Source of the DNA: Gottschalkiaceae bacterium SANA
GTDB lineage: Bacteria > Bacillota > Clostridia > Tissierellales > GPF-1
Direction of reading: 5' to 3'
Length of the DNA stretch: 64,000 nt
NCBI GenBank assembly: GCA_036323355.1
Contig: AP028876.1
Location: forward strand, 1,178,001 to 1,242,000
The notes beneath the pieces are model-generated. The model was not told where the DNA came from, did not search any database, and worked only from the letters and a program-made list of their open reading frames with translations. The translations under genes were made by a program, and so were the position numbers. Below are positions 1 to 64,000 of this stretch, piece by piece (positions within the stretch are counted from its first letter, which is position 1; each line of letters opens with the position of its first letter).

Positions 1-5
1 ATTGT

Positions 6-34
6 TTGACAAGTGAAGCATGATAAATTATAAT
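6..34 (+). promoter_or_regulatory. Sigma-A type promoter of the TetR gene
   Basis: TTGACA at 6-11 and TATAAT at 29-34 are separated by 17 bases, a consensus housekeeping promoter. It drives the TetR-family gene starting at 85. Confidence 0.85.
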
Positions 35-66
35 CAAAACAGCGTTTCAAAACATTGTTTTGATTA
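31..66. promoter_or_regulatory. Inverted repeat, likely TetR auto-operator
   Basis: TAATCAAAACA at 31-41 and its exact reverse complement TGTTTTGATTA at 56-66 form 11-bp arms around a 14-bp spacer. The repeat overlaps the -10 box and covers the transcription start, the usual place for a TetR repressor to shut off its own gene. That the neighbouring TetR binds it is inference. Confidence 0.65.
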
Positions 67-84
67 CTTGTGTGAGGAGAATGA

Positions 85-711
85 ATGGCGAAACGAAGAG
101 AAGGCGTATATGAGCGCATACAGGAATGCGCGATGAAGGAGTTTCTAGCCCATGGATTTAAAGATGCTTCCCTAAGAAGGATTGCAACGAATGCAGAAAC
201 TGCAACGGGTTCCATTTACACTCGGTTTAAAGATAAGGGAGGGCTTTTTGACAGTCTTGTTGCGGAAAGCTATGAAGCGTTTAAAACTCATTTTGATCAT
301 GAGGAAACCTTGTTTTTTGCCGCTGAAAAGTATCGGAATATTGAAAGAATGATGGAGTTTTCCAATGAGGTCATGGAAAAAAACTTAGACATGATCTATC
401 AGTATCCAAGGGAGTTCAAGTTGCTTATCACCTGTTCGGCAGGGACTAAGTATGAAAATATCATCGATGAATTTGTTGATTATGAAGTTGAATCGACCAA
501 GAAATTTCTAGAAGTCATAGGCAACAAACGGTATTTGGCAGGCGAGATTAGTGATGAGTTTTTGCATATTATCAGCAATTCCTATTTGAATGGTTTTTTT
601 GAGATTATTCGACATGACATGCCTGAAGAAAAAGGGAGAAAATACCTCATGGATTTTGGAAAGTTCTATGGATGCGGTTTTTCGTGTTTTATGAAGAATG
701 AGATCAGCTAG
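85..711 (+). CDS. TetR/AcrR family transcriptional regulator
   Basis: A 208-residue one-component regulator. Residues 8-55 form the TetR helix-turn-helix: a first helix (YERIQECAMKEFLAHGF), then SLRRIATNAETATGSIYTRF with the typical G-S-I-Y-x-x-F recognition segment. The remainder is an all-helical ligand-binding domain with no recognisable ligand signature. The start at 85 follows GAGGAG at 74-79; the ATG at 81 is out of frame. A consensus promoter overlapped by an 11-bp inverted repeat lies directly upstream and suggests autoregulation. It precedes a pair of half-size ABC transporters, so transporter control is likely but not shown. Family is certain; ligand and targets are unknown. Confidence 0.9.
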   Translation: MAKRREGVYERIQECAMKEFLAHGFKDASLRRIATNAETATGSIYTRFKDKGGLFDSLVAESYEAFKTHFDHEETLFFAAEKYRNIERMMEFSNEVMEKNLDMIYQYPREFKLLITCSAGTKYENIIDEFVDYEVESTKKFLEVIGNKRYLAGEISDEFLHIISNSYLNGFFEIIRHDMPEEKGRKYLMDFGKFYGCGFSCFMKNEIS

Positions 712-735
712 TAAAATATACTTGACAATGAATGA

Positions 736-755
736 AACCCTGGTTTTCCAGGGTT
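736..755 (+). terminator. Weak terminator hairpin after the TetR gene
   Basis: AACCCTGG, a TTTT loop and CCAGGGTT form an 8-bp perfect stem just after the stop codon. The following sequence is A/T rich but not a clean T run, so termination may be partial. Confidence 0.6.
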
Positions 756-768
756 CAATTATTAGCCT

Positions 769-790
769 TAAGTTAGCTATAGCTAACTTA
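769..790. promoter_or_regulatory. 22-bp perfect palindrome, DtxR-like operator
   Basis: A perfect 22-bp palindrome centred between 779 and 780 contains GTTAGC-TATA-GCTAAC. The same GTTAGC-N4-GCTAAC core occurs twice upstream of the iron-uptake operon (9218-9233 and 9249-9264). It sits between the TetR gene and the two ABC transporter genes and may overlap a promoter (weak -35 TTCAAT at 755, -10-like TATAGC at 778). Binding by the DtxR-family protein encoded at 4951 is inferred. Confidence 0.65.
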
Positions 791-955
791 TTGGGAGGTG
801 ATGACCTGAGTGGGACTATTTGAAGTTTAATTTAGAGAGGTGATAAGGGTTTGCTTGACATGGAGGCATGTTTCTGAACATGTTTTCTATGCGGAGAACG
901 GATTTATTTGCCAAAAAACAATAATGTGATGGGAAGAAAGGTAGGAGGTATGAAC

Positions 956-2764
956 ATGGAAAAGAACAAAAGGAAGTCCTTGTTAAATCGATTTGCTCCC
1001 TATATGGGGAAGAAAAAAGTGTTATTGCCATTTGCTTTAGTATTGTCGGGCTTGTCAGCGATTTTAAACATGATCCCCTTTGTATTGGTTTGGTATATTG
1101 CAAGAGAGATTTTGTCAAATCCTGCGGGAAATCAGCTTTCAAGTGTAGGAACTTATGCTTGGCTGGCATTAGCAAGCGCAATTGCGGGAGTTGTTGTCTA
1201 TTTTTTAGCTTTGATGTGTTCACATTTGGCGGCATTTCGCGTAGAAGTTGGATTGCAAAAAGTCGGTATGGAAAAAATAACGAATATGCCGTTAGGGTTT
1301 TTTGACCAGTATTCAAGTGGTAAATTGCGTAAAATCGTAAATGATGGAGCTGGAACTACGCATACATTTTTAGCGCATCAATTGCCGGACCTGGCAGGAA
1401 CGATACTTTCACCTATAATTCTTTTGGTTCTTATCTTTACCATGAATTGGAGACTGGGGTTTGCATCTCTTGTGCCAATCGTGCTGGGTTTTATCACCAT
1501 GAAGTTTATGACCTCCACAAAAGGCAAAGAGTTTCAAAAGAACTATTTCGATTCTTTGGAAGAGATGGGTGCTGAATCTGTGGAATATGTCAGGGGGATC
1601 CCCGTTGTGAAGACCTTTGGCCAGTCCATCTTTTCATTTAAACGTTTTTACAATAGCATCATACGCTATAAGGAAATGGTTCATGCTTATACATTGCTTT
1701 GGCGTTCACCCATGTCGTTTTATACAATTATTATGCAGTCTGCCGCTTTTTTCTTAATTCCAATGGGAATACTATTAATTGGAAAGGGCGATAATATTGC
1801 CCTTGTACTATCTGATTACATATTTTATCTTTTGATTTCCCCGATATTTACCATGCTATTGATGAAATCCATGTACTTTCAGCAAAATAGCATGATTGCC
1901 AAACAAGCTATTGACCGGCTGGACAATCTGTTTGCCTATCCAGAAATGGAGTATAGCGCTAATCCCAAGCATGTGGATCATTATTCCATTGAGTTTAAGG
2001 ATGTTGCTTTTTCATATGCGGGCAGTAACAAGCGAGCGGTTGACGGAGTGAGTTTTAGGCTAGAAGAAGGGGAAACGGTCGCTTTAGTCGGAGCATCAGG
2101 CGGTGGCAAGACCACTATTGCCAGATTGGCAGCAAGATTTTTTGATGTTGATCAAGGTCAAGTGCTGATTGGTGGTGAAAATGTAAAGGATGTTGGAAAG
2201 AAAGAGCTTATGAATCATATTTCTTTCGTTTTTCAAAATACGCACCTATTTAAAGGGACGTTAAAAGAAAATATTGTTTTTTGGAAAAAGGATGTAAGAA
2301 AAAAGGATATCGACAAGGCAATTGATCTGTCTCAATCCAGAATGATTATAGACGAACAAAAAGATGGTCTTGATACAGTGATCGGATCAAAGGGAACGTA
2401 TTTCTCCGGTGGGGAACAGCAGAGAATTGCTTTGGCTCGAGCCATTGTCAAAGATGCGCCTATTGTACTCCTAGATGAAGCAACAGCCTTTGCGGATCCA
2501 GAAAATGAACATCTCATCCAAAAAGCGCTGAAAGAATTAAGCCGAGGAAAAACCACCTTAATGATTGCACATCGATTAACCAGTATAAAAAATGTGGATA
2601 GAATTCTTGTCATTGACCATGGGAAAATTGTGGAAGAGGGAAGTCATGATGAATTGATTGCGAAAGACGGATTGTATAAAACGATGTGGGATGAATACCA
2701 ACAGTCGATTGCGTGGAGAATTGAAAACGAAAAAGAGTGTAAGGAGGAGATAAAATATGCGTAA
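956..2764 (+). CDS. Half-size ABC transporter, permease plus ATPase (subunit 1)
   Basis: A 602-residue protein with six membrane helices (about residues 1-310) fused to an ABC ATPase: Walker A GASGGGKTT near 378, signature FSGGEQQRIA near 484, Walker B IVLLDEATAFAD near 502. The DEATAFADPENE form after Walker B is, to my knowledge, common in the YbtPQ/IrtAB siderophore-transporter clade, which has an exporter fold but imports iron-siderophores. I placed the start at ATG 956, seven bases after AGGAGG; ATG 950 is too close. It overlaps the next gene by 8 bases, so the two products probably form a heterodimer. A DtxR-like palindrome upstream supports an iron role. A multidrug or peptide exporter remains possible. 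Confidence 0.85.
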   Translation: MEKNKRKSLLNRFAPYMGKKKVLLPFALVLSGLSAILNMIPFVLVWYIAREILSNPAGNQLSSVGTYAWLALASAIAGVVVYFLALMCSHLAAFRVEVGLQKVGMEKITNMPLGFFDQYSSGKLRKIVNDGAGTTHTFLAHQLPDLAGTILSPIILLVLIFTMNWRLGFASLVPIVLGFITMKFMTSTKGKEFQKNYFDSLEEMGAESVEYVRGIPVVKTFGQSIFSFKRFYNSIIRYKEMVHAYTLLWRSPMSFYTIIMQSAAFFLIPMGILLIGKGDNIALVLSDYIFYLLISPIFTMLLMKSMYFQQNSMIAKQAIDRLDNLFAYPEMEYSANPKHVDHYSIEFKDVAFSYAGSNKRAVDGVSFRLEEGETVALVGASGGGKTTIARLAARFFDVDQGQVLIGGENVKDVGKKELMNHISFVFQNTHLFKGTLKENIVFWKKDVRKKDIDKAIDLSQSRMIIDEQKDGLDTVIGSKGTYFSGGEQQRIALARAIVKDAPIVLLDEATAFADPENEHLIQKALKELSRGKTTLMIAHRLTSIKNVDRILVIDHGKIVEEGSHDELIAKDGLYKTMWDEYQQSIAWRIENEKECKEEIKYA

Positions 2765-4493
2765 TTACTTACAAAACACATTTGCATTATCAGAAGAAGG
2801 CGCAAAGAATCTCGTTCGTGCAATTGTCTTATCAACGCTTATGAACTTAAGTTTTATGCTGCCAGTCATATATGGTTTTCAATTTTTAGACCAAGGATTA
2901 GGAATTATGTTGGGCGGTTCAAAGAAGGCAATGAGCAGTCTGGGTTATTATGGGATTGCCGCAGTTATTTCTTTACTGGCCATGTTTGTGATTGCATATT
3001 TTCAATATGATTCAACCTACACTAGGATCTATGAAGAAAGTGCAAAAAGACGAATCGGCTTGGCTGAAACCCTGAGAAAACTGCCCTTAGCATTCTTTGG
3101 CAAAAAAGATATTGCAGACTTGAGTGCAACCATTATGGAAGATGCAACGCAAATTGAGCAGTTGTTTTCTCATGCTGTACCCCAGATCTTTGCTGCTGGT
3201 ATCACTATTGTTATCATGGGCATCATGATGTTTATTTATAATTGGCGCATGTCTCTTGCGGTGTTCTGGGTAATTCCAGTTGCATTTATTGTTTTCTATT
3301 TATCGAGAAAATTTCAGAAAAAAGCTCACAAGGATATGTACTGGGTGAAGAGAGATATATCGAATCATATTCAGGAAACACTAGATTCGATTCATGAGAT
3401 CAAGTCTTATAACCGTGAGGAAGACTATAGCGAGACGCTTAAAAATAAACTGGACGGTTATGAATCGAGTCTAATAAAATCAGAACTCTTGCTGGGAACT
3501 TTTATTAATTGTGCTTATGCTGTTTTGAAACTGGGACTTCCGAGTGTTATGTTGGCAGGTGCCTATCTGTTAAGTCAGGGACTGGTGAGTCTTTTTACGT
3601 ATTTGGTCTTTCTTGTTGTTACAGCCAGGATCTATAATCCTATTATGGAAGTTATGGATAATTTGGCCTTGCTATTGTATTTAGGCGTGCGGATCAATCG
3701 GATGAAAGAAATGGATGGCATGCCGCGTCAGGAGGGTCGTACGATATTTGAGCCAAAGTATTATGATATCGAATTTAAGCACGTTGATTTTTCCTATATC
3801 GATGGTGTGCAGACCTTAAGGGATGTTAGTTTTGCAGCAAAACAAGGCCAAGTGACAGCTTTGGTCGGTCCTTCCGGAGGAGGGAAAAGTACGGTTGCTA
3901 AATTGTCGGCACGGTTCTGGGATATTGATAAAGGGGTCATTACCTTAGGCGGTAAAGATATTTCAACGATTGATCCTGAAACGCTCTTGCAGTACTATTC
4001 CATTGTATTTCAGGATGTAATCCTATTTAATTCAAGCGTGATGGAAAACATTAGACTTGGCAAGAAAGATGCTACGGATCGAGAGGTTCGAGAGGCAGCC
4101 AGACTGGCTAGATGTGATGAATTTATTGAAAAGTTACCAGAGGGCTATAATACACCTATTGGTGAAAATGGCGAGCGTTTATCCGGCGGTGAAAGACAGA
4201 GAATTTCCATCGCAAGAGCCATGCTAAAGGATGCGCCGATCATACTTCTAGATGAGGCAACGGCTTCCTTGGATGCTGAAAATGAGAGTAAAATTCAAGG
4301 CGCCTTGAGTGAACTGATTAGAAATAAAACTGTGTTGATTATTGCCCATCGCATGAGAACCGTATCTGGAGCAGATAAGGTTGTTGTGATTAAAGAAGGA
4401 AGTATTGAAGAGCTGGGGACGCCAAGGAAACTGCAGGCACAAGATGGTATATTTGCTTCGATGCTTAAAATGCAGCTTCAAGGTATATCATAA
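2757..4493 (+). CDS. Half-size ABC transporter, permease plus ATPase (subunit 2)
   Basis: A 578-residue partner of the upstream gene, starting inside it (ATG at 2757 overlapping the stop TAA at 2762). Six membrane helices are followed by an ATPase with Walker A GPSGGGKST near 370, signature LSGGERQRISIARA near 474 and Walker B IILLDEATASLD near 495. The N-terminus (FALSEEGAKNLVRAI, then NLSFMLPV) is of the type I associate with YbtP/IrtB-like subunits. Both ATPase sites look complete. A terminator follows at 4594, so the operon ends here. The transported substrate is inferred (siderophore or related), not shown. Confidence 0.85.
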   Translation: MRNYLQNTFALSEEGAKNLVRAIVLSTLMNLSFMLPVIYGFQFLDQGLGIMLGGSKKAMSSLGYYGIAAVISLLAMFVIAYFQYDSTYTRIYEESAKRRIGLAETLRKLPLAFFGKKDIADLSATIMEDATQIEQLFSHAVPQIFAAGITIVIMGIMMFIYNWRMSLAVFWVIPVAFIVFYLSRKFQKKAHKDMYWVKRDISNHIQETLDSIHEIKSYNREEDYSETLKNKLDGYESSLIKSELLLGTFINCAYAVLKLGLPSVMLAGAYLLSQGLVSLFTYLVFLVVTARIYNPIMEVMDNLALLLYLGVRINRMKEMDGMPRQEGRTIFEPKYYDIEFKHVDFSYIDGVQTLRDVSFAAKQGQVTALVGPSGGGKSTVAKLSARFWDIDKGVITLGGKDISTIDPETLLQYYSIVFQDVILFNSSVMENIRLGKKDATDREVREAARLARCDEFIEKLPEGYNTPIGENGERLSGGERQRISIARAMLKDAPIILLDEATASLDAENESKIQGALSELIRNKTVLIIAHRMRTVSGADKVVVIKEGSIEELGTPRKLQAQDGIFASMLKMQLQGIS

Positions 4494-4593
4494 CCTCTTT
4501 TGATTTGTTGAATGACGGGGGTATTAGGTTTTGTAAAAATACTCTGATTTTGAGATCACCAGAATTGCGAAGATTGAATTCGATAGAAATCGG

Positions 4594-4630
4594 AAATCAT
4601 CCTATTGTTTTACAGTGGGATGATTTTTTA
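4594..4630 (+). terminator. Intrinsic terminator of the ABC operon
   Basis: AAATCATCC at 4594-4602 pairs with GGATGATTT at 4618-4626, followed by a T run. Confidence 0.8.
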
Positions 4631-4950
4631 CTTACTTATTTTTAATTCTAATGAATTTTTCTTTATATTTATAATAGGGCTAATTATATTGAAGAAAAAT
4701 TTACCACTTTTGGAGGGGTACGATCTTCCGACTCATAAAATTGGGTTAATTGGAATGGTCAATGAAGTCACGTTTGGAATGACCGTATGTGTTATTATCA
4801 CTTTAGACAGTAAGTTGTCAATTTATGAAGATTGGTTGAAGCGGGAAAGATTGCTGAGACCTAGGTTGTGGCGGGCTATCTTGACACGAAAAAATATGTA
4901 TGCTAGCATCAAAGTGACCCGAAATGGTCGGTGTTGGGGGAGGTATGGTG
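4631..4950. other. 320-base region without a supported gene
   Basis: Between the ABC operon terminator and the DtxR gene. An open frame crosses it (from 4605) but has no ribosome binding site, begins inside the terminator and reads into the DtxR start region, so I do not call it. I found no clear -35/-10 pair for the DtxR gene. Confidence 0.5.
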
Positions 4951-5328
4951 ATGAGTAAGAATAATGAATCAAAGGAAATGTATCTTGAAGTTATTTACGA
5001 ACTTTTTTTGAATAATAAAGAAGTGCGGTCCGTGGATATTGCAGAAAAAATGGGATACTCAAGACCCAGCATTTCTAGAGCCATGTCTGTTCTGAAAAAA
5101 GAAGGATATGTGATTCAAGAGCCCTATGGAACCATAAGTCTTACGGAGAAGGGTTTTGAAACCGGGAAAAAAATATTGGATCGTCACGTGTGTTTGACGA
5201 AGTTTTTGCGTTTAAGCTTGAACATCGACAAGGATCTTGCTGAAAAAGATGCATGCCGATTCGAACATGTTGTTTCGGAAGAAACTATGGAGGCTATTAG
5301 GGTGTACGTGAAAGCAAATCTAAAATAG
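4951..5328 (+). CDS. DtxR-family iron-dependent regulator, short form
   Basis: A 125-residue protein: winged helix (about 8-65; VDIAEKMGYSRPSISRAM is the helix-turn-helix) plus the metal-binding/dimerisation domain, without the C-terminal SH3-like domain of full-length DtxR. With the start at ATG 4951 (seven bases after GGGGGAGG), the numbering coincides with diphtheria DtxR: M10, C102, E105 and H106 occupy the primary metal site. This Met/Cys set points to ferrous iron rather than manganese, since MntR has Asp8 and no Cys. H79 of the ancillary site is kept, but E83 is Thr and H98 is Glu. It lies beside an iron uptake operon and GTTAGC-N4-GCTAAC palindromes, its likely targets. Confidence 0.88.
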   Translation: MSKNNESKEMYLEVIYELFLNNKEVRSVDIAEKMGYSRPSISRAMSVLKKEGYVIQEPYGTISLTEKGFETGKKILDRHVCLTKFLRLSLNIDKDLAEKDACRFEHVVSEETMEAIRVYVKANLK

Positions 5329-5335
5329 GCATATA

Positions 5336-5375
5336 AAAAAAGGAGATCTCCCGTAATTTGAGCGATCTCTTTTTT
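5336..5375. terminator. Bidirectional terminator between dtxR-type gene and iron ABC operon
   Basis: A-rich arm AAAAAAGGAGATC at 5336-5348 pairs with GATCTCTTTTTT at 5364-5375 (one bulged G). A and T tracts on either side allow it to end transcription from both converging units. Confidence 0.75.
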
Positions 5376-5382
5376 CTTATGT

Positions 5383-6411
5383 CTAAAAGGAATGAAATTT
5401 ATGGATGTTGAAAGCGATGGTGTCTCCGATCTTGTTGCTATAGCGGTCAGGCGCATGGATGATTAGTTTGCGGTCGTTTGAGACCACTATATATTCGGTA
5501 TAGCTGCCTCGGTAACGGATGTTGCGAATGATACCCGTATGTTTTCCATTGGAGCTAATTTGGATATCCTCAGGACGAATTGAAATGTTCTTTCTTCTGT
5601 GACATTGTTTGAAGAAACGTGAGAAACCAGGTTCTTTAGCATTGATAATATTATTCTTACCAATGAACTCGGCGACAAAGAGGTTATCACTGTTGTTGTA
5701 GATATCCATAGGGTTACCTTGCTGCATGATTTTTCCCTTGTTCATGATCACGATTTGATCAGCGATTTCGAAGGCTTCCTGCTGATCGTGAGTCACATAG
5801 ATAGTTGTAAGGTTCAGTTGCCGTTGAAGCTCTTTAATTTCCTTGATCAGGGTGGATTTTAAATGGGCATCCAGGTTAGCAAGAGGTTCGTCCAGCAGTA
5901 GAAGGGCGGGCTCATATGCCAGAGAACGAGCAATGGCGATGCGCTGTTTTTCTCCACCAGATAGATCCGAGGGGTATCGGTTGGCATACTCGGTCATGTG
6001 GGTGATTTCTAGCATGTCGTGAACCCTTTTTTTTATGAAGGATTTCTTGTGTCCCCTCGCTTTCAAAGGGAAAGCAATGTTTTGATAAACGTTCATATGC
6101 GGCCAGAGGGCGTAGGATTGAAAAACGAAACCGATGTTTCTTTTTTCGGCAGGCATAAGGATATTTTCTTCCTTGCTGTAGAAAATATGATCACCAAAGC
6201 GGATGCTGCCGTGATCGGGTGTTTTCAGTCCGCTGATTGCGGTAAGAAGAGAGCTTTTGCCACAGCCGCTGGGGCCAAGCAAGACGATTAATTCTCCACG
6301 TTTTACCCGCAGTGAAAAGTTGTTCGTAATTATATTCTTCTTGGAAGTGTTGGTTTGAACTTCTTTCTCCTGATAGGAGATCCCTAGATTCTCGATGATT
6401 AATTCATTCAT
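5383..6411 (-). CDS. fbpC: Ferric-iron type ABC transporter, ATP-binding protein
   Basis: A 342-residue ATPase energising the permease encoded just upstream. Walker A GPSGCGKSS at 46-54, Q-loop FVFQSYALWPHMNV, signature LSGGEKQRIAIARS near 150, Walker B LLLLDEPLANLD near 170, switch His in YVTHDQQEA. The last ~100 residues form a TOBE-like regulatory domain (ISIRPEDIQI), typical of the FbpC/PotA group. Its ATG overlaps the permease stop by four bases (ATGA), so the genes are translationally coupled. With the FbpA-like binding protein and two DtxR-like boxes upstream, iron(III) is the best substrate guess; other oxyanion or polyamine substrates are less likely. Confidence 0.85.
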   Translation of the reverse strand: MNELIIENLGISYQEKEVQTNTSKKNIITNNFSLRVKRGELIVLLGPSGCGKSSLLTAISGLKTPDHGSIRFGDHIFYSKEENILMPAEKRNIGFVFQSYALWPHMNVYQNIAFPLKARGHKKSFIKKRVHDMLEITHMTEYANRYPSDLSGGEKQRIAIARSLAYEPALLLLDEPLANLDAHLKSTLIKEIKELQRQLNLTTIYVTHDQQEAFEIADQIVIMNKGKIMQQGNPMDIYNNSDNLFVAEFIGKNNIINAKEPGFSRFFKQCHRRKNISIRPEDIQISSNGKHTGIIRNIRYRGSYTEYIVVSNDRKLIIHAPDRYSNKIGDTIAFNIHKFHSF

Positions 6412-8114
6412 GTTTTTCCCCTTGAAGCAATTTTTTTTAACAATAAATTACCGGCAACACTTAATAAGATAACGACAACAGATATGGATGAAGTCATTTC
6501 AAGTCCGTAGGAATTTGACTGTATAGTAAACATCATGACACCTAAAGTTTTTGTGGTAGAGGTGTATAAAAGCAAGGAAATCGGAATTTCTTTTAGTGAA
6601 ATCAGGAAGCATATTAGAAATCCAGCCATCAGACCCTTTTTCATCTGCGGCAAAAATAGTTGGGTATATCGTTTTCTCATGGGAATGCCCATGGTCCTTG
6701 CGGCTTGATCTAGAGATGGATCCAAATTCTTCGACGCACCCAGGATTTGCTTGATGCAAATGGGAATAAAGAGGACGGTGTAGGTAATGATAATGAGGGA
6801 TCGTGTTCCATATAATTTAAAAGGTGGGTTAATCCAAGCAAACATGGCGGCCACGGCCAGAATCATATTGGGAACCGCGATCGGCAATTGTGCAATATGA
6901 ATGAGCTGTGATGAAATAAAATCATGCCGATAGGTATGGAAATAGACAGTTAAGCTCGCGATGATCGTTGCGGCGGTTGCACCGACAATGCCGTAGAATA
7001 AGCTGTTTAATAAAGGAATGGTCAGTAGATTTTCTTTTGAAAACAGCTTCAGGTAGTTATTGATCGTGAGGTTATCCATCGATAACGGCAAGCCCCAGCG
7101 TTTGAAAAATGAAGATGTAATAATGGTGACAAAGGGAACAATGATGGAGAATACAAAGAAGATCCCAAGGCAGACGAGGACTGGCTTGTGCCAAGGTCCC
7201 AAGGCAATAACAGACTGGTCTGAAGTGGCGGACGACGTTTTAATGGCATAATGTTTTTTCTTGATGGCCTTTTCAGACCAAATGAACAAGAACATCGAAA
7301 TGGCAATCAGCAGCACAGAGAGTACGGCAACGATGTTCAAATCAAGATCCGACATAGCGCTGAAGACACGCGTGGAAAGTACTTCTTTTCCAGCAGGCAA
7401 TGAAAGCTGGGCGGGTACGCCAAAGTTTGCCATGCTGCGACTTACAACGAGCAGACTGGTTGCAAGCCATGCGGGCAGGACTAGGGGCAGGGTAATGCGA
7501 AATAGGATCTGTTTCTTGTTTGCGCCGCAAACCTTGGCATTTTCTTCCAAGGTTTTACCAAGTAATTGCAATGCGTTACCCAGGCCGTAATAGATCAGTG
7601 GATATAGGTGCATGGCAAGAATTATAGCACTGGCTCCGAGCGTATAGGCGTTTAGCGTATAAGAAAAAGAAGAATCAAACAGTCTTATGATTCTGTTGAG
7701 ATATCCACCTCGGCTGAAGACTTCAACCCATGTGACGGAGAGAATATAGGCGGGAATGGTAAAGGACAAAAAAACAGAGAAATCAATTAGATTTTTATAT
7801 TTGAAGTCAGTTCTATGTCGAATCAAGGCCAATGAACCGCCGATTGCCGTGGCACTGACAAGTGTATAGGCCACCATTTTTACGGTGTTGACCAAAGCAT
7901 GATAGGTTGCCGGGGATGAAAATGCTACCACATAACTTTCGGTGCTGAAGACCCCGTCATGGTTGATGCTAGTCAGGAAGATCATGGCAATGGGATAGAA
8001 AATAAAGACCAGGAGTATGATTAACAGCAGAAGAGGGATTGCGCGATCTAGGCGGAATCCCTCTCGTAATATGCTGCTGAAGGGAAAATTAATGGAAGAT
8101 TTTTTGGTATTCAT
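6408..8114 (-). CDS. fbpB: Ferric-iron type ABC transporter, fused permease
   Basis: A 568-residue integral membrane protein with two homologous permease halves (about 1-290 and 300-568), as in FbpB/AfuB/SfuB. Each half carries an EAA-type cytoplasmic loop: ENAKVCGANKKQILFRITLP in the first and DQAARTMGIPMRKRYTQLFL in the second. These loops dock on the ATPase. It begins 26 bases inside the 3' end of the binding-protein gene, with GAGGAAAG some 13 bases upstream of its ATG. Gene order binding protein, permease, ATPase is standard for ferric-iron ABC operons. Confidence 0.87.
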   Translation of the reverse strand: MNTKKSSINFPFSSILREGFRLDRAIPLLLLIILLVFIFYPIAMIFLTSINHDGVFSTESYVVAFSSPATYHALVNTVKMVAYTLVSATAIGGSLALIRHRTDFKYKNLIDFSVFLSFTIPAYILSVTWVEVFSRGGYLNRIIRLFDSSFSYTLNAYTLGASAIILAMHLYPLIYYGLGNALQLLGKTLEENAKVCGANKKQILFRITLPLVLPAWLATSLLVVSRSMANFGVPAQLSLPAGKEVLSTRVFSAMSDLDLNIVAVLSVLLIAISMFLFIWSEKAIKKKHYAIKTSSATSDQSVIALGPWHKPVLVCLGIFFVFSIIVPFVTIITSSFFKRWGLPLSMDNLTINNYLKLFSKENLLTIPLLNSLFYGIVGATAATIIASLTVYFHTYRHDFISSQLIHIAQLPIAVPNMILAVAAMFAWINPPFKLYGTRSLIIITYTVLFIPICIKQILGASKNLDPSLDQAARTMGIPMRKRYTQLFLPQMKKGLMAGFLICFLISLKEIPISLLLYTSTTKTLGVMMFTIQSNSYGLEMTSSISVVVILLSVAGNLLLKKIASRGKT

Positions 8115-9192
8115 TTTTCAAACTTTCCTCGTTGGCCGTCGCGGTATCCCAATCAACTGAGAATACATTGACATCCTCTGGCAGATAGGTGTTTTCAATA
8201 TCTTTTCTGATACTGATGAAACCAAATTTATGCATAATGGTTTGTGCCTTTTTTGACAGGAGAAAGTTAACGAATTCCATAGACGTTTTTTGTTTTTGTT
8301 CGCTCCTAGAATCACTTATTGGGATTGCCACGGGTCGCTGTATGGCAATGACACCCTCGGAAGGCCATACGACACCAAGATGAACGTCAAATCCATCTGT
8401 TTTGCCCTTGTTGCTTAAGCGAACAACAGCATCATGGGGCGCAATGCCGAGGGCGAACTGGCCCTCCATAATGGTTGATGGAACCAATCCGTTGGATTTC
8501 ATCAACATGATCTCATTGGCTTTTAAACGCTTGAAATAGTCGATCTTCCTTCCTTCCAGTTCATACAGGGCAGAAGAAATGGCAAAGGCCGTTGATGATT
8601 GACTGGCATCCGCCTTAACAACCAATCCCTTGTATCGATCTGCTGCAAGCTCGGCGAAACTGGTAGGGGCGGCTTCTTCTTTTAGAAGCGAATTATTGTA
8701 CATAATAATGATATACCGCTCGCTGGCGAGGGCATAGTTCTTGCCCTGCCATAGATACTGATCCTTGACGTCCTTGCTGTTTTCAAGACTAAGGGGCATG
8801 AGTTTTCCGGCCTTGTCGAGCTTGTTGTAAACAAGAGGGTCGGATCCCCAAACTACATCAGCTTGGATGTCTCCTGCCTGGCTTTCGGTCCAAACTTTGC
8901 TGCGCAGCTGACCACAACTCATGATGGTCATATCTAAAACATCACCATGTTGCTCCTCAAACGACCCTTCAATCTTATTGATCATGGCTTCAGGTCCCGA
9001 GAGATAAACAAGTATTTTATTGTCGGCATCATTGCTTGGGAGGGCAGGTTCATGATCGGGCAAGCTTGTGGCTTCTTGGTTTGCAGCTGGTGCTGCATCA
9101 GTGGTAGGACTTGTATTCCCACCTGCTTGGGAGCATGCGGAAAGCGTAATAGCCATGGTAAATGTGATGGCTAAGAGTGTGATTTTTTTCAT
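8089..9192 (-). CDS. fbpA: Iron(III) ABC transporter substrate-binding lipoprotein
   Basis: A 367-residue extracellular solute-binding protein. The start at 9192 (MKKITLLAI) is chosen because AAGGAG lies eight bases upstream and a signal peptide with lipobox LSAC follows at once; the 9210 start has no ribosome site. The lobe sequence (DVVWGSDPLVYNKLDKAG, YNNSLL, SSSTAFAISSALYELEG-like segments) is that of FbpA/AfuA ferric-binding proteins, which would be lipid-anchored in a Gram-positive cell. First gene of the operon, with a promoter at 9274-9302 and two palindromic boxes between promoter and gene. Iron specificity is inferred from family and context. Confidence 0.85.
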   Translation of the reverse strand: MKKITLLAITFTMAITLSACSQAGGNTSPTTDAAPAANQEATSLPDHEPALPSNDADNKILVYLSGPEAMINKIEGSFEEQHGDVLDMTIMSCGQLRSKVWTESQAGDIQADVVWGSDPLVYNKLDKAGKLMPLSLENSKDVKDQYLWQGKNYALASERYIIIMYNNSLLKEEAAPTSFAELAADRYKGLVVKADASQSSTAFAISSALYELEGRKIDYFKRLKANEIMLMKSNGLVPSTIMEGQFALGIAPHDAVVRLSNKGKTDGFDVHLGVVWPSEGVIAIQRPVAIPISDSRSEQKQKTSMEFVNFLLSKKAQTIMHKFGFISIRKDIENTYLPEDVNVFSVDWDTATANEESLKNEYQKIFH

Positions 9193-9217
9193 ATGTAAAC
9201 TCCTTATCATTAAAATA

Positions 9218-9264
9218 TTAGCGAAGGCTAACTCTAACAGAAATCAGAAGTTAGCCTTCGCTAA
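9218..9264. promoter_or_regulatory. Two DtxR-like operator boxes upstream of iron uptake operon
   Basis: TTAGCGAAGGCTAACT at 9218-9233 and its exact reverse complement AGTTAGCCTTCGCTAA at 9249-9264 are separated by 15 bases. Each arm is itself a near-palindrome TTAGC-N4-GCTAA, the core also seen at 769-790. They lie immediately downstream of the minus-strand -10 box, where a bound repressor would block transcription. Similar in style to the DtxR/IdeR box (TTAGGTTAG half sites). Confidence 0.75.
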
Positions 9265-9273
9265 CTACATTGA

Positions 9274-9302
9274 ATACTATACTGAACCATGGAAATTGTC
9301 AA
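9274..9302 (-). promoter_or_regulatory. Promoter of the iron ABC operon
   Basis: On the minus strand TTGACA (9302-9297) and TAGTAT (9279-9274) are 17 bases apart. A TATAGT two bases further upstream is an alternative -10. Confidence 0.7.
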
Positions 9303-9421
9303 ATGTTTCTATACTCGAATTTGAATAACATGAAATTCTTCCTTTCGGACTGTTAATTGGATCAAAAACATAGGCACAAAAATACGCGGAAGGTTTTCCA
9401 AATTTATTCAAAAAGTTAGCG

Positions 9422-9468
9422 TTGACAAACTTATTTGAAGTGGTAGAATGATGTTAGTCTTAGTTAAC
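9422..9468 (+). promoter_or_regulatory. Promoter and DtxR-like operator of the DUF3793-flavodoxin unit
   Basis: TTGACA at 9422-9427 and TAGAAT at 9444-9449 are 16 bases apart. GTTAGTCTTAGTTAAC at 9453-9468, matching GTTAGC-N4-GCTAAC with two changes, covers the start point, and a half site GTTAGC lies just before the -35 (9415-9420). This fits iron repression of the two genes downstream. Confidence 0.65.
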
Positions 9469-9502
9469 AATCTGCGATTGAAGTATGAAGGGGGGGTGAG
9501 AA

Positions 9503-10048
9503 ATGAATAGTTTCCTTAAGAATTGGATTACAGGGAATGCACAATGCGATTATCGCTGGTGCAGTTTTTGCTCGAGTATTGGGATTGTTTATACTGGGGT
9601 AAAGCCAGCCGAGATCATCAATGTATCCGTGGAACAATTGAGAAGATGTGTTATGCTTCGAGATTGCATCGAATTCAAAGTGATCACAAGGAGGAAGGAT
9701 CAACTCTCTATATTTATTTTTAACCGTGAATCGATGAGAAGGTCTTTAAGCAATAGATATGCATTGGATCACTTGCAAAAACTTGGTTATCCCTTGGAAT
9801 TTGATGTAGACGAGTATATTTCAATGTTAGTCGGAAAGTTGAAAGGGGATAATCTATTTCCTCATGAAATTGGTTTTTTCTTGGGCTACCCAGTCAAAGA
9901 TGTTTTGGGTTTTATGAATATGCTGAACTTACCGCATACCAAAACAATGGGGTGGAGAATGTATGGAGATACAAAGGAATCAGAGGTTTTGTACCATAAG
10001 GTAAAAAATGCAAAAAATGAAATTGTTGAGTATGCGTTAAGCGTGTAG
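9503..10048 (+). CDS. DUF3793-like protein
   Basis: A 181-residue cytoplasmic protein of unknown function. The segments GVKPAEI (near 32), HLQKLGYPLEFDVDEYISML, FPHEIGFFLGYPVKDVLGFM and GWRMYGD match my memory of the DUF3793 family, often found beside flavodoxin, FeoA/B or other iron genes in anaerobes. A strong ribosome site precedes ATG 9503. Odd point: residues 7-30 are rich in Trp and Cys and unlike the family, while another frame over the same bases (from 9537) reads a smoother hydrophobic segment that ends at a TAA after a run of four G at about 9597-9600, so a small frameshift or sequencing error is possible. Followed by flavodoxin, probably in one transcript. Confidence 0.7.
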   Translation: MNSFLKNWITGNAQCDYRWCSFCSSIGIVYTGVKPAEIINVSVEQLRRCVMLRDCIEFKVITRRKDQLSIFIFNRESMRRSLSNRYALDHLQKLGYPLEFDVDEYISMLVGKLKGDNLFPHEIGFFLGYPVKDVLGFMNMLNLPHTKTMGWRMYGDTKESEVLYHKVKNAKNEIVEYALSV

Positions 10049-10094
10049 GTGTATATGTAAATAGCAACTGCATGATAAATAAAAGGAGGGCATC

Positions 10095-10523
10095 ATGAAG
10101 AAAGTAACGATTATCTATGGAAGCACAACAGGAAATACGGAATCAGTAGCAAATTTAATTCAAAGCAGTCTAACGGATTATGAGACAACGATTAGCGATG
10201 TGGTTAACGCATCTAATGAAATGGTGAAAGAAGCAGACTTGGTCATATACGGATCTTCTACATGGGGATATGGAGAATTGCAGGATGATTTTTTCGAATA
10301 TCATGACAAGAAAATGACATCAGAATTATTGTCTGGAAAAGAGGTTGCGGTCTTTGGCTGCGGCGATCAGGATAGTTTTGGTGATGTTTTCTGTCATGCA
10401 ACGGACTTGATTCGAGAAAAAGTGGAGAGATGCGGTGGCGTGCTGGTTTGCGAAAATCTGAAGATCAGCGGAGATCCGTCGGACAGTTTGGATGCAATTA
10501 CGCGGTTTGCTCAACAGTTTTAA
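10095..10523 (+). CDS. Flavodoxin
   Basis: A 142-residue FMN electron carrier. The phosphate-binding loop YGSTTGNTES is at residues 8-17, followed by the W-containing loop YGSSTWGYGELQDDF and the second FMN loop GCGDQDSFGDVFCHA, the normal short-chain flavodoxin pattern. Ribosome site AAAGGAGGG is 8-9 bases before ATG. It lies 46 bases after the DUF3793-like gene behind a DtxR-like operator. Flavodoxin replacing ferredoxin under iron shortage is well known and fits. Confidence 0.93.
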   Translation: MKKVTIIYGSTTGNTESVANLIQSSLTDYETTISDVVNASNEMVKEADLVIYGSSTWGYGELQDDFFEYHDKKMTSELLSGKEVAVFGCGDQDSFGDVFCHATDLIREKVERCGGVLVCENLKISGDPSDSLDAITRFAQQF

Positions 10524-10681
10524 TTTATAATCCTATTTTGAATCGAATCAATCGATGTCCGATTAGCGGGCAAGCATTCTTCAAACATACTAAGTTGCTC
10601 AATGAACACAGTCAAACTCATAAAATTATATATATATACACACAACAATTACCAAAAGAATAGCCAAAGATTGATTTGCGA

Positions 10682-10722
10682 GCATCAGGCCGAAACAACG
10701 ATACAAGGCCTGATGCTTTTTT
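10682..10722. terminator. Terminator between flavodoxin and QueG-like gene
   Basis: GCATCAGGCC at 10682-10691 and GGCCTGATGC at 10707-10716 form a perfect 10-bp stem followed by seven T. It serves the plus-strand flavodoxin unit and may also act on the converging minus-strand gene. Confidence 0.85.
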
Positions 10723-10725
10723 TAG

Positions 10726-11406
10726 TTATTCGTATTTTAACCCAATAAATTCTTCTTGGTATTCCCATCGATGCTTATTGTAAGGGCAGAAGTCTTGGCA
10801 GTGATCACAGCCGATAGTAAAGTTTTCGACAATGAGATCGGTTTTAAATGCGATACATTTTTTGCTATCTTTCGAGTTTTTTGTCAGGGCTTTTTCTGGG
10901 CATCTTTTCACACATATGCCACAGTGTCCTGGACATTCTGTCGGCGGCTCATCAAAGTCACAGGTTACATCCACATCCACTAGCCATGCGTGCAAGTGAC
11001 AATAAGAACCTTCTTCTGTATAGAAATATCCATTATTTCTTGTTATACCAATGCCCATTTCCGCAGCGAGATTATTTTTTATTGATGTTGCCAAGGTCGT
11101 CATATCCAAATGCTTTATCGTTCTTGTAGATAAAAATTCTTCGAATTCTGAAGCTGTATCATGTTCAAGTGACCCCTTCAAATAGCGTCCTTTAAACAAG
11201 TCTCTTTTGCTGACCTTGCCTTCTAATTGAGACGGTATTTTATAAAAGTTATAGTGAAAGGTGGCAATGATCATAGATTTAGCCCATGGGTGATCTTGTT
11301 TGATTTTTTCTATCGATTCATTTTCGATATCATCAAATTTTAAGGCACCAAACCGGCTATATCCAACAGCTAGTCCTTCGTCATACATTAATTCTGAAAT
11401 ATCCAT
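10726..11406 (-). CDS. Short QueG-like protein with two [4Fe-4S] clusters
   Basis: A 226-residue protein of the COG1600 (epoxyqueuosine reductase-like) type. C-terminal cluster motifs: CPGHCGICVKRCP (near 150-162), a further Cys in KKCIAF, and GCDHCQDFCPYN, which together can bind two [4Fe-4S] clusters. The N-terminal part (SMIIATFHYN, then LATSIKNNLAAEMGIGITRNNGY) resembles the QueG cobalamin-binding half but is clearly shorter than the 310-380 residues of true QueG. It may be a redox protein related to QueG rather than the tRNA-modifying enzyme. Stand-alone gene with its own start region, convergent with flavodoxin. Confidence 0.72.
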   Translation of the reverse strand: MDISELMYDEGLAVGYSRFGALKFDDIENESIEKIKQDHPWAKSMIIATFHYNFYKIPSQLEGKVSKRDLFKGRYLKGSLEHDTASEFEEFLSTRTIKHLDMTTLATSIKNNLAAEMGIGITRNNGYFYTEEGSYCHLHAWLVDVDVTCDFDEPPTECPGHCGICVKRCPEKALTKNSKDSKKCIAFKTDLIVENFTIGCDHCQDFCPYNKHRWEYQEEFIGLKYE

Positions 11407-11619
11407 TTGACCTCTTTTCTCTTTCCGTTAGTTTAACTCCATTTAGTTTACCATAAATTAGAGTCAATGGATAAAAGGGATACTAATCTAGAATGATGAA
11501 TTTTAATAGGTGTTATCATGCAGAGTTTACTGGTTTTAGTATAGGAAGGCCTGATATAATAAGAACAGTTCATGCAGAAAGGCAATGCATAAAATTTTAA
11601 GTTTTGGAAGGAGTAATCA

Positions 11620-12828
11620 ATGAAAGAAACGAAGAGTCAATTAAATATAGAAGTGATAAAGAGTGAAGTTGAAAAGATGAAAGATGAAATCGTCAGTTGG
11701 AGACGCCATTTTCATCAGCATGGGGAACTTTCCTTTCAGGAATTTGCAACATCTGATTTCATTGAAGAACAACTTGAAAGTTTTGGCGGAATCGAGATAT
11801 CCCGACCGACAAAAACAGGCGTCATCGCTAAGGTTATTGGAGCAAAGCCAGGTAGGACTCTTGCTTTGCGAGCGGACATCGACGCATTGCCAATGACAGA
11901 ATTAAATGATCTGCCTTATGCATCTGAGATTGAAGGTGTGATGCATTCATGCGGGCATGACGGACATACGGCGATTCTTTTAGGGATTGCAAAGCTATTT
12001 GCTGAACTGAAGGATCAAATGAGCGGTACCGTCGTTTGCATCTTTCAGCATGCTGAAGAACTTCCACCGGGCGGGGCTGTTGAAATGGTCAAAGCAGGTG
12101 TCATGGAAGGGATTGATGAAATCTACGGCTTGCATTTGTCTTCTTCATTCCCGACGGGAACCTTTGGCATTCGTTCTGGCTTTTTAACAGCGGCAACGGA
12201 TCGGTTTGATATCGAAGTCATAGGCAAGGGTGGACATTCAGCAATGCCAGAGACTTGCGTGGATCCCATTGTAATTGGCGCACAGATCATCAGCAACCTT
12301 CAAACGATTGTTTCAAGAAGAATAAAAGGCATTGAACCAGCTGTCTTGTCAGTCTGCCAAGTAGAAGCTGGGCATGCATATAATATTATTCCCAATACAA
12401 TGAGCATCACCGGTTCTGTAAGAACTTTTTCGCAAGAGACAAGAAATAATATGGCAAACATGATCAAAGAGATTTCCCAAGGGAATGCATCCTCATACGG
12501 AGCTGATTGTAAAGTGTCTTATGAACTCGGATACAGTTCTGTAGTCAATGATGAAGAATTGACTGAGAATGTAGAAGGGGTTGTAGAAGCTTGGTTTGGA
12601 AAAGAAAGTGTCTTGAAGATTGACCCGGTTATGCCGGGAGAAGATTTCTCTGCTTTTACAGAAGCGACGAATTGCCCAGGATGTTTTGTTGAGATTGGTA
12701 CAGCTAATGAAGTGCTGGGAACAACAATGCCCCATCATAACCCTAATTATCTAATGGATGAAGATGGATTATACTATGGAACGTCACTATTCGCAGGTAT
12801 TGTTTTTGATCGCTTGTTTGCAAACTAG
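11620..12828 (+). CDS. M20D family amidohydrolase (amino-acid deacylase type)
   Basis: A 402-residue metallohydrolase like hippurate hydrolase/N-acyl-amino-acid amidohydrolases. Metal and catalytic motifs visible in order: RRHFHQHGELSFQE (near 27), ALRADIDALPM, MHSCGHDGHTA (near 107), HAEELPPGGA (near 145), GKGGHSAMPE (dimerisation domain), MPGEDFSAF and MPHHNP near the end. The family cleaves an acyl group from amino acids or acts as an auxin-conjugate-like amidase; the substrate cannot be read here. A TATAAT-like -10 lies at 11555. It is followed after 54 bases by an OsmC gene. Confidence 0.88.
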   Translation: MKETKSQLNIEVIKSEVEKMKDEIVSWRRHFHQHGELSFQEFATSDFIEEQLESFGGIEISRPTKTGVIAKVIGAKPGRTLALRADIDALPMTELNDLPYASEIEGVMHSCGHDGHTAILLGIAKLFAELKDQMSGTVVCIFQHAEELPPGGAVEMVKAGVMEGIDEIYGLHLSSSFPTGTFGIRSGFLTAATDRFDIEVIGKGGHSAMPETCVDPIVIGAQIISNLQTIVSRRIKGIEPAVLSVCQVEAGHAYNIIPNTMSITGSVRTFSQETRNNMANMIKEISQGNASSYGADCKVSYELGYSSVVNDEELTENVEGVVEAWFGKESVLKIDPVMPGEDFSAFTEATNCPGCFVEIGTANEVLGTTMPHHNPNYLMDEDGLYYGTSLFAGIVFDRLFAN

Positions 12829-12882
12829 GAAACAGACTTTGTAGACGGAGCGTCTCGATTTATGCTTCGGGAAAGGAGAAAT

Positions 12883-13305
12883 ATGGCAAAAATTACGGTC
12901 AGTGCGACCGCAACGAATACAACAAAAACAAAAATTACAGCAGGCAAACACAGCATTCTTATCGACGAACCCCCTCTTTTCGGTGGGGAAGATGAAGCAC
13001 CAAGTCCTGTTGAAATGTATTTAGCATCGATTGCTGGGTGCATTAATGCGGCCGGTCAATGGATTGCAAAAGAAATGAATATGGATTTGCAGAAGGTTGA
13101 TATTCTCATTGAAGGTCAAGTAGATGGTTCCAAGTTCCTGATGAATGATTCTACATTCAGAGCGGGATTTTCTGAAATCGTAACAAGGGTTCGTATTGTT
13201 TCAAACAGTGAGCCGTCTATTCAAGAAGAGTGGTTGAGACAGGTAAGGGAGAGATGCCCTGTCATCGACAACACCGAAAATGGCACCCTATTTATTATGG
13301 AATAG
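12883..13305 (+). CDS. OsmC/Ohr family protein
   Basis: A 140-residue protein. The OsmC fold signature is present: GGEDEAPSPVEMYLASIAGC with the first redox Cys, and a second Cys in RERCPVIDN near residue 127. Members reduce organic hydroperoxides or are involved in osmotic/redox stress; this one is of the general OsmC type rather than clearly Ohr. I used ATG 12883 (eight bases after GGAG) rather than ATG 12862, which has no ribosome site. Likely co-transcribed with the amidohydrolase. Confidence 0.85.
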   Translation: MAKITVSATATNTTKTKITAGKHSILIDEPPLFGGEDEAPSPVEMYLASIAGCINAAGQWIAKEMNMDLQKVDILIEGQVDGSKFLMNDSTFRAGFSEIVTRVRIVSNSEPSIQEEWLRQVRERCPVIDNTENGTLFIME

Positions 13306-13384
13306 CTTTTGGTAAATCTAATATCGAAAACAAGCTTTTTTGGTCTATGGTCAAGAATAAAACCATGAGGCTAGGAATTACGTG

Positions 13385-13440
13385 TGATAAAAGAATCCCG
13401 CAAACCTTATCAATAACAGGTTTGCGGGATTCTTTTATCA
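13385..13440. terminator. Very long perfect hairpin, probable bidirectional terminator
   Basis: Two 23-base arms (13385-13407 and 13418-13440) are exact reverse complements around a 10-base loop. A-rich outer 5' and T-rich outer 3' ends lie inside the stem (core AATCCCGCAAACCT). It follows the OsmC gene. The stem is about twice the length of the other terminators in this window. Confidence 0.7.
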
Positions 13441-13720
13441 TTGTAGAGTTTTGTTAAAGTGTGATAGTGTTGAACTCTAATTATTTAGTTTTGTTTGTTG
13501 TTTATTCTCGTAGGGGTAAAGGGAAAATTTGTGTAAATTTAATTAATAGTTGCCTTGGAAGATGACTTGCCATATAGTTAAAGCATCCATCAATTTCCTT
13601 TTTATGGGATATTAGATTGAGTGCAAAAATCGATTTGCCCCTCTTTGAAGAACGGGGAATCAGTAGAATGGGGATATAGCAGAAAATTGGGGATCTTAGG
13701 CTGGCATGAGGGAGAATAAA
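13441..13720. other. 280-base region without a gene
   Basis: A/T-rich leader of the secreted repeat protein. A small possible hairpin CCCCTCTTTGAAGAACGGGG lies at about 13637-13656. I saw no recognised riboswitch and no clear promoter. Confidence 0.4.
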
Positions 13721-15505
13721 ATGAAGAAATTGGTAATGATTGTAGTAACTGCTTTTGTACTATTTAATGCAAATCCAGTCTTGGCAACAACGCAAGCTAT
13801 TCCGGAAATTGAATGGAAAAAAAGTTTGGGCGGTGCTTCTTCTGAATATGCTCAAAATACTCAGCCGACAAAAGATGGCGGATATATTGTTGTTGGCTCT
13901 ACATATTCAACTGATGGAGATGTATCGGGCAATCATGGAAATGAGGATGCTTGGGTTGTGAAGCTGGATGGCAAGGGTGAAATGGAATGGCAAAAATGCC
14001 TCGGTGGTTCATTGTATGATAAGGCGTACAGTATTCGAGAGACAAATGATAGTGGATATATTATTGCTGGTTATACAAATTCAAATGATGGCGATGTATC
14101 GGGCAACCATGGCAATATGGATGCTTGGCTTGTCAAGCTGGATGCGTACGGCGAAATTATTTGGCAGAAATGCTTAGGTGGTTCTCAGAATGAAGATGTG
14201 TTCGATATTCGGCAGACAGATGATGGTGGATATATACTTGTTGGTTCTACATATTCAGTTGATGGAAATGTGGTGGGTTGTCATGGAGATGGATCGGGCG
14301 ATTATGGCGAATTGGATGCTTGGGTAGTAAAACTGAAAGAAAACGGTGATATTGATTGGCAGAGATGCCTAGGTGGTAGTGCTTATGATGTTGCCCAAAG
14401 TATTCAGTTGACGAAGGATGGCGGCTATATAATTGCTGGCAAAACGTATTCGCAAGATGGCGATGTATCGGAGCCAATTGGCGAATTTGATGCGTGGATT
14501 ATAAAACTGAAGGAAACCGGTGAAATTGAATGGGAGAAATGCCTAGGTGGCACTTCTCATGATCATGCATACAATATTCAGCTAACCGATGATGGTGGAT
14601 ATGTGTTTGTTGGCTCAACATGGTCAAGTGATGGAGATGTATCGGGCTATCGTCGCGCCTATGATGTCTGGGTTGTAAAACTGAAGGAAAATGGTGACAT
14701 TGATTGGCAGAAATGCCTAGGTGGTGCGAATCATGATCAAGCCTATACGATTCAGCTGACAAATGACGGCGGATATATAGTTGCTGGCCAAACGCAATCA
14801 CAAGATGGCGATGTATCAGGCCATCATGGATATAACGATATTTGGGTTGTAAAACTGGATGAGAAGGGTGAAATCAATTGGCAGAAAAGCCTGGGTGGTA
14901 CCGAAAATGATCAAGCCTCCAGTATTCAGCTGACCGATGATGGTGGATATGTGCTTGCTGGTCATGTTTATTCACAAGATGGCGACGTATTGAGCAATCA
15001 TGGCAGCTGGGATGTTTGGATCGTAAAGTTTGAGGGGAATGGAGATAAAGCGCCTGCGTCGAATGGAGATGCATCGATGAATCGACCCAGAGCGATCATT
15101 TGCGAGCGGACCTTCACCGGTCAAACGCTTGCAACTTTTCGAGATGATGCATTTGGTTTACTGAAGGTTATCGATCCGGAAACGGGCGTCATTGATTTTC
15201 GCGCCCCCTTACGGTCGGAAGAAAAGGATGTGCGGGTAAGGATTTCTTATGCGGATATACAAATGAAAGTCGATGTTGGAGCGAAAAATCTTTTGATCGA
15301 GTATCGAGGGCGAGCAATTCAAATCCCCATGATTACTTTTGAGTGTGAGGAGCTTCTTTCCGAGATGCCAACCCACGAAGAAGCCATGATTGAAATTCAC
15401 TTGATTGAGAAAGAGGATGGTTCTCTTGAAAAAGTGATCCAACTAATTGTTGTCGAACAAGTGGATGAGAAGACGAAACTAGTACATCGAATGAATGTTC
15501 AATAA
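13721..15505 (+). CDS. Secreted protein with seven propeller-like repeats
   Basis: A 594-residue exported protein. Signal peptide at 1-23 (MKKLVMIVVTAFVLF, cleavage near VLATTQA). Seven repeats of about 50-60 residues follow, each with W(Q/E)K(C/S)LGG, DGGYI(I/V)AG and DGDVSG plus D(A/V)W(V/I)VKL. Seven such blades suggest a beta-propeller. The last ~130 residues (from about NRPRAIICERTFTG) form a separate beta-rich domain I do not recognise. Similar DGGY repeat proteins occur in secreted proteins of anaerobes and Bacteroidota. Start ATG 13721 is preceded by GGGAG; ATG 13706 is not. Alone in its unit, with a terminator after it. Function unknown; surface adhesion or ligand binding is a guess. 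Confidence 0.8.
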   Translation: MKKLVMIVVTAFVLFNANPVLATTQAIPEIEWKKSLGGASSEYAQNTQPTKDGGYIVVGSTYSTDGDVSGNHGNEDAWVVKLDGKGEMEWQKCLGGSLYDKAYSIRETNDSGYIIAGYTNSNDGDVSGNHGNMDAWLVKLDAYGEIIWQKCLGGSQNEDVFDIRQTDDGGYILVGSTYSVDGNVVGCHGDGSGDYGELDAWVVKLKENGDIDWQRCLGGSAYDVAQSIQLTKDGGYIIAGKTYSQDGDVSEPIGEFDAWIIKLKETGEIEWEKCLGGTSHDHAYNIQLTDDGGYVFVGSTWSSDGDVSGYRRAYDVWVVKLKENGDIDWQKCLGGANHDQAYTIQLTNDGGYIVAGQTQSQDGDVSGHHGYNDIWVVKLDEKGEINWQKSLGGTENDQASSIQLTDDGGYVLAGHVYSQDGDVLSNHGSWDVWIVKFEGNGDKAPASNGDASMNRPRAIICERTFTGQTLATFRDDAFGLLKVIDPETGVIDFRAPLRSEEKDVRVRISYADIQMKVDVGAKNLLIEYRGRAIQIPMITFECEELLSEMPTHEEAMIEIHLIEKEDGSLEKVIQLIVVEQVDEKTKLVHRMNVQ

Positions 15506-15510
15506 AATAA

Positions 15511-15556
15511 AAAATCCTGCGATCCTGATGAAAATTGGGCCTGCGGGATTTTTTTG
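15511..15556 (+). terminator. Terminator after the secreted repeat protein
   Basis: AAAATCCTGC at 15511 pairs imperfectly with CTGCGGGATTTT at 15541, followed by a T run. Confidence 0.75.
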
Positions 15557-15607
15557 CAAAGTGTATGATTTAAGTAATGGATCCATAAAGCGGTATTCAA
15601 AAACGCT

Positions 15608-16050
15608 TTAGATGGTGTTGCCGTAGCGAGCCAAAAACACAGCGATTACTTCATCCAACATTGGGTTTACAGCTTCTTTATTATGGCCGTCGGTAAATAG
15701 CACAGGCCATGTGATCGCATCTATGACTAAAGCATAAAATATTCTTGCAGACATAAATAAATTATCCGATTTGATTTTCCCATCATTTTCGGCTTCTTTT
15801 AGCCATTCGAGTAGCATGTCAAACGTGAATGGATACTTGGCAACTGTTTTTCTTTGATAGTCACGATCCTTTAAAAATGTATCGTCAAGAATCGTGATAG
15901 CTATAATCGCCTTGGCGAGTCAATGAGAAAGATTTTTGATTCTGCAAATGCAAGCAATGGTTCCTCCAAAGTTTTGACTCGATCATATTTTATGGTTTTT
16001 AAATTTTGTCTCTGTGCTAAAAGATTATCTACAATGGCAATCATCGCAAT
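15608..16050 (-). pseudogene. Frameshifted, N-terminally truncated TetR-family remnant
   Basis: On the minus strand one frame encodes a TetR-type C-terminal domain ending FLARYGNTI (stop at 15608), open back to a TGA near 15919 (LDDTFLKDRDYQRKTVAKYP, then FTFDMLLEWLKEAENDGKI). Just upstream another frame carries the continuation (MIAIVDNLLAQRQNLKTIKY, then DRVKTLEEPLLAFAESKIFL) back to about 16044. Joining the two across one frameshift near 15915 gives a continuous helical ligand-binding domain. No helix-turn-helix domain is visible further upstream, so the gene is dead or very decayed. Confidence 0.65.
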
Positions 16051-16563
16051 AAGCTTGCATATATTTCAGGCGATCCTAGTGGCAGTAGGTCAGATTTTTG
16101 TTTTTGGGTTAGTAGAAGCGAGTAGACTATATACAATAGGTTTAAATAAAAAGTTTATGGTAATAGGAAAATGGTTATGCTCTTGCAGAGAATTTTTTTG
16201 GGGAATCGAGATGATCCCATTTTAACTTGTTGCAGGCATTTATACTGATAGAATAGTGAGATGGAAGTAATTGTAAAACGAAAGAAGGCTTCAACAAATA
16301 GAAATAGAATCGAAATGAGAAGCAGTGACATTGCCTTCTTTTTATTTGTAAACGTGCTATGGAATAGACCTGCAGTCGCTTTAGATTTGAATGCTATTGA
16401 GTTCATTTGTGCTATTAGATTCTGCTGAGTAGTAGAGAGTTGAGTCATATATATATATAGTTAGAAAAATATGGGAATATTGAATGTTTCAACAAATGAT
16501 GGTAAAATATTAATATGTTTAGGAGTTTGTAGTTCAAATATGCTGACAGGAGCGTAGCGCTGT
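16051..16563. other. 513-base region upstream of the HD-GYP gene
   Basis: Contains decayed sequence upstream of the TetR remnant, short open frames on both strands without ribosome sites (for example 16261-16428 plus), and a probable promoter for the HD-GYP gene: TTGAAT at 16480-16485 and TAAAAT at 16503-16508 with 17 bases between. No RNA motif recognised. Confidence 0.5.
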
Positions 16564-18072
16564 ATGGAGAATTCATTTCTTTATAAAACATATCAAGCAA
16601 TCTCGAAGCGTATGATGATTATCCTGCTAATTCTTAGCATAGTCGGCGGATTAACCATCTATCATACAACGAATGATTATGTGTTTCAGTTTGAGGAGGT
16701 GGCAAGCCGCTTCATTGAACTGAGTAGAACGGAGGCTGAGGACTCCATACAAAACATGCTAAATCATTGGGTATCGAATGATATTTGGAATCGAACTCTA
16801 GAGGATGGGAAGACAGAGGATTTAGATCTGTTCTTGACTGAGCGAATTAGTCATAAAAGTATTAGTGATGCTGTGGTACTTTTTTTCAACGGCGAAAATT
16901 TAAGTTATGAATATGGTGATCATGATTGGAAAGCGGATTTTGCAAGTATGGGAATTGATGCCAATGCATCGATGGCTACATGGTATCAGTGGGAAAGCAA
17001 TACCTTATGGGCAAAATGTATTTCCAGAGCTGGAGATGTTACGCTTTTGTTGGCATATCCGGTAACGGAGGCTAATTTGTTATTCCTGAAGGTACCTTGG
17101 ATTGAAAAATCAATTGCTAACATAGAGATTGGGGATTTCTCAACTAACGAAAATCGTGACCTCTTTCATTGGCAAACCATCGTTCGTTCCTACCCGATTG
17201 ATTCAGAACTTCCTGCTTACATAAATGTTGAATATACCTTACATGATTTAGGTCGGTATTTCTATCTGCCTTATGGTCTGTATTTTATTATGGCATTTGG
17301 CTTGTATATATTCTTTAAGCATCAATACATTAAGTCGGCATTTTTGCCGGCAACAAATGCAATCAAACGACTTGAATCGCAGGTGGAGTTGATTGGATTG
17401 GGGGATTATAACCATCGGATGGTTCCGTCAGGATACCAAGAATTTGTTGGATTGGAAAACGAGATTAACGGATTATCTATGGCAATTCAGATGCGGAATG
17501 AAAGGTTGGAGCAAGATGTCGTTGAAGTTTATGCATTATTGATCAAGATGCTAGAATTCAAGGATCCTTATACGAAAGGGCATTCTGAGCGAGTTGCTAA
17601 TTACAGCTTAAAAATTGCAAACTATCTTGATTGTGATGAAGAGAGCAATATTTATTCGGCAGCTCTGTTGCATGATATTGGGAAAGTGGGCATACCTGGA
17701 AAAATTTTGAAAAAGCCAGGTTCTTTGACAACACTAGAGTTTGAAGAAGTCAAAACGCATTCAATGAAGGGGGTTGAAATGTTAAGTGGATACTCTCAGT
17801 TTCAGTCTATTCTTGATGGTGTGCGATATCATCACGAACGATTAGATGGAAGCGGGTATCCTCAGGGACTTGTTGGGGAAATGATTCCAATAGCAGCAAG
17901 AATTATTGCAGTAGCGGATGTATTTGATGCTTTAACATCGGATCGATCCTATCGCGATGCTATGAGTGTTGGCCGCGCGATTGCAATTCTTCAAGATGGC
18001 AAGGGTGTTCTATATGATGGTGATATTGTTGATGCCTTGATTTTTTGTATTCAGGAAGAAGAGGCTGGTTGA
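16564..18072 (+). CDS. Membrane-bound HD-GYP c-di-GMP phosphodiesterase
   Basis: A 502-residue sensor enzyme. Membrane helix at about 15-35, an extracytoplasmic sensing domain (about 36-235, family not recognised), a second helix near 240-257, a HAMP-like linker, then the HD-GYP domain (about 320-495). Catalytic motifs are intact: YTKGHSERVANYS, ALLHDIGKVGIPG near 368, HSMKGVEML, HHERLDGSGYPQGL near 422 and ADVFDALTSDR. HD-GYP enzymes hydrolyse c-di-GMP or related dinucleotides. CAGGAG lies about 11 bases before ATG. It stands alone, with a terminator after it. Confidence 0.9.
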   Translation: MENSFLYKTYQAISKRMMIILLILSIVGGLTIYHTTNDYVFQFEEVASRFIELSRTEAEDSIQNMLNHWVSNDIWNRTLEDGKTEDLDLFLTERISHKSISDAVVLFFNGENLSYEYGDHDWKADFASMGIDANASMATWYQWESNTLWAKCISRAGDVTLLLAYPVTEANLLFLKVPWIEKSIANIEIGDFSTNENRDLFHWQTIVRSYPIDSELPAYINVEYTLHDLGRYFYLPYGLYFIMAFGLYIFFKHQYIKSAFLPATNAIKRLESQVELIGLGDYNHRMVPSGYQEFVGLENEINGLSMAIQMRNERLEQDVVEVYALLIKMLEFKDPYTKGHSERVANYSLKIANYLDCDEESNIYSAALLHDIGKVGIPGKILKKPGSLTTLEFEEVKTHSMKGVEMLSGYSQFQSILDGVRYHHERLDGSGYPQGLVGEMIPIAARIIAVADVFDALTSDRSYRDAMSVGRAIAILQDGKGVLYDGDIVDALIFCIQEEEAG

Positions 18073-18188
18073 AAAGGCAAGGTGAATAAGAACTGTGCGA
18101 AAAGATTGTTAGGGAGCATTCAATAATTCTAATGGTTGAGCTTGACGTTTGCCTATGATAATATGATGCAAGGAAATGAAAATCTGAT

Positions 18189-18220
18189 AAGATCATTCCG
18201 TTTTGGGATGATCTTTATCT
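18189..18220 (+). terminator. Terminator between HD-GYP gene and permease
   Basis: AAGATCATTCC pairs with GGGATGATCTT (one G-T pair) and is followed by TATCTTTGTT. Weak T run. Confidence 0.65.
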
Positions 18221-18261
18221 TTGTTATTTAATCATAAGAATACATAAATTAAGGAGAAGCT

Positions 18262-19599
18262 ATGGATGGATTGAAGCAGAAGTATGGATTACCGACAGCT
18301 ATAGCCATGGTCGTTGGAATTGTAATTGGATCTGGGGTATTTTTTAAAGCGGATGATGTATTGACTCTTACCGATGGCAATGTGTTTATGGCCTTGGTAG
18401 CCTGGGGTCTTGGTGCCTTTTCCATGATTTTTGGCGCATTGTGTTTTGCCGAGTTTGCGGGGCGGATCGAACGATCCAATGGAATTGTGGATTATATGGA
18501 AATTGCTTATGGAAATCGAATGGGCTATCTGATCGGCTGGTTCAATTGTGTATTGTATTCTTCGGCTTTATGTGCGATTTTAGCGTGGGTCAGTTCTCTT
18601 TATACCATGATCCTTCTGGGCAGCGACAATCCATCAAATTCTCTTGCAACTTGGCTTTTGGCAGTGAGTTACATGCTACTGATCTATATCATGAATTACA
18701 TAGCACCCTTATTGGCTGGTAAGTTTCAGGTAACAACAACGTTGATTAAGCTGATTCCACTGACCTTGATTGCAGTATTGGGTGTTGTGAGCGGAATGAT
18801 GAATGGCGTTTTAGTAGAAAATATGAGAGCAGCAGCCTCGGGGATTACAAAGTCTGGCGGCACATTGGCATCTGCCGTTGTTGCGACAGCTTTTGCTTAT
18901 GAGGGTTGGATTTTAGCGATTACGATAAACAGTGAAATTAAGGATTCTAAAAAAAATCTGCCCAAGGCTTTGGTTTTAGGAACAGCGATTGTATTTGTTG
19001 TCTATGTGATCTATTTCTTGGGGATTACCAGTTCTTTGCCGACGGATGTGATTTTGACGCAAGGGGATCAAGCGGTCAGTATGGTGGCAAATAATATGTT
19101 TGGCACGATTGGCGGAAGTATCCTTACTGCATTTGTTGTGATTTCCTGCCTAGGCACCTTAAACGGTTTGGCTTTGACAAATTCGAGAATTCCATATTCC
19201 TTGGCAATTCGAAACCAGGGGCCTGCACCAAAGTTTTTTGCTAAAGTGGATCCGAAGACAAATATGCCGCGGCATTCAGCGATAGGTGCTTTTGTGATTT
19301 CGATGATGTATCTGGCAATCTGGTATGGAAGTTTGAACAATGTGTTTGGTCGTTATATCGGTTTGGATGAAATACCGATTGTGATGATTTATGGATTTTA
19401 TATTCTTTTGTATGTTTGGTATATGAAAAATTTCAATGATTTGAATGTGTTTAATCGATATGTAAAACCGATTTGCGCGATTTTAGGCGCAATGGTCATT
19501 GTTGTTGGTGGTATTCAAAATCCGAATGTCGGAATCTATATGTTGATTTCTCTTGTCTTGATTTTGAGCGGTTTGATCTTTTATCGCAAGCAAGTTTAA
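18262..19599 (+). CDS. APC-superfamily amino-acid permease (copy 1)
   Basis: A 445-residue membrane protein of about 12 helices. The first helix carries the amino-acid carboxylate-binding loop GIVIGSGVFF, and the family motif AFAYEGW is in helix 6. Resembles LAT/SteT-type transporters for neutral amino acids; substrate not determined. Good ribosome site (AAGGAG before ATG). The next gene is a close paralogue of the same length with long identical stretches, showing tandem duplication. Each copy has its own terminator, so they may be expressed separately. Confidence 0.88.
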   Translation: MDGLKQKYGLPTAIAMVVGIVIGSGVFFKADDVLTLTDGNVFMALVAWGLGAFSMIFGALCFAEFAGRIERSNGIVDYMEIAYGNRMGYLIGWFNCVLYSSALCAILAWVSSLYTMILLGSDNPSNSLATWLLAVSYMLLIYIMNYIAPLLAGKFQVTTTLIKLIPLTLIAVLGVVSGMMNGVLVENMRAAASGITKSGGTLASAVVATAFAYEGWILAITINSEIKDSKKNLPKALVLGTAIVFVVYVIYFLGITSSLPTDVILTQGDQAVSMVANNMFGTIGGSILTAFVVISCLGTLNGLALTNSRIPYSLAIRNQGPAPKFFAKVDPKTNMPRHSAIGAFVISMMYLAIWYGSLNNVFGRYIGLDEIPIVMIYGFYILLYVWYMKNFNDLNVFNRYVKPICAILGAMVIVVGGIQNPNVGIYMLISLVLILSGLIFYRKQV

Positions 19600-19639
19600 A
19601 CGCTGTTAAGCGATTATGTGAAATGAATAGATTGATCAC

Positions 19640-19682
19640 AAGCCCCTGCGGATCAGTGAAATAGATCTGCAGGGCTTTTATT
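19640..19682 (+). terminator. Terminator after permease copy 1
   Basis: AAGCCCCTGCGGATC pairs with GATCTGCAGGGCTT with one bulge, followed by TTATT. Confidence 0.75.
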
Positions 19683-19770
19683 GTGGCATGGAAAGTGGGT
19701 ATGAGATAGGTAATCAGTTGGAATACTTGTATGCAGAAATTTTTAGAAAATTTGAAGAGAAGGAGATGTT

Positions 19771-21111
19771 ATGGAAGGATTAAGTAAAAAATATGGCTTG
19801 CCGACAGCGATTGCCATGGTGGTAGGTGTGGTAATTGGTTCGGGTGTGTTCTTTAAAGCAGATGATGTGTTGGTCCTAACCGACGGGAATGTTCTATTGG
19901 CCCTGATTGCGTGGGGGCTTGGTGCCTTTGCCATGATATTTGGAGCTATGTGTTTTGCAGAGTTTGCAGGACGTATCGAAAGAACTAACGGAATTGTTGA
20001 TTATACAGAAATTGCATATGGAAAGCGCGTCGGTTATTTAACAGGTTGGTTTAATTGCGTGATTTATTTTTCGCCCTTGTCTGCAATTTTGGCATGGGTG
20101 AGTTCTCTATACACGATGATCCTAATGGGCAGTGATAATCCTTCTAATTCTTTGGCAACATGGTTTCTTGCAGTGGTATACATGGTGATGATCTATTTGA
20201 TGAATTATATGGCACCAATTATTGCAGGAAAATTCCAGGTGACAACAACGGTGATTAAGTTGATTCCCTTGGCTTTAATTGCGTTTCTGGGTGTTATTGG
20301 TGGAATCACCAATGGTATTTTTGTTGAAAATATGCGCATGGGCGTCAGCGGCATAAGCAAATCGGGAGGTACTTTGGCATCTGCCGTGGTTGCTACTGCA
20401 TTTGCCTATGAAGGTTGGATTGTTGCTGTTACAGTTAACAGTGAAATAAAAGATTCCAAGAAGAATTTGCCGAAGGCCTTGGTAATGGGGACTTTTATCG
20501 TTTTTTTTATTTATATTTTGTACTTTTTGGGCATCACCAGCTCACTGCCAGCGGAGCAGATCCTCATACAAGGGGATCAAGCCGTTTCTTCTGTAGCGAA
20601 CAATTTGTTTGGTAATGTGGGTGGCAGTATTTTGATTGCTTTTGTTGTTGTTTCGTGCCTTGGTACATTAAATGGTTTGGCTTTGAGCAATTCGCGCATC
20701 CCTTATTCGCTGGCTATTCGTGGACAAGGACCTGCACCTAAATTCTTTTCAAAGGTGGATAAAAAGACGAATATGCCACGACATTCAGCAATTGCAGCCT
20801 TTGCTTTGTCGATCATTTATCTTGTTCTTTGGTATGCTAGCTTGAACAATCTGTTTGGTATGTATATCGGATTGGATGAGATTCCAATTGTTATGGTCTA
20901 TGGCATTTATATTATTTTGTATGTTTGGTATATGAGAAATTTCAAGGATTTGAATTTCTTCAATCGATATGTGAAGCCTATTTGTGCCATTCTTGGTGCC
21001 TTGGTCATCGTTGTCGGAGGTATTCAAAATCCCAATGTTGGAATCTATATGTTGATTTCTCTTGTGATTATTTTGAGTGGTTTGCTCTTTTACCGCAAGG
21101 ATGCGGCTTGA
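19771..21111 (+). CDS. APC-superfamily amino-acid permease (copy 2)
   Basis: A 446-residue paralogue of the preceding permease. It shares the N-terminus KYGLPTAIAMVVG, the loop GVVIGSGVFFKADDVL, helix-6 AFAYEGW, and the C-terminal NPNVGIYMLISLV. Differences cluster in helices 3-4 (YFSPLSAILAW against YSSALCAILAW) and in the 5-6 loop, which could shift substrate range. GAAGGAGATG-type ribosome site. Followed by its own terminator. Confidence 0.88.
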   Translation: MEGLSKKYGLPTAIAMVVGVVIGSGVFFKADDVLVLTDGNVLLALIAWGLGAFAMIFGAMCFAEFAGRIERTNGIVDYTEIAYGKRVGYLTGWFNCVIYFSPLSAILAWVSSLYTMILMGSDNPSNSLATWFLAVVYMVMIYLMNYMAPIIAGKFQVTTTVIKLIPLALIAFLGVIGGITNGIFVENMRMGVSGISKSGGTLASAVVATAFAYEGWIVAVTVNSEIKDSKKNLPKALVMGTFIVFFIYILYFLGITSSLPAEQILIQGDQAVSSVANNLFGNVGGSILIAFVVVSCLGTLNGLALSNSRIPYSLAIRGQGPAPKFFSKVDKKTNMPRHSAIAAFALSIIYLVLWYASLNNLFGMYIGLDEIPIVMVYGIYIILYVWYMRNFKDLNFFNRYVKPICAILGALVIVVGGIQNPNVGIYMLISLVIILSGLLFYRKDAA

Positions 21112-21142
21112 CCATAAATTGCAGCTTGTATAAATATATTGA

Positions 21143-21186
21143 AAGCTCTACGGATGAATGGCTGAAACTTCGTAGAGTTTTTTTTT
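21143..21186 (+). terminator. Terminator after permease copy 2
   Basis: CTCTACG at about 21146-21152 pairs with CGTAGAG at 21171-21177, followed by nine T. Confidence 0.85.
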
Positions 21187-21258
21187 AGTTAAGAGTGACT
21201 GCTAGTTTTGAATTGTGATATGATTGATCATATTTTACAGAATGGAAGTGGTTGGATT

Positions 21259-21930
21259 ATGGCAAAAGTCGTGAAAATTAAGAAGTCGAAATTAACTCCG
21301 TGTTTAGCAGTTTGCAGAGATGCAAGGAGTGAGTTGCTTGAAAGCATGGAGAAGGAAGAGGATCTAAGCGATCTTCATTTGCAACAACAAAACGTAGAAG
21401 ATGAACGATTTGATAATCTTTATTTTGAAAATGTGTTTTTTGATCATTGTACATTTTCGAAGACAGTGATGGAGCGATGCTCCTTTAGAAATGTGGTCTT
21501 TGATTCCTGTGCCTTTCCCAATTGCGATTTTTCCCATAGTTGGTTTAGTCAGTGTGAGTTCAAAAGCTCTCAATTGGTAGGTGCTAATTTTTCGGAATGC
21601 AAGTTTATTGATTTTACAATTGAAAAGAGTGCATTGCGGTATGCGAATTTCACCAAGGCTCAGTTCGATAAGTGTGCTATTGTGGATAGCGATCTATCGG
21701 ACACTTTTTTTGCGGGCTGTAAGCTGAAGTCTTTTGAAACTAAAGAGTCACAGTATATTCGGACTGAGTTTTTTCAAACGTCCTTAAAGGGTGTAGATTT
21801 TTCTGCTTGTGATTTGGAGGGAATTTGTGTTTCGGAGTATGCGGAAGAATTGAAGGGTGTAATTGTGAATGTCTATCAAGCCGTTGAGTTGTCCAAATTA
21901 TTAGGTTTGCAAATCAAAGAGGATGAGTAA
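21259..21930 (+). CDS. Pentapeptide-repeat protein
   Basis: A 223-residue protein if started at ATG 21259 (weak ribosome site); a TTG at 21208 would add 17 residues. From about residue 48 it is built of five-residue repeats with central Phe/Leu, for example FENVFFDHCTFSKTVMERCS and FSECKFIDFTIEKSALRYAN, forming a right-handed quadrilateral beta-helix. It is unusually Cys-rich. Pentapeptide proteins include Qnr/McbG DNA mimics that protect gyrase, but many have other roles, so no function is assigned. Single gene with a strong terminator. Confidence 0.85.
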   Translation: MAKVVKIKKSKLTPCLAVCRDARSELLESMEKEEDLSDLHLQQQNVEDERFDNLYFENVFFDHCTFSKTVMERCSFRNVVFDSCAFPNCDFSHSWFSQCEFKSSQLVGANFSECKFIDFTIEKSALRYANFTKAQFDKCAIVDSDLSDTFFAGCKLKSFETKESQYIRTEFFQTSLKGVDFSACDLEGICVSEYAEELKGVIVNVYQAVELSKLLGLQIKEDE

Positions 21931-21932
21931 AG

Positions 21933-21962
21933 GCTATCGAATTGATTCGATAGCTTTTTTTA
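21933..21962 (+). terminator. Terminator after pentapeptide gene
   Basis: GCTATCGAAT and ATTCGATAGC form a tight hairpin (21933-21954) followed by seven T. Confidence 0.9.
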
Positions 21963-22026
21963 TTTTTTGCTTAAAAAGTGGGTGCTCCGAAACTCATAAG
22001 GATGATTCCAAAGGTCCCATTGAATA

Positions 22027-22479
22027 TCATGGCCGAGCAATTCTGTTCAGGTCCGATTTTATGGTTGAAAGGTTGATCAGGGTATTGGTCTTTTGAACAC
22101 TAAAGATGCCTTTTAATCTCTTGCTGATGAACTGTTCGAGTTCTTGTGTGTCTATCAGGATGACTTTGAGTAGATAGTCGTATTCTCCGGCAATATGATG
22201 ACATTCTAGGACCTCGGGAAAGGAAAGTATTGATTCTCGAAATTGGGGAATGGAAGCGCCGCCCTTGAGGGAAACAAAGACAAAAGCCATTAAACTCAGG
22301 TCCATTTTATTGTGATTGAGTTTCATGGTAAACTGCTCGATGACACCGGCTTCTTCTAATTTTTTAATTCTTTCAGAAACTGCGGGCGTCGATAAGCTGA
22401 CTAATTTAGAGATCTCAGATACCGTGGCACGGCTGTTTTTATCCAGTGCATGTAGGATGGCAAGGTCTGTATGGTCCAT
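22027..22479 (-). CDS. Lrp/AsnC family regulator
   Basis: A 150-residue feast/famine regulator: N-terminal AsnC-type helix-turn-helix (residues 4-50, ILHALDKNSRATVSEISKLV and STPAVSERIKKLEEAGVI) and a C-terminal RAM ligand-binding domain (about 65-140, HHIAGEYDYLLKVILIDTQE is the effector loop). Such proteins sense amino acids. GGAGGAAATT precedes ATG 22479. It is divergent from the aromatic amino-acid operon, with a 10-bp inverted repeat between them, so control of that operon is possible but unproven. Confidence 0.9.
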   Translation of the reverse strand: MDHTDLAILHALDKNSRATVSEISKLVSLSTPAVSERIKKLEEAGVIEQFTMKLNHNKMDLSLMAFVFVSLKGGASIPQFRESILSFPEVLECHHIAGEYDYLLKVILIDTQELEQFISKRLKGIFSVQKTNTLINLSTIKSDLNRIARP

Positions 22480-22590
22480 AATTTCCTCCTGTTCTCTGTA
22501 TTTAAATCAATTTTATACGAATTCCTATTAATTGTAAACGATTTATTGTTAATGCAAATATATAATAAGTAAACTGAGATTAAACCTTAT

Positions 22591-22627
22591 AAAATATTGA
22601 GAACGAATATGCATTTATCAATATTTT
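22591..22627. promoter_or_regulatory. Inverted repeat between lrp-type gene and aro operon
   Basis: AAAATATTGA at 22591-22600 and TCAATATTTT at 22618-22627 are perfect 10-bp arms. It lies in the A/T-rich divergent region and could be an Lrp-family binding site; inference only. Confidence 0.4.
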
Positions 22628-22690
22628 AGGATTTTTCATGCAAACCGTATCTATGAAAACGCTTCCTTGGGAATAATTGACTTTTATTGG

Positions 22691-22719
22691 TTGACAATGT
22701 GTGACGAAAGCTTTACACT
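22691..22719 (+). promoter_or_regulatory. Promoter of the aromatic amino-acid operon
   Basis: TTGACA at 22691-22696 and TACACT at 22714-22719 with a 17-base spacer. Expected transcript start is near 22726, just before the ribosome site of the leader peptide. Confidence 0.85.
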
Positions 22720-22745
22720 AATAAAAAATCCAGTGAGGAGTCGCT

Positions 22746-22910
22746 ATGAATCGATTGATTGAAGCAATCAAAGAGAGCGCAACACAATTGAAGCAACAAG
22801 CAATTGCATATTTTACGTTCTTCTTCCAAGGCTATTATTTTTATTATGGCGTTGGCTATTTTGCATTCAATCATATACGAACAAATCGAATCATAGGGGA
22901 ACCGGCATAG
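22746..22910 (+). CDS. Phe/Tyr-rich leader peptide of the aro operon
   Basis: A 54-codon reading frame with its own ribosome site GTGAGGAG (22733-22740), starting about 20 bases after the predicted transcript start. Residues 22-41 read YFTFFFQGYYFYYGVGYFAF: seven Phe and six Tyr in 20 residues, none elsewhere in the peptide and no Trp. It ends 23 bases before an intrinsic terminator that precedes DAHP synthase. This is the layout of ribosome-mediated attenuation (compare E. coli pheL). A ribosome short of charged Phe- or Tyr-tRNA would stall at 22809-22868. The peptide itself probably has no other role. Confidence 0.85.
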   Translation: MNRLIEAIKESATQLKQQAIAYFTFFFQGYYFYYGVGYFAFNHIRTNRIIGEPA

Positions 22911-22966
22911 GAAATGCACCTTACTACTAGCTGCGGGGAATCGAAATGATTCCTCGCATTTTTTTT
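22902..22966 (+). terminator. Attenuator: terminator with candidate antiterminator
   Basis: Terminator stem GCGGGGAATC (22933-22942) with GATTCCTCGC (22948-22957), one G-U pair, a GAAAT loop and eight T from 22959. A competing stem is possible between CCGGCATAG (22902-22910, which contains the leader stop codon) and CTAGCTGCGG (22927-22936), eight pairs with small bulges, using the foot of the terminator 5' arm. A ribosome at the leader stop would mask the first strand and allow termination; a ribosome stalled upstream would leave it free. The terminator is clear; the antiterminator is inferred. Confidence 0.75.
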
Positions 22967-22992
22967 ATGTTTTTTTGAAAGGGAGGAAAATT

Positions 22993-24006
22993 ATGGTTAT
23001 TGTAATGAAGAAGAATGCAACAGACAAGGATATTCAAGCGGTGGTCGATCATATCCACAAGAATGGAAATGAGGCAGATGTAAGTTCAGGACCAAACCGA
23101 ACAGTAATCGGCGTGATTGGAGATACCTTTAAATTTGAACTGTCTGAGTTTATCATGGATCCGATGGTGGATAAAGCGTATCGCATTACGGTTCCTTATA
23201 AATTGGCCAGTCGATCTTTCAAGGAAGAAAACACGGTTGTCATGGTAGGCAATGTGCCTGTAGGTGATGGATCATTTGCTGTTATTGCCGGACCTTGTGC
23301 CATTGAAAGCCGAGAGCAAATGATGGCATCTGCAAAAGCGGTAAAAGCGGGCGGCGCGAATATTCTTCGCGGCGGGGCCTACAAACCGAGAACATCGCCA
23401 TATAGTTTTCAAGGAATGGGCGTTGAAGGGTTAAAATTATTGAAGGAAGCAGGTCAAATGACTGGGCTTCCAACTGTGACGGAATTGATGAGCATTGCAG
23501 ATTATGAGGTTGTAGCAGAACATGCGGATCTGATTCAGATCGGTGCTCGTAATATGCAAAACTTTGCATTGCTAAAGCGTGTTGGACGTGGTAACAAGCC
23601 AGTATTGTTGAAACGCGGTATGTCAGCAACCTTAGAAGAATTACTGGTAGCGGCGGAATACATCATGTCGGAAGGCAATCGAAATGTCATTTTGTGCGAG
23701 AGAGGGATCCGTACCTTTGAGAAGTACATGAGAAACACCTTGGATCTAAATGTGGTTACGGCGATCAAGGAAATGTCTCATTTACCGATAATGATTGATC
23801 CAAGTCATGCATCGGGTAGACGAAATATGGTCATTCCAATGTCAAGGGCATCTGCAGCAATTAAAGCGGATGGTTTGATGGTCGAGGTTCATTCAAACCC
23901 GGATGAAGCACTTTGCGACGGCGGACAATCTTTGTATCCAGAGCATTTTGAGAATTTGATGCAATCTGTAAGAGTGGTGCACGAAGCGGTACGCGACCTG
24001 AAATAG
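22993..24006 (+). CDS. aroF: DAHP synthase, type I-beta with N-terminal ferredoxin-like domain
   Basis: A 337-residue 3-deoxy-D-arabino-heptulosonate 7-phosphate synthase, the first step of the shikimate pathway (PEP + erythrose 4-phosphate). Residues 1-70 form the ferredoxin-like regulatory domain known from Thermotoga DAHPS, where Tyr/Phe inhibit. The barrel shows AGPCAIESREQM, GGAYKPRTSPYSFQG, GARNMQNFALLK, LKRGMSATLEELL, CERGIRTFE and IDPSHASGRR. Start ATG 22993 lies six bases after GGGAGG; the TTG at 22975 falls near the attenuator T run. First structural gene of a six-gene operon behind the Phe/Tyr leader. Confidence 0.95.
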   Translation: MVIVMKKNATDKDIQAVVDHIHKNGNEADVSSGPNRTVIGVIGDTFKFELSEFIMDPMVDKAYRITVPYKLASRSFKEENTVVMVGNVPVGDGSFAVIAGPCAIESREQMMASAKAVKAGGANILRGGAYKPRTSPYSFQGMGVEGLKLLKEAGQMTGLPTVTELMSIADYEVVAEHADLIQIGARNMQNFALLKRVGRGNKPVLLKRGMSATLEELLVAAEYIMSEGNRNVILCERGIRTFEKYMRNTLDLNVVTAIKEMSHLPIMIDPSHASGRRNMVIPMSRASAAIKADGLMVEVHSNPDEALCDGGQSLYPEHFENLMQSVRVVHEAVRDLK

Positions 24007-24017
24007 GAGGAAGAGTG

Positions 24018-24860
24018 ATGGAATCAGACTTTAAGCGAATCTTGGTAGTTGGATTGGGATTGATGGGCGGCTCTTTTGCGAAGGCGATTCGTTACGCGGT
24101 TCCTGCAATTAAAATGGATGGACTGGATTTGGATTGTAAATCGGTGGAGGCAGCTAAAGCTCTCGGCGTTATTGATGCAGGATTTTGTCAGACACAAGAA
24201 GAAAAATATGACTTGATTGTCTTGGCTACACCCTTGGGTGCGTATTCAACCATTATCAATCAGTTGATTCCATGGATGTCAGAAGGGGCTTTGGTAACGG
24301 ATTTGGGTAGTGTCAAGGGACGGGTACATCGAGAGGTTGAGCCCTTGTTGCCGGACTTTGTTTCCTTTTTAGGCGGGCATCCCATGTGTGGGGCAGAATT
24401 CAATGGCTTCTCCGCATCGCGAACTGATTTGTTCGATGGGAAGGTATTCTTTTTAACTGGCCAAACCAATTCCGCCATTGTGAAGGCCTATATTCGGATA
24501 TTGCAAGCGATTGATGTACAAATCGTTAAGACGAGTCCGGCCGAACATGATACAATGGTAGCAAAAACGAGTCATATGCCTCACTTATCAGCAGTATTGC
24601 TTTCTTCTTTGCTGGAAAGTGCAGAGACTTGCAAAAATTACATTGGAGAAGGATTTCGAGACTCAACGCGTATTGCTGCTGGTGATCCGAGGGTGTGGAG
24701 GGATATCTTCTTATATAATGCACCGGCGATTCTTGAGGATTTGGAAGTCTTTCAAAATAAACTCAATCACTTAAAGGACTGCTTGAAGTCGGAAAACGGA
24801 ACAGAAATATTGGAAACACTAGCCATAAGTAAGGGAATTCAAGAGGGAATAAAGGAGTAG
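24018..24860 (+). CDS. tyrA: Prephenate dehydrogenase
   Basis: A 280-residue NAD(P)-dependent enzyme of tyrosine synthesis. Rossmann motif VGLGLMGGSFAKAI at the N-terminus, the active-site region GGHPMCGAEFNGFSASRTDLF, and the C-terminal helical domain with GFRDSTRIAAGDPRVWRDIF. No ACT domain, so feedback control by tyrosine may act elsewhere. Start ATG 24018 is seven bases after AGGAGG; a GTG three bases earlier is the alternative. Spacing of 11 bases from aroF and three from aroB shows a tight operon. Confidence 0.93.
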   Translation: MESDFKRILVVGLGLMGGSFAKAIRYAVPAIKMDGLDLDCKSVEAAKALGVIDAGFCQTQEEKYDLIVLATPLGAYSTIINQLIPWMSEGALVTDLGSVKGRVHREVEPLLPDFVSFLGGHPMCGAEFNGFSASRTDLFDGKVFFLTGQTNSAIVKAYIRILQAIDVQIVKTSPAEHDTMVAKTSHMPHLSAVLLSSLLESAETCKNYIGEGFRDSTRIAAGDPRVWRDIFLYNAPAILEDLEVFQNKLNHLKDCLKSENGTEILETLAISKGIQEGIKE

Positions 24861-24863
24861 GGT

Positions 24864-25943
24864 ATGGAAAAAATCGATGTACAATCAAAACATGGGAAAT
24901 ATCCAATTCTAATTGAAGAGGGAATATTTGACCAGGCGGGTAATTGGATTCGTCGATGGGTGCCTTCAGCACAATTGGCGATAATTACCGATACCAACGT
25001 TGGCAAGATCTACTTGGAGAGATTGCAAGCAGGGATAAAGGAAGCGGGAATGGGTTCTGCGGATGTCTATATGATTGAAGCGGGTGAGGAAAGCAAGAAT
25101 CTTCAGACTGTCGAAATGATTTATCATTGGCTTTTGGAAAAAGGACACGATCGTTCTAGCGGAATTATCGCCTTAGGTGGCGGGGTCGTAGGAGACTTGA
25201 CTGGATTTGTTGCTTCTACCTTTATGCGGGGTGTTCCATTTGTACAGGTTCCAACGAGTTTGTTGGCTCAGGTAGACAGTAGTGTGGGCGGCAAGGTCGG
25301 TGTGAATGTTATAGAAGGAAAAAATCTAGTTGGCAGTTTTTATGCACCAAAGGGCGTACTTATTGATCCTTTTGTGTTAAAAACTTTGCCGATGAGACAA
25401 TTTAGAAACGGAATTGCTGAGATCGTAAAGACAGGAGCAATTTTAGATGCGAATTTACTTAAGGATGTTGCGAAATTACATGATGCCGTAGAAGAGCGAC
25501 CGGCTTGGGCCAAAGTCATTGCCCGTTGCTGCGAGCTGAAAGCGATGGTGGTAAGCCAGGACGAAGAGGAGAGAGGATTGCGAAAAATCTTGAACTTTGG
25601 TCATAGCTTTGGGCATGGTATTGAACAGTTTACGGCGTACAAAAAATACGCCCATGGTGAGGCAGTTGCTATTGGCATGATTATGGCAGCCCAGATCGGT
25701 CGTAAGTTAGAAATTACAGAAGCGGGAGTTGAAGAGGAGCTGACTGCCTTGTTAAGGCAATTTAGTTTACCGATTCAATCGATTCCGATTCCAACGGAAG
25801 ATTGGATTGCAGTTATGAAAAAGGATAAGAAGAAAAGCAAAGGGCTCTTACATCTTGTGGCATTGAAAGAGGTGGGGCAGGCAGTCGTGCGTCCTGTGGA
25901 GTATGGCGTGATTGAAGAATTTTTAAAGGAGGTAACGGAATGA
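24864..25943 (+). CDS. aroB: 3-dehydroquinate synthase
   Basis: A 359-residue NAD- and metal-dependent enzyme converting DAHP to 3-dehydroquinate. Motifs: AGEESKNLQTVEMIYHWLLE, ALGGGVVGDLTGFVASTFMR, PTSLLAQVDSSVGGKVGVN, NFGHSFGHGIEQ and KYAHGEAVAIGM, containing the metal ligands Glu and two His. Overlaps aroA by four bases (ATGA). Confidence 0.96.
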   Translation: MEKIDVQSKHGKYPILIEEGIFDQAGNWIRRWVPSAQLAIITDTNVGKIYLERLQAGIKEAGMGSADVYMIEAGEESKNLQTVEMIYHWLLEKGHDRSSGIIALGGGVVGDLTGFVASTFMRGVPFVQVPTSLLAQVDSSVGGKVGVNVIEGKNLVGSFYAPKGVLIDPFVLKTLPMRQFRNGIAEIVKTGAILDANLLKDVAKLHDAVEERPAWAKVIARCCELKAMVVSQDEEERGLRKILNFGHSFGHGIEQFTAYKKYAHGEAVAIGMIMAAQIGRKLEITEAGVEEELTALLRQFSLPIQSIPIPTEDWIAVMKKDKKKSKGLLHLVALKEVGQAVVRPVEYGVIEEFLKEVTE

Positions 25944-27202
25944 AACGAGTGATTCAACCATCGAGTTTGCAGGGAACCTTGCGTGTTCCATCATCTAAAA
26001 GCGTTTCGCATCGAGCCTTGATTTTGGGAGCTTTGAGTCCGGGTCTTTCTCGGATTAGTGGAATTGATGACTCCCGTGACTTGCGGGCCACGCGGGAAGC
26101 GATGGAAAGCCTAGGTGCAAGTTTTAGTGATTTAGGTGAGGGCATATGGGAAGTCTCTGGCGTGCGAAAACTTACGCTGGATGCAAAAATAGATTGTGGT
26201 GAATCGGGTTCAACCTTGCGGTTTATGATTCCGATTGCCGCTGCTTTGGCGAAGCGAGCTGAATTTATTGGAGAAGGACGTTTACCGACAAGACCAATCG
26301 ACCCCATTTTGGAGGTTTTTGATCAGGTAAAAACGAGTTATACATATCCGGGGAAACTGCCTCTTGTCACAGAGAATCGATTTGAAATGCCTTCGGCTTT
26401 CTCGCTGGACGGGCATATCAGTTCCCAATTTTTCACAGGATTTTTGCTGACGGCACCGATTGCACAGAGAGAATTGAGATTGGACATTCGGGGAGATTTG
26501 GAATCGGAACCCTATGTGGAATTAACTCGCGAAGCGATGAAAGCCTTTGGTGTTGAGGTGGAACGCACCGAGACTGGATACTTTATATCTGGCGGACAAG
26601 CATATGTGAGAGCAGATTATGATGTAGAAGCTGATTTTTCGCAAGCAGCCTTTTGGCTAGTCGCAGGCTTAATTGGCAAGGAAGCCTTATGCTTGCGTGG
26701 CCTAAAGAAAAATTCAACCCAAGGAGATCGAGGCGTGCTAGCCATTGTGCGTGAGATGGGTGGTCGATGGGAATGGAAGGGTGAGGACTTGTGGGTCTAC
26801 CCATCGAAAACTCATGGAGTTGTTATTGATGCGCGTGATGTACCGGATCTGATTCCAGTTTTGGCTGTGTTGGCAGCGGTAAGTGAGGGTGAGACGAGGG
26901 TGATTAATGCGGCACGGCTTCGCATCAAAGAATCGGACCGTTTGGCTTCAACGACGAAAGAATTGACTACATTGGGTGCGCAGATTGAAGAGTTGGAAGA
27001 AGGACTTTTGATTCAGGGTGGTTCGGGTTTAACCGGTGGATGCGTAGACTCATGGAATGACCATCGGATTGCTATGGCCTTGGGGATCGCGAGTCTTCGT
27101 GCATCGGGCACTGTAGAGCTGACAGGTAGTGAAGCAGTGAACAAGTCGTATCCGCATTTTTGGGATGAATTTCAACGACTAGGAGGAATGATCAATGAGT
27201 AG
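25940..27202 (+). CDS. aroA: 5-enolpyruvylshikimate-3-phosphate synthase
   Basis: A 420-residue enzyme joining PEP and shikimate 3-phosphate. Motifs: VPSSKSVSHRALILGALSPG, DCGESGSTLRFMIPIAAAL (the LRF form with Gly before Ser), GRLPTRPIDP, SSQFFTGFLL, IKESDRLAST and DSWNDHRIAMALGIA. All substrate-binding Lys/Arg/Glu positions I can identify are present. Both ends overlap neighbours by a few bases. Confidence 0.96.
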   Translation: MKRVIQPSSLQGTLRVPSSKSVSHRALILGALSPGLSRISGIDDSRDLRATREAMESLGASFSDLGEGIWEVSGVRKLTLDAKIDCGESGSTLRFMIPIAAALAKRAEFIGEGRLPTRPIDPILEVFDQVKTSYTYPGKLPLVTENRFEMPSAFSLDGHISSQFFTGFLLTAPIAQRELRLDIRGDLESEPYVELTREAMKAFGVEVERTETGYFISGGQAYVRADYDVEADFSQAAFWLVAGLIGKEALCLRGLKKNSTQGDRGVLAIVREMGGRWEWKGEDLWVYPSKTHGVVIDARDVPDLIPVLAVLAAVSEGETRVINAARLRIKESDRLASTTKELTTLGAQIEELEEGLLIQGGSGLTGGCVDSWNDHRIAMALGIASLRASGTVELTGSEAVNKSYPHFWDEFQRLGGMINE

Positions 27203-28283
27203 TCAATGGGGAAAAAATCTTCGGATGAGTATTTTTGGAGAGAGCCATGGCAAAGCCATCGGTGTTGTTTTGGATGGATTGCCATCGGGATTTTTGATCG
27301 ATGAAGAACGGATTCTTTTCGAAATGAAACGAAGGCAACCGGGCAATATGCCTTGGAGCACAAAACGGAAAGAAGCTGATCTTCCGGAGATTGTCAGCGG
27401 AGCATATGAAGGAAAGACGACGGGAACACCCCTTTGTGCCATGATACGAAATACGGATACAAGGTCAAAGGATTACTCGCTATTGGCATCTTTGTATCGC
27501 CCATCGCATGCGGATTATTCAGGCAGTATTCGTTATGATGATGCCAATGATCCCAGAGGAGGCGGTCATTTTTCTGGTCGACTGACGGCTCCAATGGTGT
27601 TTGCGGGTGCTTTAATTCGCCCGTGGCTCGAGGAAAGAAACATTCGGATTTTTGCTCAAATTCGTCGAATTGGTGGATTGGGAACCAAACCGATCGATAC
27701 ATTAAATCATGACCAACTGCAGGACTTGGCGAAATTGGATTTTGCCGTATCCCAGGAATGGGACCGCAAGGAAATGATTGAAGCGATTGAAGAAGCCAGG
27801 ATTCATGAAGATTCCCTTGGCGGTGCTGTTGAACTGCTGATTACAGGATTACCGGCAGGGATAGGAAATCCGATTTTTGATACAGTAGAAGGGAATCTTG
27901 CTCAAGCCTTGTTTGGTATCCCAGCAGTAAAGGCTGTAGAGTTTGGAGATGGCTGTGAGTTTTCTGAATTAACTGGTTCTCAGGCGGCGGATGAAATGCG
28001 CATGGACGGCGATGAAATCATCTTTTTGTCTAATCACAATGGCGGCATTGTTGGTGGCATTACGACGGGAGCTCCACTTCGGTGCAGAGTGACATTTAAA
28101 CCGACTCCATCGATCAGTCAACCATTGAAAACAGTGACGAAAACAGGCGAAGAGAAAACACTTGCGTTAACGGGTCGACATGATCCTTGCATTGTCCCCC
28201 GAGCGGTGCCGGTTGTGGAAGCAATTGCTGCCATGGTCATGGCGGATTTGATTTTGGGAGGCGGCGAACATGGAGACGAGTAA
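27195..28283 (+). CDS. aroC: Chorismate synthase
   Basis: A 362-residue FMN-dependent enzyme making chorismate. Signatures: FGESHGKAIGVVLDGLPSGF, RRQPGNMPWSTKRKEAD, DANDPRGGGHFSGRLTAPM, KAVEFGDGC and RHDPCIVPRAVPVVEAIAAM. It begins seven bases before the aroA stop and runs 14 bases into pheA. No aroD, aroE or aroK lies in this operon, so the middle shikimate steps are encoded elsewhere. Confidence 0.96.
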   Translation: MSSQWGKNLRMSIFGESHGKAIGVVLDGLPSGFLIDEERILFEMKRRQPGNMPWSTKRKEADLPEIVSGAYEGKTTGTPLCAMIRNTDTRSKDYSLLASLYRPSHADYSGSIRYDDANDPRGGGHFSGRLTAPMVFAGALIRPWLEERNIRIFAQIRRIGGLGTKPIDTLNHDQLQDLAKLDFAVSQEWDRKEMIEAIEEARIHEDSLGGAVELLITGLPAGIGNPIFDTVEGNLAQALFGIPAVKAVEFGDGCEFSELTGSQAADEMRMDGDEIIFLSNHNGGIVGGITTGAPLRCRVTFKPTPSISQPLKTVTKTGEEKTLALTGRHDPCIVPRAVPVVEAIAAMVMADLILGGGEHGDE

Positions 28284-29109
28284 GAGTGTTGGATATCAGG
28301 GTGTTCCGGGTGCTTTTTCTGAAATTGCAGCACGATCTTTTTTTCATGGCTTCGAACATCGAGCATTTGAAACCTTTGACGCAGTGGTAAAAGCAGTGCA
28401 ATCGGATGAGGTTATTGCAGGCATGTTGCCCATAGAGAATAGTTCGACGGGAGCTATTCGTGCCGTATATACTTTGCTTCTTCAGGCTGGATTGAAGATT
28501 GTTGGGGAAGAGTACGTACCTGTGCGCCATTGTCTGATGGCCAAACCGGGAAGCAAGTTGGAATTGATTAAAGACGTTTATTCCCATCCGGAAGCTCTTC
28601 GACAGTGCCAGGCTTTTTTGGGGGCGCATCGGGAGTGGACGCAACATGCTTATCTAAATACAGCCAAGAGTGCAGAACGTGTTGCGGAGGAAGAGGATGA
28701 AACTGTTGCTGCGATTGCCAGTAAGCGGGCAGCAGAAATTTATCAATTGGAGATCCTAAAAGCGGAAATTCAAGATCAGCGAACCAATACGACACGCTTT
28801 GTGGTTGTTGCGAAGTTGCCTATTGAGAATACAGAACTTACGAAAGCGTCAATGATTCTGAGGGTTTCCCATCAACCCGGTTGTTTATTTGAAGCATTGG
28901 GTGTCTTTTCGGAACATCATATTAATATGTTGAAGATTGAATCACATCCGGCAAAAGAGGTGCCCTGGGAGTATGATTTTTTTATTGACTTGGAACGAAC
29001 GGCAAATGAAGATGACTTTCAGAAGATGCTGGCTGAATTAAGCAAACGCTCCTTGGAGTACCAATTATTGGGGTCTTATGCGGCCAATCCTCTAAATGAG
29101 AATGCATAA
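28270..29109 (+). CDS. pheA: Prephenate dehydratase
   Basis: A 279-residue monofunctional enzyme of phenylalanine synthesis. Catalytic domain: VGYQGVPGAFSEIAAR, GMLPIENSSTGAI and DQRTNTTRFVVV with the conserved Thr-Arg. Residues from about 195 are an ACT domain with HQPGCLFEALGVF and IESHPAKEVPWEYDFFIDLE, a variant of the ESRP phenylalanine-binding motif, so Phe feedback is likely. No chorismate mutase domain is attached and none was seen in the window. Last gene of the operon. Confidence 0.94.
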   Translation: METSKSVGYQGVPGAFSEIAARSFFHGFEHRAFETFDAVVKAVQSDEVIAGMLPIENSSTGAIRAVYTLLLQAGLKIVGEEYVPVRHCLMAKPGSKLELIKDVYSHPEALRQCQAFLGAHREWTQHAYLNTAKSAERVAEEEDETVAAIASKRAAEIYQLEILKAEIQDQRTNTTRFVVVAKLPIENTELTKASMILRVSHQPGCLFEALGVFSEHHINMLKIESHPAKEVPWEYDFFIDLERTANEDDFQKMLAELSKRSLEYQLLGSYAANPLNENA

Positions 29110-29112
29110 AGG

Positions 29113-29145
29113 AAAAAGCGGGCAGGACTTGTTCGCTTTTTTTTG
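29113..29145 (+). terminator. Terminator of the aro operon
   Basis: AAAAAGCG at 29113-29120 pairs with CGCTTTTT at 29134-29141, extended inside by GCA/TGT, followed by a T run of eight in all. Confidence 0.85.
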
Positions 29146-29270
29146 CATTTTTCGAACGGAATTTGAATTTATGCAAACATTTACCTCTTATATCCGTATG
29201 AATATGGAACGCTATTGAATACACTTTGTGTAAAAAGATCTATTCACGAAGAAAGAAATTATTTTAATAA

Positions 29271-29318
29271 AAAACATTCGTGTTTTGCGTTGACTTTCCA
29301 TTCCTCCTTTGTTAAACT
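29271..29318 (+). promoter_or_regulatory. Promoter and inverted repeat of the purine permease/pur region
   Basis: TTGACT at 29290-29295 and TAAACT at 29313-29318 are 17 bases apart. Just upstream, AAAACA-TTCG-TGTTTT (29271-29286) is a perfect inverted repeat that could bind a regulator. No purine riboswitch lies between this promoter and the gene: the untranslated leader is only about 30 bases. Confidence 0.65.
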
Positions 29319-29355
29319 GTATTTGCATTAGTACAGAAGACGAGGAGGAACATAA

Positions 29356-30663
29356 ATGGAATCATTTTTTAAATTAAAGGAAAACGGCACCACTGTTCGA
29401 ACGGAAATTCTAGCAGGAATCACAACCTTTATGACGATGGCCTATATTTTGATCGTCAATCCATTAACACTAGAGGCTGCGGGTATGGACTTCGGTGGCG
29501 TATTTACAGCAACTGCATTGGCATCAATCATAGCAACGATCACCATGGGTCTTGTGGCTAACTATCCATTTGCACTGGCACCGGGCATGGGTTTAAACGC
29601 ATTTTTTGCCTATACAGTTGTTCTACAAATGGGATACACGTGGCAAACGGCGTTAACGGCTGTATTAATTGAAGGACTTATTTTTATCGGTTTAACCTTC
29701 TTGAATGTTCGCGAAGCGATCATCAACTCGATTCCAGCGAATATTAAGAAAGCAATTTCAGTCGGTATTGGTTTATTTATTGCTTTTATCGGTTTATCAA
29801 ATGCAGGGGTTGTTGTAAATGGTGCAACGCCACTTGCTCTTGGGGATTTATCGTCACCAACCGTAATTGTTGCAATTGTAGGTCTAATTGTAACGAGTAT
29901 TTTATTAGCGATGAATGTCAAAGGCGCTTTATTGTTTGGTATTTTACTTTCTGCACTTGTTGGCATCCCTTTGGGTGTGACTCCGGTTCCAGAGAGCATG
30001 ATCAGTGCACCACCGTCATTAGCCAAAGTCGCTTTTAAATTTGATTTTGGATTCTTATCGGATCCAAAGGCATTGTTTGATATTGTTGTAGTTTTGTTTA
30101 CTTTCTTAATGGTTGATATGTTTGATACAGTGGGCACTCTTGTTGGTGTTGCAACGAAAGCTGACATGTTGGATGAGGATGGAAAACTTCCTCGCGCCAA
30201 GCAAGCTTTGTTTGCCGATGCGATTGGAACAACCATTGGTGCGTGCTTGGGTACATCGACGGTTACAACTTATGTCGAGTCTGCTTCAGGTGTATCTGAG
30301 GGCGGTCGTACTGGTTTGACTGCATTGTCTACTGCGGGTATGTTTGCAATTGCCTTGTTTATGTCACCATTATTTATCGCGATTCCAGGCGCGGCTACTG
30401 CACCTGCATTGATCCTTGTTGGTTTGTTTATGATGAGTCCAATTCAAGAGATTGACTTGAATGATTACACGGAAGCGATTCCTGCCTTCTTGACAATCAT
30501 TATGATGCCTTTGGCATACTCAATTGCAGAAGGAATTGAATTTGGTATTCTCTCTTATGTATTACTAAAAACATTTACAGGAAAAGCGAAAGATGTACCG
30601 GTACTTACTTATATTGTCGGGCTATTATTCCTGGTTAAGATTTACTTAGCTTATTTTGCGTAA
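29356..30663 (+). CDS. AzgA/PbuG-type purine base permease
   Basis: A 435-residue NCS2-group permease for hypoxanthine/guanine (or adenine). Family features: N-terminal LKENGTTVRTEILAGITTFM, FALAPGMGLNAFFAYTVV, DMFDTVGTLVGVATKADML, and GACLGTSTVTTYVESASGV. About 12-14 membrane segments. Directly upstream of the purine synthesis operon, separated only by a hairpin terminator, which suggests joint or attenuated control. Base preference cannot be read. Confidence 0.92.
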   Translation: MESFFKLKENGTTVRTEILAGITTFMTMAYILIVNPLTLEAAGMDFGGVFTATALASIIATITMGLVANYPFALAPGMGLNAFFAYTVVLQMGYTWQTALTAVLIEGLIFIGLTFLNVREAIINSIPANIKKAISVGIGLFIAFIGLSNAGVVVNGATPLALGDLSSPTVIVAIVGLIVTSILLAMNVKGALLFGILLSALVGIPLGVTPVPESMISAPPSLAKVAFKFDFGFLSDPKALFDIVVVLFTFLMVDMFDTVGTLVGVATKADMLDEDGKLPRAKQALFADAIGTTIGACLGTSTVTTYVESASGVSEGGRTGLTALSTAGMFAIALFMSPLFIAIPGAATAPALILVGLFMMSPIQEIDLNDYTEAIPAFLTIIMMPLAYSIAEGIEFGILSYVLLKTFTGKAKDVPVLTYIVGLLFLVKIYLAYFA

Positions 30664-30676
30664 AACGTATAACCGA

Positions 30677-30717
30677 GAGTCCGAGTAGCTGAAAACTATT
30701 CGGACTCTTTTATTCTT
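30677..30717 (+). terminator. Terminator/attenuator between purine permease and purL
   Basis: GAGTCCGAGTAG at 30677-30688 pairs with CTATTCGGACTC at 30696-30707 (one G-T), then TTTTATTCTTT. The gap to purL is only 67 bases and I see no promoter after the hairpin, so pur transcription may depend on partial readthrough. Confidence 0.8.
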
Positions 30718-30730
30718 TAAGGAGGAACAG

Positions 30731-33700
30731 ATGGTTCAACGAATTTTTGTAGAAAAAAAAGAGCCGTTTCATGAGGGAGCGCAGCGATTGCAAAAGCGCT
30801 TGGAGAAAGACTTAGGCCTTGCCGAATTCGATCGCGTACGGATTTATCACCGCTATGATGTAGAAGGGGTGGAAGAGGACGTATATGAACGAGCCATTAC
30901 CACTGTTTTTGCAGAGCCGCCAGTTGATCGCTGGTATAAGGAAACTTTGCCGGAAGAGGGCGATTGGAATATGGTGGTTTCATTTCTACCGGGTCAATTT
31001 GATCAACGGGCAGATTCATGCGAAGAGGCGATTGCCTTGATCACGGAAGGGATTCGTCCCATCGTGCGAGTGGCGACCCATTATCGTTTTTTTGGTTCCT
31101 TTTCAAAAGAAGAGCAGAAAAGAATAGAAGAGGTTCTAATCAATCCAGTGGACTCGGGTTTGGTAGGAATGGAAAAACCAGAATCTTTGACTAGTCATTT
31201 CCCAATACCTGAAATGATTACAAGTGTTGATGGATTCTTGGAGCAAACAAAAGAGCAAATGGCAGACTATCGGAAGACGGAAGGTCTAGCTATGACATTG
31301 GAAGATCTGCTCGTTGTTCAGGCGTATTTTAAGGAAGAAAATCGGGTACCGACGATTACAGAGATTAAAGTAATTGACACCTATTGGTCAGATCATTGCC
31401 GCCACACCACCTTCTCAACAAAATTGGAAGAGATTCAATTGGAAGACGGCTTGGGGATTGCACCGATTCAAGAGGCTTTAGAAACGGCTTTGGCTGCGAA
31501 AAAGTCATTGGGTCGGGGAGCAAAAGATTTGACACTGATGGAGCTGGCAACCCTTGGGATGCGATTTTTGCATCAGGAAGGCAAGGTTCCTGATCTTGAT
31601 TTATCGGAAGAAATCAATGCTTGTTCGATTAAGATTCCAGTGATTATTGATGGAAAAGAAGAAGACTGGCTTTTAATGTTTAAAAATGAAACCCACAACC
31701 ATCCAACAGAGATTGAACCCTTCGGTGGTGCAGCCACTTGCTTGGGTGGAGCGATTCGAGATCCATTGTCGGGTCGATCTTATGTCTATCAAGCCATGCG
31801 TGTAACTGGCGCGGCAGATCCGCGGGAAACATTAGCCGATACCTTAGCTGGAAAACTGCCACAGAGGAAGATCACTAGGGAAGCGGCGCGCGGATATTCG
31901 TCCTATGGAAATCAGATCGGTCTAGCAACAGGCCAGGTAGCTGAAATTTATCATCCGGGCTATAAAGCCAAGCGGATGGAAGTTGGTGCCGTGGTAGCTG
32001 CTGCTCCTGCTTCTCATGTACGAAGGGAACGTCCAGAAGCTGGTGATCGAATTTTACTTTTGGGTGGACGTACGGGACGAGATGGAATTGGCGGAGCAAC
32101 GGGATCATCGAAAGCCCATACCAGTGAATCAATCGAACAGTGTGGAGCTGAAGTACAAAAAGGAAACCCACCGACGGAGCGAAAGCTTCAGCGGTTGTTT
32201 AGAAAATCAGAATTCTCGCGTTTGATCAGGCGTTGTAATGATTTTGGCGCGGGCGGCGTCAGTGTTGCCGTGGGTGAATTGGCAGACAGCCTTCGCATTG
32301 ATCTTGATCGCGTGCCAAAGAAATATTTGGGACTCGATGGAACTGAATTGGCGATTTCGGAATCGCAGGAGCGGATGGCGATTGTTGTAGAAGCGAAAGA
32401 TGTTGAGGCAGTTATTGCCTTGGCCGATCAAGAAAATGTAGAGGCAACAGAAATTGCCCTTGTCACCGATACGGGTCGATTGGAAATGGTTTGGAGACAG
32501 AAAACCATTCTTGATTTGTCTCGAGCCTTCCTAGATACCAATGGAGCGAAACAGAGAGCGAAGATTCTAGTAAAAGCACCGATCTTAATGGACTCACCTT
32601 TGGTTCATATGGTAACGAAAGGCAAGGATTTAAAAGAAAAATGGCTTCGCCATATGGGCACCTTGGAAATTGGGAGCCAGCAAGGTTTGGTGGAGATGTT
32701 CGACTCTACCATTGGAGCTGGAACCCTTCTGCTTCCCTTTGGGGGGAAAAAGCAGAAGACGCCAGAACAAGGAATGGCTGCTAAGATTCCTGTTTTGAAG
32801 GGCGAGGCTTCAACGGCAAGCTTGATGTCATATGGTTTTGATCCGAGGATTTCATCATGGTCACCATTCCATGGCGCAGTCTATGCGGTTATGGATTCTT
32901 TAGCTAAGATCGTTGGCATGGGTGGTGATTATAAAAAGTCACGATTGAGTTTTCAAGAATATTTTGAACGACTCGAGAAGGATCCAGTGCGTTGGGGCAA
33001 GCCATTCCAGGCACTTCTTGGTGCCGTGCATGCACAGTTGGCCTTTGAAACGCCGGCAATTGGTGGAAAAGACTCCATGTCGGGTTCCTTTGATGACTTG
33101 AATGTGCCGCCGACCTTGATCAGTTTTGCAGTGAATCATGATTCGGTTGACAAGGTTCATTCCAGCGAATTTAAGAGTTGTGGTCATTACGTTTTGTATT
33201 TGCCGGCAATTCTGAACGAAAACTTGATGCCGAATATTCCCTTGATGAAGGCGCGCTTTGATACCATTCACCATGGTTTTGAAAAGGGACGGATTGTAAC
33301 GGCTCGTGCGATTGGTTTTGAAGGGATAGCGGGTGCTCTAAGCAAGATGTGCTTTGGCAACGAGATTGGCGTAAAGATCATGGACGGCTTTACAGAAGAA
33401 GATTTCTTCCTGCCTCAAATGGGTGGTTTCCTTCTTGAAATGGATACCAGCGCTGATGTGAGCCATTATGCACAATTGTTTAATGGTGAGGTCTTGGGTA
33501 TTACGGTTCCAGAGCCATGGATTGTTGCCAAGAAGATGACACTCCCATTGGCAGATCTTCAAATGGCGTGGGAGCTGCCGCTTAAAAAGGTGTTCCCAAT
33601 TCATTTGGAGCAGGGTAAAGCGGTTGAAAATATTCGATTTGAAAAGCGAGCAAAACGGAAAGCGAGTATTTCCTACGCAAAACCTCGTGTTTTTATTCCT

Positions 33701-34477
33701 GTTTTTCCGGGCACCAATTGCGAGGAAGATATGGCAAGAGCTTTCCAGAAGGAAGGCGCTTTAATCGATATGGTGGTGATGAGAAATCAGACACCACAGC
33801 AGATTCAAGAAACCATTGAAGCCTTTAAGCGCGGAATTGATGCAGCACAGATTATTGCATTGCCAGGCGGATTTAGCGCTGGTGATGAACCGGAAGGTTC
33901 AGGTAAATTTATCGCAAATACATTCCGAAATCCACGATTGATGGAATCGGTACAAGAATTTTTGGATCAGAGAGATGGTTTGATGATCGGTATATGCAAT
34001 GGCTTTCAAGCCTTGATTAAGTTGGGACTTTTGCCAACAGGTCGCATTCAAGAATTAAGCGATCAGTCGCCGACACTTACCTTCAACTCCATTGGACGCC
34101 ATGTGTCCATGGTGACAAGAACACGAGTTGCCAGCTCTCACTCTCCTTGGTTGACCGGGGTAGAAGTAGGAGATTTGCATGCGATTCCGGTTTCACATGG
34201 TGAAGGACGATTTGTCGCTTCGGAGCAGAGTCTGCAGCATTTGAAATTAAATGGTCAAATCTGTTTTCAATATGTTGATGATTCGGGTCAAGCTACAGAG
34301 GAAAGTCCATTTAATCCCAATGGATCTCATTGGGGAATTGAGGGGATTTGCTCGCCAGATGGACGAATACTTGGCAAGATGGGTCACTCGGAACGAATTG
34401 GCAATGGATTGTATCAGAACCTAGAAGAAAAAATGGATCAGAAGCTCTTTGCTTCTGGTGTCAAGTACTTTAGATAA
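30731..34477 (+). CDS. purL: Phosphoribosylformylglycinamidine synthase, large single-chain type
   Basis: A 1248-residue fused enzyme (FGAM synthase): the N-terminal PurS-like and linker part, the ATP-binding synthase core (YWSDHCRHTTFST, NETHNHPTEIEPFGGAATCL, GATGSSKAHTSESIEQCGAE, CNDFGAGGVSVAVGEL), and a C-terminal class I glutaminase (FPGTNCEEDMARAF, PGGFSAGDEPEGSG, GICNGFQALIKLG with the nucleophile Cys near 1087, SHGEGRF). Because this chain supplies glutaminase and PurS functions, no separate purS or purQ is needed and none is present. AAGGAGG before ATG. First of eight pur genes. Confidence 0.96.
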   Translation: MVQRIFVEKKEPFHEGAQRLQKRLEKDLGLAEFDRVRIYHRYDVEGVEEDVYERAITTVFAEPPVDRWYKETLPEEGDWNMVVSFLPGQFDQRADSCEEAIALITEGIRPIVRVATHYRFFGSFSKEEQKRIEEVLINPVDSGLVGMEKPESLTSHFPIPEMITSVDGFLEQTKEQMADYRKTEGLAMTLEDLLVVQAYFKEENRVPTITEIKVIDTYWSDHCRHTTFSTKLEEIQLEDGLGIAPIQEALETALAAKKSLGRGAKDLTLMELATLGMRFLHQEGKVPDLDLSEEINACSIKIPVIIDGKEEDWLLMFKNETHNHPTEIEPFGGAATCLGGAIRDPLSGRSYVYQAMRVTGAADPRETLADTLAGKLPQRKITREAARGYSSYGNQIGLATGQVAEIYHPGYKAKRMEVGAVVAAAPASHVRRERPEAGDRILLLGGRTGRDGIGGATGSSKAHTSESIEQCGAEVQKGNPPTERKLQRLFRKSEFSRLIRRCNDFGAGGVSVAVGELADSLRIDLDRVPKKYLGLDGTELAISESQERMAIVVEAKDVEAVIALADQENVEATEIALVTDTGRLEMVWRQKTILDLSRAFLDTNGAKQRAKILVKAPILMDSPLVHMVTKGKDLKEKWLRHMGTLEIGSQQGLVEMFDSTIGAGTLLLPFGGKKQKTPEQGMAAKIPVLKGEASTASLMSYGFDPRISSWSPFHGAVYAVMDSLAKIVGMGGDYKKSRLSFQEYFERLEKDPVRWGKPFQALLGAVHAQLAFETPAIGGKDSMSGSFDDLNVPPTLISFAVNHDSVDKVHSSEFKSCGHYVLYLPAILNENLMPNIPLMKARFDTIHHGFEKGRIVTARAIGFEGIAGALSKMCFGNEIGVKIMDGFTEEDFFLPQMGGFLLEMDTSADVSHYAQLFNGEVLGITVPEPWIVAKKMTLPLADLQMAWELPLKKVFPIHLEQGKAVENIRFEKRAKRKASISYAKPRVFIPVFPGTNCEEDMARAFQKEGALIDMVVMRNQTPQQIQETIEAFKRGIDAAQIIALPGGFSAGDEPEGSGKFIANTFRNPRLMESVQEFLDQRDGLMIGICNGFQALIKLGLLPTGRIQELSDQSPTLTFNSIGRHVSMVTRTRVASSHSPWLTGVEVGDLHAIPVSHGEGRFVASEQSLQHLKLNGQICFQYVDDSGQATEESPFNPNGSHWGIEGICSPDGRILGKMGHSERIGNGLYQNLEEKMDQKLFASGVKYFR

Positions 34478-34489
34478 GGGAGGTAAGTC

Positions 34490-34981
34490 ATGAAGGTAGG
34501 CATTGTAATGGGATCCGATTCGGATTTCCCGATTGTTGAAAAAGCATTGGCCGTATTCAAGGATTTTGGGGTTGAGGTGGAGTGTCGAGTCTTATCGGCG
34601 CATCGCACACCAGATCAAGCAGCTGAATTTGCAAAAACTGCAGAAGAACGTGGATTATCTGTGATTCTTGGTTTTGCCGGAATGGCAGCGCATTTGCCTG
34701 GAGTTTTGGCAGCGATGACGACGCTTCCTGTTATTGGAGTGCCGGTTACATCTGGTGCCCTTCAAGGCATGGATGCCATGCTGGCCATGGTGCAAATGCC
34801 TCCTGGAATTCCAGTGGCAACGGTTGCTGTCAACGGCGGAAAGAATGCGGCGATCTTGGCCATTCAAATGATGGCGTTGAAATCGGACGATTTAAAAGAA
34901 AAGTTGCACGCCAATAAGGCAGACCAAGCAGCTGCCGTATTAAAAAAAGATCAAATGATGCAAGAGCGGATCAAGGGATAG
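34490..34981 (+). CDS. purE: 5-(carboxyamino)imidazole ribonucleotide mutase or AIR carboxylase
   Basis: A 163-residue PurE. Motifs GSDSDFPIVEKAL, LSAHRTPDQAAEFA, FAGMAAHLPGVLAAM and GVPVTSGALQGMDAML. Sequence is class I-like (SAHRTPD, AAHLPG), which normally works with PurK, yet no purK is in the operon; PurK may be elsewhere or the enzyme may use CO2 directly. Confidence 0.93.
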   Translation: MKVGIVMGSDSDFPIVEKALAVFKDFGVEVECRVLSAHRTPDQAAEFAKTAEERGLSVILGFAGMAAHLPGVLAAMTTLPVIGVPVTSGALQGMDAMLAMVQMPPGIPVATVAVNGGKNAAILAIQMMALKSDDLKEKLHANKADQAAAVLKKDQMMQERIKG

Positions 34982-34993
34982 GAGGAGACGATT

Positions 34994-35701
34994 ATGGAAA
35001 AGGGAAAATTGTTGTACGAAGGTAAGGCAAAGCAGGTTTATGCGACGGGAAATCCAGACGAGGTTATTGTTTTTTATAAGGATGATGCCACCGCATTCAA
35101 TGGAGGAAAGAAGGGTACAATCACAGGCAAGGGCGTGATTAACAATCAAATGAGTGCCATTCTTTTTGAGATGTTGGAAGCCAAGGGCATCCCTACACAT
35201 ATGCTTTCTGTTTTGTCTGAACGAGAGCAATTGGTTCGATCCGTTGAGATCGTTCCTCTTGAGGTCATTATTCGTAATACGGCAGCCGGTTCCATGTGTA
35301 AGCGCCTAGGCATTGAAGAAGGTATGGAATTGTTGGAGCCGATCTTTGAGATCTGCTACAAAAATGATGAATTTGGTGATCCTTTGATCAATGATGATCA
35401 TGCTGTTGCCTTGGGTTTGGCGACTCGCCAAGAGATTAAAACGATCAAGGACTATACCATGAAGATTAACGAGATGCTACTTGCCTTCTTTGCAGAGCGA
35501 GGCATCCGTTTGATTGACTTTAAATTGGAATTCGGTCGTTACAAGGGCGAAATTCTTTTGGCGGATGAGATTTCTCCAGATACCTGCCGATTTTGGGATG
35601 CAGAAACTGGGAAGAAACTAGACAAAGATCGTTTTAGAAGAGATCTTGGGGATGTTGAATCGGTTTACGCGGAAATGCTTTCGCGTGTGAAGGGAGAATA
35701 A
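34994..35701 (+). CDS. purC: SAICAR synthase
   Basis: A 235-residue ligase joining CAIR and aspartate. Motifs [35 protein letters not shown] (ATP loop), [41 protein letters not shown] and [16 protein letters not shown] upstream. One base separates it from purF. Confidence 0.96.
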
Positions 35702-35702
35702 G

Positions 35703-37097
35703 ATGGTCCAGGATCCTTGGGGCGCAGAAGAACTGCATGAAGAGTGCGGTGTCATCGGCGTTTATAACGAACCGGGAATTAACGCAGCGGAATCCATTTA
35801 CTATGGCCTGTATGCTTTGCAACATCGTGGACAGGAAAGTGCCGGCATTGCAGTCAATGATCAGAAAAGAATTCAGTCCCACAAGGGAATGGGTCTGGTC
35901 TCAGATGTTTTTCGAGATCCCAATATGGAAATTTTCAAGGGTAATATCGGTATTGGCCATGTACGCTACTCCACATCGGGAGAAAGTGAAATTGAAAATG
36001 CTCAGCCGATCGTTGCCAATTACCGAGATAGCCAGATTGCTTTGGCACACAATGGAAATCTCGTCAACGCCAAGGCCCTTCGCAATATGCTTCAGGATGC
36101 TGGGGTTGTCTTTCAAACAACAATCGACACAGAAGTCATTCTGAATTTAATAGCCAGAAATTATAAGGCAGACTTATTGGAAGCCATCAAACGTGTTGGG
36201 GAAATTATCAAGGGTGCTTATGCCTTGGTTTTAACCATTGATGATCATTTGATTGGTCTACGCGATCCCCATGGGATGCGACCCATGTGCTTAGGGAAGA
36301 CGGCGGATGGCTATGTATTGGCATCGGAATCTTGTGCCCTAGACGCCATTGGAGCCAAGCTGGTGAGGGATGTTGAACCTGGTGAGATTATCTCCATTGG
36401 ACCAGAAGGCATTCGTTCTGACCGATTGAATCAGTGGACCAAGAAACGATTATGCATTTTCGAATTGCTCTACTTTGCTCGCCCAGACTCTGTTATGGAC
36501 GGGATTGGTGTCTATGATTCCCGGCAGCGTGCGGGACAAATTTTGGCGGATGAATTCCCTGTTGAAGCGGACATCGTTGTTGGCGTACCAGATTCTGGTA
36601 TTCCCGCAGCCATCGGCTATGCAGAACGATCTGGCATTCCTTATGGAATTGGATTGATAAAAAACAAATATATTGGCAGAACCTTTATTCAGCCGAATCA
36701 AGAGCAACGAGAAAAGGGTGTTCGAATCAAGTTAAATCCATTGAAGGGGAATATTGAGGGAAAGCGAGTGATCCTTGTGGATGATTCCATCGTTCGTGGT
36801 ACCACTTCAAAACGCCTGGTGGAACTCTTGCGAGAGGCAGGCGCTAAAGAAGTTCATTTCCGTGTGTCGAGTCCGCCGGTTGCTTATAGCTGTCATTTTG
36901 GAATTGATACCCCCTATCGAAAGCAATTGATTGCTTCGAATATGTCGGTTGAAGAGATCAAGGACATGATTGGTGCGGATAGCCTGGGATATATTTCTTT
37001 AGATGGGCTTGAAGATGCTTGTGGAAGAGACCGTGGCTATTGTCGAGCGTGTTTTGATGGAGATTACCCAATGGAGGTGCCTTTCGATGTCGAGTAA
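35703..37097 (+). CDS. purF: Amidophosphoribosyltransferase
   Basis: A 464-residue enzyme of the first committed purine step. A 14-residue propeptide precedes the catalytic Cys15 (HEECGVIGVY), as in the Bacillus-type enzyme. Glutaminase motifs YGLYALQHRGQESAGI and GHVRYSTSG; PRPP motif VILVDDSIVRGTTSKRL. Cys residues in CHFGIDTP and CGRDRGYCRACF match the [4Fe-4S] ligands of oxygen-sensitive PurF. The 3' end overlaps purM by 11 bases. Confidence 0.96.
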   Translation: MVQDPWGAEELHEECGVIGVYNEPGINAAESIYYGLYALQHRGQESAGIAVNDQKRIQSHKGMGLVSDVFRDPNMEIFKGNIGIGHVRYSTSGESEIENAQPIVANYRDSQIALAHNGNLVNAKALRNMLQDAGVVFQTTIDTEVILNLIARNYKADLLEAIKRVGEIIKGAYALVLTIDDHLIGLRDPHGMRPMCLGKTADGYVLASESCALDAIGAKLVRDVEPGEIISIGPEGIRSDRLNQWTKKRLCIFELLYFARPDSVMDGIGVYDSRQRAGQILADEFPVEADIVVGVPDSGIPAAIGYAERSGIPYGIGLIKNKYIGRTFIQPNQEQREKGVRIKLNPLKGNIEGKRVILVDDSIVRGTTSKRLVELLREAGAKEVHFRVSSPPVAYSCHFGIDTPYRKQLIASNMSVEEIKDMIGADSLGYISLDGLEDACGRDRGYCRACFDGDYPMEVPFDVE

Positions 37098-38124
37098 AGT
37101 AAATAAGCCTTTGACCTATGCTCAAGCGGGAGTTGATAAGGAAGCAGGTTATGAAGCAGTAAAAAGAATGAAGTCGCATGTTGCGCGCACCATGAGGCCT
37201 GAGGTTTTAACGTCTCTTGGGGGATTTGGCGGCGGATTTAGTCTGCCGACCGGATATGAAGAACCTGTTTTGGTTTCTGGCACTGATGGGGTTGGAACCA
37301 AGCTGAAGGTGGCTTTTGCCATGGATCAGCATAATACCGTTGGGATTGATTGCGTTGCCATGTGTGTTAATGATATCCTATGTCAGGGAGCTGAACCTTT
37401 GTTCTTCTTGGATTATATTGCCGTTGGCAAGAATGATCCAGAGCGCATTGAGGCCATTGTTGCAGGGGTTGCAGAAGGCTGTGTTCAGTCCAATGCGGCT
37501 TTGATCGGTGGTGAAACTGCCGAGATGCCTGGCATGTATGAGGAAAACGAATATGATTTGGCTGGATTTGCCGTTGGGGTTGTCGAAAAGGCAAAGATGA
37601 TCACTGGCAGTGAAATTGCTCCTGGTGACAAACTAATTGGTCTTGCTTCTAGCGGACTTCATTCCAATGGATTTTCCCTTTTCCGAAAGGTAATGGAAAG
37701 AGCAGAGATGAGTTGGGACACACCGGTTACTCAAGGGGCTCCATCTTTTGGAGAGGTGGCATTGACGCCAACAAAGATCTATGTAAAGCCGATTTTAGCG
37801 GTATTAAAAGAGATTGAAATCAAGGGAATGAGCCATATTACCGGTGGTGGTTTATATGAGAATGTACCGCGCGTTCTCCCTGAAAACTGTGATGCAGTCA
37901 TTGATTTTGAAGCGATTCCCAAGCAGGCGATCTTTAGCCGCATTCAAGAATTAGGCGGAATTGAAAGCAAGGAAATGTTGGGAACCTTTAATATGGGCGT
38001 GGGCTTTGTGATCATCGTATCACCAGAGAATGAAAGAGCAGCTTTGAAACTTTTGGCTCATGCAGGGGAGGAAGCTTTCTTGCTGGGCGAGATTATTGCC
38101 GGAAATCAAGAGGTGAAACTATGA
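37087..38124 (+). CDS. purM: Phosphoribosylformylglycinamidine cyclo-ligase
   Basis: A 345-residue AIR synthetase. Motifs LTYAQAGVDKEAGYEAVKRM, VSGTDGVGTKLKVAF, GIDCVAMCVNDILCQGAEPL, GGETAEMPGMY and SHITGGGLYENVPRVLP. I chose ATG 37087 (GGAGGT ten bases upstream), which matches the family N-terminus; the earlier in-frame ATG at 37003 would lie deep inside purF. Confidence 0.95.
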   Translation: MSSKVNKPLTYAQAGVDKEAGYEAVKRMKSHVARTMRPEVLTSLGGFGGGFSLPTGYEEPVLVSGTDGVGTKLKVAFAMDQHNTVGIDCVAMCVNDILCQGAEPLFFLDYIAVGKNDPERIEAIVAGVAEGCVQSNAALIGGETAEMPGMYEENEYDLAGFAVGVVEKAKMITGSEIAPGDKLIGLASSGLHSNGFSLFRKVMERAEMSWDTPVTQGAPSFGEVALTPTKIYVKPILAVLKEIEIKGMSHITGGGLYENVPRVLPENCDAVIDFEAIPKQAIFSRIQELGGIESKEMLGTFNMGVGFVIIVSPENERAALKLLAHAGEEAFLLGEIIAGNQEVKL

Positions 38125-38753
38125 AGCAAAAGAAACGCATAGCTGTAATGATCTCGGGTAACGGAAGTAATTTGCAAGCCTTGATCGATCACCAAGACAG
38201 TCTCGATGGCGAGATTGTCTTGGTTTTGTCGAGCAATGAAGAGGCCAAGGGTCTTGAACGGGCACGGGCTGTTGGCATTGATGGAATCTGTATTGATTCT
38301 AATGCCTTTGCCGAGCGAAGTGTATACGAGCAGATGATGTTGAATACATTAGAGGCCTATCAGGTCGATTTGATTGTCTTGGCTGGGTACATGAGAATTC
38401 TTGGACCTACCTTTATTCAAACCTATGCCAATCGATTGGTGAATGTGCACCCGGCTCTTTTGCCCTCCTTTGGGGGACCAGGCTATTATGGGGAACGTGT
38501 GCATCAAGCGGTGTTGGATGCTGGTGTTAAAGTAACGGGCGCAACGGTACATTTTGTAACGGAAGAAACGGACGCAGGTCCGATTATCTTACAGGAGTGC
38601 GTACGGGTTCAGCAAAAGGATACAATAGCCCTTTTGCAAAAAAAAGTACTAGAGGTGGAACATCGCCTATTGGTGGCAGCCGTTCGGCTTTTTTGCCAGG
38701 ATCGGTTGATTGTAAATCATAATTGTGTTGATATTGTGGGAATGGAGGAGTAG
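38121..38753 (+). CDS. purN: Phosphoribosylglycinamide formyltransferase
   Basis: A 210-residue folate-dependent GAR transformylase. Motifs ISGNGSNLQALID, LAGYMRILGPTF, VNVHPALLPSFGG (Asn and His catalytic) and GATVHFVTEETDAGPII (catalytic Asp). Overlaps purM by four bases (ATGA). Confidence 0.95.
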   Translation: MKQKKRIAVMISGNGSNLQALIDHQDSLDGEIVLVLSSNEEAKGLERARAVGIDGICIDSNAFAERSVYEQMMLNTLEAYQVDLIVLAGYMRILGPTFIQTYANRLVNVHPALLPSFGGPGYYGERVHQAVLDAGVKVTGATVHFVTEETDAGPIILQECVRVQQKDTIALLQKKVLEVEHRLLVAAVRLFCQDRLIVNHNCVDIVGMEE

Positions 38754-38755
38754 GA

Positions 38756-40291
38756 ATGCCAAGAGCATTAGTAAGCGTTTTTGATAAGACAGGTGTACTG
38801 GATTTATGTAAGGGATTGGCAGAAGAGGGATGGGAGATTGTTTCTACTGGAGGAACTGCACGCCTCTTGAAAGAAGAAGGGATTGCCGTGCTTCCCATCG
38901 AAGAGGTAACGGGATTTCCTGAATGTTTGGATGGCCGTGTAAAGACTTTGCACCCGAGAATTCATGGGGGTATTTTAGCGGTTCGATCTTTGGACAGTCA
39001 TATGAAACAATTGGAAGATCTCAGTGTTTCGCCTGTGGATATGGTTGTCAACAATTTATATCCTTTTCGTGAGACCTTAGAAAAGCCAGGTTCCACTCAT
39101 GCGGAAATTATTGAGAATATTGATATTGGCGGCCCATCTATGATCCGTGCGGCAGCAAAAAATTATCAAGATGTTGCCATTTTGGTCGATCCTGCCGACT
39201 ACAAGGAAGTACTTGAAGCTATTAAAGCGGAGGGAGCTACATCGTATGCCTTGAATGAACGTTTGGCGGCAAAAGCTTTTATGCATACGGCCCATTACGA
39301 TGCCTTGATCGCCCAGTATTTCTTGGAAAAAACAGAGAATACAGAGCCGGAATTATTGACTCTGACTTTTGAACGACAACAATCCTTGCGATATGGAGAA
39401 AATCCGCATCAAAAAGCAAGTTTTTATAAGGAAGTTTTTGATACAAAGGGAAGTTTGGTGGAAGCGGACCAATTGCATGGCAAGGAATTGTCTTTTAATA
39501 ATATCCATGATACCAACGGTGCCCTGGAAATTTTGAAGGAATATGGGAACGATCTACCGACAGTCGTTGCTGTCAAGCATGCTAATCCTTGTGGGATCGC
39601 ACAGGCAGATTCTTTGTCTCAAGCATTCTTCAAGGCCAACGCGGCGGATCCTGTATCGATCTATGGTGGGATTTTAGCCATGAACCGAGAACTGGATTTG
39701 GCTACAGCAGAGCAGATTTCAAAGGTTTTCATCGAGGTGGTAGTAGCCCCAGCCTATACAGAAGAGGCGCTGGTCTGCTTGACACAAAAGAAGAATATTC
39801 GCCTGCTTCTAATGCCGACCATTACAGAGAAAAACCCTGGGAAGGATTACAAACGCGTTCTTGGCGGCTTGCTGATTCAGGATCGGGATGTGAAATTGAT
39901 GGATGGAGAGCCTTCCGTTGCAACAAAGCGAACGCCAACTGAAAAGGAATGGAAAGATCTTGATTTTGCTTGGAGAGCCGTGAAGAATTCAAAATCCAAT
40001 GGGATCTCTTTGGCCAAGGACGCTGTCTTGGTGGCTAATGGCCCTGGGCAGGTCTCTCGAATTTGGGCATTGGAGAATGCCATCAAACAGGCAAATGTGA
40101 GCCGGGAGGGCGCTTCAATGGCATCGGATGCATTTTTCCCGTTTGAGGATTGTGTGGAAGCTGCGCATGCCGCGGGCATTACTGCGATTATACAACCTGG
40201 CGGTTCTAAGAATGATCAAAGGAGCATCGATAAAGCCAATGAATATGGAATGACGATGGTCTTTACAGGCGTACGACATTTCCGTCATTAG
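38756..40291 (+). CDS. purH: AICAR transformylase/IMP cyclohydrolase
   Basis: A 511-residue bifunctional enzyme for the last two steps to IMP. N-terminal MGS-like cyclohydrolase: SVFDKTGVLDLCKGL, STGGTARLLKEEGI, GRVKTLHPRIHGGIL, NIDIGGPSMIRAAAKN. C-terminal transformylase: LRYGENPHQKASFY, AVKHANPCGIAQADS (Lys-His catalytic pair), and the end IQPGGSKNDQRSIDKANEYG. Confidence 0.96.
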   Translation: MPRALVSVFDKTGVLDLCKGLAEEGWEIVSTGGTARLLKEEGIAVLPIEEVTGFPECLDGRVKTLHPRIHGGILAVRSLDSHMKQLEDLSVSPVDMVVNNLYPFRETLEKPGSTHAEIIENIDIGGPSMIRAAAKNYQDVAILVDPADYKEVLEAIKAEGATSYALNERLAAKAFMHTAHYDALIAQYFLEKTENTEPELLTLTFERQQSLRYGENPHQKASFYKEVFDTKGSLVEADQLHGKELSFNNIHDTNGALEILKEYGNDLPTVVAVKHANPCGIAQADSLSQAFFKANAADPVSIYGGILAMNRELDLATAEQISKVFIEVVVAPAYTEEALVCLTQKKNIRLLLMPTITEKNPGKDYKRVLGGLLIQDRDVKLMDGEPSVATKRTPTEKEWKDLDFAWRAVKNSKSNGISLAKDAVLVANGPGQVSRIWALENAIKQANVSREGASMASDAFFPFEDCVEAAHAAGITAIIQPGGSKNDQRSIDKANEYGMTMVFTGVRHFRH

Positions 40292-40303
40292 GAGGGAGTC
40301 ATA

Positions 40304-41548
40304 ATGAAAGTATTGATATTGGGAAACGGCGGTCGAGAACACGCAATCGCATGGAAGATTGCGCAGAGCCCCCAGTGTAGCAGCCTGCTGGTTGCACCGG
40401 GCAACGCTGGAACCAAAGAGATTGCAGAAAATATTGACTTAAATCCTACGGATGTGGAAGCCGTTGTTGCCTATTGCCACAACAAGCAAGTGGACTTAGT
40501 TGTTGTGGGGCCGGAAGCACCATTGGTTATTGGTATTGTGGATCGCTTGGAGGCGGAAGGAATCAAAGCCTTTGGTCCAAAACAGGCGGCAGCGGAGTTG
40601 GAAGGCAGCAAGAGCTTTTCGAAACGGTTCATGGACCGCCATTTCATTCCAACGGCAGGATACTCGGAAGCGTCTTCTGCAGCCGAGGTGAAGGCGCACT
40701 TGGATGAAATGAGTTTGCCGGTAGTTTTGAAAGCAGATGGCCTTGCAGCTGGAAAAGGTGTTTATATTTGCTTTACTCAAACAGAGATTGAAGAAGCCTT
40801 GGATGATTTGTTTGTGAAGGAACGTTTTGGTGAGTCTGGAAAGCTGGTTGTGATCGAAGAGTTTATGGAGGGTACGGAAGCCTCTTTGCTTTGTTTCTGT
40901 GACGGCAAGCATTTGTTTCCGATGGAGAGCGCAAAGGATCATAAACGGATCTTTGATAATGATCAGGGACCCAATACAGGTGGTATGGGATGCGTTTCTC
41001 CCAATCCAGAAGTCACGCCTGCATGGATGGAACAAATTGAAAGAGAAATTCTTGTGCCGATCGAATTGGGATTTGCAGCGGAGCCTTGGGACTTTAAAGG
41101 TATTCTCTTTATCGGATTAATGTTGACCAGTGACGGACCGAAAGTGTTAGAATTTAATGTACGATTGGGCGATCCCGAGACGCAATCGGTTCTGCCACGA
41201 TTGAAGAGCGATCTGTTGGACTTGATTGTGAAGACCCTTGATGGGAATTTGCATAAGTCGGATTTTGTTTGGGATCCTGCGGTTTGTGTCAGTGTTGTGG
41301 CTGCCTCAAAGGGGTATCCGCTTACATCGACCAAGGGGTGTATCATCGAAGGGCTAGAGGCTTGTAGTGAACTGGTTTTTCATGCCGGCACCAAGGCAGA
41401 AGACGGAAAGTTGTTTACCAATGGCGGACGTGTTCTTGCGGTTTCAGCGCTGGGCAATACCCTGGACAAAGCCTATGAAAAAGCGTATCGGGCAATGGAT
41501 ACCATTAAATTTGAAGGCAAACAAATACGAAGAGATATCGGAAAATAA
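40304..41548 (+). CDS. purD: Phosphoribosylamine-glycine ligase
   Basis: A 414-residue ATP-grasp ligase. Motifs ILGNGGREHAIAWKIAQS, VGPEAPLVIGIVDRLEAEGI, VLKADGLAAGKGVYIC, EEFMEGTEASLLCFCDG, DHKRIFDNDQGPNTGGMG and EFNVRLGDPETQSVLPRL. Last gene of the pur operon; its promoter-side partner is the permease at 29356. Confidence 0.96.
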   Translation: MKVLILGNGGREHAIAWKIAQSPQCSSLLVAPGNAGTKEIAENIDLNPTDVEAVVAYCHNKQVDLVVVGPEAPLVIGIVDRLEAEGIKAFGPKQAAAELEGSKSFSKRFMDRHFIPTAGYSEASSAAEVKAHLDEMSLPVVLKADGLAAGKGVYICFTQTEIEEALDDLFVKERFGESGKLVVIEEFMEGTEASLLCFCDGKHLFPMESAKDHKRIFDNDQGPNTGGMGCVSPNPEVTPAWMEQIEREILVPIELGFAAEPWDFKGILFIGLMLTSDGPKVLEFNVRLGDPETQSVLPRLKSDLLDLIVKTLDGNLHKSDFVWDPAVCVSVVAASKGYPLTSTKGCIIEGLEACSELVFHAGTKAEDGKLFTNGGRVLAVSALGNTLDKAYEKAYRAMDTIKFEGKQIRRDIGK

Positions 41549-41552
41549 AGGA

Positions 41553-41586
41553 AAAGAGGCTTGAGAAAATTCAAGCCTCTTTTCTT
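41553..41586 (+). terminator. Terminator of the pur operon
   Basis: AAAGAGGCTTGA and TCAAGCCTCTTT form a perfect 12-bp stem (41553-41582) around a six-base loop, followed by TTCTTT. Confidence 0.9.
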
Positions 41587-41628
41587 TATAATTCTTTATT
41601 TGAAAGTTTTATGCTTATTTTTGCGCAC

Positions 41629-43767
41629 CTAATTTTTTGAATCATCGAGAAGATGGAGCAATTGATCGATGGGTTGTGGATGATAAAATAGATAGCCCTG
41701 TGCATGCTTGCATCCAAATTGAATCAGCAAATCTCTTTGCGTTTTTGTTTCAACACCCTCTGCGATGACATCGAGAGAGAGTTCGCGTGCGAGGGCAAGG
41801 ATCGAACGGATTATGGTTGCATCACGTGTGTCGGCAGAAACCAGACCATTTACAAACCGTCGATCGATTTTAATGATATCAATGGGGAGATCTTGGAGAA
41901 GACGTAGAGTTGATTGTGACGTCCCAAAATCATCTAGTGAGATACGGAAATGATCGGATCTAAGGGCGTTTAAATGTTCGTACATCTGTGGAATGGCGGC
42001 AACTGCCATTCGTTCGGTAATTTCAAATTCCAATAAGGAATAGGGGAGATTCTTAACATCCATTTGCTCGTGAATCCATTGAATTAATTCATCATCAATT
42101 TCTGTACCAGCCAAGTTAACGGCAATGGGAAAATCGATTTGGAATTTCTCTCGAATCATGGCAATAAGATCGATACTTTGCTGAATGATACAGAAACTTA
42201 CTTTCTTAATAAGTCCGGTCTGTTCAGCAATTGGGATAAATTCACTGGGATTGTGAATGCTATTGCCTTTGTCATCGAGCCAACGCGCCAATGCTTCCGC
42301 TCCAATGATCCGGCCGGAATTAATGTCGATCAGGGGTTGGAAGTAGGCAGTTAATCCTTTTTTCTGCAAGACATCGCGCAAGGCGAGAGAGATTTGCAGA
42401 CTCTGCTCGGATTTTTCAAACATAGCTGCTTCATAGAAGGCATAGCTTGTATGGTCCACGAGTTTTGCATGATACATAGCTGTATCTGCCTGCTGGATCA
42501 AACCATCGATTTGGTCGCTCATAGTGGGGTGTTGTGTAATTCCCATGCTGAGGCGAAGTGGATATCGAATGGAGCCCAAGTGATATTCATCCGTTAATAT
42601 ACTTTCCAGGTGGCGAAGCTTAGATTTTAGCTCAAGTAAGACATCGGGTGAATGGGGAAGTACATAAATTAAAATAAACTCATCGCCTCCCCAGCGAAAG
42701 CAGAGGTTATCTGGAAGCATAGCTTTTTTTAGGCGGCTGGAAAAGGCCTTTAGAAGGATATCGCCCATGCTATGGCCGTGTACATCATTTAGTTCTTTGA
42801 AGTTATTGATATCTAGATAGATCAAAAAGAAATGGGTCGACTGATCGATCAAGGATTGAATTTCTTCATTCATTTTTCGGCGGTTGGGCAATTCTGTTAA
42901 AGCATCATAGTAACTGGCATGCAGCAGTTGTTTATCAAGATGATGATTTCGAACCAACAGCAGTGTATAAAGCAGAAGAATCGACATAATACTTACAAAA
43001 CCCAGCAAGCGGAACCATCGATAGCTGACAATAGGCCATTGTGTATGCTTTGGCAGGCCGGAAAAAACGATTATATGATCAAAATAGGGAAAAGCTATGG
43101 TTTGAAGAGACTCTCCAGATAGAGAGGCACTCTCGTTAAAGGCTGTATTTTCTGTTCCAAGTGTGTAGTTAAAATAGGGGTCATCATCGAGGCTTAGTTC
43201 GGAAATGAGGTAATCAAGATCGACGACAACGTTAACAAGACCCCATAGTTGACCGTTTTCAAATATGGGTGAACGCAAAACAAGTCCTTGGCCCCCTTGG
43301 CGCAAGGGATAGGGTCCATTAATAACAACCGAGCGCGTTTCCTGCATGCGTTGAAGCGCGTCTTGCACATCTTTTCGGGGATCGTCGTATAGATTGTGGC
43401 CCAAGGTTTCTTCGTTTCCTTCAAGTGGATAGACATAGCGTTGAATTCCGTTTGGTGCGACCGAATAATTCTTGATCCCTTTTAATAAAGATTGATTATT
43501 AGAAGCGAAGCGTTCAAATCGTTCATCAAAATCAAGGTCCTTACGAGTGGATTCGACGAAGGCACTTATACTTGTCATATGATTAGAGAGCAGATTCAGT
43601 TGTGACTTAACCTGCGTGCTCTTGACAAGAAAGTGTTCCTTCATTTGATTGTTCAGCGCATTCTTGTGAGCGTTCTCCAAACGGCTTGTAAAGTTTATCA
43701 AGAGTGATGTCAGGATAATGGATGCTAAAATTCCAATTATAAATAGCCAAACTTTTGTCCGTTTCAT
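41629..43767 (-). CDS. Membrane GGDEF-EAL c-di-GMP signalling protein
   Basis: A 712-residue protein: membrane helix at about 8-25, an extracytoplasmic Cache/CHASE-like sensing domain (about 30-245), a second helix near 250-270, then GGDEF (about 285-445) and EAL (about 455-710). The active site RWGGDEFILIY near 359 is intact; I see no upstream RxxD inhibitory site. The EAL domain keeps AEALARW, AVNLAG, FEITERM, LDDFGTS, IKIDRRFV, IAEGVET and QGYLFYHP, the residues needed for hydrolysis. Net activity (making or degrading c-di-GMP) cannot be read. Single gene, convergent with the pur operon. Confidence 0.93.
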   Translation of the reverse strand: MKRTKVWLFIIGILASIILTSLLINFTSRLENAHKNALNNQMKEHFLVKSTQVKSQLNLLSNHMTSISAFVESTRKDLDFDERFERFASNNQSLLKGIKNYSVAPNGIQRYVYPLEGNEETLGHNLYDDPRKDVQDALQRMQETRSVVINGPYPLRQGGQGLVLRSPIFENGQLWGLVNVVVDLDYLISELSLDDDPYFNYTLGTENTAFNESASLSGESLQTIAFPYFDHIIVFSGLPKHTQWPIVSYRWFRLLGFVSIMSILLLYTLLLVRNHHLDKQLLHASYYDALTELPNRRKMNEEIQSLIDQSTHFFLIYLDINNFKELNDVHGHSMGDILLKAFSSRLKKAMLPDNLCFRWGGDEFILIYVLPHSPDVLLELKSKLRHLESILTDEYHLGSIRYPLRLSMGITQHPTMSDQIDGLIQQADTAMYHAKLVDHTSYAFYEAAMFEKSEQSLQISLALRDVLQKKGLTAYFQPLIDINSGRIIGAEALARWLDDKGNSIHNPSEFIPIAEQTGLIKKVSFCIIQQSIDLIAMIREKFQIDFPIAVNLAGTEIDDELIQWIHEQMDVKNLPYSLLEFEITERMAVAAIPQMYEHLNALRSDHFRISLDDFGTSQSTLRLLQDLPIDIIKIDRRFVNGLVSADTRDATIIRSILALARELSLDVIAEGVETKTQRDLLIQFGCKHAQGYLFYHPQPIDQLLHLLDDSKN

Positions 43768-43920
43768 ATTGCCCTCCCTTCATATCTTTACCCTTATCAT
43801 AACGGATATATTGATCACTATTCCTTTTTAAGAATTTTATGGAAATTGCGACTATTCGATTTTGCTGATTTTATCGAAATAAGGGTTGATTAATGACGAA
43901 AAAGACGCTAATGTATTAGG

Positions 43921-43937
43921 CATATGTAAAACATATG
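43921..43937. promoter_or_regulatory. Inverted repeat upstream of the liv operon
   Basis: CATATGT-AAA-ACATATG lies 28 bases before the first binding-protein gene. It could be an operator near the start point. No regulator is assigned. Confidence 0.4.
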
Positions 43938-43964
43938 ACAAAAACGAAATAGGGGGAGCAAAAG

Positions 43965-45098
43965 ATGAAAAAAACAGCATTATTTTTGATTTTGAGTATG
44001 GTAGTACTGACATTTGCTGGATGTGGTGGTGCAGCAGAGGAATCGAATACGATTCGAATTGGAACGATTGCACCGACAACTGGTCAGGTAGCGGTTTATG
44101 GACAGGCCGTTGATCAAGCTGTTCGCATGGCAGTGAAAGATGTAAATGCAGCGGGTGGTTTGTTGGACAAGCAAATCGAATTGATCGGTTATGACAATAA
44201 AGGTGATATTACAGAGTCTGTCAATGCATTCAATCGTTTGGTTGACAACGATGGAATTTCTGTATTTATTGGTGCTGTAATCTCTTCAACGACGTTGACA
44301 ATTGCACCATTGGCGGTAGAGGCTGGAATTCCTATGATTTCAGCAACGGCAACAAATCTAGAAATTACACCGGTTGGCGACAACATCTTCCGCGCATGTT
44401 TTATTGATCCTTATCAAGGTGTTGTTATGGCACAGTTTGCTGCAGAAGAGTTGAAAGCAAAGCGTGTCGGCATCTTGTTTAATACAGCTGATGACTACTC
44501 TACAGGCCTTGCAGATTCATTCAAAGCAGAATTTGAAGCGGCTGGCGGGACCATTACAAACTTCGAAGGATATACAGGCGGACAAGACAAAGACTTTAAG
44601 TCGATTCTAACGAATGTTAAAACAGAAGCACCAGACGTTTTGTTCTTACCGGATTATTATAATACGGTTTCCTTAATCGCTGAGCAGGCCAAAGAATTGG
44701 GCATCGAATCAATTTTGATCGGTGGAGATGGCTGGGACGGAGTCTTGGGCGTAACAGACGGAGCGGTTGAAGGCGCATATTATGCGAGCCATTTTGCAAA
44801 GGATGACCCGGCTGAAAATGTACAAGCTTTTATTACAGAATTTGAAGCAGAAACAGGTGAAATGCCAAATTCATTCTCAGCGTTGGGCTACGATGCGGCT
44901 ATGATTATGATTGAAGCGGTTCAAACAGCTGGATCAACAGATTCAGATGCAGTGGTAGCAGCCTTGCAAGCAACCGATTACGAAGGTATTACCGGACATA
45001 TTCAATTTGATGCAGACGGTAATCCTGTGAAGAGTATTTCAATTATTCATGTTGTTAATGGTGTCGATACACTTTATGGAAAATTTGACGCAAAATAA
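43965..45098 (+). CDS. livJ: Branched-chain amino-acid ABC transporter, binding lipoprotein 1
   Basis: A 377-residue periplasmic-type binding protein (Peripla_BP_6/LivJ). Signal peptide with lipobox FAGC at 17-20, then TIRIGTIAPTTGQVAVYGQA, the usual LivJ start, and VNAAGGLLDKQIELI, ISSTTLTIAPLAVEAGIPMI and DVLFLPDYYNTVSLIAEQA. Strong ribosome site (GGGGGAG). It is a close paralogue of the next gene; the two may bind different amino acids. Ile/Leu/Val is the default substrate but other amino acids are possible. Confidence 0.92.
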   Translation: MKKTALFLILSMVVLTFAGCGGAAEESNTIRIGTIAPTTGQVAVYGQAVDQAVRMAVKDVNAAGGLLDKQIELIGYDNKGDITESVNAFNRLVDNDGISVFIGAVISSTTLTIAPLAVEAGIPMISATATNLEITPVGDNIFRACFIDPYQGVVMAQFAAEELKAKRVGILFNTADDYSTGLADSFKAEFEAAGGTITNFEGYTGGQDKDFKSILTNVKTEAPDVLFLPDYYNTVSLIAEQAKELGIESILIGGDGWDGVLGVTDGAVEGAYYASHFAKDDPAENVQAFITEFEAETGEMPNSFSALGYDAAMIMIEAVQTAGSTDSDAVVAALQATDYEGITGHIQFDADGNPVKSISIIHVVNGVDTLYGKFDAK

Positions 45099-45269
45099 TA
45101 AAAACGAGAAAAATGAATACAAAGCCTCTAAAAAAAACGATTGACTGTCAGCCGAAAACATATTTTAAAAAACCTTCTTGTGTTTATGAACAAAATGTAA
45201 TATAGTTAAAGAAATATTTTCTTTTGCTTTAGCAGAGGAAAGTGAAATCGAGAAGGAGGAATGGTTGAT

Positions 45270-46412
45270 ATGAGAGGCAAAAAATACGTAGCATTATTTA
45301 TTTTGGTGGCATTGGTCCTCGGCGCATTTGCAGGATGTTCAGGCGGCGATACAGAAGCAGAGACGGTGAAAATTGGTCTCATTGCACCAACAACTGGCCA
45401 AGTAGCAGTTTACGGTCAAGCAGTGCAAAACGCAGTTGAAATGGCTGTTGAAGAACGAAATGCAGCTGGCGGTATTTTGGGGAAGCAAATTGAACTGATT
45501 TCCTACGATAACAAAGGTGACGCGACTGAAACTGTTAATGCATTTAACCGATTGGTTGATAATGATGGAATCGACGCATTTATTGGTGCGGTTATCAGTT
45601 CAACATCATTAACGATTGCTCCATTGGCAGTGGAAGCTGGCATACCGATGATTACACCTACAGGAACCAACTTGGAGATTACACCAATTGGTGACAATAT
45701 CTTCCGCGCATGCTTTATTGACCCGTATCAAGGCAAAGTAATCGGCCAATTCGCATTTAATGAATTGAAAGCACAAAAAGCGGCTGTTATGTTTAATACA
45801 GCGGATGATTATTCGGTTGGTTTGAAAGACGCATTTGTTGCGGCATTCGAAGCAGCTGGCGGTGAAATTGTTGCAGTAGAAGGCTACACTGGCGGAACTG
45901 ACAAGGACTTTAAAGCACTTTTGACAAATGTAAAAGCAGAAGCTCCGGATGTCTTGTTCCTTCCAGATTACTACAATACAGTTGGTTTGATCGCTGATCA
46001 AGCTAAGGAAGTTGGCGTAGATGCAACCTTGGTTGGGGCTGATGGATGGGATGGCGTTTTAGGCGTTTCTCCAGAGTCAGTTGAAGGCGGATACTTCGCA
46101 AACCATTATGCAAAAGATGACCCGGATGAGTTTGTTCAATCATTTATTTCTGAGTACACAGAAAAATATGGTGAGGCACCAAATGCTTTGGCGGCCTTGG
46201 GATATGATGGCGCAGAAATCATGTTCGCAGCGATTGAGTCTGCAGGTTCTACAGACAAAGCAGCGATTATTGAAGCTATGGGTAACACATCAATCGACGG
46301 TGTTACAGGCCACATCGTATTCGATGCGGACGGAAATCCAGAGAAGAGTATTTCAATCATTACAATTGAAGATGGAAAAGATGTGCTTTACGGTAAGTTT
46401 GGTGCAAAATAA
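45270..46412 (+). CDS. livJ: Branched-chain amino-acid ABC transporter, binding lipoprotein 2
   Basis: A 380-residue paralogue of the upstream binding protein. Lipobox AFAGC follows MRGKKYVALFILVALVL. I prefer ATG 45270 because AAGGAGGA (45253-45260) sits nine bases before it; ATG 45261 touches the ribosome site. Core matches the first copy (TVKIGLIAPTTGQVAVYGQA-type start, DNIFRACFIDPYQGK). An own promoter may lie in the 170-base gap (TTGACT near 45142 or TTGTGT with TATAGT near 45199). Followed by a strong hairpin before the permease genes. Confidence 0.92.
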   Translation: MRGKKYVALFILVALVLGAFAGCSGGDTEAETVKIGLIAPTTGQVAVYGQAVQNAVEMAVEERNAAGGILGKQIELISYDNKGDATETVNAFNRLVDNDGIDAFIGAVISSTSLTIAPLAVEAGIPMITPTGTNLEITPIGDNIFRACFIDPYQGKVIGQFAFNELKAQKAAVMFNTADDYSVGLKDAFVAAFEAAGGEIVAVEGYTGGTDKDFKALLTNVKAEAPDVLFLPDYYNTVGLIADQAKEVGVDATLVGADGWDGVLGVSPESVEGGYFANHYAKDDPDEFVQSFISEYTEKYGEAPNALAALGYDGAEIMFAAIESAGSTDKAAIIEAMGNTSIDGVTGHIVFDADGNPEKSISIITIEDGKDVLYGKFGAK

Positions 46413-46432
46413 GAAACGATGAACGGGATGCG

Positions 46433-46472
46433 AGAATAGGAGAGACTCATCTCTCCTATTCTTCTTTCTGTT
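46433..46472 (+). terminator. Hairpin between liv binding protein and permease genes
   Basis: AGAATAGGAGAGA (46433-46445) and TCTCTCCTATTCT (46450-46462) form a perfect 13-bp stem with a CTCA loop and a U-rich tail. Likely a partial terminator or 3' mRNA stabiliser that lets the binding protein be made in excess. Confidence 0.75.
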
Positions 46473-46491
46473 TAAAGAAGGGGGATGCGAC

Positions 46492-47367
46492 ATGCAATTC
46501 ATACAGCAGTTAATCAATGGTATCCACGTAGGCAGCATCTACGCGCTGATCGCATTGGGTTACACCATGGTATATGGAATTGTAAAGCTGATTAACTTCG
46601 CACACGGGGATATTATGATGCTCGGTGCGTATGTAGGCTTTTTCGCGATTGGATTATGGGGGTTACCTTTTCCACTCGCATTATTGGTATCAATGGTATT
46701 TTGTGCGTTCTTGGGGGTTGTGATTGAACGAATCGCCTATAAGCCCTTGCGGAATGCTCCGAGAATTTCAGCTTTGATCACAGCGATCGGAATGAGTTTA
46801 TTATTAGAAAATATCGCACTGGTGTTATTCGGGCCGGATCCACGAAAAATGCCACCTGTTATTTCTAAGGAAGCAATTAATTTAGGCGGGGTACAAATTA
46901 GCTATTTGACGATTGTTACACTAGTACTGGCAGTTGGATTTATGATTCTTTTGGAATTATTTATTAAGAAAACCAGAACCGGAAAAGCAATGCGTGCTGT
47001 GTCTCAAGACAAAGCGGCTTCAACCCTAATGGGGATTGACGTTAACCGTATTATTTCCGTTACCTTTGCCATTGGTTCCGCACTGGGCGCCCTTGGTGGA
47101 GTTTTGTATGCAGTTGCATATCCACAAATTGAGCCTTATATGGGTATGATGCCAGGCCTAAAGGCCTTTGTTGCCGCTGTTTTGGGCGGAATTGGCAGCA
47201 TTCCAGGTGCGATGATCGGTGGATTTATTATGGGAATCGTGGAGAGTTTGACGAAAGGCTATATATCCAGTCAATGGTCTGATGCTGTAGTATTTGGCAT
47301 TTTGATTCTCGTATTACTAGTCAAGCCATCAGGCTTGCTTGGCAAGAATACAAGAGAGAAGGTGTAA
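46492..47367 (+). CDS. livH: Branched-chain amino-acid ABC permease LivH
   Basis: A 291-residue permease of eight or so helices. Typical LivH start (QLINGIHVGSIYALIALGYT, MVYGIVKLINFAHGDIMMLG) and the end AVLGGIGSIPGAMIGGFIMG. AAGGGGGATG-type ribosome site after the hairpin. Works with LivM, LivG and LivF. Confidence 0.95.
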   Translation: MQFIQQLINGIHVGSIYALIALGYTMVYGIVKLINFAHGDIMMLGAYVGFFAIGLWGLPFPLALLVSMVFCAFLGVVIERIAYKPLRNAPRISALITAIGMSLLLENIALVLFGPDPRKMPPVISKEAINLGGVQISYLTIVTLVLAVGFMILLELFIKKTRTGKAMRAVSQDKAASTLMGIDVNRIISVTFAIGSALGALGGVLYAVAYPQIEPYMGMMPGLKAFVAAVLGGIGSIPGAMIGGFIMGIVESLTKGYISSQWSDAVVFGILILVLLVKPSGLLGKNTREKV

Positions 47368-47370
47368 GCG

Positions 47371-48342
47371 ATGACAGAAAAAAGAAAACGCATTGTCATA
47401 AATTTAGGCTTAGTACTTTCTGTTTATGTGATATTATTCGTACTAATTAAGTTGAAAGTGATAAACCGTTATTATGAAGGCATTATGATCGCATGTTTGA
47501 TCAATGTGATTTTAGCAACAAGCTTAAATCTGGCGACAGGATTTTTGGGACAATTGGCTCTGGGTCATGCAGGCTTTATGGCGGTTGGCGCCTATACGGC
47601 AGCAATTGTGACAAAAACCGTTGGCATGACTGGATCGGTTCAATTGTTATTTTCTTTATTGCTTGGTGGTATTGCCGCTGGTTTGATGGGTGTTGTGATT
47701 GGTATTCCTGCTCTGCGTTTGCGAGGGGATTATTTAGGTATTATCACCCTGGGATTCGGCGAAATCATTCGAGTTCTACTCTTTAACCTGAACATAACGG
47801 GTGGTGCTAGAGGCTTGAAAGGAATTCCAAAGTTGGCTGGTTTCAACCTGGTATTCTGGGTTTGTGTGCTGGTTGTATTTGTTCTTTATGCGATTACCAA
47901 TTCCAAACAGGGTCGTGCGATTATGTCGATTCGTGAGGATGAGATTGCTGCAGAAGCTGTTGGTATTCCAACGGTCAAGTACAAACTATTGGGCTTTGTG
48001 ATGGCGGCCTTCTTCGCCGGTATCGGTGGCGGCTTATTTGCACATTATATGACGGTTTTGGATCCAAAGACCTTCAACTTTATGAAATCTGTTGAGATTT
48101 TGGTTATTGTTGTTTTGGGGGGCATGGGATCGTTAACGGGTTCTGTTGTGGCTGCGATCGCATTAACCATTTTGCCGGAAGCCCTTCGATCCTTCTCGGA
48201 GTATCGTTTGCTTCTTTACTCGGCATTATTGATTGTTATGATGATCTTTAAGCCAGGTGGATTTTTTGGACAACGTGAATTTTCTATCCAAGCTTTGATG
48301 AAACGATTGAAAAAACCGGTTGTGGAAGGAGGAGAAGAATGA
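47371..48342 (+). CDS. livM: Branched-chain amino-acid ABC permease LivM
   Basis: A 323-residue permease. Motifs NLATGFLGQLALGHAGFMAV, GDYLGIITLGFGEIIRVLLF, TGGARGLKGIP and VVLGGMGSLTGSVVAA. Three bases after livH, overlaps livG by four (ATGA). Confidence 0.95.
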   Translation: MTEKRKRIVINLGLVLSVYVILFVLIKLKVINRYYEGIMIACLINVILATSLNLATGFLGQLALGHAGFMAVGAYTAAIVTKTVGMTGSVQLLFSLLLGGIAAGLMGVVIGIPALRLRGDYLGIITLGFGEIIRVLLFNLNITGGARGLKGIPKLAGFNLVFWVCVLVVFVLYAITNSKQGRAIMSIREDEIAAEAVGIPTVKYKLLGFVMAAFFAGIGGGLFAHYMTVLDPKTFNFMKSVEILVIVVLGGMGSLTGSVVAAIALTILPEALRSFSEYRLLLYSALLIVMMIFKPGGFFGQREFSIQALMKRLKKPVVEGGEE

Positions 48343-49097
48343 GTCTATTGAGTTGTAAGGACATAGGGATCTCCTTTGGCGGTTTGAAAGCGGTTGATCA
48401 TTTCTCCATTGATATCAATCCACAAGAATTGGTTGGCTTGATCGGACCGAACGGTGCGGGGAAAACCACTATTTTTAATATGATGACGGGTGTTTATCTT
48501 CCAACGGAAGGTGACATTCAAGTTGACGGAAAGAGTGTTGTAGGCAAGAAACCATATGATATTGTACAGATGGGTGCCGCAAGAACCTTTCAAAATATAC
48601 GTTTATTTAGAGAACTAACGGTAATTGAAAATGTGAAAATTGCACTTCATCATGAAATTAAGTATGGAACCTTTGCAGGAATTCTGCGTGGCAAGAAGTA
48701 TGATAATGCGGAAGCCAAGGCGCAAAAAGAAGCACTGGAGCTACTAAAAATCTTTGAAATGGAAGAGTATGCCGAGCAAAAGGCGAAAAATTTACCTTAC
48801 GGAAAACAGCGTAAGTTAGAGATTGCTCGTGCATTGGCAACCAATCCCAAGATCTTGATGCTAGATGAGCCAGCTGCTGGTATGAATCCTCAGGAAACCC
48901 AGGAATTGATGGACACCATTCACTTTATTCGTGATCATTTTCAGATTTCCGTTTTGTTGATTGAGCATGATATGAATTTGGTTATGGGGATTTGCGAACG
49001 ACTAATTGTAATCGACTATGGAAAAATTATCGCCAAGGGAACACCAGAAGAAATCCGTTCAAACGAACAGGTTATCGGTGCATACCTAGGCAGTTAG
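48339..49097 (+). CDS. livG: Branched-chain amino-acid ABC ATPase LivG
   Basis: A 252-residue ATPase. Walker A GPNGAGKTT near 35-43, RTFQNIRLFRELTVIENV (Q-loop), signature LPYGKQRKLEIARALATNP, Walker B ILMLDEPAAGMNP, and His switch IEHDMNLVM. The LPYGKQR signature is the usual LivG variant. Confidence 0.95.
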   Translation: MSLLSCKDIGISFGGLKAVDHFSIDINPQELVGLIGPNGAGKTTIFNMMTGVYLPTEGDIQVDGKSVVGKKPYDIVQMGAARTFQNIRLFRELTVIENVKIALHHEIKYGTFAGILRGKKYDNAEAKAQKEALELLKIFEMEEYAEQKAKNLPYGKQRKLEIARALATNPKILMLDEPAAGMNPQETQELMDTIHFIRDHFQISVLLIEHDMNLVMGICERLIVIDYGKIIAKGTPEEIRSNEQVIGAYLGS

Positions 49098-49107
49098 GGG
49101 GAGACGC

Positions 49108-49812
49108 ATGCTACAAGTACGAGATCTACATGTATATTATGACAAGATTCATGCGATCAAGGGCGTCGACTTTGATGTAAAGCCAGGGGAGATTGTTTCT
49201 TTGATCGGTGCCAATGGCGCTGGGAAGACGACAATTCTGCATACGATATCGGGGATTCTAAAGCCAACTGAAGGATTTGTGAAATTTCAAGGCGAGGAAA
49301 TCAACTCAGTTCCTGCGCATCGAATTGTATATATGGGTATGGCTCATGTACCGGAGGGGCGACGAATTTTTGCGCAGATGACGGTATTAGAAAATCTGCA
49401 AATGGGCGCTTTTACTCGAAGTGATACCGTTCAGATTCGAAGAGATATGGAAAAAATCTTTACCCGTTTTCCACGGTTAAAGGAACGAATGGGTCAATTG
49501 GCGGGTACTCTTTCAGGTGGCGAACAACAGATGTTGGCCATGGGACGAGCATTGATGTCAAACCCGACGTTGATTCTTTTGGATGAACCATCCATGGGTC
49601 TAGCACCGATTTTGGTTGACCAGATCTTCTCGATTATTGAAGACATTAAGGCGATGGGAACAACGGTATTGCTTGTTGAACAGAATGCAACACGAGCACT
49701 TTCCATTGCGGACCGTGCCTATGTTTTGGAAACAGGTAAGATTGTCATGTCTGGCGATGCCAAAGAACTATTAGCAAACAGCGATGTAAGATCCGCTTAT
49801 TTAGGCGGATAA
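49108..49812 (+). CDS. livF: Branched-chain amino-acid ABC ATPase LivF
   Basis: A 234-residue ATPase. Walker A GANGAGKTT, VPEGRRIFAQMTVLENLQMG, signature LSGGEQQMLAMGRALMSNP, Walker B LILLDEPSMGLAP, and VEQNATRALSIADRAYVLETG at the end. The last codons GGCGGA-TAA form part of a stem in the structured 3' region that follows. Confidence 0.95.
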   Translation: MLQVRDLHVYYDKIHAIKGVDFDVKPGEIVSLIGANGAGKTTILHTISGILKPTEGFVKFQGEEINSVPAHRIVYMGMAHVPEGRRIFAQMTVLENLQMGAFTRSDTVQIRRDMEKIFTRFPRLKERMGQLAGTLSGGEQQMLAMGRALMSNPTLILLDEPSMGLAPILVDQIFSIIEDIKAMGTTVLLVEQNATRALSIADRAYVLETGKIVMSGDAKELLANSDVRSAYLGG

Positions 49813-49916
49813 AGCGAAGCGAATCCGCAGGCGAAGATAGAGCGACTGCGATAACCTTGTACTATCCGCCGTTATGGAGGTTAGGAACTAACCGAAGGTT
49901 GAGGGCGGAGGCGGAT
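49804..49916 (+). other. Structured 3' region after livF with interlocked inverted repeats
   Basis: GGCGGAT at 49804-49810 can pair with ATCCGCC at 49864-49870, enclosing CGCAG/CTGCG (49826-49830 with 49846-49850). Alternatively GCGGAT pairs with ATCCGC at 49823-49828, or ATCCGCC pairs with GGCGGAT at 49910-49916. GGTTAG-GAA-CTAACC (49879-49893) adds another hairpin. It is more G/C-rich than the surroundings and contains no gene. Could be an RNA structure of the liv mRNA or a small repeated element. Confidence 0.55.
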
Positions 49917-50030
49917 CAGTCAAGTATATGTTAAAGTATGATCCACTTAGGTGTGGATCAGTCAAGTATATGTTAAAGTATGATCCACTTAGGTGTGGAT
50001 CAGTCAGGTATATGTTAATGTATGATCCAC
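49909..50030. repeat. Three tandem 42-bp repeats, each with an inverted repeat
   Basis: Units start at 49909, 49951 and 49993. Units 1 and 2 are identical over bases 5-42; unit 3 differs by two bases and lacks the last few. Each holds TGGATCA (CGGATCA in unit 1) and TGATCCA about 20 bases apart, so each can fold into a hairpin, and neighbouring units can pair with each other. No spacers, hence not CRISPR. Confidence 0.9.
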
Positions 50031-50036
50031 AAGATT

Positions 50037-50064
50037 AAAAAGAAGGCTTCGGCCTTCTTTTTGT
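50037..50064 (+). terminator. Terminator of the liv operon
   Basis: AAAAAGAAGGC-TTCG-GCCTTCTTTTT: perfect 11-bp stem with a stable TTCG tetraloop and T run. Confidence 0.95.
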
Positions 50065-50206
50065 ATGCAAAATTTTGAAGGGTATGGGGATCGATGAATG
50101 GAGTAAGAGAAAGAATTTAAGATTAAGAAGTTGAAAGACATAAACTGTGATAAAATACTAAAATATGAAAGTGTAAGAATAAACAGAGAATTAGAAAGGA
50201 CAGCAG

Positions 50207-51070
50207 ATGTATCAGGAAGGGTTAAGTGAACAAATCAACATTGAATATCAAGACGCGAAAATTTCTATAAATGACAAGGTCTTACTGTTTGACAACAAGG
50301 GAAATTCTATCTTGAGATCTCAAGATGATGAGTGTTTTTTTATCTATAAAGACTTACAAAATGAAGGTGTTGAGTGGGGCGATCAGGATTTTTATTACTT
50401 GTTTTCTATCGAGAATGAAAAATATTTTGTTTTGATTGGCCAATTGCCGGAAGGGTTCAGTGAGAGATTTTTGACATGCTCAAGAAGTGAAATTTTCTCT
50501 AACCGGTCGGACAAATTTTCATATATCACCCTCACAGCTTCGCACATTTACGACTGGTATAAGAAAACAAAATTTTGTGGTGCCTGTGGTGAGCCAATGG
50601 AAGCGAGAACCGACGAACGAGCCAAAACCTGCAAGCATTGCGGCAATCGAATCTACCCACAAATTAGTCCGGTGGTGATTGTGGCGGTATCTAATGCAAA
50701 CGAGTTATTGTTAACCAAGTATGCAAACCGTGCCCATAAGCGATATGCCTTGGTGGCGGGGTTTGTGGAAGTCGGCGAAACCTTGGAAGCGGCTGTAAAA
50801 CGAGAAGTCATGGAAGAAACCGGTGTGAGGGTTAAGAACATCAAATACTTCGATAGCCAGCCCTGGGGGATTACAGGCGGATTGCTTTCTGGTTTTTTTG
50901 CCGACTTGGACGGGGACAGCACCTTAACCGTGGATTATGAGGAACTGCATGAAGCAAGATGGATGCCCGCAAAGGATGTCCAAGAAATGGAGCTCAATAC
51001 AAAGTCTCTGACGGGCACGTTGATAGAAGTATGGCGAGAAAAGATTACTTTTAGCGAAACACGAAAATAG
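50207..51070 (+). CDS. nudC: NudC-like NADH/NAD pyrophosphatase
   Basis: A 287-residue Nudix hydrolase. Zinc ribbon with four Cys (FCGACGEPM near 123, CKHCGNRIYP near 146), then the Nudix box GFVEVGETLEAAVKREVMEE followed by TGV (about 185-207). The NudC hallmark SQPW is present (FDSQPWGITGG near 222), but the usual PFP continuation is replaced by GITGG. NudC splits NAD(H) to NMN(H) and AMP and removes NAD caps from RNA. The changed loop leaves some doubt about substrate. First gene of a run ending near 51.9 kb. Confidence 0.85.
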   Translation: MYQEGLSEQINIEYQDAKISINDKVLLFDNKGNSILRSQDDECFFIYKDLQNEGVEWGDQDFYYLFSIENEKYFVLIGQLPEGFSERFLTCSRSEIFSNRSDKFSYITLTASHIYDWYKKTKFCGACGEPMEARTDERAKTCKHCGNRIYPQISPVVIVAVSNANELLLTKYANRAHKRYALVAGFVEVGETLEAAVKREVMEETGVRVKNIKYFDSQPWGITGGLLSGFFADLDGDSTLTVDYEELHEARWMPAKDVQEMELNTKSLTGTLIEVWREKITFSETRK

Positions 51071-51106
51071 AGAAAATATGCGAACCTATTTTTGGAGGAA
51101 AGTTGT

Positions 51107-51466
51107 ATGAAAATCATCTATAATGGAATGTATTTGGTTAGCATGATCATCTTGATTTATCGGTCCTATCGAACAGCTAAAGCTGATAATTTTAAGGAAG
51201 GGGCATACCCGGCAAAAGGGAAAACCACTTGGAAAGACAGCGTATTGTTTGTTGTTTTAATGTTTTCATATATTTTGGCTATGAATCTATATCCGATTAA
51301 ATGGCTAACGGCTCCGTTTTTGGGTGTTCTGCTAGCATTTTATACGTGGACAGCGGTTCAGCACTATCGGATCTATAAGAAGGTGAAGCCGATTTTATTT
51401 GTGATTCTCTTCTGGATCATTGTCGTTGTTGCAAATGTGATCACATGGAATCGATTGACCGTTTAA
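51107..51466 (+). CDS. Small membrane protein, paralogue A
   Basis: A 119-residue protein of unknown function with four predicted membrane helices: near 1-20, 45-65, 68-85 and 98-116. Between helices 1 and 2 is a short basic loop (YRSYRTAKADNFKEGAYPAK). It shares length, topology and the pattern YR-x-AK-D-x(3)-G-x-YP with the next gene, so the pair arose by tandem duplication. Start ATG 51107 is set by GGAGG nine bases upstream. Confidence 0.75.
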   Translation: MKIIYNGMYLVSMIILIYRSYRTAKADNFKEGAYPAKGKTTWKDSVLFVVLMFSYILAMNLYPIKWLTAPFLGVLLAFYTWTAVQHYRIYKKVKPILFVILFWIIVVVANVITWNRLTV

Positions 51467-51541
51467 TCGTTTGGATTAAATCTTTACACCTCAAAAAAAA
51501 CAAGAAAATGAATGGGTATAGTAAAGATGAGGAGTGATGAG

Positions 51542-51913
51542 ATGATTGTTTTGTTGAATGGAATTCACCTTGTGTTAACGCTTTGGTTTACCATTCGAAT
51601 TTATCGATTGGCAAAGGAGGATCATTATCAAAGTGGGAGTTATCCCAGAAGGGATCGAGAAATGAAACGGGATCGATTTGGATATTTTGCATGGCTTATT
51701 TTCTTTGTCTTTGTTTTATTTGTTTATCCGATTCGAGAGGTGACCATACCGATCCTGATTCCAATGGAAATCGTGATTGTTTGGAACGCTTATCAATACT
51801 ATAAACACAGCAAACAATCAAAACCGCTTGGTCTGGCGCTATTTAATTTTTTATTGGTGGGCTTTTTAGCTATTGTAAATTGGGATGCCCCATCGATCCT
51901 AGAGTTATTTTAG
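51542..51913 (+). CDS. Small membrane protein, paralogue B
   Basis: A 123-residue tandem relative of the preceding gene with four predicted helices: MIVLLNGIHLVLTLWFTIRI first, then YRLAKEDHYQSGSYPRRDRE as the basic loop, and NLY(P)-like FVYPIREVTIPILIP. Start ATG 51542 is placed seven bases after GAGGAG; two earlier in-frame ATGs lack a ribosome site. I do not recognise the family. The window offers no clear functional link. Confidence 0.72.
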   Translation: MIVLLNGIHLVLTLWFTIRIYRLAKEDHYQSGSYPRRDREMKRDRFGYFAWLIFFVFVLFVYPIREVTIPILIPMEIVIVWNAYQYYKHSKQSKPLGLALFNFLLVGFLAIVNWDAPSILELF

Positions 51914-51950
51914 ATAAGTCTAAGAGTTAAGTAATATTGATGGAATAAAG

Positions 51951-51977
51951 ACAGCACGAAATTTGTGCTGTTTTTTC
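51951..51977 (+). terminator. Terminator after small membrane proteins
   Basis: ACAGCAC at 51951-51957 and GTGCTGT at 51965-51971, followed by six T. Confidence 0.85.
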
Positions 51978-52075
51978 ATGGCGATTATAAGGCATGCATA
52001 TTAAGAAAAGGACGAATGTCCTAGTATATAAAGAGAAATCTCGGATAAGCTGAGAAAAAAGAAGGAGAGTGGAAG

Positions 52076-53467
52076 ATGAAAGCATGGGAAGAAGCACGCA
52101 AGATTACCGATCAAGCGATTCCGGTTCGTTTGGCGGAAGAAGAGCAAACTTGGGACGCTTACAATGAGGTGGAGCGTCAGATTGATTTTATGTTGAAATT
52201 GTATTGGAACAGCAATGTGCCGGGATCGTTTGCGCCGGAAAGCTTGGCATTGGCATCCATCCAGGCCGTTGAAAATCAAGGAAAGATTGTCGAGGGAGGA
52301 ATGGATCTGTATTATACGGGTCAAGAGGCTGTGAAAAACGATGACATGGTTGCCTTGAACCGGATCTCTGCCATCCTTAAAAATCGGGTGAATGAAGCCA
52401 AGGTCAATGCAGAGCATGGCTACTGGAAAACAGAATTGTATTCGACTTTTGAAGATTTTGCAGCAAAAACAAGATTTCCTGAAACCATCGCCTGTGATGT
52501 AACAAGCCAACATTTCTGGAAACAGACATATGCTGGATGGATGACACAGATTATTGGAGCCGCATACGGAACAGCTTTGGAAGGCTATACGACGGAACAA
52601 TTGGAGAAAAAGTTTGGGGAAATGGATGAGTATGTTCGTACCCCTAATACTATGAATGATGATATAACCTACGAATTGGCATTTTTGAATGCCTTTGATC
52701 GAGAAGGATACGGCGTTACTTCCCGCAATATTGCGGCGGAATGGTTGGCTTTAGTACCGGCAGGCTGGTCTGCCGAGCAGATTGCTCTCGATAATATTCG
52801 ATTGGGCATCATGCCACCTGAATCAGGACGTCTTCACAATCCATTTAATGAATGGATTGGTGCACAGATGCGCGGAGTAATCTGTGGCATGGCGGCTCCT
52901 GGAAATGCAAAACTAGCCGCTGAATTGGCTTGGAAAGATGGAGAAGTTTCTCATATTAGTAATGGGATTATTGGCGAGGTCTTCAATGCCATGCTGGCTG
53001 CAATGGCTTATGAGCGTAAGGATATACGTGCCATGCTAGTAGACGTGATTGATGGATTGCCTGCTGAAGCGGAGTATACGCAGGTTGTGCGTTTTGCTTT
53101 GGATCAATGTCAGTCAAATGAAGACTGGCGACCAGCTTGGACGGCTTGTGAAGAGCGTGTAACAACCTTCAACTGGATTCACACCTATCCCAATGCTGCA
53201 GCGGAAGTAGTTGCTATGTGGTATGGTGATGGCGACTTTGATCGTACCTTAATCTTGTCTGGGAAATTGGGTCAAGATGTGGATTGCAATGCGGCACAGA
53301 TTTTAAGCATACTTGGTATTATGAACGGATTGGACTCAGTTTCAGAACGTTGGACAGCACCGTTTGCAAATGATAACTTGGAAACGTACGTACGCTCTAT
53401 GAAAGAAATGACGATCACTTCTTTGACAGACTGGACAGTAAATGCAGTGAAAAAAGCAAGCGTATAG
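52076..53467 (+). CDS. ADP-ribosylglycohydrolase-like protein, copy 1
   Basis: A 463-residue protein with an N-terminal helical extension (about 1-150) and an ARH/DraG-type domain. Metal-site motifs: WMTQIIGAAYGTALEG near 160, NTMNDDITYELAFLNAF near 190 (usual TDDT), and GQDVDCNAAQILSILGIMNG near 397 (usual GDTDTNAA). The middle (PAGWSAEQIALDNIRLGIMP, NPFNEWIGAQMRG) is characteristic of a subgroup I know only as uncharacterised. ARH enzymes remove ADP-ribose from proteins or cleave related ribosides. GAAGGAG before ATG; single gene with a strong terminator. A close paralogue lies at 57427. Confidence 0.78.
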   Translation: MKAWEEARKITDQAIPVRLAEEEQTWDAYNEVERQIDFMLKLYWNSNVPGSFAPESLALASIQAVENQGKIVEGGMDLYYTGQEAVKNDDMVALNRISAILKNRVNEAKVNAEHGYWKTELYSTFEDFAAKTRFPETIACDVTSQHFWKQTYAGWMTQIIGAAYGTALEGYTTEQLEKKFGEMDEYVRTPNTMNDDITYELAFLNAFDREGYGVTSRNIAAEWLALVPAGWSAEQIALDNIRLGIMPPESGRLHNPFNEWIGAQMRGVICGMAAPGNAKLAAELAWKDGEVSHISNGIIGEVFNAMLAAMAYERKDIRAMLVDVIDGLPAEAEYTQVVRFALDQCQSNEDWRPAWTACEERVTTFNWIHTYPNAAAEVVAMWYGDGDFDRTLILSGKLGQDVDCNAAQILSILGIMNGLDSVSERWTAPFANDNLETYVRSMKEMTITSLTDWTVNAVKKASV

Positions 53468-53482
53468 TACTAGCGAAAAGAG

Positions 53483-53520
53483 AAAAACGGAGAAAGAGGA
53501 AAGCCTCTTTCTCCGTTTTT
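53483..53520. terminator. Bidirectional terminator between ARH-like gene and cysK
   Basis: Perfect 17-bp stem (53483-53499 with 53504-53520), A-rich outside on the left and T-rich on the right, loop AAAG. Serves both converging genes. Confidence 0.93.
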
Positions 53521-53523
53521 TAT

Positions 53524-54435
53524 TTACGCATAAATTCCCATAGAAAGATATTTCTCGCCTCCATCTGGGGCAATCGTCACAAGCTGATCGCCAGCCTGAT
53601 AGGACTCTGCTAAACGCAGGGTCGCCAGAATGTTGGCTGCGGCGGAGATACCCACAAACAGTCCTTCAGTTTTAACCAATCGTTTGGCAAAGGCCAAGGC
53701 ATCCTCCGTTGTGACGGTTAGCACATCATCAACGTATTTCGCACGATAGATCTCTGGGATAAAGCCTGCACCAATCCCTTGGATCTTATGGGGACCGGGA
53801 GTTCCACCTGACAACACGTCGGACTCTTCAGGTTCGACAGCAATAATCTGAATCTCTTGGTTTTCTTCTTTTAGACGCTTACCAACGCCTGTAATCGTAC
53901 CACCTGTACCTACGCCTGCAACAAAGGCTGAAATTTTAGGAAGGTCGGCTAGAATTTCTTCTGCCGTGGTTTCATAATGTTTGCACGGATTGTGCTTGTT
54001 GACAAATTGATAGGGGATAAAAACATTTGCATCTCTTTCCTGCATGGAGAGGGCTAAGTCGATGGTACCTTGCATGCCCTTGGATCCCGGTGTTAATTCA
54101 AGATGCGCACCGTAGGCGGTAATCAATTGGCGGCGTTCTTCGCTCATGCTATCTGGCATGATAATGGTAATGTCATAGCCCTTCAAGCGACCAATTAGAG
54201 CGAGAGCAATGCCTGTGTTGCCACTGGAGGGTTCAACGATTTTCATGCCCGGCCTTAGTGTTCCAGCTTTCTCTGCGGCTTCAATCATGCCCAATGCGGC
54301 TCGGTCCTTGACGCTGCCACCTGGATTCATTCCTTCTAGCTTCACATATACTTCAGCCCCGGATTTTGGAGTGATTTTCTGCAGTTTCACCATGGGTGTA
54401 TGTCCAATCAGTTCAATTAAATTATTGACAATCAT
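53524..54435 (-). CDS. cysK: Cysteine synthase A (O-acetylserine sulfhydrylase)
   Basis: A 303-residue PLP enzyme making cysteine from O-acetylserine and sulfide. PLP lysine K43 in NPGGSVKDRAAL, substrate loop EPSSGNTGIALA near 69, phosphate-binding GVGTGGTITG near 175, and GISAAANILA near the end. GAAAGGAG before ATG. Preceded by a T-box leader whose specifier codon reads UGC (Cys), so expression should rise when tRNA-Cys is uncharged. No cysE neighbour. Confidence 0.95.
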   Translation of the reverse strand: MIVNNLIELIGHTPMVKLQKITPKSGAEVYVKLEGMNPGGSVKDRAALGMIEAAEKAGTLRPGMKIVEPSSGNTGIALALIGRLKGYDITIIMPDSMSEERRQLITAYGAHLELTPGSKGMQGTIDLALSMQERDANVFIPYQFVNKHNPCKHYETTAEEILADLPKISAFVAGVGTGGTITGVGKRLKEENQEIQIIAVEPEESDVLSGGTPGPHKIQGIGAGFIPEIYRAKYVDDVLTVTTEDALAFAKRLVKTEGLFVGISAAANILATLRLAESYQAGDQLVTIAPDGGEKYLSMGIYA

Positions 54436-54452
54436 TGTTTTCTCCTTTCAAT

Positions 54453-54702
54453 AAAAAACACACCTCGCCTCAATTAAGAGGCGAGGTGTTATCTCGCGGT
54501 TCCACTCTAGTTTTAGGTTATACAACCCTCTCATTGCGGATACAATCATATCAGCTTCTCGATAACGGGAGAATCCCGTACGTGCCTACTTGATTCGGCA
54601 GTCCGCTCTGAAGAGCACTTCGATTAAGTATTCTTAAGAGGTCACAGCACTCCTCTCTCTCTGGGAAGAATAAATTAATCTACTTTCCTTCATCATCGCG
54701 TT
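54453..54702 (-). ncRNA. T-box leader (tRNA-Cys type) of cysK
   Basis: On the minus strand: AGTA-containing stem I with GATTAATTTATTCTT pairing AAGAATACTTAATC, the AGAGAG element, a candidate specifier TGC (complement of 54615-54617, in GAAGTGCTC), then the T-box core AGAGTGGAACCGCG (54508-54495). The terminator ACACCTCGCCTC/GAGGCGAGGTGT (54460-54489) is followed by a T run. In T-boxes uncharged tRNA stabilises the antiterminator. The specifier matches the cysteine gene it controls. Confidence 0.93.
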
Positions 54703-54708
54703 TTTTGT

Positions 54709-54737
54709 ATTCTATATAGTTCTACCCTCTCTGTCAA
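54709..54737 (-). promoter_or_regulatory. Promoter of the T-box-cysK transcript
   Basis: On the minus strand TTGACA (54737-54732) and TAGAAT (54714-54709) with a 17-base spacer, placing the start about seven bases before the T-box. Confidence 0.85.
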
Positions 54738-54810
54738 GGATTAAATCAAATATATGCTTTTACACATAAAAAATGGTATCATAGAGAGAGACAAACAGGG
54801 AGGTCGACAC

Positions 54811-55773
54811 ATGAAAAAAGCAGGGATTATCGTGCTAATGACACTACTATTTTTTACAGGATGTAGTCGCGCAGAAACACCGGAGGCCACGGTTGAGGGT
54901 GAAAAACCTGTGGAGCCAGTGGTTGTAAAGCCAGTAGAGTTGGAATCCGAACCAGCAGAACCGGTTTTAGTGATGGATGAAAGTCCGATTGTCTTTCAAT
55001 TTGGCGAAGAGACAGAAGCGATTCTACCGATGCAAAAGGCCTTGTATTTGATGAATTACGATGTGGATGAAACGGGCATATTGGATGAAAAAACAGAAGC
55101 GGCAATAGCGACATTTAAGCTGACCCAGGAGGATTTGATTCCAAATGGAGAGTGTACAGAGTGGACGCAAGATCGAATCCTTTTGGAAGCCGATCGTCGA
55201 TTGATCAATCAACCAGATAGTCTTTTGGTTCTGGCCAACAAGACCTATTACTTGGCAGCTGATTATGTGCCAGCAGATTTGGTGCAGCCGGATGTGTATA
55301 ACTACTATGAAGAGAAACGGGAGCTGAGGGAACCGGCGGCTCGCGCTTTAGAAGACCTGTTTGCCGCCTGTAAGGATGAGCTTGGGGTTAAACTGGTATT
55401 CCGTTCGGGATTTAGAAGCTACGATATCCAAAAGATCATTTTTGCGCGACATGTGAAGGCTGATGGATTAGAGGCGGCCAATCAGGTGAGTGCTAAACCA
55501 GGGCAGAGCGAGCATCAAACGGGAATGGCGGCGGATATTACCAGTTGGAGCGTCAAAAACGCCTTGGATGAAGCCTTTGGAGAAACGATGGAGGGGATTT
55601 GGGTTGCTGAGCATGCCCATGAGTTTGGATTTATTATTCGTTATCAGATCGATACCGTGGATATCACCAAGTATCAATATGAACCTTGGCATTTACGCTA
55701 CGTCGGAATTGAAGATGCAACAAAGATTTTCGAAGCTGGGGTGACCTTGGAGGAATATCTGGGAGAAATCTAG
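54811..55773 (+). CDS. D-alanyl-D-alanine carboxypeptidase-like lipoprotein (VanY/LAS family)
   Basis: A 320-residue lipoprotein. Lipobox FTGC follows MKKAGIIVLMTLLF; then an acidic linker (about 25-65), a peptidoglycan-binding-like helical module (about 70-110, ILPMQKALYLMNYDVDETGI), and a LAS metallopeptidase domain (about 170-315). Zinc motifs SEHQTGMAADI (SxHxxGxAxD) and EPWHLRYVG are intact, as is FRSGFRSY. It would trim D-Ala from cell-wall stem peptides outside the membrane. Start ATG 54811 follows GGGAGG; upstream in-frame codons lack a site. The next gene starts immediately after its stop. Confidence 0.87.
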   Translation: MKKAGIIVLMTLLFFTGCSRAETPEATVEGEKPVEPVVVKPVELESEPAEPVLVMDESPIVFQFGEETEAILPMQKALYLMNYDVDETGILDEKTEAAIATFKLTQEDLIPNGECTEWTQDRILLEADRRLINQPDSLLVLANKTYYLAADYVPADLVQPDVYNYYEEKRELREPAARALEDLFAACKDELGVKLVFRSGFRSYDIQKIIFARHVKADGLEAANQVSAKPGQSEHQTGMAADITSWSVKNALDEAFGETMEGIWVAEHAHEFGFIIRYQIDTVDITKYQYEPWHLRYVGIEDATKIFEAGVTLEEYLGEI

Positions 55774-56727
55774 ATGAATCAGTGGAATGATAAGCGCTAT
55801 CATAATTTGAATTTTGAATTGCGTGAGCGGTTCGGCAAAAAGATGGTGAAATTGAGTTTGGATGGCGGATTTACTTGTCCAAACCGAGACGGCACCCTTT
55901 CTGAGAAAGGGTGCGTCTTTTGTAGTGAGCGAGGAAGCGGTGATTTTGCCGGGAGTCGTTGGGCTCCCCTACAGGAACAGATCGATCAGCAGATAATTTT
56001 GTTGACAGAGAAATGGCCTAAGGCAGGTTATTTGGCTTATTTGCAGAATTTTACCAATACCTATGGTGAAACCGAGTCGTTAGGAAAATTATATCGAGAG
56101 ATAGTAGCGGATCCGCGCATTGAAGGATTAGCGATCGCTACCCGGGCAGATTGCCTGAATGATGATGTGATTGCCTTATTGGAAGGCTTGAGTCATAAAA
56201 CCTTTTTGTGGGTGGAGATCGGGATTCAATCGATTCACGCTTCAACGAGGGAGTGGATGAATCGCCATGAGGATTTGGATCAAGCCATGGAAATGGTGGA
56301 ACGACTTCAATCTTGCGGGATTCGGGTGGTCGTTCATTTGATATTGGGTTTACCCGGTGAGACAGAAAATGAGATGATTGAGAGTGTGAAAGCGGTTGGA
56401 GATCTTGCTCCTTGGGGAATAAAACTTCATCTTCTTCATATCATGATCAAAACACCCCTTGCGGAGTGGTATCAAGCACATCCTTTTGATATGATGGAAA
56501 GAGGAGCTTATATCGATTTATTGGTGAAGTGCTTAGTTGGGCTTTCACCGGATATTACAATTCATCGATTGACAGGAGATGCACCACGGGATCGCTTGCT
56601 TGCTCCTAAGTGGGCGGTTCGAAAACGATTAATTCTCAATGGCCTTGATCAGGCATTGCGTCAAGGAAATTTGTGGCAAGGGAAGAGTTGGATGGGGAGT
56701 AAACGCATATGGGAATTCAATGGATAG
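55774..56727 (+). CDS. Radical SAM protein, TIGR01212/YhcC type
   Basis: A 317-residue radical SAM protein of unknown reaction. Cluster motif with wide spacing, CPNRDGTLSEKGCVFC (C-x11-C-x2-C) at about 30-45, preceded by KLSLDGGFT and followed by SERGSGDFAG, the hallmark of this family. Barrel segments YLAYLQNFTNTYG, LWVEIGIQSIH and HLILGLPGETENEM follow. No ribosome site of its own is obvious; its ATG directly follows the carboxypeptidase stop. Confidence 0.88.
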   Translation: MNQWNDKRYHNLNFELRERFGKKMVKLSLDGGFTCPNRDGTLSEKGCVFCSERGSGDFAGSRWAPLQEQIDQQIILLTEKWPKAGYLAYLQNFTNTYGETESLGKLYREIVADPRIEGLAIATRADCLNDDVIALLEGLSHKTFLWVEIGIQSIHASTREWMNRHEDLDQAMEMVERLQSCGIRVVVHLILGLPGETENEMIESVKAVGDLAPWGIKLHLLHIMIKTPLAEWYQAHPFDMMERGAYIDLLVKCLVGLSPDITIHRLTGDAPRDRLLAPKWAVRKRLILNGLDQALRQGNLWQGKSWMGSKRIWEFNG

Positions 56728-57401
56728 AGGGTGTTTTTTTGGCAAGACCCAATCGATTTGTAGCGGAAGTTCAGATTGATGGTAAAGTAGAGCGGGCGCA
56801 TGTTCCCAATACGGGACGATTGCAAGAGTTGTTGATTCCCGGTGTGGCGATTGCCTTGGCCATTCATTTAGATCCAAAAAGGAAATATCGATTGAGCTTG
56901 CGACAGGTGAAATATCGAGGGATTTGGGTGTCAATCGATTCACAGTTGCCAAATCGATTGGTGAAGGAAGCGCTTGAAACAGGGCTGATATTTCCAAATG
57001 AGAAGTGGGGGAGAATTCAATCTGAAGCCTCTTGTGGAGAAAGTCGTTTTGATTTTGCCTTGCATGGCCCAAGGGGCATTCGTTGGCTTGAGGTGAAGGG
57101 TGTGACACTGGAGCGTGAGGAGTGGGGGTATTTTCCCGACGCACCGACGACCAGGGGAACTCGCCATGTTCGTCATCTTCAGAGGCTTGTAGAAGCGGGT
57201 CAAGAAGCAGCGGTCATCTTTGTCATACAAAACGCATGGGCCAAGGGAATTACTCCGAATCTTGAGAAAGATCCAGAATTTGCGCAGGCGGTGAGAGAAG
57301 CGTGTGAAGCTGGGGTTCAATTTTTTGCATATTGTTGGGGATTTGAGCATGGAGAGACCAGTTTTTTTGGTGCTCGACCCGTAGAAATAAATAGGGTATA
57401 A
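56709..57401 (+). CDS. sfsA: SfsA-family nuclease-like protein
   Basis: A 230-residue SfsA homologue. Family motifs: RPNRFVAEVQIDG, AHVPNTGRLQELLIPG, ESRFDFALHG, WLEVKGVTLE and GTRHVRHLQRLVEAGQEAAV, with the Asp/Glu/Lys pattern of a PD-(D/E)XK-type fold. The original name (sugar fermentation stimulation) does not define its role. Starts 19 bases inside the radical SAM gene, GGGGAG upstream. Confidence 0.92.
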   Translation: MGIQWIEGVFLARPNRFVAEVQIDGKVERAHVPNTGRLQELLIPGVAIALAIHLDPKRKYRLSLRQVKYRGIWVSIDSQLPNRLVKEALETGLIFPNEKWGRIQSEASCGESRFDFALHGPRGIRWLEVKGVTLEREEWGYFPDAPTTRGTRHVRHLQRLVEAGQEAAVIFVIQNAWAKGITPNLEKDPEFAQAVREACEAGVQFFAYCWGFEHGETSFFGARPVEINRV

Positions 57402-57426
57402 AAAATAGAAAGGAAAGGATTTGAGG

Positions 57427-58854
57427 ATGAAAGCATGGGAAAGTGTACGAAAAATTACAGATGAAGCAGTCCCGCGACGTCTCGCAGAAGACGAACAAAC
57501 CTGGGATGCCATGAATGAAGTAGAAGCGCAGGTTGATTTTATGCTTCGCCTCTATTGGGACAGTCATGTTCCGGGTTCTTATGCTCCGGAGAGCTTGATG
57601 CTTGCTTCCATCCAGGCCGTTGAAAACCAAGGTAAGTTGGTTGAAAATGGGATGGACTTATATGAAGAGGGGTTGGCGGCCTTTGAGGCTGAAGATATGG
57701 TGGCTCTTCATCGTGTTACGGCTAAGTTGAAATATAAAGTGAATACTGCTAAAAAGGATATGGCACATAGTTATTGGCGGTCGGCATACTATGATAATTT
57801 TACTCAGTTTGCTGAGGATTCGAGCTTTCCGATATCTATGGATTGTGACGTATCGACAGATCGATTTTTAGATCAAACCTATGGGGGTTGGATGGCGCAG
57901 ATTATTGGTGCCGCTTATGGAACTGCACTAGAAGGATATACCACGGTGCAGTTGGAGAAAGCCTTTGGTGATCTGGATGAGTATGTTCGTGAGCCCAACA
58001 CCATGAACGATGACATTACCTATGAACTGGCATTTTTGAATGCTTTTGATCATTCTGGGTATCAAGTAACTTCTAAGGAAATTGCAGCTGAATGGATGGC
58101 CTTGGTGCCAGCCGGCTGGTCCGCAGAACAGATTGCCTTGGACAATATTCGAATGGGCATTATGCCGCCGGAATCTGGACGTCTTTATAATCCTTTTAAC
58201 GAATGGATTGGGGCGCAGATGCGTGGAGCAATTTGCGGCATGGCAGCACCTGGAAATCCAAAATTAGCAGCGGAACTAGCTTGGAAAGATGGTGAAATTT
58301 CGCATATCAACAACGGGATCATCGGCGAGGTATTTAATGCCATGCTGGTTGCCATGGCCTATGAGCGACAAGATTTGCGGGTTATGTTGCGAGAAGTTAT
58401 TGAGGGATTACCAAAGGAAAGTGAATACACGCGAATCGTTCAGTTCGCTTTTAATCAATGCAATATGCATGAAGACTGGCGAGTAGCATGGAAGCTATGC
58501 GAAGAAAAAGTGAAGCGGTATAATTGGATCCACGCCTATCCCAATGCGGCAGCAGAAGTTATTGCTCTTTGGTATGGAAATGGAGATTTTAACGAGACAA
58601 TTGTACTGTCTGGAAAAATGGGGCAGGATGTAGATTGCAATGCCGCTCAAATTTTGAGTGTACTGGGTGTTATGAATGGGATTTCCGAAATTCCTGAGCG
58701 ATGGAGAAAACCATTCGCAAACGATGAATTAGAAACTTATGTGCGTTCCATGAAAAAGATGACGATTCGGTCCCTAACGGATTGGACAGTGAAAGCGGTG
58801 CGAAAGGCAAAAGAGGAGGCGGAGAATCGTGACGGAAGAGAAGAAGCAAAATAA
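57427..58854 (+). CDS. ADP-ribosylglycohydrolase-like protein, copy 2
   Basis: A 475-residue close paralogue of the gene at 52076 with the same N-terminal extension (MKAWESVRKITDEAVPRRLA) and motifs WMAQIIGAAYGTALEGYT, NTMNDDITYELAFLNAFD and GQDVDCNAAQILSVLGVMNG. Start ATG 57427 is used in place of a TTG six bases upstream. Unlike copy 1 it heads a run of genes (basic protein, cysteine hydrolase, nucleoside phosphorylase, flavodiiron protein, phosphosugar mutase), suggesting ADP-ribose or nucleoside metabolism. It overlaps the next gene by 26 bases. Reaction unknown. Confidence 0.78.
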   Translation: MKAWESVRKITDEAVPRRLAEDEQTWDAMNEVEAQVDFMLRLYWDSHVPGSYAPESLMLASIQAVENQGKLVENGMDLYEEGLAAFEAEDMVALHRVTAKLKYKVNTAKKDMAHSYWRSAYYDNFTQFAEDSSFPISMDCDVSTDRFLDQTYGGWMAQIIGAAYGTALEGYTTVQLEKAFGDLDEYVREPNTMNDDITYELAFLNAFDHSGYQVTSKEIAAEWMALVPAGWSAEQIALDNIRMGIMPPESGRLYNPFNEWIGAQMRGAICGMAAPGNPKLAAELAWKDGEISHINNGIIGEVFNAMLVAMAYERQDLRVMLREVIEGLPKESEYTRIVQFAFNQCNMHEDWRVAWKLCEEKVKRYNWIHAYPNAAAEVIALWYGNGDFNETIVLSGKMGQDVDCNAAQILSVLGVMNGISEIPERWRKPFANDELETYVRSMKKMTIRSLTDWTVKAVRKAKEEAENRDGREEAK

Positions 58855-59599
58855 GCCGGCTATAAAGCCGAAAGATCAAAAACAAACTCAACCGGTTGTA
58901 AAACCGAAAGAACAGAAACAAAATCAGTCTGGAGAAAAACCTCAAGAGAAGAAGTCTGAACGGCCATCATCAAATAGAAGAAGACCATCGAATCGGAGAC
59001 GGAAAAAGCCGCCGGTTTCAAATGAAGATAAAGCAAAGAATGAGCAAGGCAAGCAAACATCAAAGCAAACATCAAAGCAAAGCTCTCAGAGAGCACCTCA
59101 AAAAAAGGATCCATCCAAGGATTCAAGAAATCGAAATCAAAGCAAATCTTCTGAAGATAGAAATGCAAGACAAAAAGATTCGCAGGGTGCTAGACCATCC
59201 GGCAAAAAGAACCAGAGTTCTTCTAATCGCGGAAAGCGACGCGATCAGCATAGCAATGATCGAAGAGACAGAAACAAAAAACCAGCACCAGTATTCAAAA
59301 AGGCGAAAGCACCTCGACCAGGTCAGATTCGTCAAATGATCTTTAAGAAGAACAATAACGCATACTTCTCAAAAACAGGAGAAAAGGATGTTCGTTTGGA
59401 ATTGATGGATCAAGTTGAACCTCATTTTTTGTATCGAGGCAACAATCGCAGGTATTACCTTGCTACGGAATATAGCGGAATCTTGCATGTGATCGTTGAT
59501 TTTGACGAGTATGAAGAAGCTAAAGAAGCCTTGCGAATCCGAGGAGAACATGATTTCTCGCAGATTTTGGATTTTGAGGTTGAATCAAATATTGAGTAG
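58829..59599 (+). CDS. Basic low-complexity protein with small C-terminal domain
   Basis: A 256-residue protein starting with GTG inside the 3' end of the ARH-like gene (GAGGAGGCGGAG upstream). Residues 1-155 are disordered and very rich in Lys, Gln, Arg, Ser and Pro, with short tandem repeats (KPKDQKQTQPVV, KPKEQKQNQS; KQTSKQTSKQ) and Arg clusters (NRRRPSNRRRKK). Residues 160-256 form a folded domain (IRQMIFKKNNNAYFSK, RRYYLATEYSGILHVIVDFD) I do not recognise. The basic tail suggests binding to RNA, DNA or ribosomes; this is inference. Confidence 0.7.
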   Translation: MTEEKKQNKPAIKPKDQKQTQPVVKPKEQKQNQSGEKPQEKKSERPSSNRRRPSNRRRKKPPVSNEDKAKNEQGKQTSKQTSKQSSQRAPQKKDPSKDSRNRNQSKSSEDRNARQKDSQGARPSGKKNQSSSNRGKRRDQHSNDRRDRNKKPAPVFKKAKAPRPGQIRQMIFKKNNNAYFSKTGEKDVRLELMDQVEPHFLYRGNNRRYYLATEYSGILHVIVDFDEYEEAKEALRIRGEHDFSQILDFEVESNIE

Positions 59600-59613
59600 G
59601 AAAGGAAGACGAA

Positions 59614-60291
59614 ATGAAAGTAGAAAATCTTTCTGAACATTTTGAACAAGAGGCGCAAGAGGCAATCAAGGGAATGATTGAGCAATTGAGGGCAAAACCG
59701 CCAATGGTTTTGGAACAATTGCAATTTGACCGAACAGCAGTTATTGTTATGGATCTGGTGAATGGGTTTGCCAAGGAAGGTCCCTTAGCGGATGAACGTG
59801 TGAAAAGTTTAATTCCAGGAATTAGTCGATTGTTATCAGAAGCTTCGAAACGGAAAATTGAGATGCTGGCTTTTCGAGATTGTCATAGCAAAGAGTCCAA
59901 GGAAATGAAGTTTTATCCCGCCCATTGTTTGGCGGATGAAAAAGAGAGTGAATTGGTGGATGAAATCAAGGGCTATCACTTTAGCCATGTCATCAGTAAA
60001 AATTCAACCAATGGTTTTCACACGACGGAGTTTTTAAATTGGCTGAAAGAAAGCCGTGTAGACACCTTTATTCTTGTTGGGGACTGTACGGATCTTTGCA
60101 TTCAGCATTTTGCTATTACCCTGCAGACTTATTTGAATCAGTATAATTTTGAAGGAAAAATAGTGATTCCCATGGATCTGGTGGATACCTTCCACCTGGG
60201 GATACATCATGGGGATTTGATGAATATCATGAGTTTATATCAAATGATGAGTAATGGAATTGAATTGGTGAAAGAGATTCAATACCAATAA
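59614..60291 (+). CDS. Isochorismatase-family cysteine hydrolase (nicotinamidase-like)
   Basis: A 225-residue hydrolase. After a helical N-terminal extension (1-40), the catalytic Asp lies in VIVMDLVNGFAKEGPLAD, Lys in ISKNSTNGFHTTEF, and nucleophile Cys in LVGDCTDLCIQHF. The DxxNGF and GxCTDxCI pattern is shared by nicotinamidases and related amidases. In this setting, beside nucleoside-processing genes, nicotinamide deamidation is attractive but unproven. A ribosome site (GGAAAGG) precedes ATG. Confidence 0.83.
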   Translation: MKVENLSEHFEQEAQEAIKGMIEQLRAKPPMVLEQLQFDRTAVIVMDLVNGFAKEGPLADERVKSLIPGISRLLSEASKRKIEMLAFRDCHSKESKEMKFYPAHCLADEKESELVDEIKGYHFSHVISKNSTNGFHTTEFLNWLKESRVDTFILVGDCTDLCIQHFAITLQTYLNQYNFEGKIVIPMDLVDTFHLGIHHGDLMNIMSLYQMMSNGIELVKEIQYQ

Positions 60292-60304
60292 CGAGGAGGA
60301 AACA

Positions 60305-61066
60305 ATGAAACAACCCCATATTTTATGCGAGCCATCTGAAATTGCACGATACGCACTTTTACCGGGAGATCCTGAGCGGGTGTTGCGGGTTGCAGAATTT
60401 TTGGATGATTGGAAAGAAATCGCATACAATCGAGAATTTCGAACCATTACAGGGACCTATCAAGGGGTTGCGGTTACAGTAACCTCGACGGGAATCGGTG
60501 GTGCTTCTGCATGCATCGCAATTGAAGAACTGTCTGCCTGTGGAGCGGATACCCTGATTCGAATTGGTAGTGCGGGTGCATCTCAACCGGAAGTTGAGAT
60601 TGGCGACTTGATTATTTCCACGGGTGCCGTACGAGAAGAAGGTGCATCTCGGATGTATGTAGAGCATAATTATCCGGCAGTGCCTCATTTTTCGGTACTT
60701 CGGGCCCTAGTGGAAGAGGCGGAGGCTAAGGGTTTGCGTCATTTTGTTGGACTCACTCGCAGCCATGACAGCTTTTATATTGATGATGAGAGTGAGCGCA
60801 TGGCAAAGGCGCATAAAAATAAGCTCTTGGGTTCGGATATGGAAACATCGGCATTGTTTGTGATTGCGTCTTTGCGTGGCTTGCGTGCCGGCAGTATTTT
60901 GAATAATGTTGTAAAATATGAATCGGATGTGAAAGAAGGCATCAATGACTATGTGGATGAGGCAGACCGTGCAGCTCAAGGCGAGAAACAAGAGATTCTG
61001 ATCGCTCTTGGTGCCATCAAGCGATTGGCGGAACGGGACCTGCTGCAAGGAGGAATAAATGATTAA
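60305..61066 (+). CDS. Nucleoside phosphorylase (uridine/purine type)
   Basis: A 253-residue PNP/UDP family enzyme splitting a nucleoside with phosphate into base and ribose 1-phosphate. Motifs: LLPGDPERVLRVAEFLDD, TSTGIGGASACIAIEEL, IRIGSAGASQPEVEIGDLII, and LGSDMETSALFVIASLRGLR (ribose-binding Met-Glu). GDPERV and SDMETSA fit the uridine phosphorylase group. Overlaps the next gene by eight bases; a phosphosugar mutase follows two genes on and could process the sugar phosphate. Confidence 0.9.
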   Translation: MKQPHILCEPSEIARYALLPGDPERVLRVAEFLDDWKEIAYNREFRTITGTYQGVAVTVTSTGIGGASACIAIEELSACGADTLIRIGSAGASQPEVEIGDLIISTGAVREEGASRMYVEHNYPAVPHFSVLRALVEEAEAKGLRHFVGLTRSHDSFYIDDESERMAKAHKNKLLGSDMETSALFVIASLRGLRAGSILNNVVKYESDVKEGINDYVDEADRAAQGEKQEILIALGAIKRLAERDLLQGGIND

Positions 61067-62264
61067 TCACGTTGCGAAAATTACCGACAGTATTTCATGG
61101 ATTGGTGTCAATGACCGCCAAAAACATCGTTTTGAAAACCTATGGCCCTTGGAACGTGGCATGGCCTACAATTCCTATGTGATTGTCGATGAGAAAATTG
61201 CCGTACTAGATACCGTGGAACGCAGCTTTCTGGAAGATTATCTAGAAAAGCTGGATGAAGTGTTGGCGGGGCGTCCGGTGGATTATTTGATTGTCAATCA
61301 TATGGAACCCGATCATACCGGTGTTTTGCGAGAGATGACGGAACGATACCCAGATATGCAGTTGGTTGGAAATAAGAAAACGTTTCAATTTCTAGACAAT
61401 TTTTATTGCGTAGAAGGAAACAGGCTTGAAGTAAAGGAAGGCGACGAGTTAGATCTTGGTTCTAGAAAGTTGATGTTTTCCATGATGCCTATGGTGCATT
61501 GGCCGGAAGTGATGGTAACCTACGATCAAAAGGAAGGGGTCTTGTTCTCGGCAGACGCCTTTGGATCCTTTGGCGCCTTGGATGGCGGTTTGTTTGATTC
61601 GGATTTTGATATTCCCAGAGAATTCGAATCCGAAATGCGCCGTTATTATTCCAATATTGTAGGAAAATACGGGGCACAGGTTCAGCGTGCCTTAAAGAAA
61701 TTATCTGCCCTGGAGATTGAGACAATTTGTCCTCTTCATGGACCTGTTTGGCGGGAAAAGATCCCTTATCTTTTGGATCTTTACGATCGATGGTCGCGCT
61801 TGGAAGGTGAAGCGGGCGTGGTTATTGTGTATGGTTCTATGTATGGTCATACAGGGAAAATGGCTGAGCGGCTTGCCCGAAGATTGCGTGAGAATGGTGT
61901 CACCGAGATTAAACTTTTTGATGCGTCTAAAACTCATTTGTCTTATATTCTACAAGAGGTGTGGAAGTACGAGGGATTGATTATTGGGTCTTGTGCTTAT
62001 AACAATGCTGTTTTTCCTCCGGTTGCGGACCTTTTGTCAAAATTAGAGCATTGGGGTGTAAAAAATCGAACGGTTGGCGCTTTCGGAAACTATACTTGGA
62101 GCGGTGGTGGTTTGAAAGGGATCTTGGCAACTTTTGAAAAATTGAAACTGGAGCCTGTTGGTCCCAATGTCGAGGCACAGAGCTGCATGCACTACGCAGA
62201 AGAAGTCTTGTTGGATGAACTGGCAGTCAACATGGCAAAAGCTCTTATAAAGGAAGAGTGCTAG
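61059..62264 (+). CDS. fprA: A-type flavodiiron protein
   Basis: A 401-residue O2/NO reductase of anaerobes. N-terminal metallo-beta-lactamase domain (1-250) with diiron ligands in NHMEPDHTG, MVHWPEVMVTYD, SADAFGSFGA and CPLHGPVW; C-terminal flavodoxin domain (about 255-400) with FMN loop VYGSMYGHTGKMAE and AFGNYTWSGGG. It protects against oxygen or nitric oxide using electrons from rubredoxin or similar. Supports an anaerobic host. Translationally coupled to the phosphorylase. Confidence 0.95.
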   Translation: MINHVAKITDSISWIGVNDRQKHRFENLWPLERGMAYNSYVIVDEKIAVLDTVERSFLEDYLEKLDEVLAGRPVDYLIVNHMEPDHTGVLREMTERYPDMQLVGNKKTFQFLDNFYCVEGNRLEVKEGDELDLGSRKLMFSMMPMVHWPEVMVTYDQKEGVLFSADAFGSFGALDGGLFDSDFDIPREFESEMRRYYSNIVGKYGAQVQRALKKLSALEIETICPLHGPVWREKIPYLLDLYDRWSRLEGEAGVVIVYGSMYGHTGKMAERLARRLRENGVTEIKLFDASKTHLSYILQEVWKYEGLIIGSCAYNNAVFPPVADLLSKLEHWGVKNRTVGAFGNYTWSGGGLKGILATFEKLKLEPVGPNVEAQSCMHYAEEVLLDELAVNMAKALIKEEC

Positions 62265-62277
62265 ACGGGAGGTTATG

Positions 62278-64000
62278 ATGAATTATCGCGATGTGTATGA
62301 GCAATGGATGAATAATCCTTTCTTTGACGAAGCGACAAAAGCAGAACTTCGTGGACTGGAAGGAAATGAAACTGAGATTCAGGATCGTTTTTATAAGGAT
62401 TTAGAATTTGGTACAGCAGGCTTGCGTGGCATCATCGGCGCTGGCACCAACCGTATGAATGCCTATATCGTTGCCCGAGCGACCCAGGGACTGGCGGAAG
62501 TTATTAAATCGGAGGGACAGGCATTTATGGATCGAGGTGTAGCGATTGCCTATGATTGCCGCCATTTTTCTCATGTGTTCTCCAAAACAGCTGCCTTGGT
62601 ATTGGCAGGGAACGGAATTAAAGCCTACTTATTTGAAGACCTTCGACCAACACCGGAATTGTCATTTGCCGTTCGTCATTTGAATTGCGGAGCGGGGATT
62701 GTTGTAACGGCAAGCCATAATCCACAGGAATACAATGGATATAAGGCTTATTGGGAGGATGGTGCTCAGATTCTTCCAGAGATTGCCGATGTGGTGACGG
62801 AAGAAATTCTAAAGATTACGGATTTTGAATCGATTCCCATGGCGGATGAAACAGAAGCACTTGCATCTGGCCTCTTGGTGATGATTGGAAAAGAAATTGA
62901 TGATATTTATATCAATAAAGTGAAGGCGTTGTCCTTGCGGGACGCGGAATTGGATAAGTCCCTGAAGATTGTCTATACCCCTTTGAATGGAGCAGGCAAT
63001 GTGCCGGTGCGCCGAATTTTGGCCGAGCGGGGGTTTGCTGATGTTACGGTGGTGCCGGAGCAAGAGATGCCGGATCCTGATTTTACAACCGTTGGCTATC
63101 CGAATCCAGAAGACACAAAGGCCTTTGCCTATGCGGAGCGTTTGGGCAAGGAAATCGGCGCTGATCTTTTGATTGCGACAGATCCGGATTGCGATCGACT
63201 AGCTGTGGAAGTGATCAACAAGGAAGGCGGCTATACAGCGCTCAATGGAAATCAAACGGGCGCCATCTTGGTTCAATACCTGTTGGAGTCCTATACGGAA
63301 TTAGGCACCATGCCTGAAAATCCTGCCATCGTCAAATCCATTGTTACGGGTGATTTGGCCAAGGTGATCGCGGAAGGCTATGGGGTCAAGACTTTTGAAG
63401 CTTTAACCGGATTTAAAAATATTTGTTCGTGGGCAAGTATTTGGGAAGAAAGCAAAGAGCAAACATTTGTCTTTGGCTATGAGGAGAGCATTGGATTCTT
63501 GGCAGGTGATTTCGTTCGTGACAAGGATGCGGTGAACGCGGCGATGTTCTTGGCGGAAGCGGCAGCCTATTATCGAACAAAAGGGAAAACCCTATTGGAT
63601 ATCTTAGAGGATATTTTTGTCAAGCATGGGACCTACCGAGAGCGTCAGGTTGCTTTGGTCCTAGAAGGGATTGAAGGAGCGGCGAGAATCAACAGGATGA
63701 TGACCAGCTATCGTGCCAATTATCCGAGTGTGGTTGGTGGCATCAAGTTGTTGGCCGCAACGGACTATGCGGTTCAAAAGCGAACCATTGCGCAAACTGG
63801 CAAAATAGAATCCGTCGAGATCCCGCCGACCAATGGCTTGAAGTTCGAGATGGAAGGGGATAGCTGGTATGCCCTTCGTCCATCGGGAACGGAGCCGAAG
63901 ATTAAGCTTTATCTCTATTCTCGCGCTGAGAATGCAGCGGAGGCGGAAGCCAAGCTGGATCAATTGGCTGAGGGTGTTTTGACGGAATTACATGCGGTTG
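62278..64000 (+). CDS. Phosphoglucomutase/phosphomannomutase-type enzyme, 3' end outside window
   Basis: At least 574 codons, open to the last base of the window, so the C-terminus is missing or nearly so. N-terminus YEQWMNNPFFDEATKAELRG and LEFGTAGLRGIIGAGTNRMN, active-site phosphoserine loop TASHNPQEYNGYKAYW near 143, metal loop ATDPDCDRLAVEV, sugar loop GYEESIGFL and the phosphate loop RPSGTEPKIKLY near the end. This is the long PgcA type. It could interconvert hexose or pentose phosphates. Start ATG 62278 is chosen over ATG 62275 by spacing to GGGAGG. Confidence 0.93.
   Translation, partial: MNYRDVYEQWMNNPFFDEATKAELRGLEGNETEIQDRFYKDLEFGTAGLRGIIGAGTNRMNAYIVARATQGLAEVIKSEGQAFMDRGVAIAYDCRHFSHVFSKTAALVLAGNGIKAYLFEDLRPTPELSFAVRHLNCGAGIVVTASHNPQEYNGYKAYWEDGAQILPEIADVVTEEILKITDFESIPMADETEALASGLLVMIGKEIDDIYINKVKALSLRDAELDKSLKIVYTPLNGAGNVPVRRILAERGFADVTVVPEQEMPDPDFTTVGYPNPEDTKAFAYAERLGKEIGADLLIATDPDCDRLAVEVINKEGGYTALNGNQTGAILVQYLLESYTELGTMPENPAIVKSIVTGDLAKVIAEGYGVKTFEALTGFKNICSWASIWEESKEQTFVFGYEESIGFLAGDFVRDKDAVNAAMFLAEAAAYYRTKGKTLLDILEDIFVKHGTYRERQVALVLEGIEGAARINRMMTSYRANYPSVVGGIKLLAATDYAVQKRTIAQTGKIESVEIPPTNGLKFEMEGDSWYALRPSGTEPKIKLYLYSRAENAAEAEAKLDQLAEGVLTELHAV

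Follow-up and report, generated by a model that had tools for sequence, protein, structure and literature searches.

Excerpts of the study of pneumococcal BOX elements (PMC3049150) contain the authors' argument that BOX copies acting as 3′ adducts of operons may impede 3′–5′ exonucleases. For Bacillus cereus, longer half-lives were found for genes co-transcribed with bcr3, with too few transcripts for a conclusion, according to the part of that report used here (PMC3446304). Template switching has been proposed to create and repair stems without selection (PMC8794818, in the passages concerned). The published palindromic repeats with which we compare our locus are, as these excerpts describe them, dispersed families, whereas the array described here occupies a single locus in two congeners. 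It is locus-specific, is found in two species of one genus, and stands outside the described dispersed families. A literature search that mostly covered papers free of subscription returned no publication on such an array after livF.

Architecture of the region downstream of livF

The array is located in a stretch of 64,000 nucleotides of Gottschalkiaceae bacterium SANA (contig AP028876.1, positions 1,178,001–1,242,000), which we call the window and whose numbering is used unless another locus is named. The genome itself is referred to as G000, and its congeners of the same genus are G001 and G002. The region is composed of the following parts.

49108–49812, + strand: livF-like gene for the ATP-binding subunit of a branched-chain amino acid ABC transporter, final gene of the liv operon (open reading frame and NCBIfam)
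49791–49810, + strand: hairpin across the livF stop codon (ATCCGC..GCGGAT) from folding, possible seed of the array
49813–49881, + strand: front segment of 69 nt (14 nt in G002), carrying the arms ATCCGC (49823) and ATCCGCC (49864)
49882–49931, + strand: unit u0, with the block TAGGAACTAACCGAAGGTT at 49882–49900
49932–49973, + strand: unit u1, with the short-loop hairpin H1 at 49939–49960, TGATCCAC-TTAGGT-GTGGATCA
49974–50015, + strand: unit u2, with the short-loop hairpin H2 at 49981–50002
50016–50036, + strand: truncated unit u3, whose right arm TGATCCAC is without a short-loop partner and which runs into the terminator
50037–50063, + strand: intrinsic terminator from folding, GAAGGC-TTCG-GCCTTC with A/T flanks
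50207–51070, + strand: next gene, a nudC-like NAD(+) diphosphatase (NCBIfam NF001299)

The best NCBIfam match of the livF-like gene is LivF with 277.6 bits, which is under the curated cut-off of 441, and the C terminus AYLGG of its product is common to G000 and both congeners. The nudC-like product scores 188.7 bits against NF001299, above the cut-off of 158. Upstream of the liv permease genes, the window holds two similar ORFs in tandem (43965–45098 and 45261–46412), which may encode branched-chain amino acid binding proteins.

The three copies of a 42-nt unit reported in the first-pass annotation are indeed present at 49913–50038, with spacings of 42 and 42 nt and identities of 100, 100, and 79%, and the repeat receives a TRF score of 222. 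The arms TGGATCA/TGATCCA that had been assigned to every unit hold in full for the right side, TGATCCA occurring in all three units (49939, 49981, and 50023), whereas the left arm TGGATCA is exact in only two of the three; in the register of 49913, the first unit starts with GGCGGATCA instead. Upstream of the units, arms of the GGCGGAT/ATCCGCC type do exist, but their described alternation comes down to GGCGGAT at two positions (49804 and 49910) and ATCCGCC at one (49864), with two further ATCCGC 6-mers at 49791 (inside livF) and 49823. Position 49804, from which the annotation counted the sequence behind livF, lies inside the gene, which ends at 49812, and the distance from the livF stop to the terminator is 224 nt rather than ∼260. 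The strong terminator expected after the array is recovered by folding as a predicted stem-loop followed by U at 50037–50063 (−14.3 kcal/mol). A script search places a terminator at +228, and the consensus terminator scan reported none after livF despite the folded stem-loop and U.

The 42-bp palindromes TGGATCA...TGATCCA with their 20-nt loop, as seen in the first-pass annotation, represent one of two registers. In the second register, each right arm is paired with the next left arm across a short loop, which gives TGATCCAC-TTAGGT-GTGGATCA in G000 and ATCCGC-AGACTTAG-GCGGAT in G002. We also considered and rejected a coding array: a 36-amino acid ORF at 49928–50038 (MLKYDPLRCGSVKY...) is open here, but the full units of G002, at 44 nt, are no multiple of three and break the frame, and a comparable frame in G002, judged by eye, reaches an early stop.

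Predicted folding and rarity within the genome

Including the terminator, the segment 49790–50066 folds better than 200 of 200 dinucleotide shuffles (z −5.76), and the counterpart region of G002 reaches a z of −4.83. Mutually exclusive folds had been proposed for this sequence. In the front part, the hairpin across the livF stop codon (49791–49810; −10.6 kcal/mol on its own) has a pair probability of 0.999 against 0.001 and 0.0 for the two alternative pairings tested, whereas competing registers do occur within the array (0.1–0.63). The predicted pairing is 0.63 for H1 and 0.31 for H2 in G000, with rival pairings of up to 0.60, and 0.999, 0.25, and 0.81 for H1, H2, and H3 in G002. In the predicted ensembles, the linkers and the u0 block are unpaired in part (mean unpaired 0.46–0.80).

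For comparison with the rest of the genome, we ranked 134 intergenic regions of 100–450 nt on both strands, with 20 shuffles each, from 464 kb that comprise the window and 20 sampled stretches (∼13% of the genome). Ordered by folding z, the plus strand of intergenic region 49813–50206 is fourth among the 268 strand-regions, and its minus strand is 14th. By energy per base the region is outside the ten lowest of the same 268 strand-regions; strongly folded intergenic regions are therefore not rare in this genome. A 142-nt intergenic region at L144:10713–10854 (G000:C1:790713-790854), for instance, reaches −64 kcal/mol and is far more stable per base than the livF array region. It follows an ORF and contains a pair of neighboring hairpins, one more stem, and a stem that resembles a terminator; Rfam gave no match within it, and a fluoride riboswitch is situated 1.2 kb away, at 12068–12137 on the minus strand.

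The same 464 kb contain seven tandem rows with a period of at least 15 that are mostly outside ORFs of at least 70 amino acids, and by eye only the livF array among them joins a ∼40-nt unit with inverted arms. One row, of 414-nt units at L142 and partly over ORFs, scores higher than the livF array, and the next lower row scores 122 with 27-nt units. In the L142 row (10771–12333), a 414-bp segment is repeated 3.8 times in tandem with 89% matches; the row is presumably an amplified cold-shock-type gene. Elsewhere in the window, seven 174-nt tandem repeats at 13805–15043 are 63–74% alike to the first.

Distribution of the array

The first-pass annotation had considered that the array might have no other copies and no conservation. 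The former holds for DNA searches of its own genome, which gave no second copy above chance, as was also the case in G001 and G002; the latter does not, a homologous array being present in the congener G002. A covariance model built on the unit (R1), run with Infernal under stricter filters on 249 genomes of the order, matched at E ≤ 0.01 in two of them, G000 and G002, always at the livF locus, and in none of the 246 genomes searched besides G000–G002. The mobile palindromic repeat suggested at the outset is thus not borne out, as the matches elsewhere in G000 are at chance level and those across the order fall on the same locus. Among 60 relatives searched, the only clear array homologue is that of G002. 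R1 matches in G003, G046, and G024 (E 0.08–0.8 per genome in the search of 60 genomes) were taken as chance, and many weak DNA matches in relatives as chance or terminator-to-terminator matches, some of them falling on parts of the array and not on the terminator.

The livF loci of other genera agree with this distribution. No 40-nt hairpin array follows livF in any of 79 loci with at least 200 nt downstream (out of 80), and four of the 79 have tandem repeats of 15–21 nt; these loci were delimited with a crude stop-codon finder, and positions may be shifted by some bases. A second set comprised 30 loci from the 66 livF matches listed, 26 of which were parsed and 25 of which had at least 200 nt downstream. 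Apart from those of G000 and G002, none of these 25 loci, 22 of which are from other genera, has such an array, and two carry repeats of 15–17 nt.

Neither in the array nor in L032 does any Rfam family reach its gathering score, and two sub-threshold matches were found in 49700–50200 (E 0.97 and 2.7). The only Rfam family in the window is a T-box leader (RF00230; 131 bits) at 54474–54705 on the minus strand. It precedes an ORF at 54435–53524 on the same strand, which may be cysK.

Comparison with the congeners

G002 shows the same elements at the same position and in the same order: the livF stop, TAGGAACTAACCGAAGRTT, three units of which the third is shortened, and the terminator. The block after livF reads TAGGAACTAACCGAAGATT in G002 and TAGGAACTAACCGAAGGTT in G000, with 18 of 19 identical positions and one mismatch, and the terminators after the two arrays share 25 of 26 aligned bases. 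The full units of G002 are 44 nt long, and their arms differ from those of G000 yet still pair. At four-fold degenerate sites, 44 of 85 positions in livG and 57 of 103 in livF are identical between the two genomes. The alignment of u0–u3 scores 0.617, which is higher than all 200 single-base shuffles (maximum 0.552), whereas the stretch from the terminator to nudC scores 0.591 and remains within the range of its shuffles (maximum 0.596, n = 200).

G001, in contrast, has neither the array nor nudC, and its livF stop is followed by a terminator with a GAAA loop. The terminator that follows nudC in G002 has the same loop. Because nudC is also missing, a deletion is likelier than an empty site, and one deletion, stretching from the end of livF to that of nudC, perhaps removed both array and nudC from G001. 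The G001 terminator matches the G002 terminators behind nudC and behind livF with equal BLAST scores (E 0.37 for either) and in the same orientation, and the GAAA loop alone favors that of nudC, so that a single deletion is only suggested.

Over the liv region, G001 and G002 are more similar to each other, with 91% identity over 2298 nt, than to G000, with 85% over about 1510 nt; within livF taken by itself, the difference is small (87.9% for G001–G002, 85.0 and 85.1% for the other two pairs). Given this relationship, the array most simply predates the species split and would have been lost in G001.

Evolution of the units and covariation

The full units u1 and u2 are nearly identical within a genome (41 of 42 positions in G000 and 43 of 44 in G002) and diverged between genomes (29–31 of 38 aligned positions identical), which indicates that they have been homogenized. 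For covariation, we aligned five rows, namely two units per species and the livF end. In the 8-pair short-loop stem, 90% of the cells hold standard pairs, versus 17.5–47.4% when the pairing is slid by 1–3 columns. In two of the eight pairs, both bases have changed and still pair; one pair is broken in three of the five rows. The covariation score of the stem is reached by five of 500 shuffles, and the number of double-changed pairs by 248 of 500. Since the rows of one genome are near copies, the covariation corresponds to two events at most, and since the array occurs in two genomes only, it rests on two lineages.

By eye, the left arm GGCGGAT of u0, which is without a short-loop partner, stays GC-type, whereas H1 and H2 have arms unlike those of G002 on both sides. 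The first left arm GGCGGATCA keeps G002-type letters, so that the long-loop pairing now contains a C-A mismatch. An unpartnered first left arm that is unchanged, together with the long-loop mismatch, favors the view that it is the short hairpin that is kept. The comparison thus favors the short-loop hairpin between neighboring repeats, and not the 42-bp palindrome, as the pairing that best survives divergence, presumably kept by selection or by template switching.

Possible origin from the livF stop-codon hairpin

The array unit can be aligned with the hairpin across the livF stop codon, ATCCGC-TTATTTAG-GCGGAT. A 24-mer made of the final 22 bases of livF and two more agrees with the G002 array in 19 positions, whereas none of the 5796 other 24-mers of the G000 liv region exceeds 17. 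In G001, one of 2270 windows reaches 18, which is the score of G002's own livF end against the G002 array. Against its own array, the livF end of G000 matches at only 12 of 24 positions without gaps. R1 also matches the livF end (E 1.2e-4), but the livF end is one of the five rows in both R1 and the pair count, so that this match lends no independent support to the livF end as a seed; an independent test is provided by the 24-mer match of the livF end to the G002 array.

The motif AYLG is found near the C terminus in 21 of the 26 parsed livF loci (the parser required YLG or FLG). As AYLG is widespread at the livF C terminus, the repeats are likelier to have been copied from the coding end than the reverse, on the evidence of one alignment. 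In a more far-reaching account, which we consider rather unlikely, the livF stop hairpin was copied into the 3′ UTR and multiplied into a hairpin array, a noncoding RNA module whose stems would be kept paired during divergence by template switching and unit homogenization. If true, such a stop-codon-hairpin origin would represent a naturally caught birth of a structured 3′ UTR RNA.

Possible function and alternative explanations

We tentatively read the array as locus-specific 3′ UTR hairpins that were born by tandem duplication, became homogenized, and most likely act on the 3′ end of the liv mRNA, a reading that we hold to be nearly, if not quite, probable. Tandem duplication, probably seeded by the livF stop hairpin, would have made the array, and unequal exchange or slippage would keep its units alike. 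A row of 6–8-bp hairpins, with other registers possible, would together with the u0 block and the terminator provide a structured mRNA 3′ end, which most likely would slow 3′-to-5′ decay or determine where the liv transcript is processed at its 3′ end. The location on the coding strand, downstream of livF and ahead of the predicted terminator, would fit a 3′ UTR stability element, one of the first-pass suggestions. Against such a role, a terminator hairpin alone is usually deemed enough for the protection of a transcript end, G001 lives without the array, and the short hairpins are not favored everywhere by folding. The role proposed here is the same as that suggested for BOX at operon ends in the excerpted text of its authors (PMC3049150).

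The strongest rival to a 3′ UTR function is a near-neutral hairpin minisatellite, in which slippage or unequal exchange multiplies the unit and quasi-palindrome template switching keeps the arms, with no function beyond the terminator. The single locus, the near-identity of the full units, the perfect arms of the expanded copies, a possible seed in the livF stop hairpin, and the tolerated absence in G001 all suit it, and template switching is described as both maker and keeper of stems (PMC8794818, in the part used). However, the conserved block in u0 and the layout of u0 followed by three units have been kept while about half of the four-fold sites differ, and a neutral array would be expected to vary in copy number or to disappear. 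We regard the minisatellite as a serious possibility, if on the improbable side. A 3′ UTR-derived small RNA, that is, a terminator-bearing fragment cut from the liv mRNA and acting in trans via the u0 block or the repeated linkers, was also suggested in part at the outset, as a small RNA. In its favor, a conserved block precedes the repeated hairpins and the terminator, and the block and linkers are predicted to be partly unpaired. Its probability is low: the array contains no promoter-like site on the plus strand and one weak match on the minus strand (49965–49938), no Rfam family matches at gathering score, and the linkers vary between the species. Nor was a CsrA to be sponged found in any of the three genomes. 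The idea of a CsrA sponge arose from AGGA motifs in the G002 units and was rejected, PF02599 being found in none of the three genomes (97–98% complete) and in three of 14 control genomes (E. coli, B. subtilis, and T. maritima), which renders CsrA binding very unlikely.

A protein-binding array was among the first-pass suggestions; at the DNA level, it might be bound by a dimeric protein, for instance as a nudC operator cluster or a chromosome-organizing site. The dyads are present, perfect over 8 bp and spaced by 42 bp, or about four helical turns. The suggestion is weakened because half-site arms, spacer (6 versus 8), and unit length or period (42 versus 44) all differ between G000 and G002; moreover, the array lies before the terminator, about 170–290 bp from nudC, and has no other genome copy above chance, so that we consider protein binding very improbable. 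A mobile palindromic repeat of the REP/BIME, MITE, or BOX type would agree with the palindromic, modular, and intergenic nature of the array and with the arrayless locus of G001. Yet searches of G000, G001, and G002 gave only one copy above chance at most, R1 under stricter filters has no match at E ≤ 0.01 in the 246 other genomes of the order, the G001 locus points to a likely deletion instead of an empty site by its missing nudC, and no Y1 transposase was found in G001 or G002, with one sub-cut-off match in G000; a mobile origin is extremely improbable. The 3′ UTR reading, if the array sets liv mRNA stability, would make it a simple natural tuning device.

Comparison with known repeat systems

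By its build alone, the livF array, with its u0, three 42/44-nt units, and the terminator, may be likened to the BOX plan. The internal modules of BOX measure 40–50 nt. According to the excerpts, the BOX elements of Streptococcus (boxA-boxB(n)-boxC) are likewise modular and intergenic, vary in module number, have predicted stem-loops, and are sometimes 3′ adducts of operons (PMC3049150). In contrast to the livF array, which was found at a single locus in two congeneric species, BOX is described there as chromosome-wide and mobile-like (PMC3049150), and no dispersed copies of our array were found in G000 or, with R1 at E ≤ 0.01, in the 249 genomes of the order. REP/PU and BIME sequences with their RAYT transposases resemble it as regular arrays of palindromic extragenic units in which complementary changes keep the palindrome, as stated in the part of the report used (PMC2817692). 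The livF array differs from them in being undispersed, in the single orientation of all its units, and in that no Y1 transposase was found in G002 (compare PMC2817692, same part); many dispersed copies were found neither in G000 nor with R1 in the 249 genomes. A cognate RAYT (Y1; PF01797) was not detected in G001 or G002, and G000 has one match of 22 bits, below the cut-off of 23. This match is located at L200 (G000:C1:2835064-2835285, minus strand), within an open frame of 260 amino acids. As for MITE features, the repeat scan lists no inverted pair of at least 12 nt, and the arrayless G001 locus is no clean empty site, as nudC is missing.

The bcr1–bcr18 repeats of Bacillus cereus share with the livF array that they are Gram-positive intergenic repeats in transcribed UTRs but, by their description in the excerpts, are set apart as genome-spread families from a single-locus array (PMC3446304). 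Template-switch hairpins and quasi-palindromes are similar in that their stems change on both sides and stay paired; the published work, in the passages used, concerns RNA genes, whereas the livF case is a tandem array (PMC8794818). With arms that have changed together and units that are alike, the livF array may allow selection on RNA structure to be separated from the mutational upkeep of hairpins, which is hard in dispersed families.
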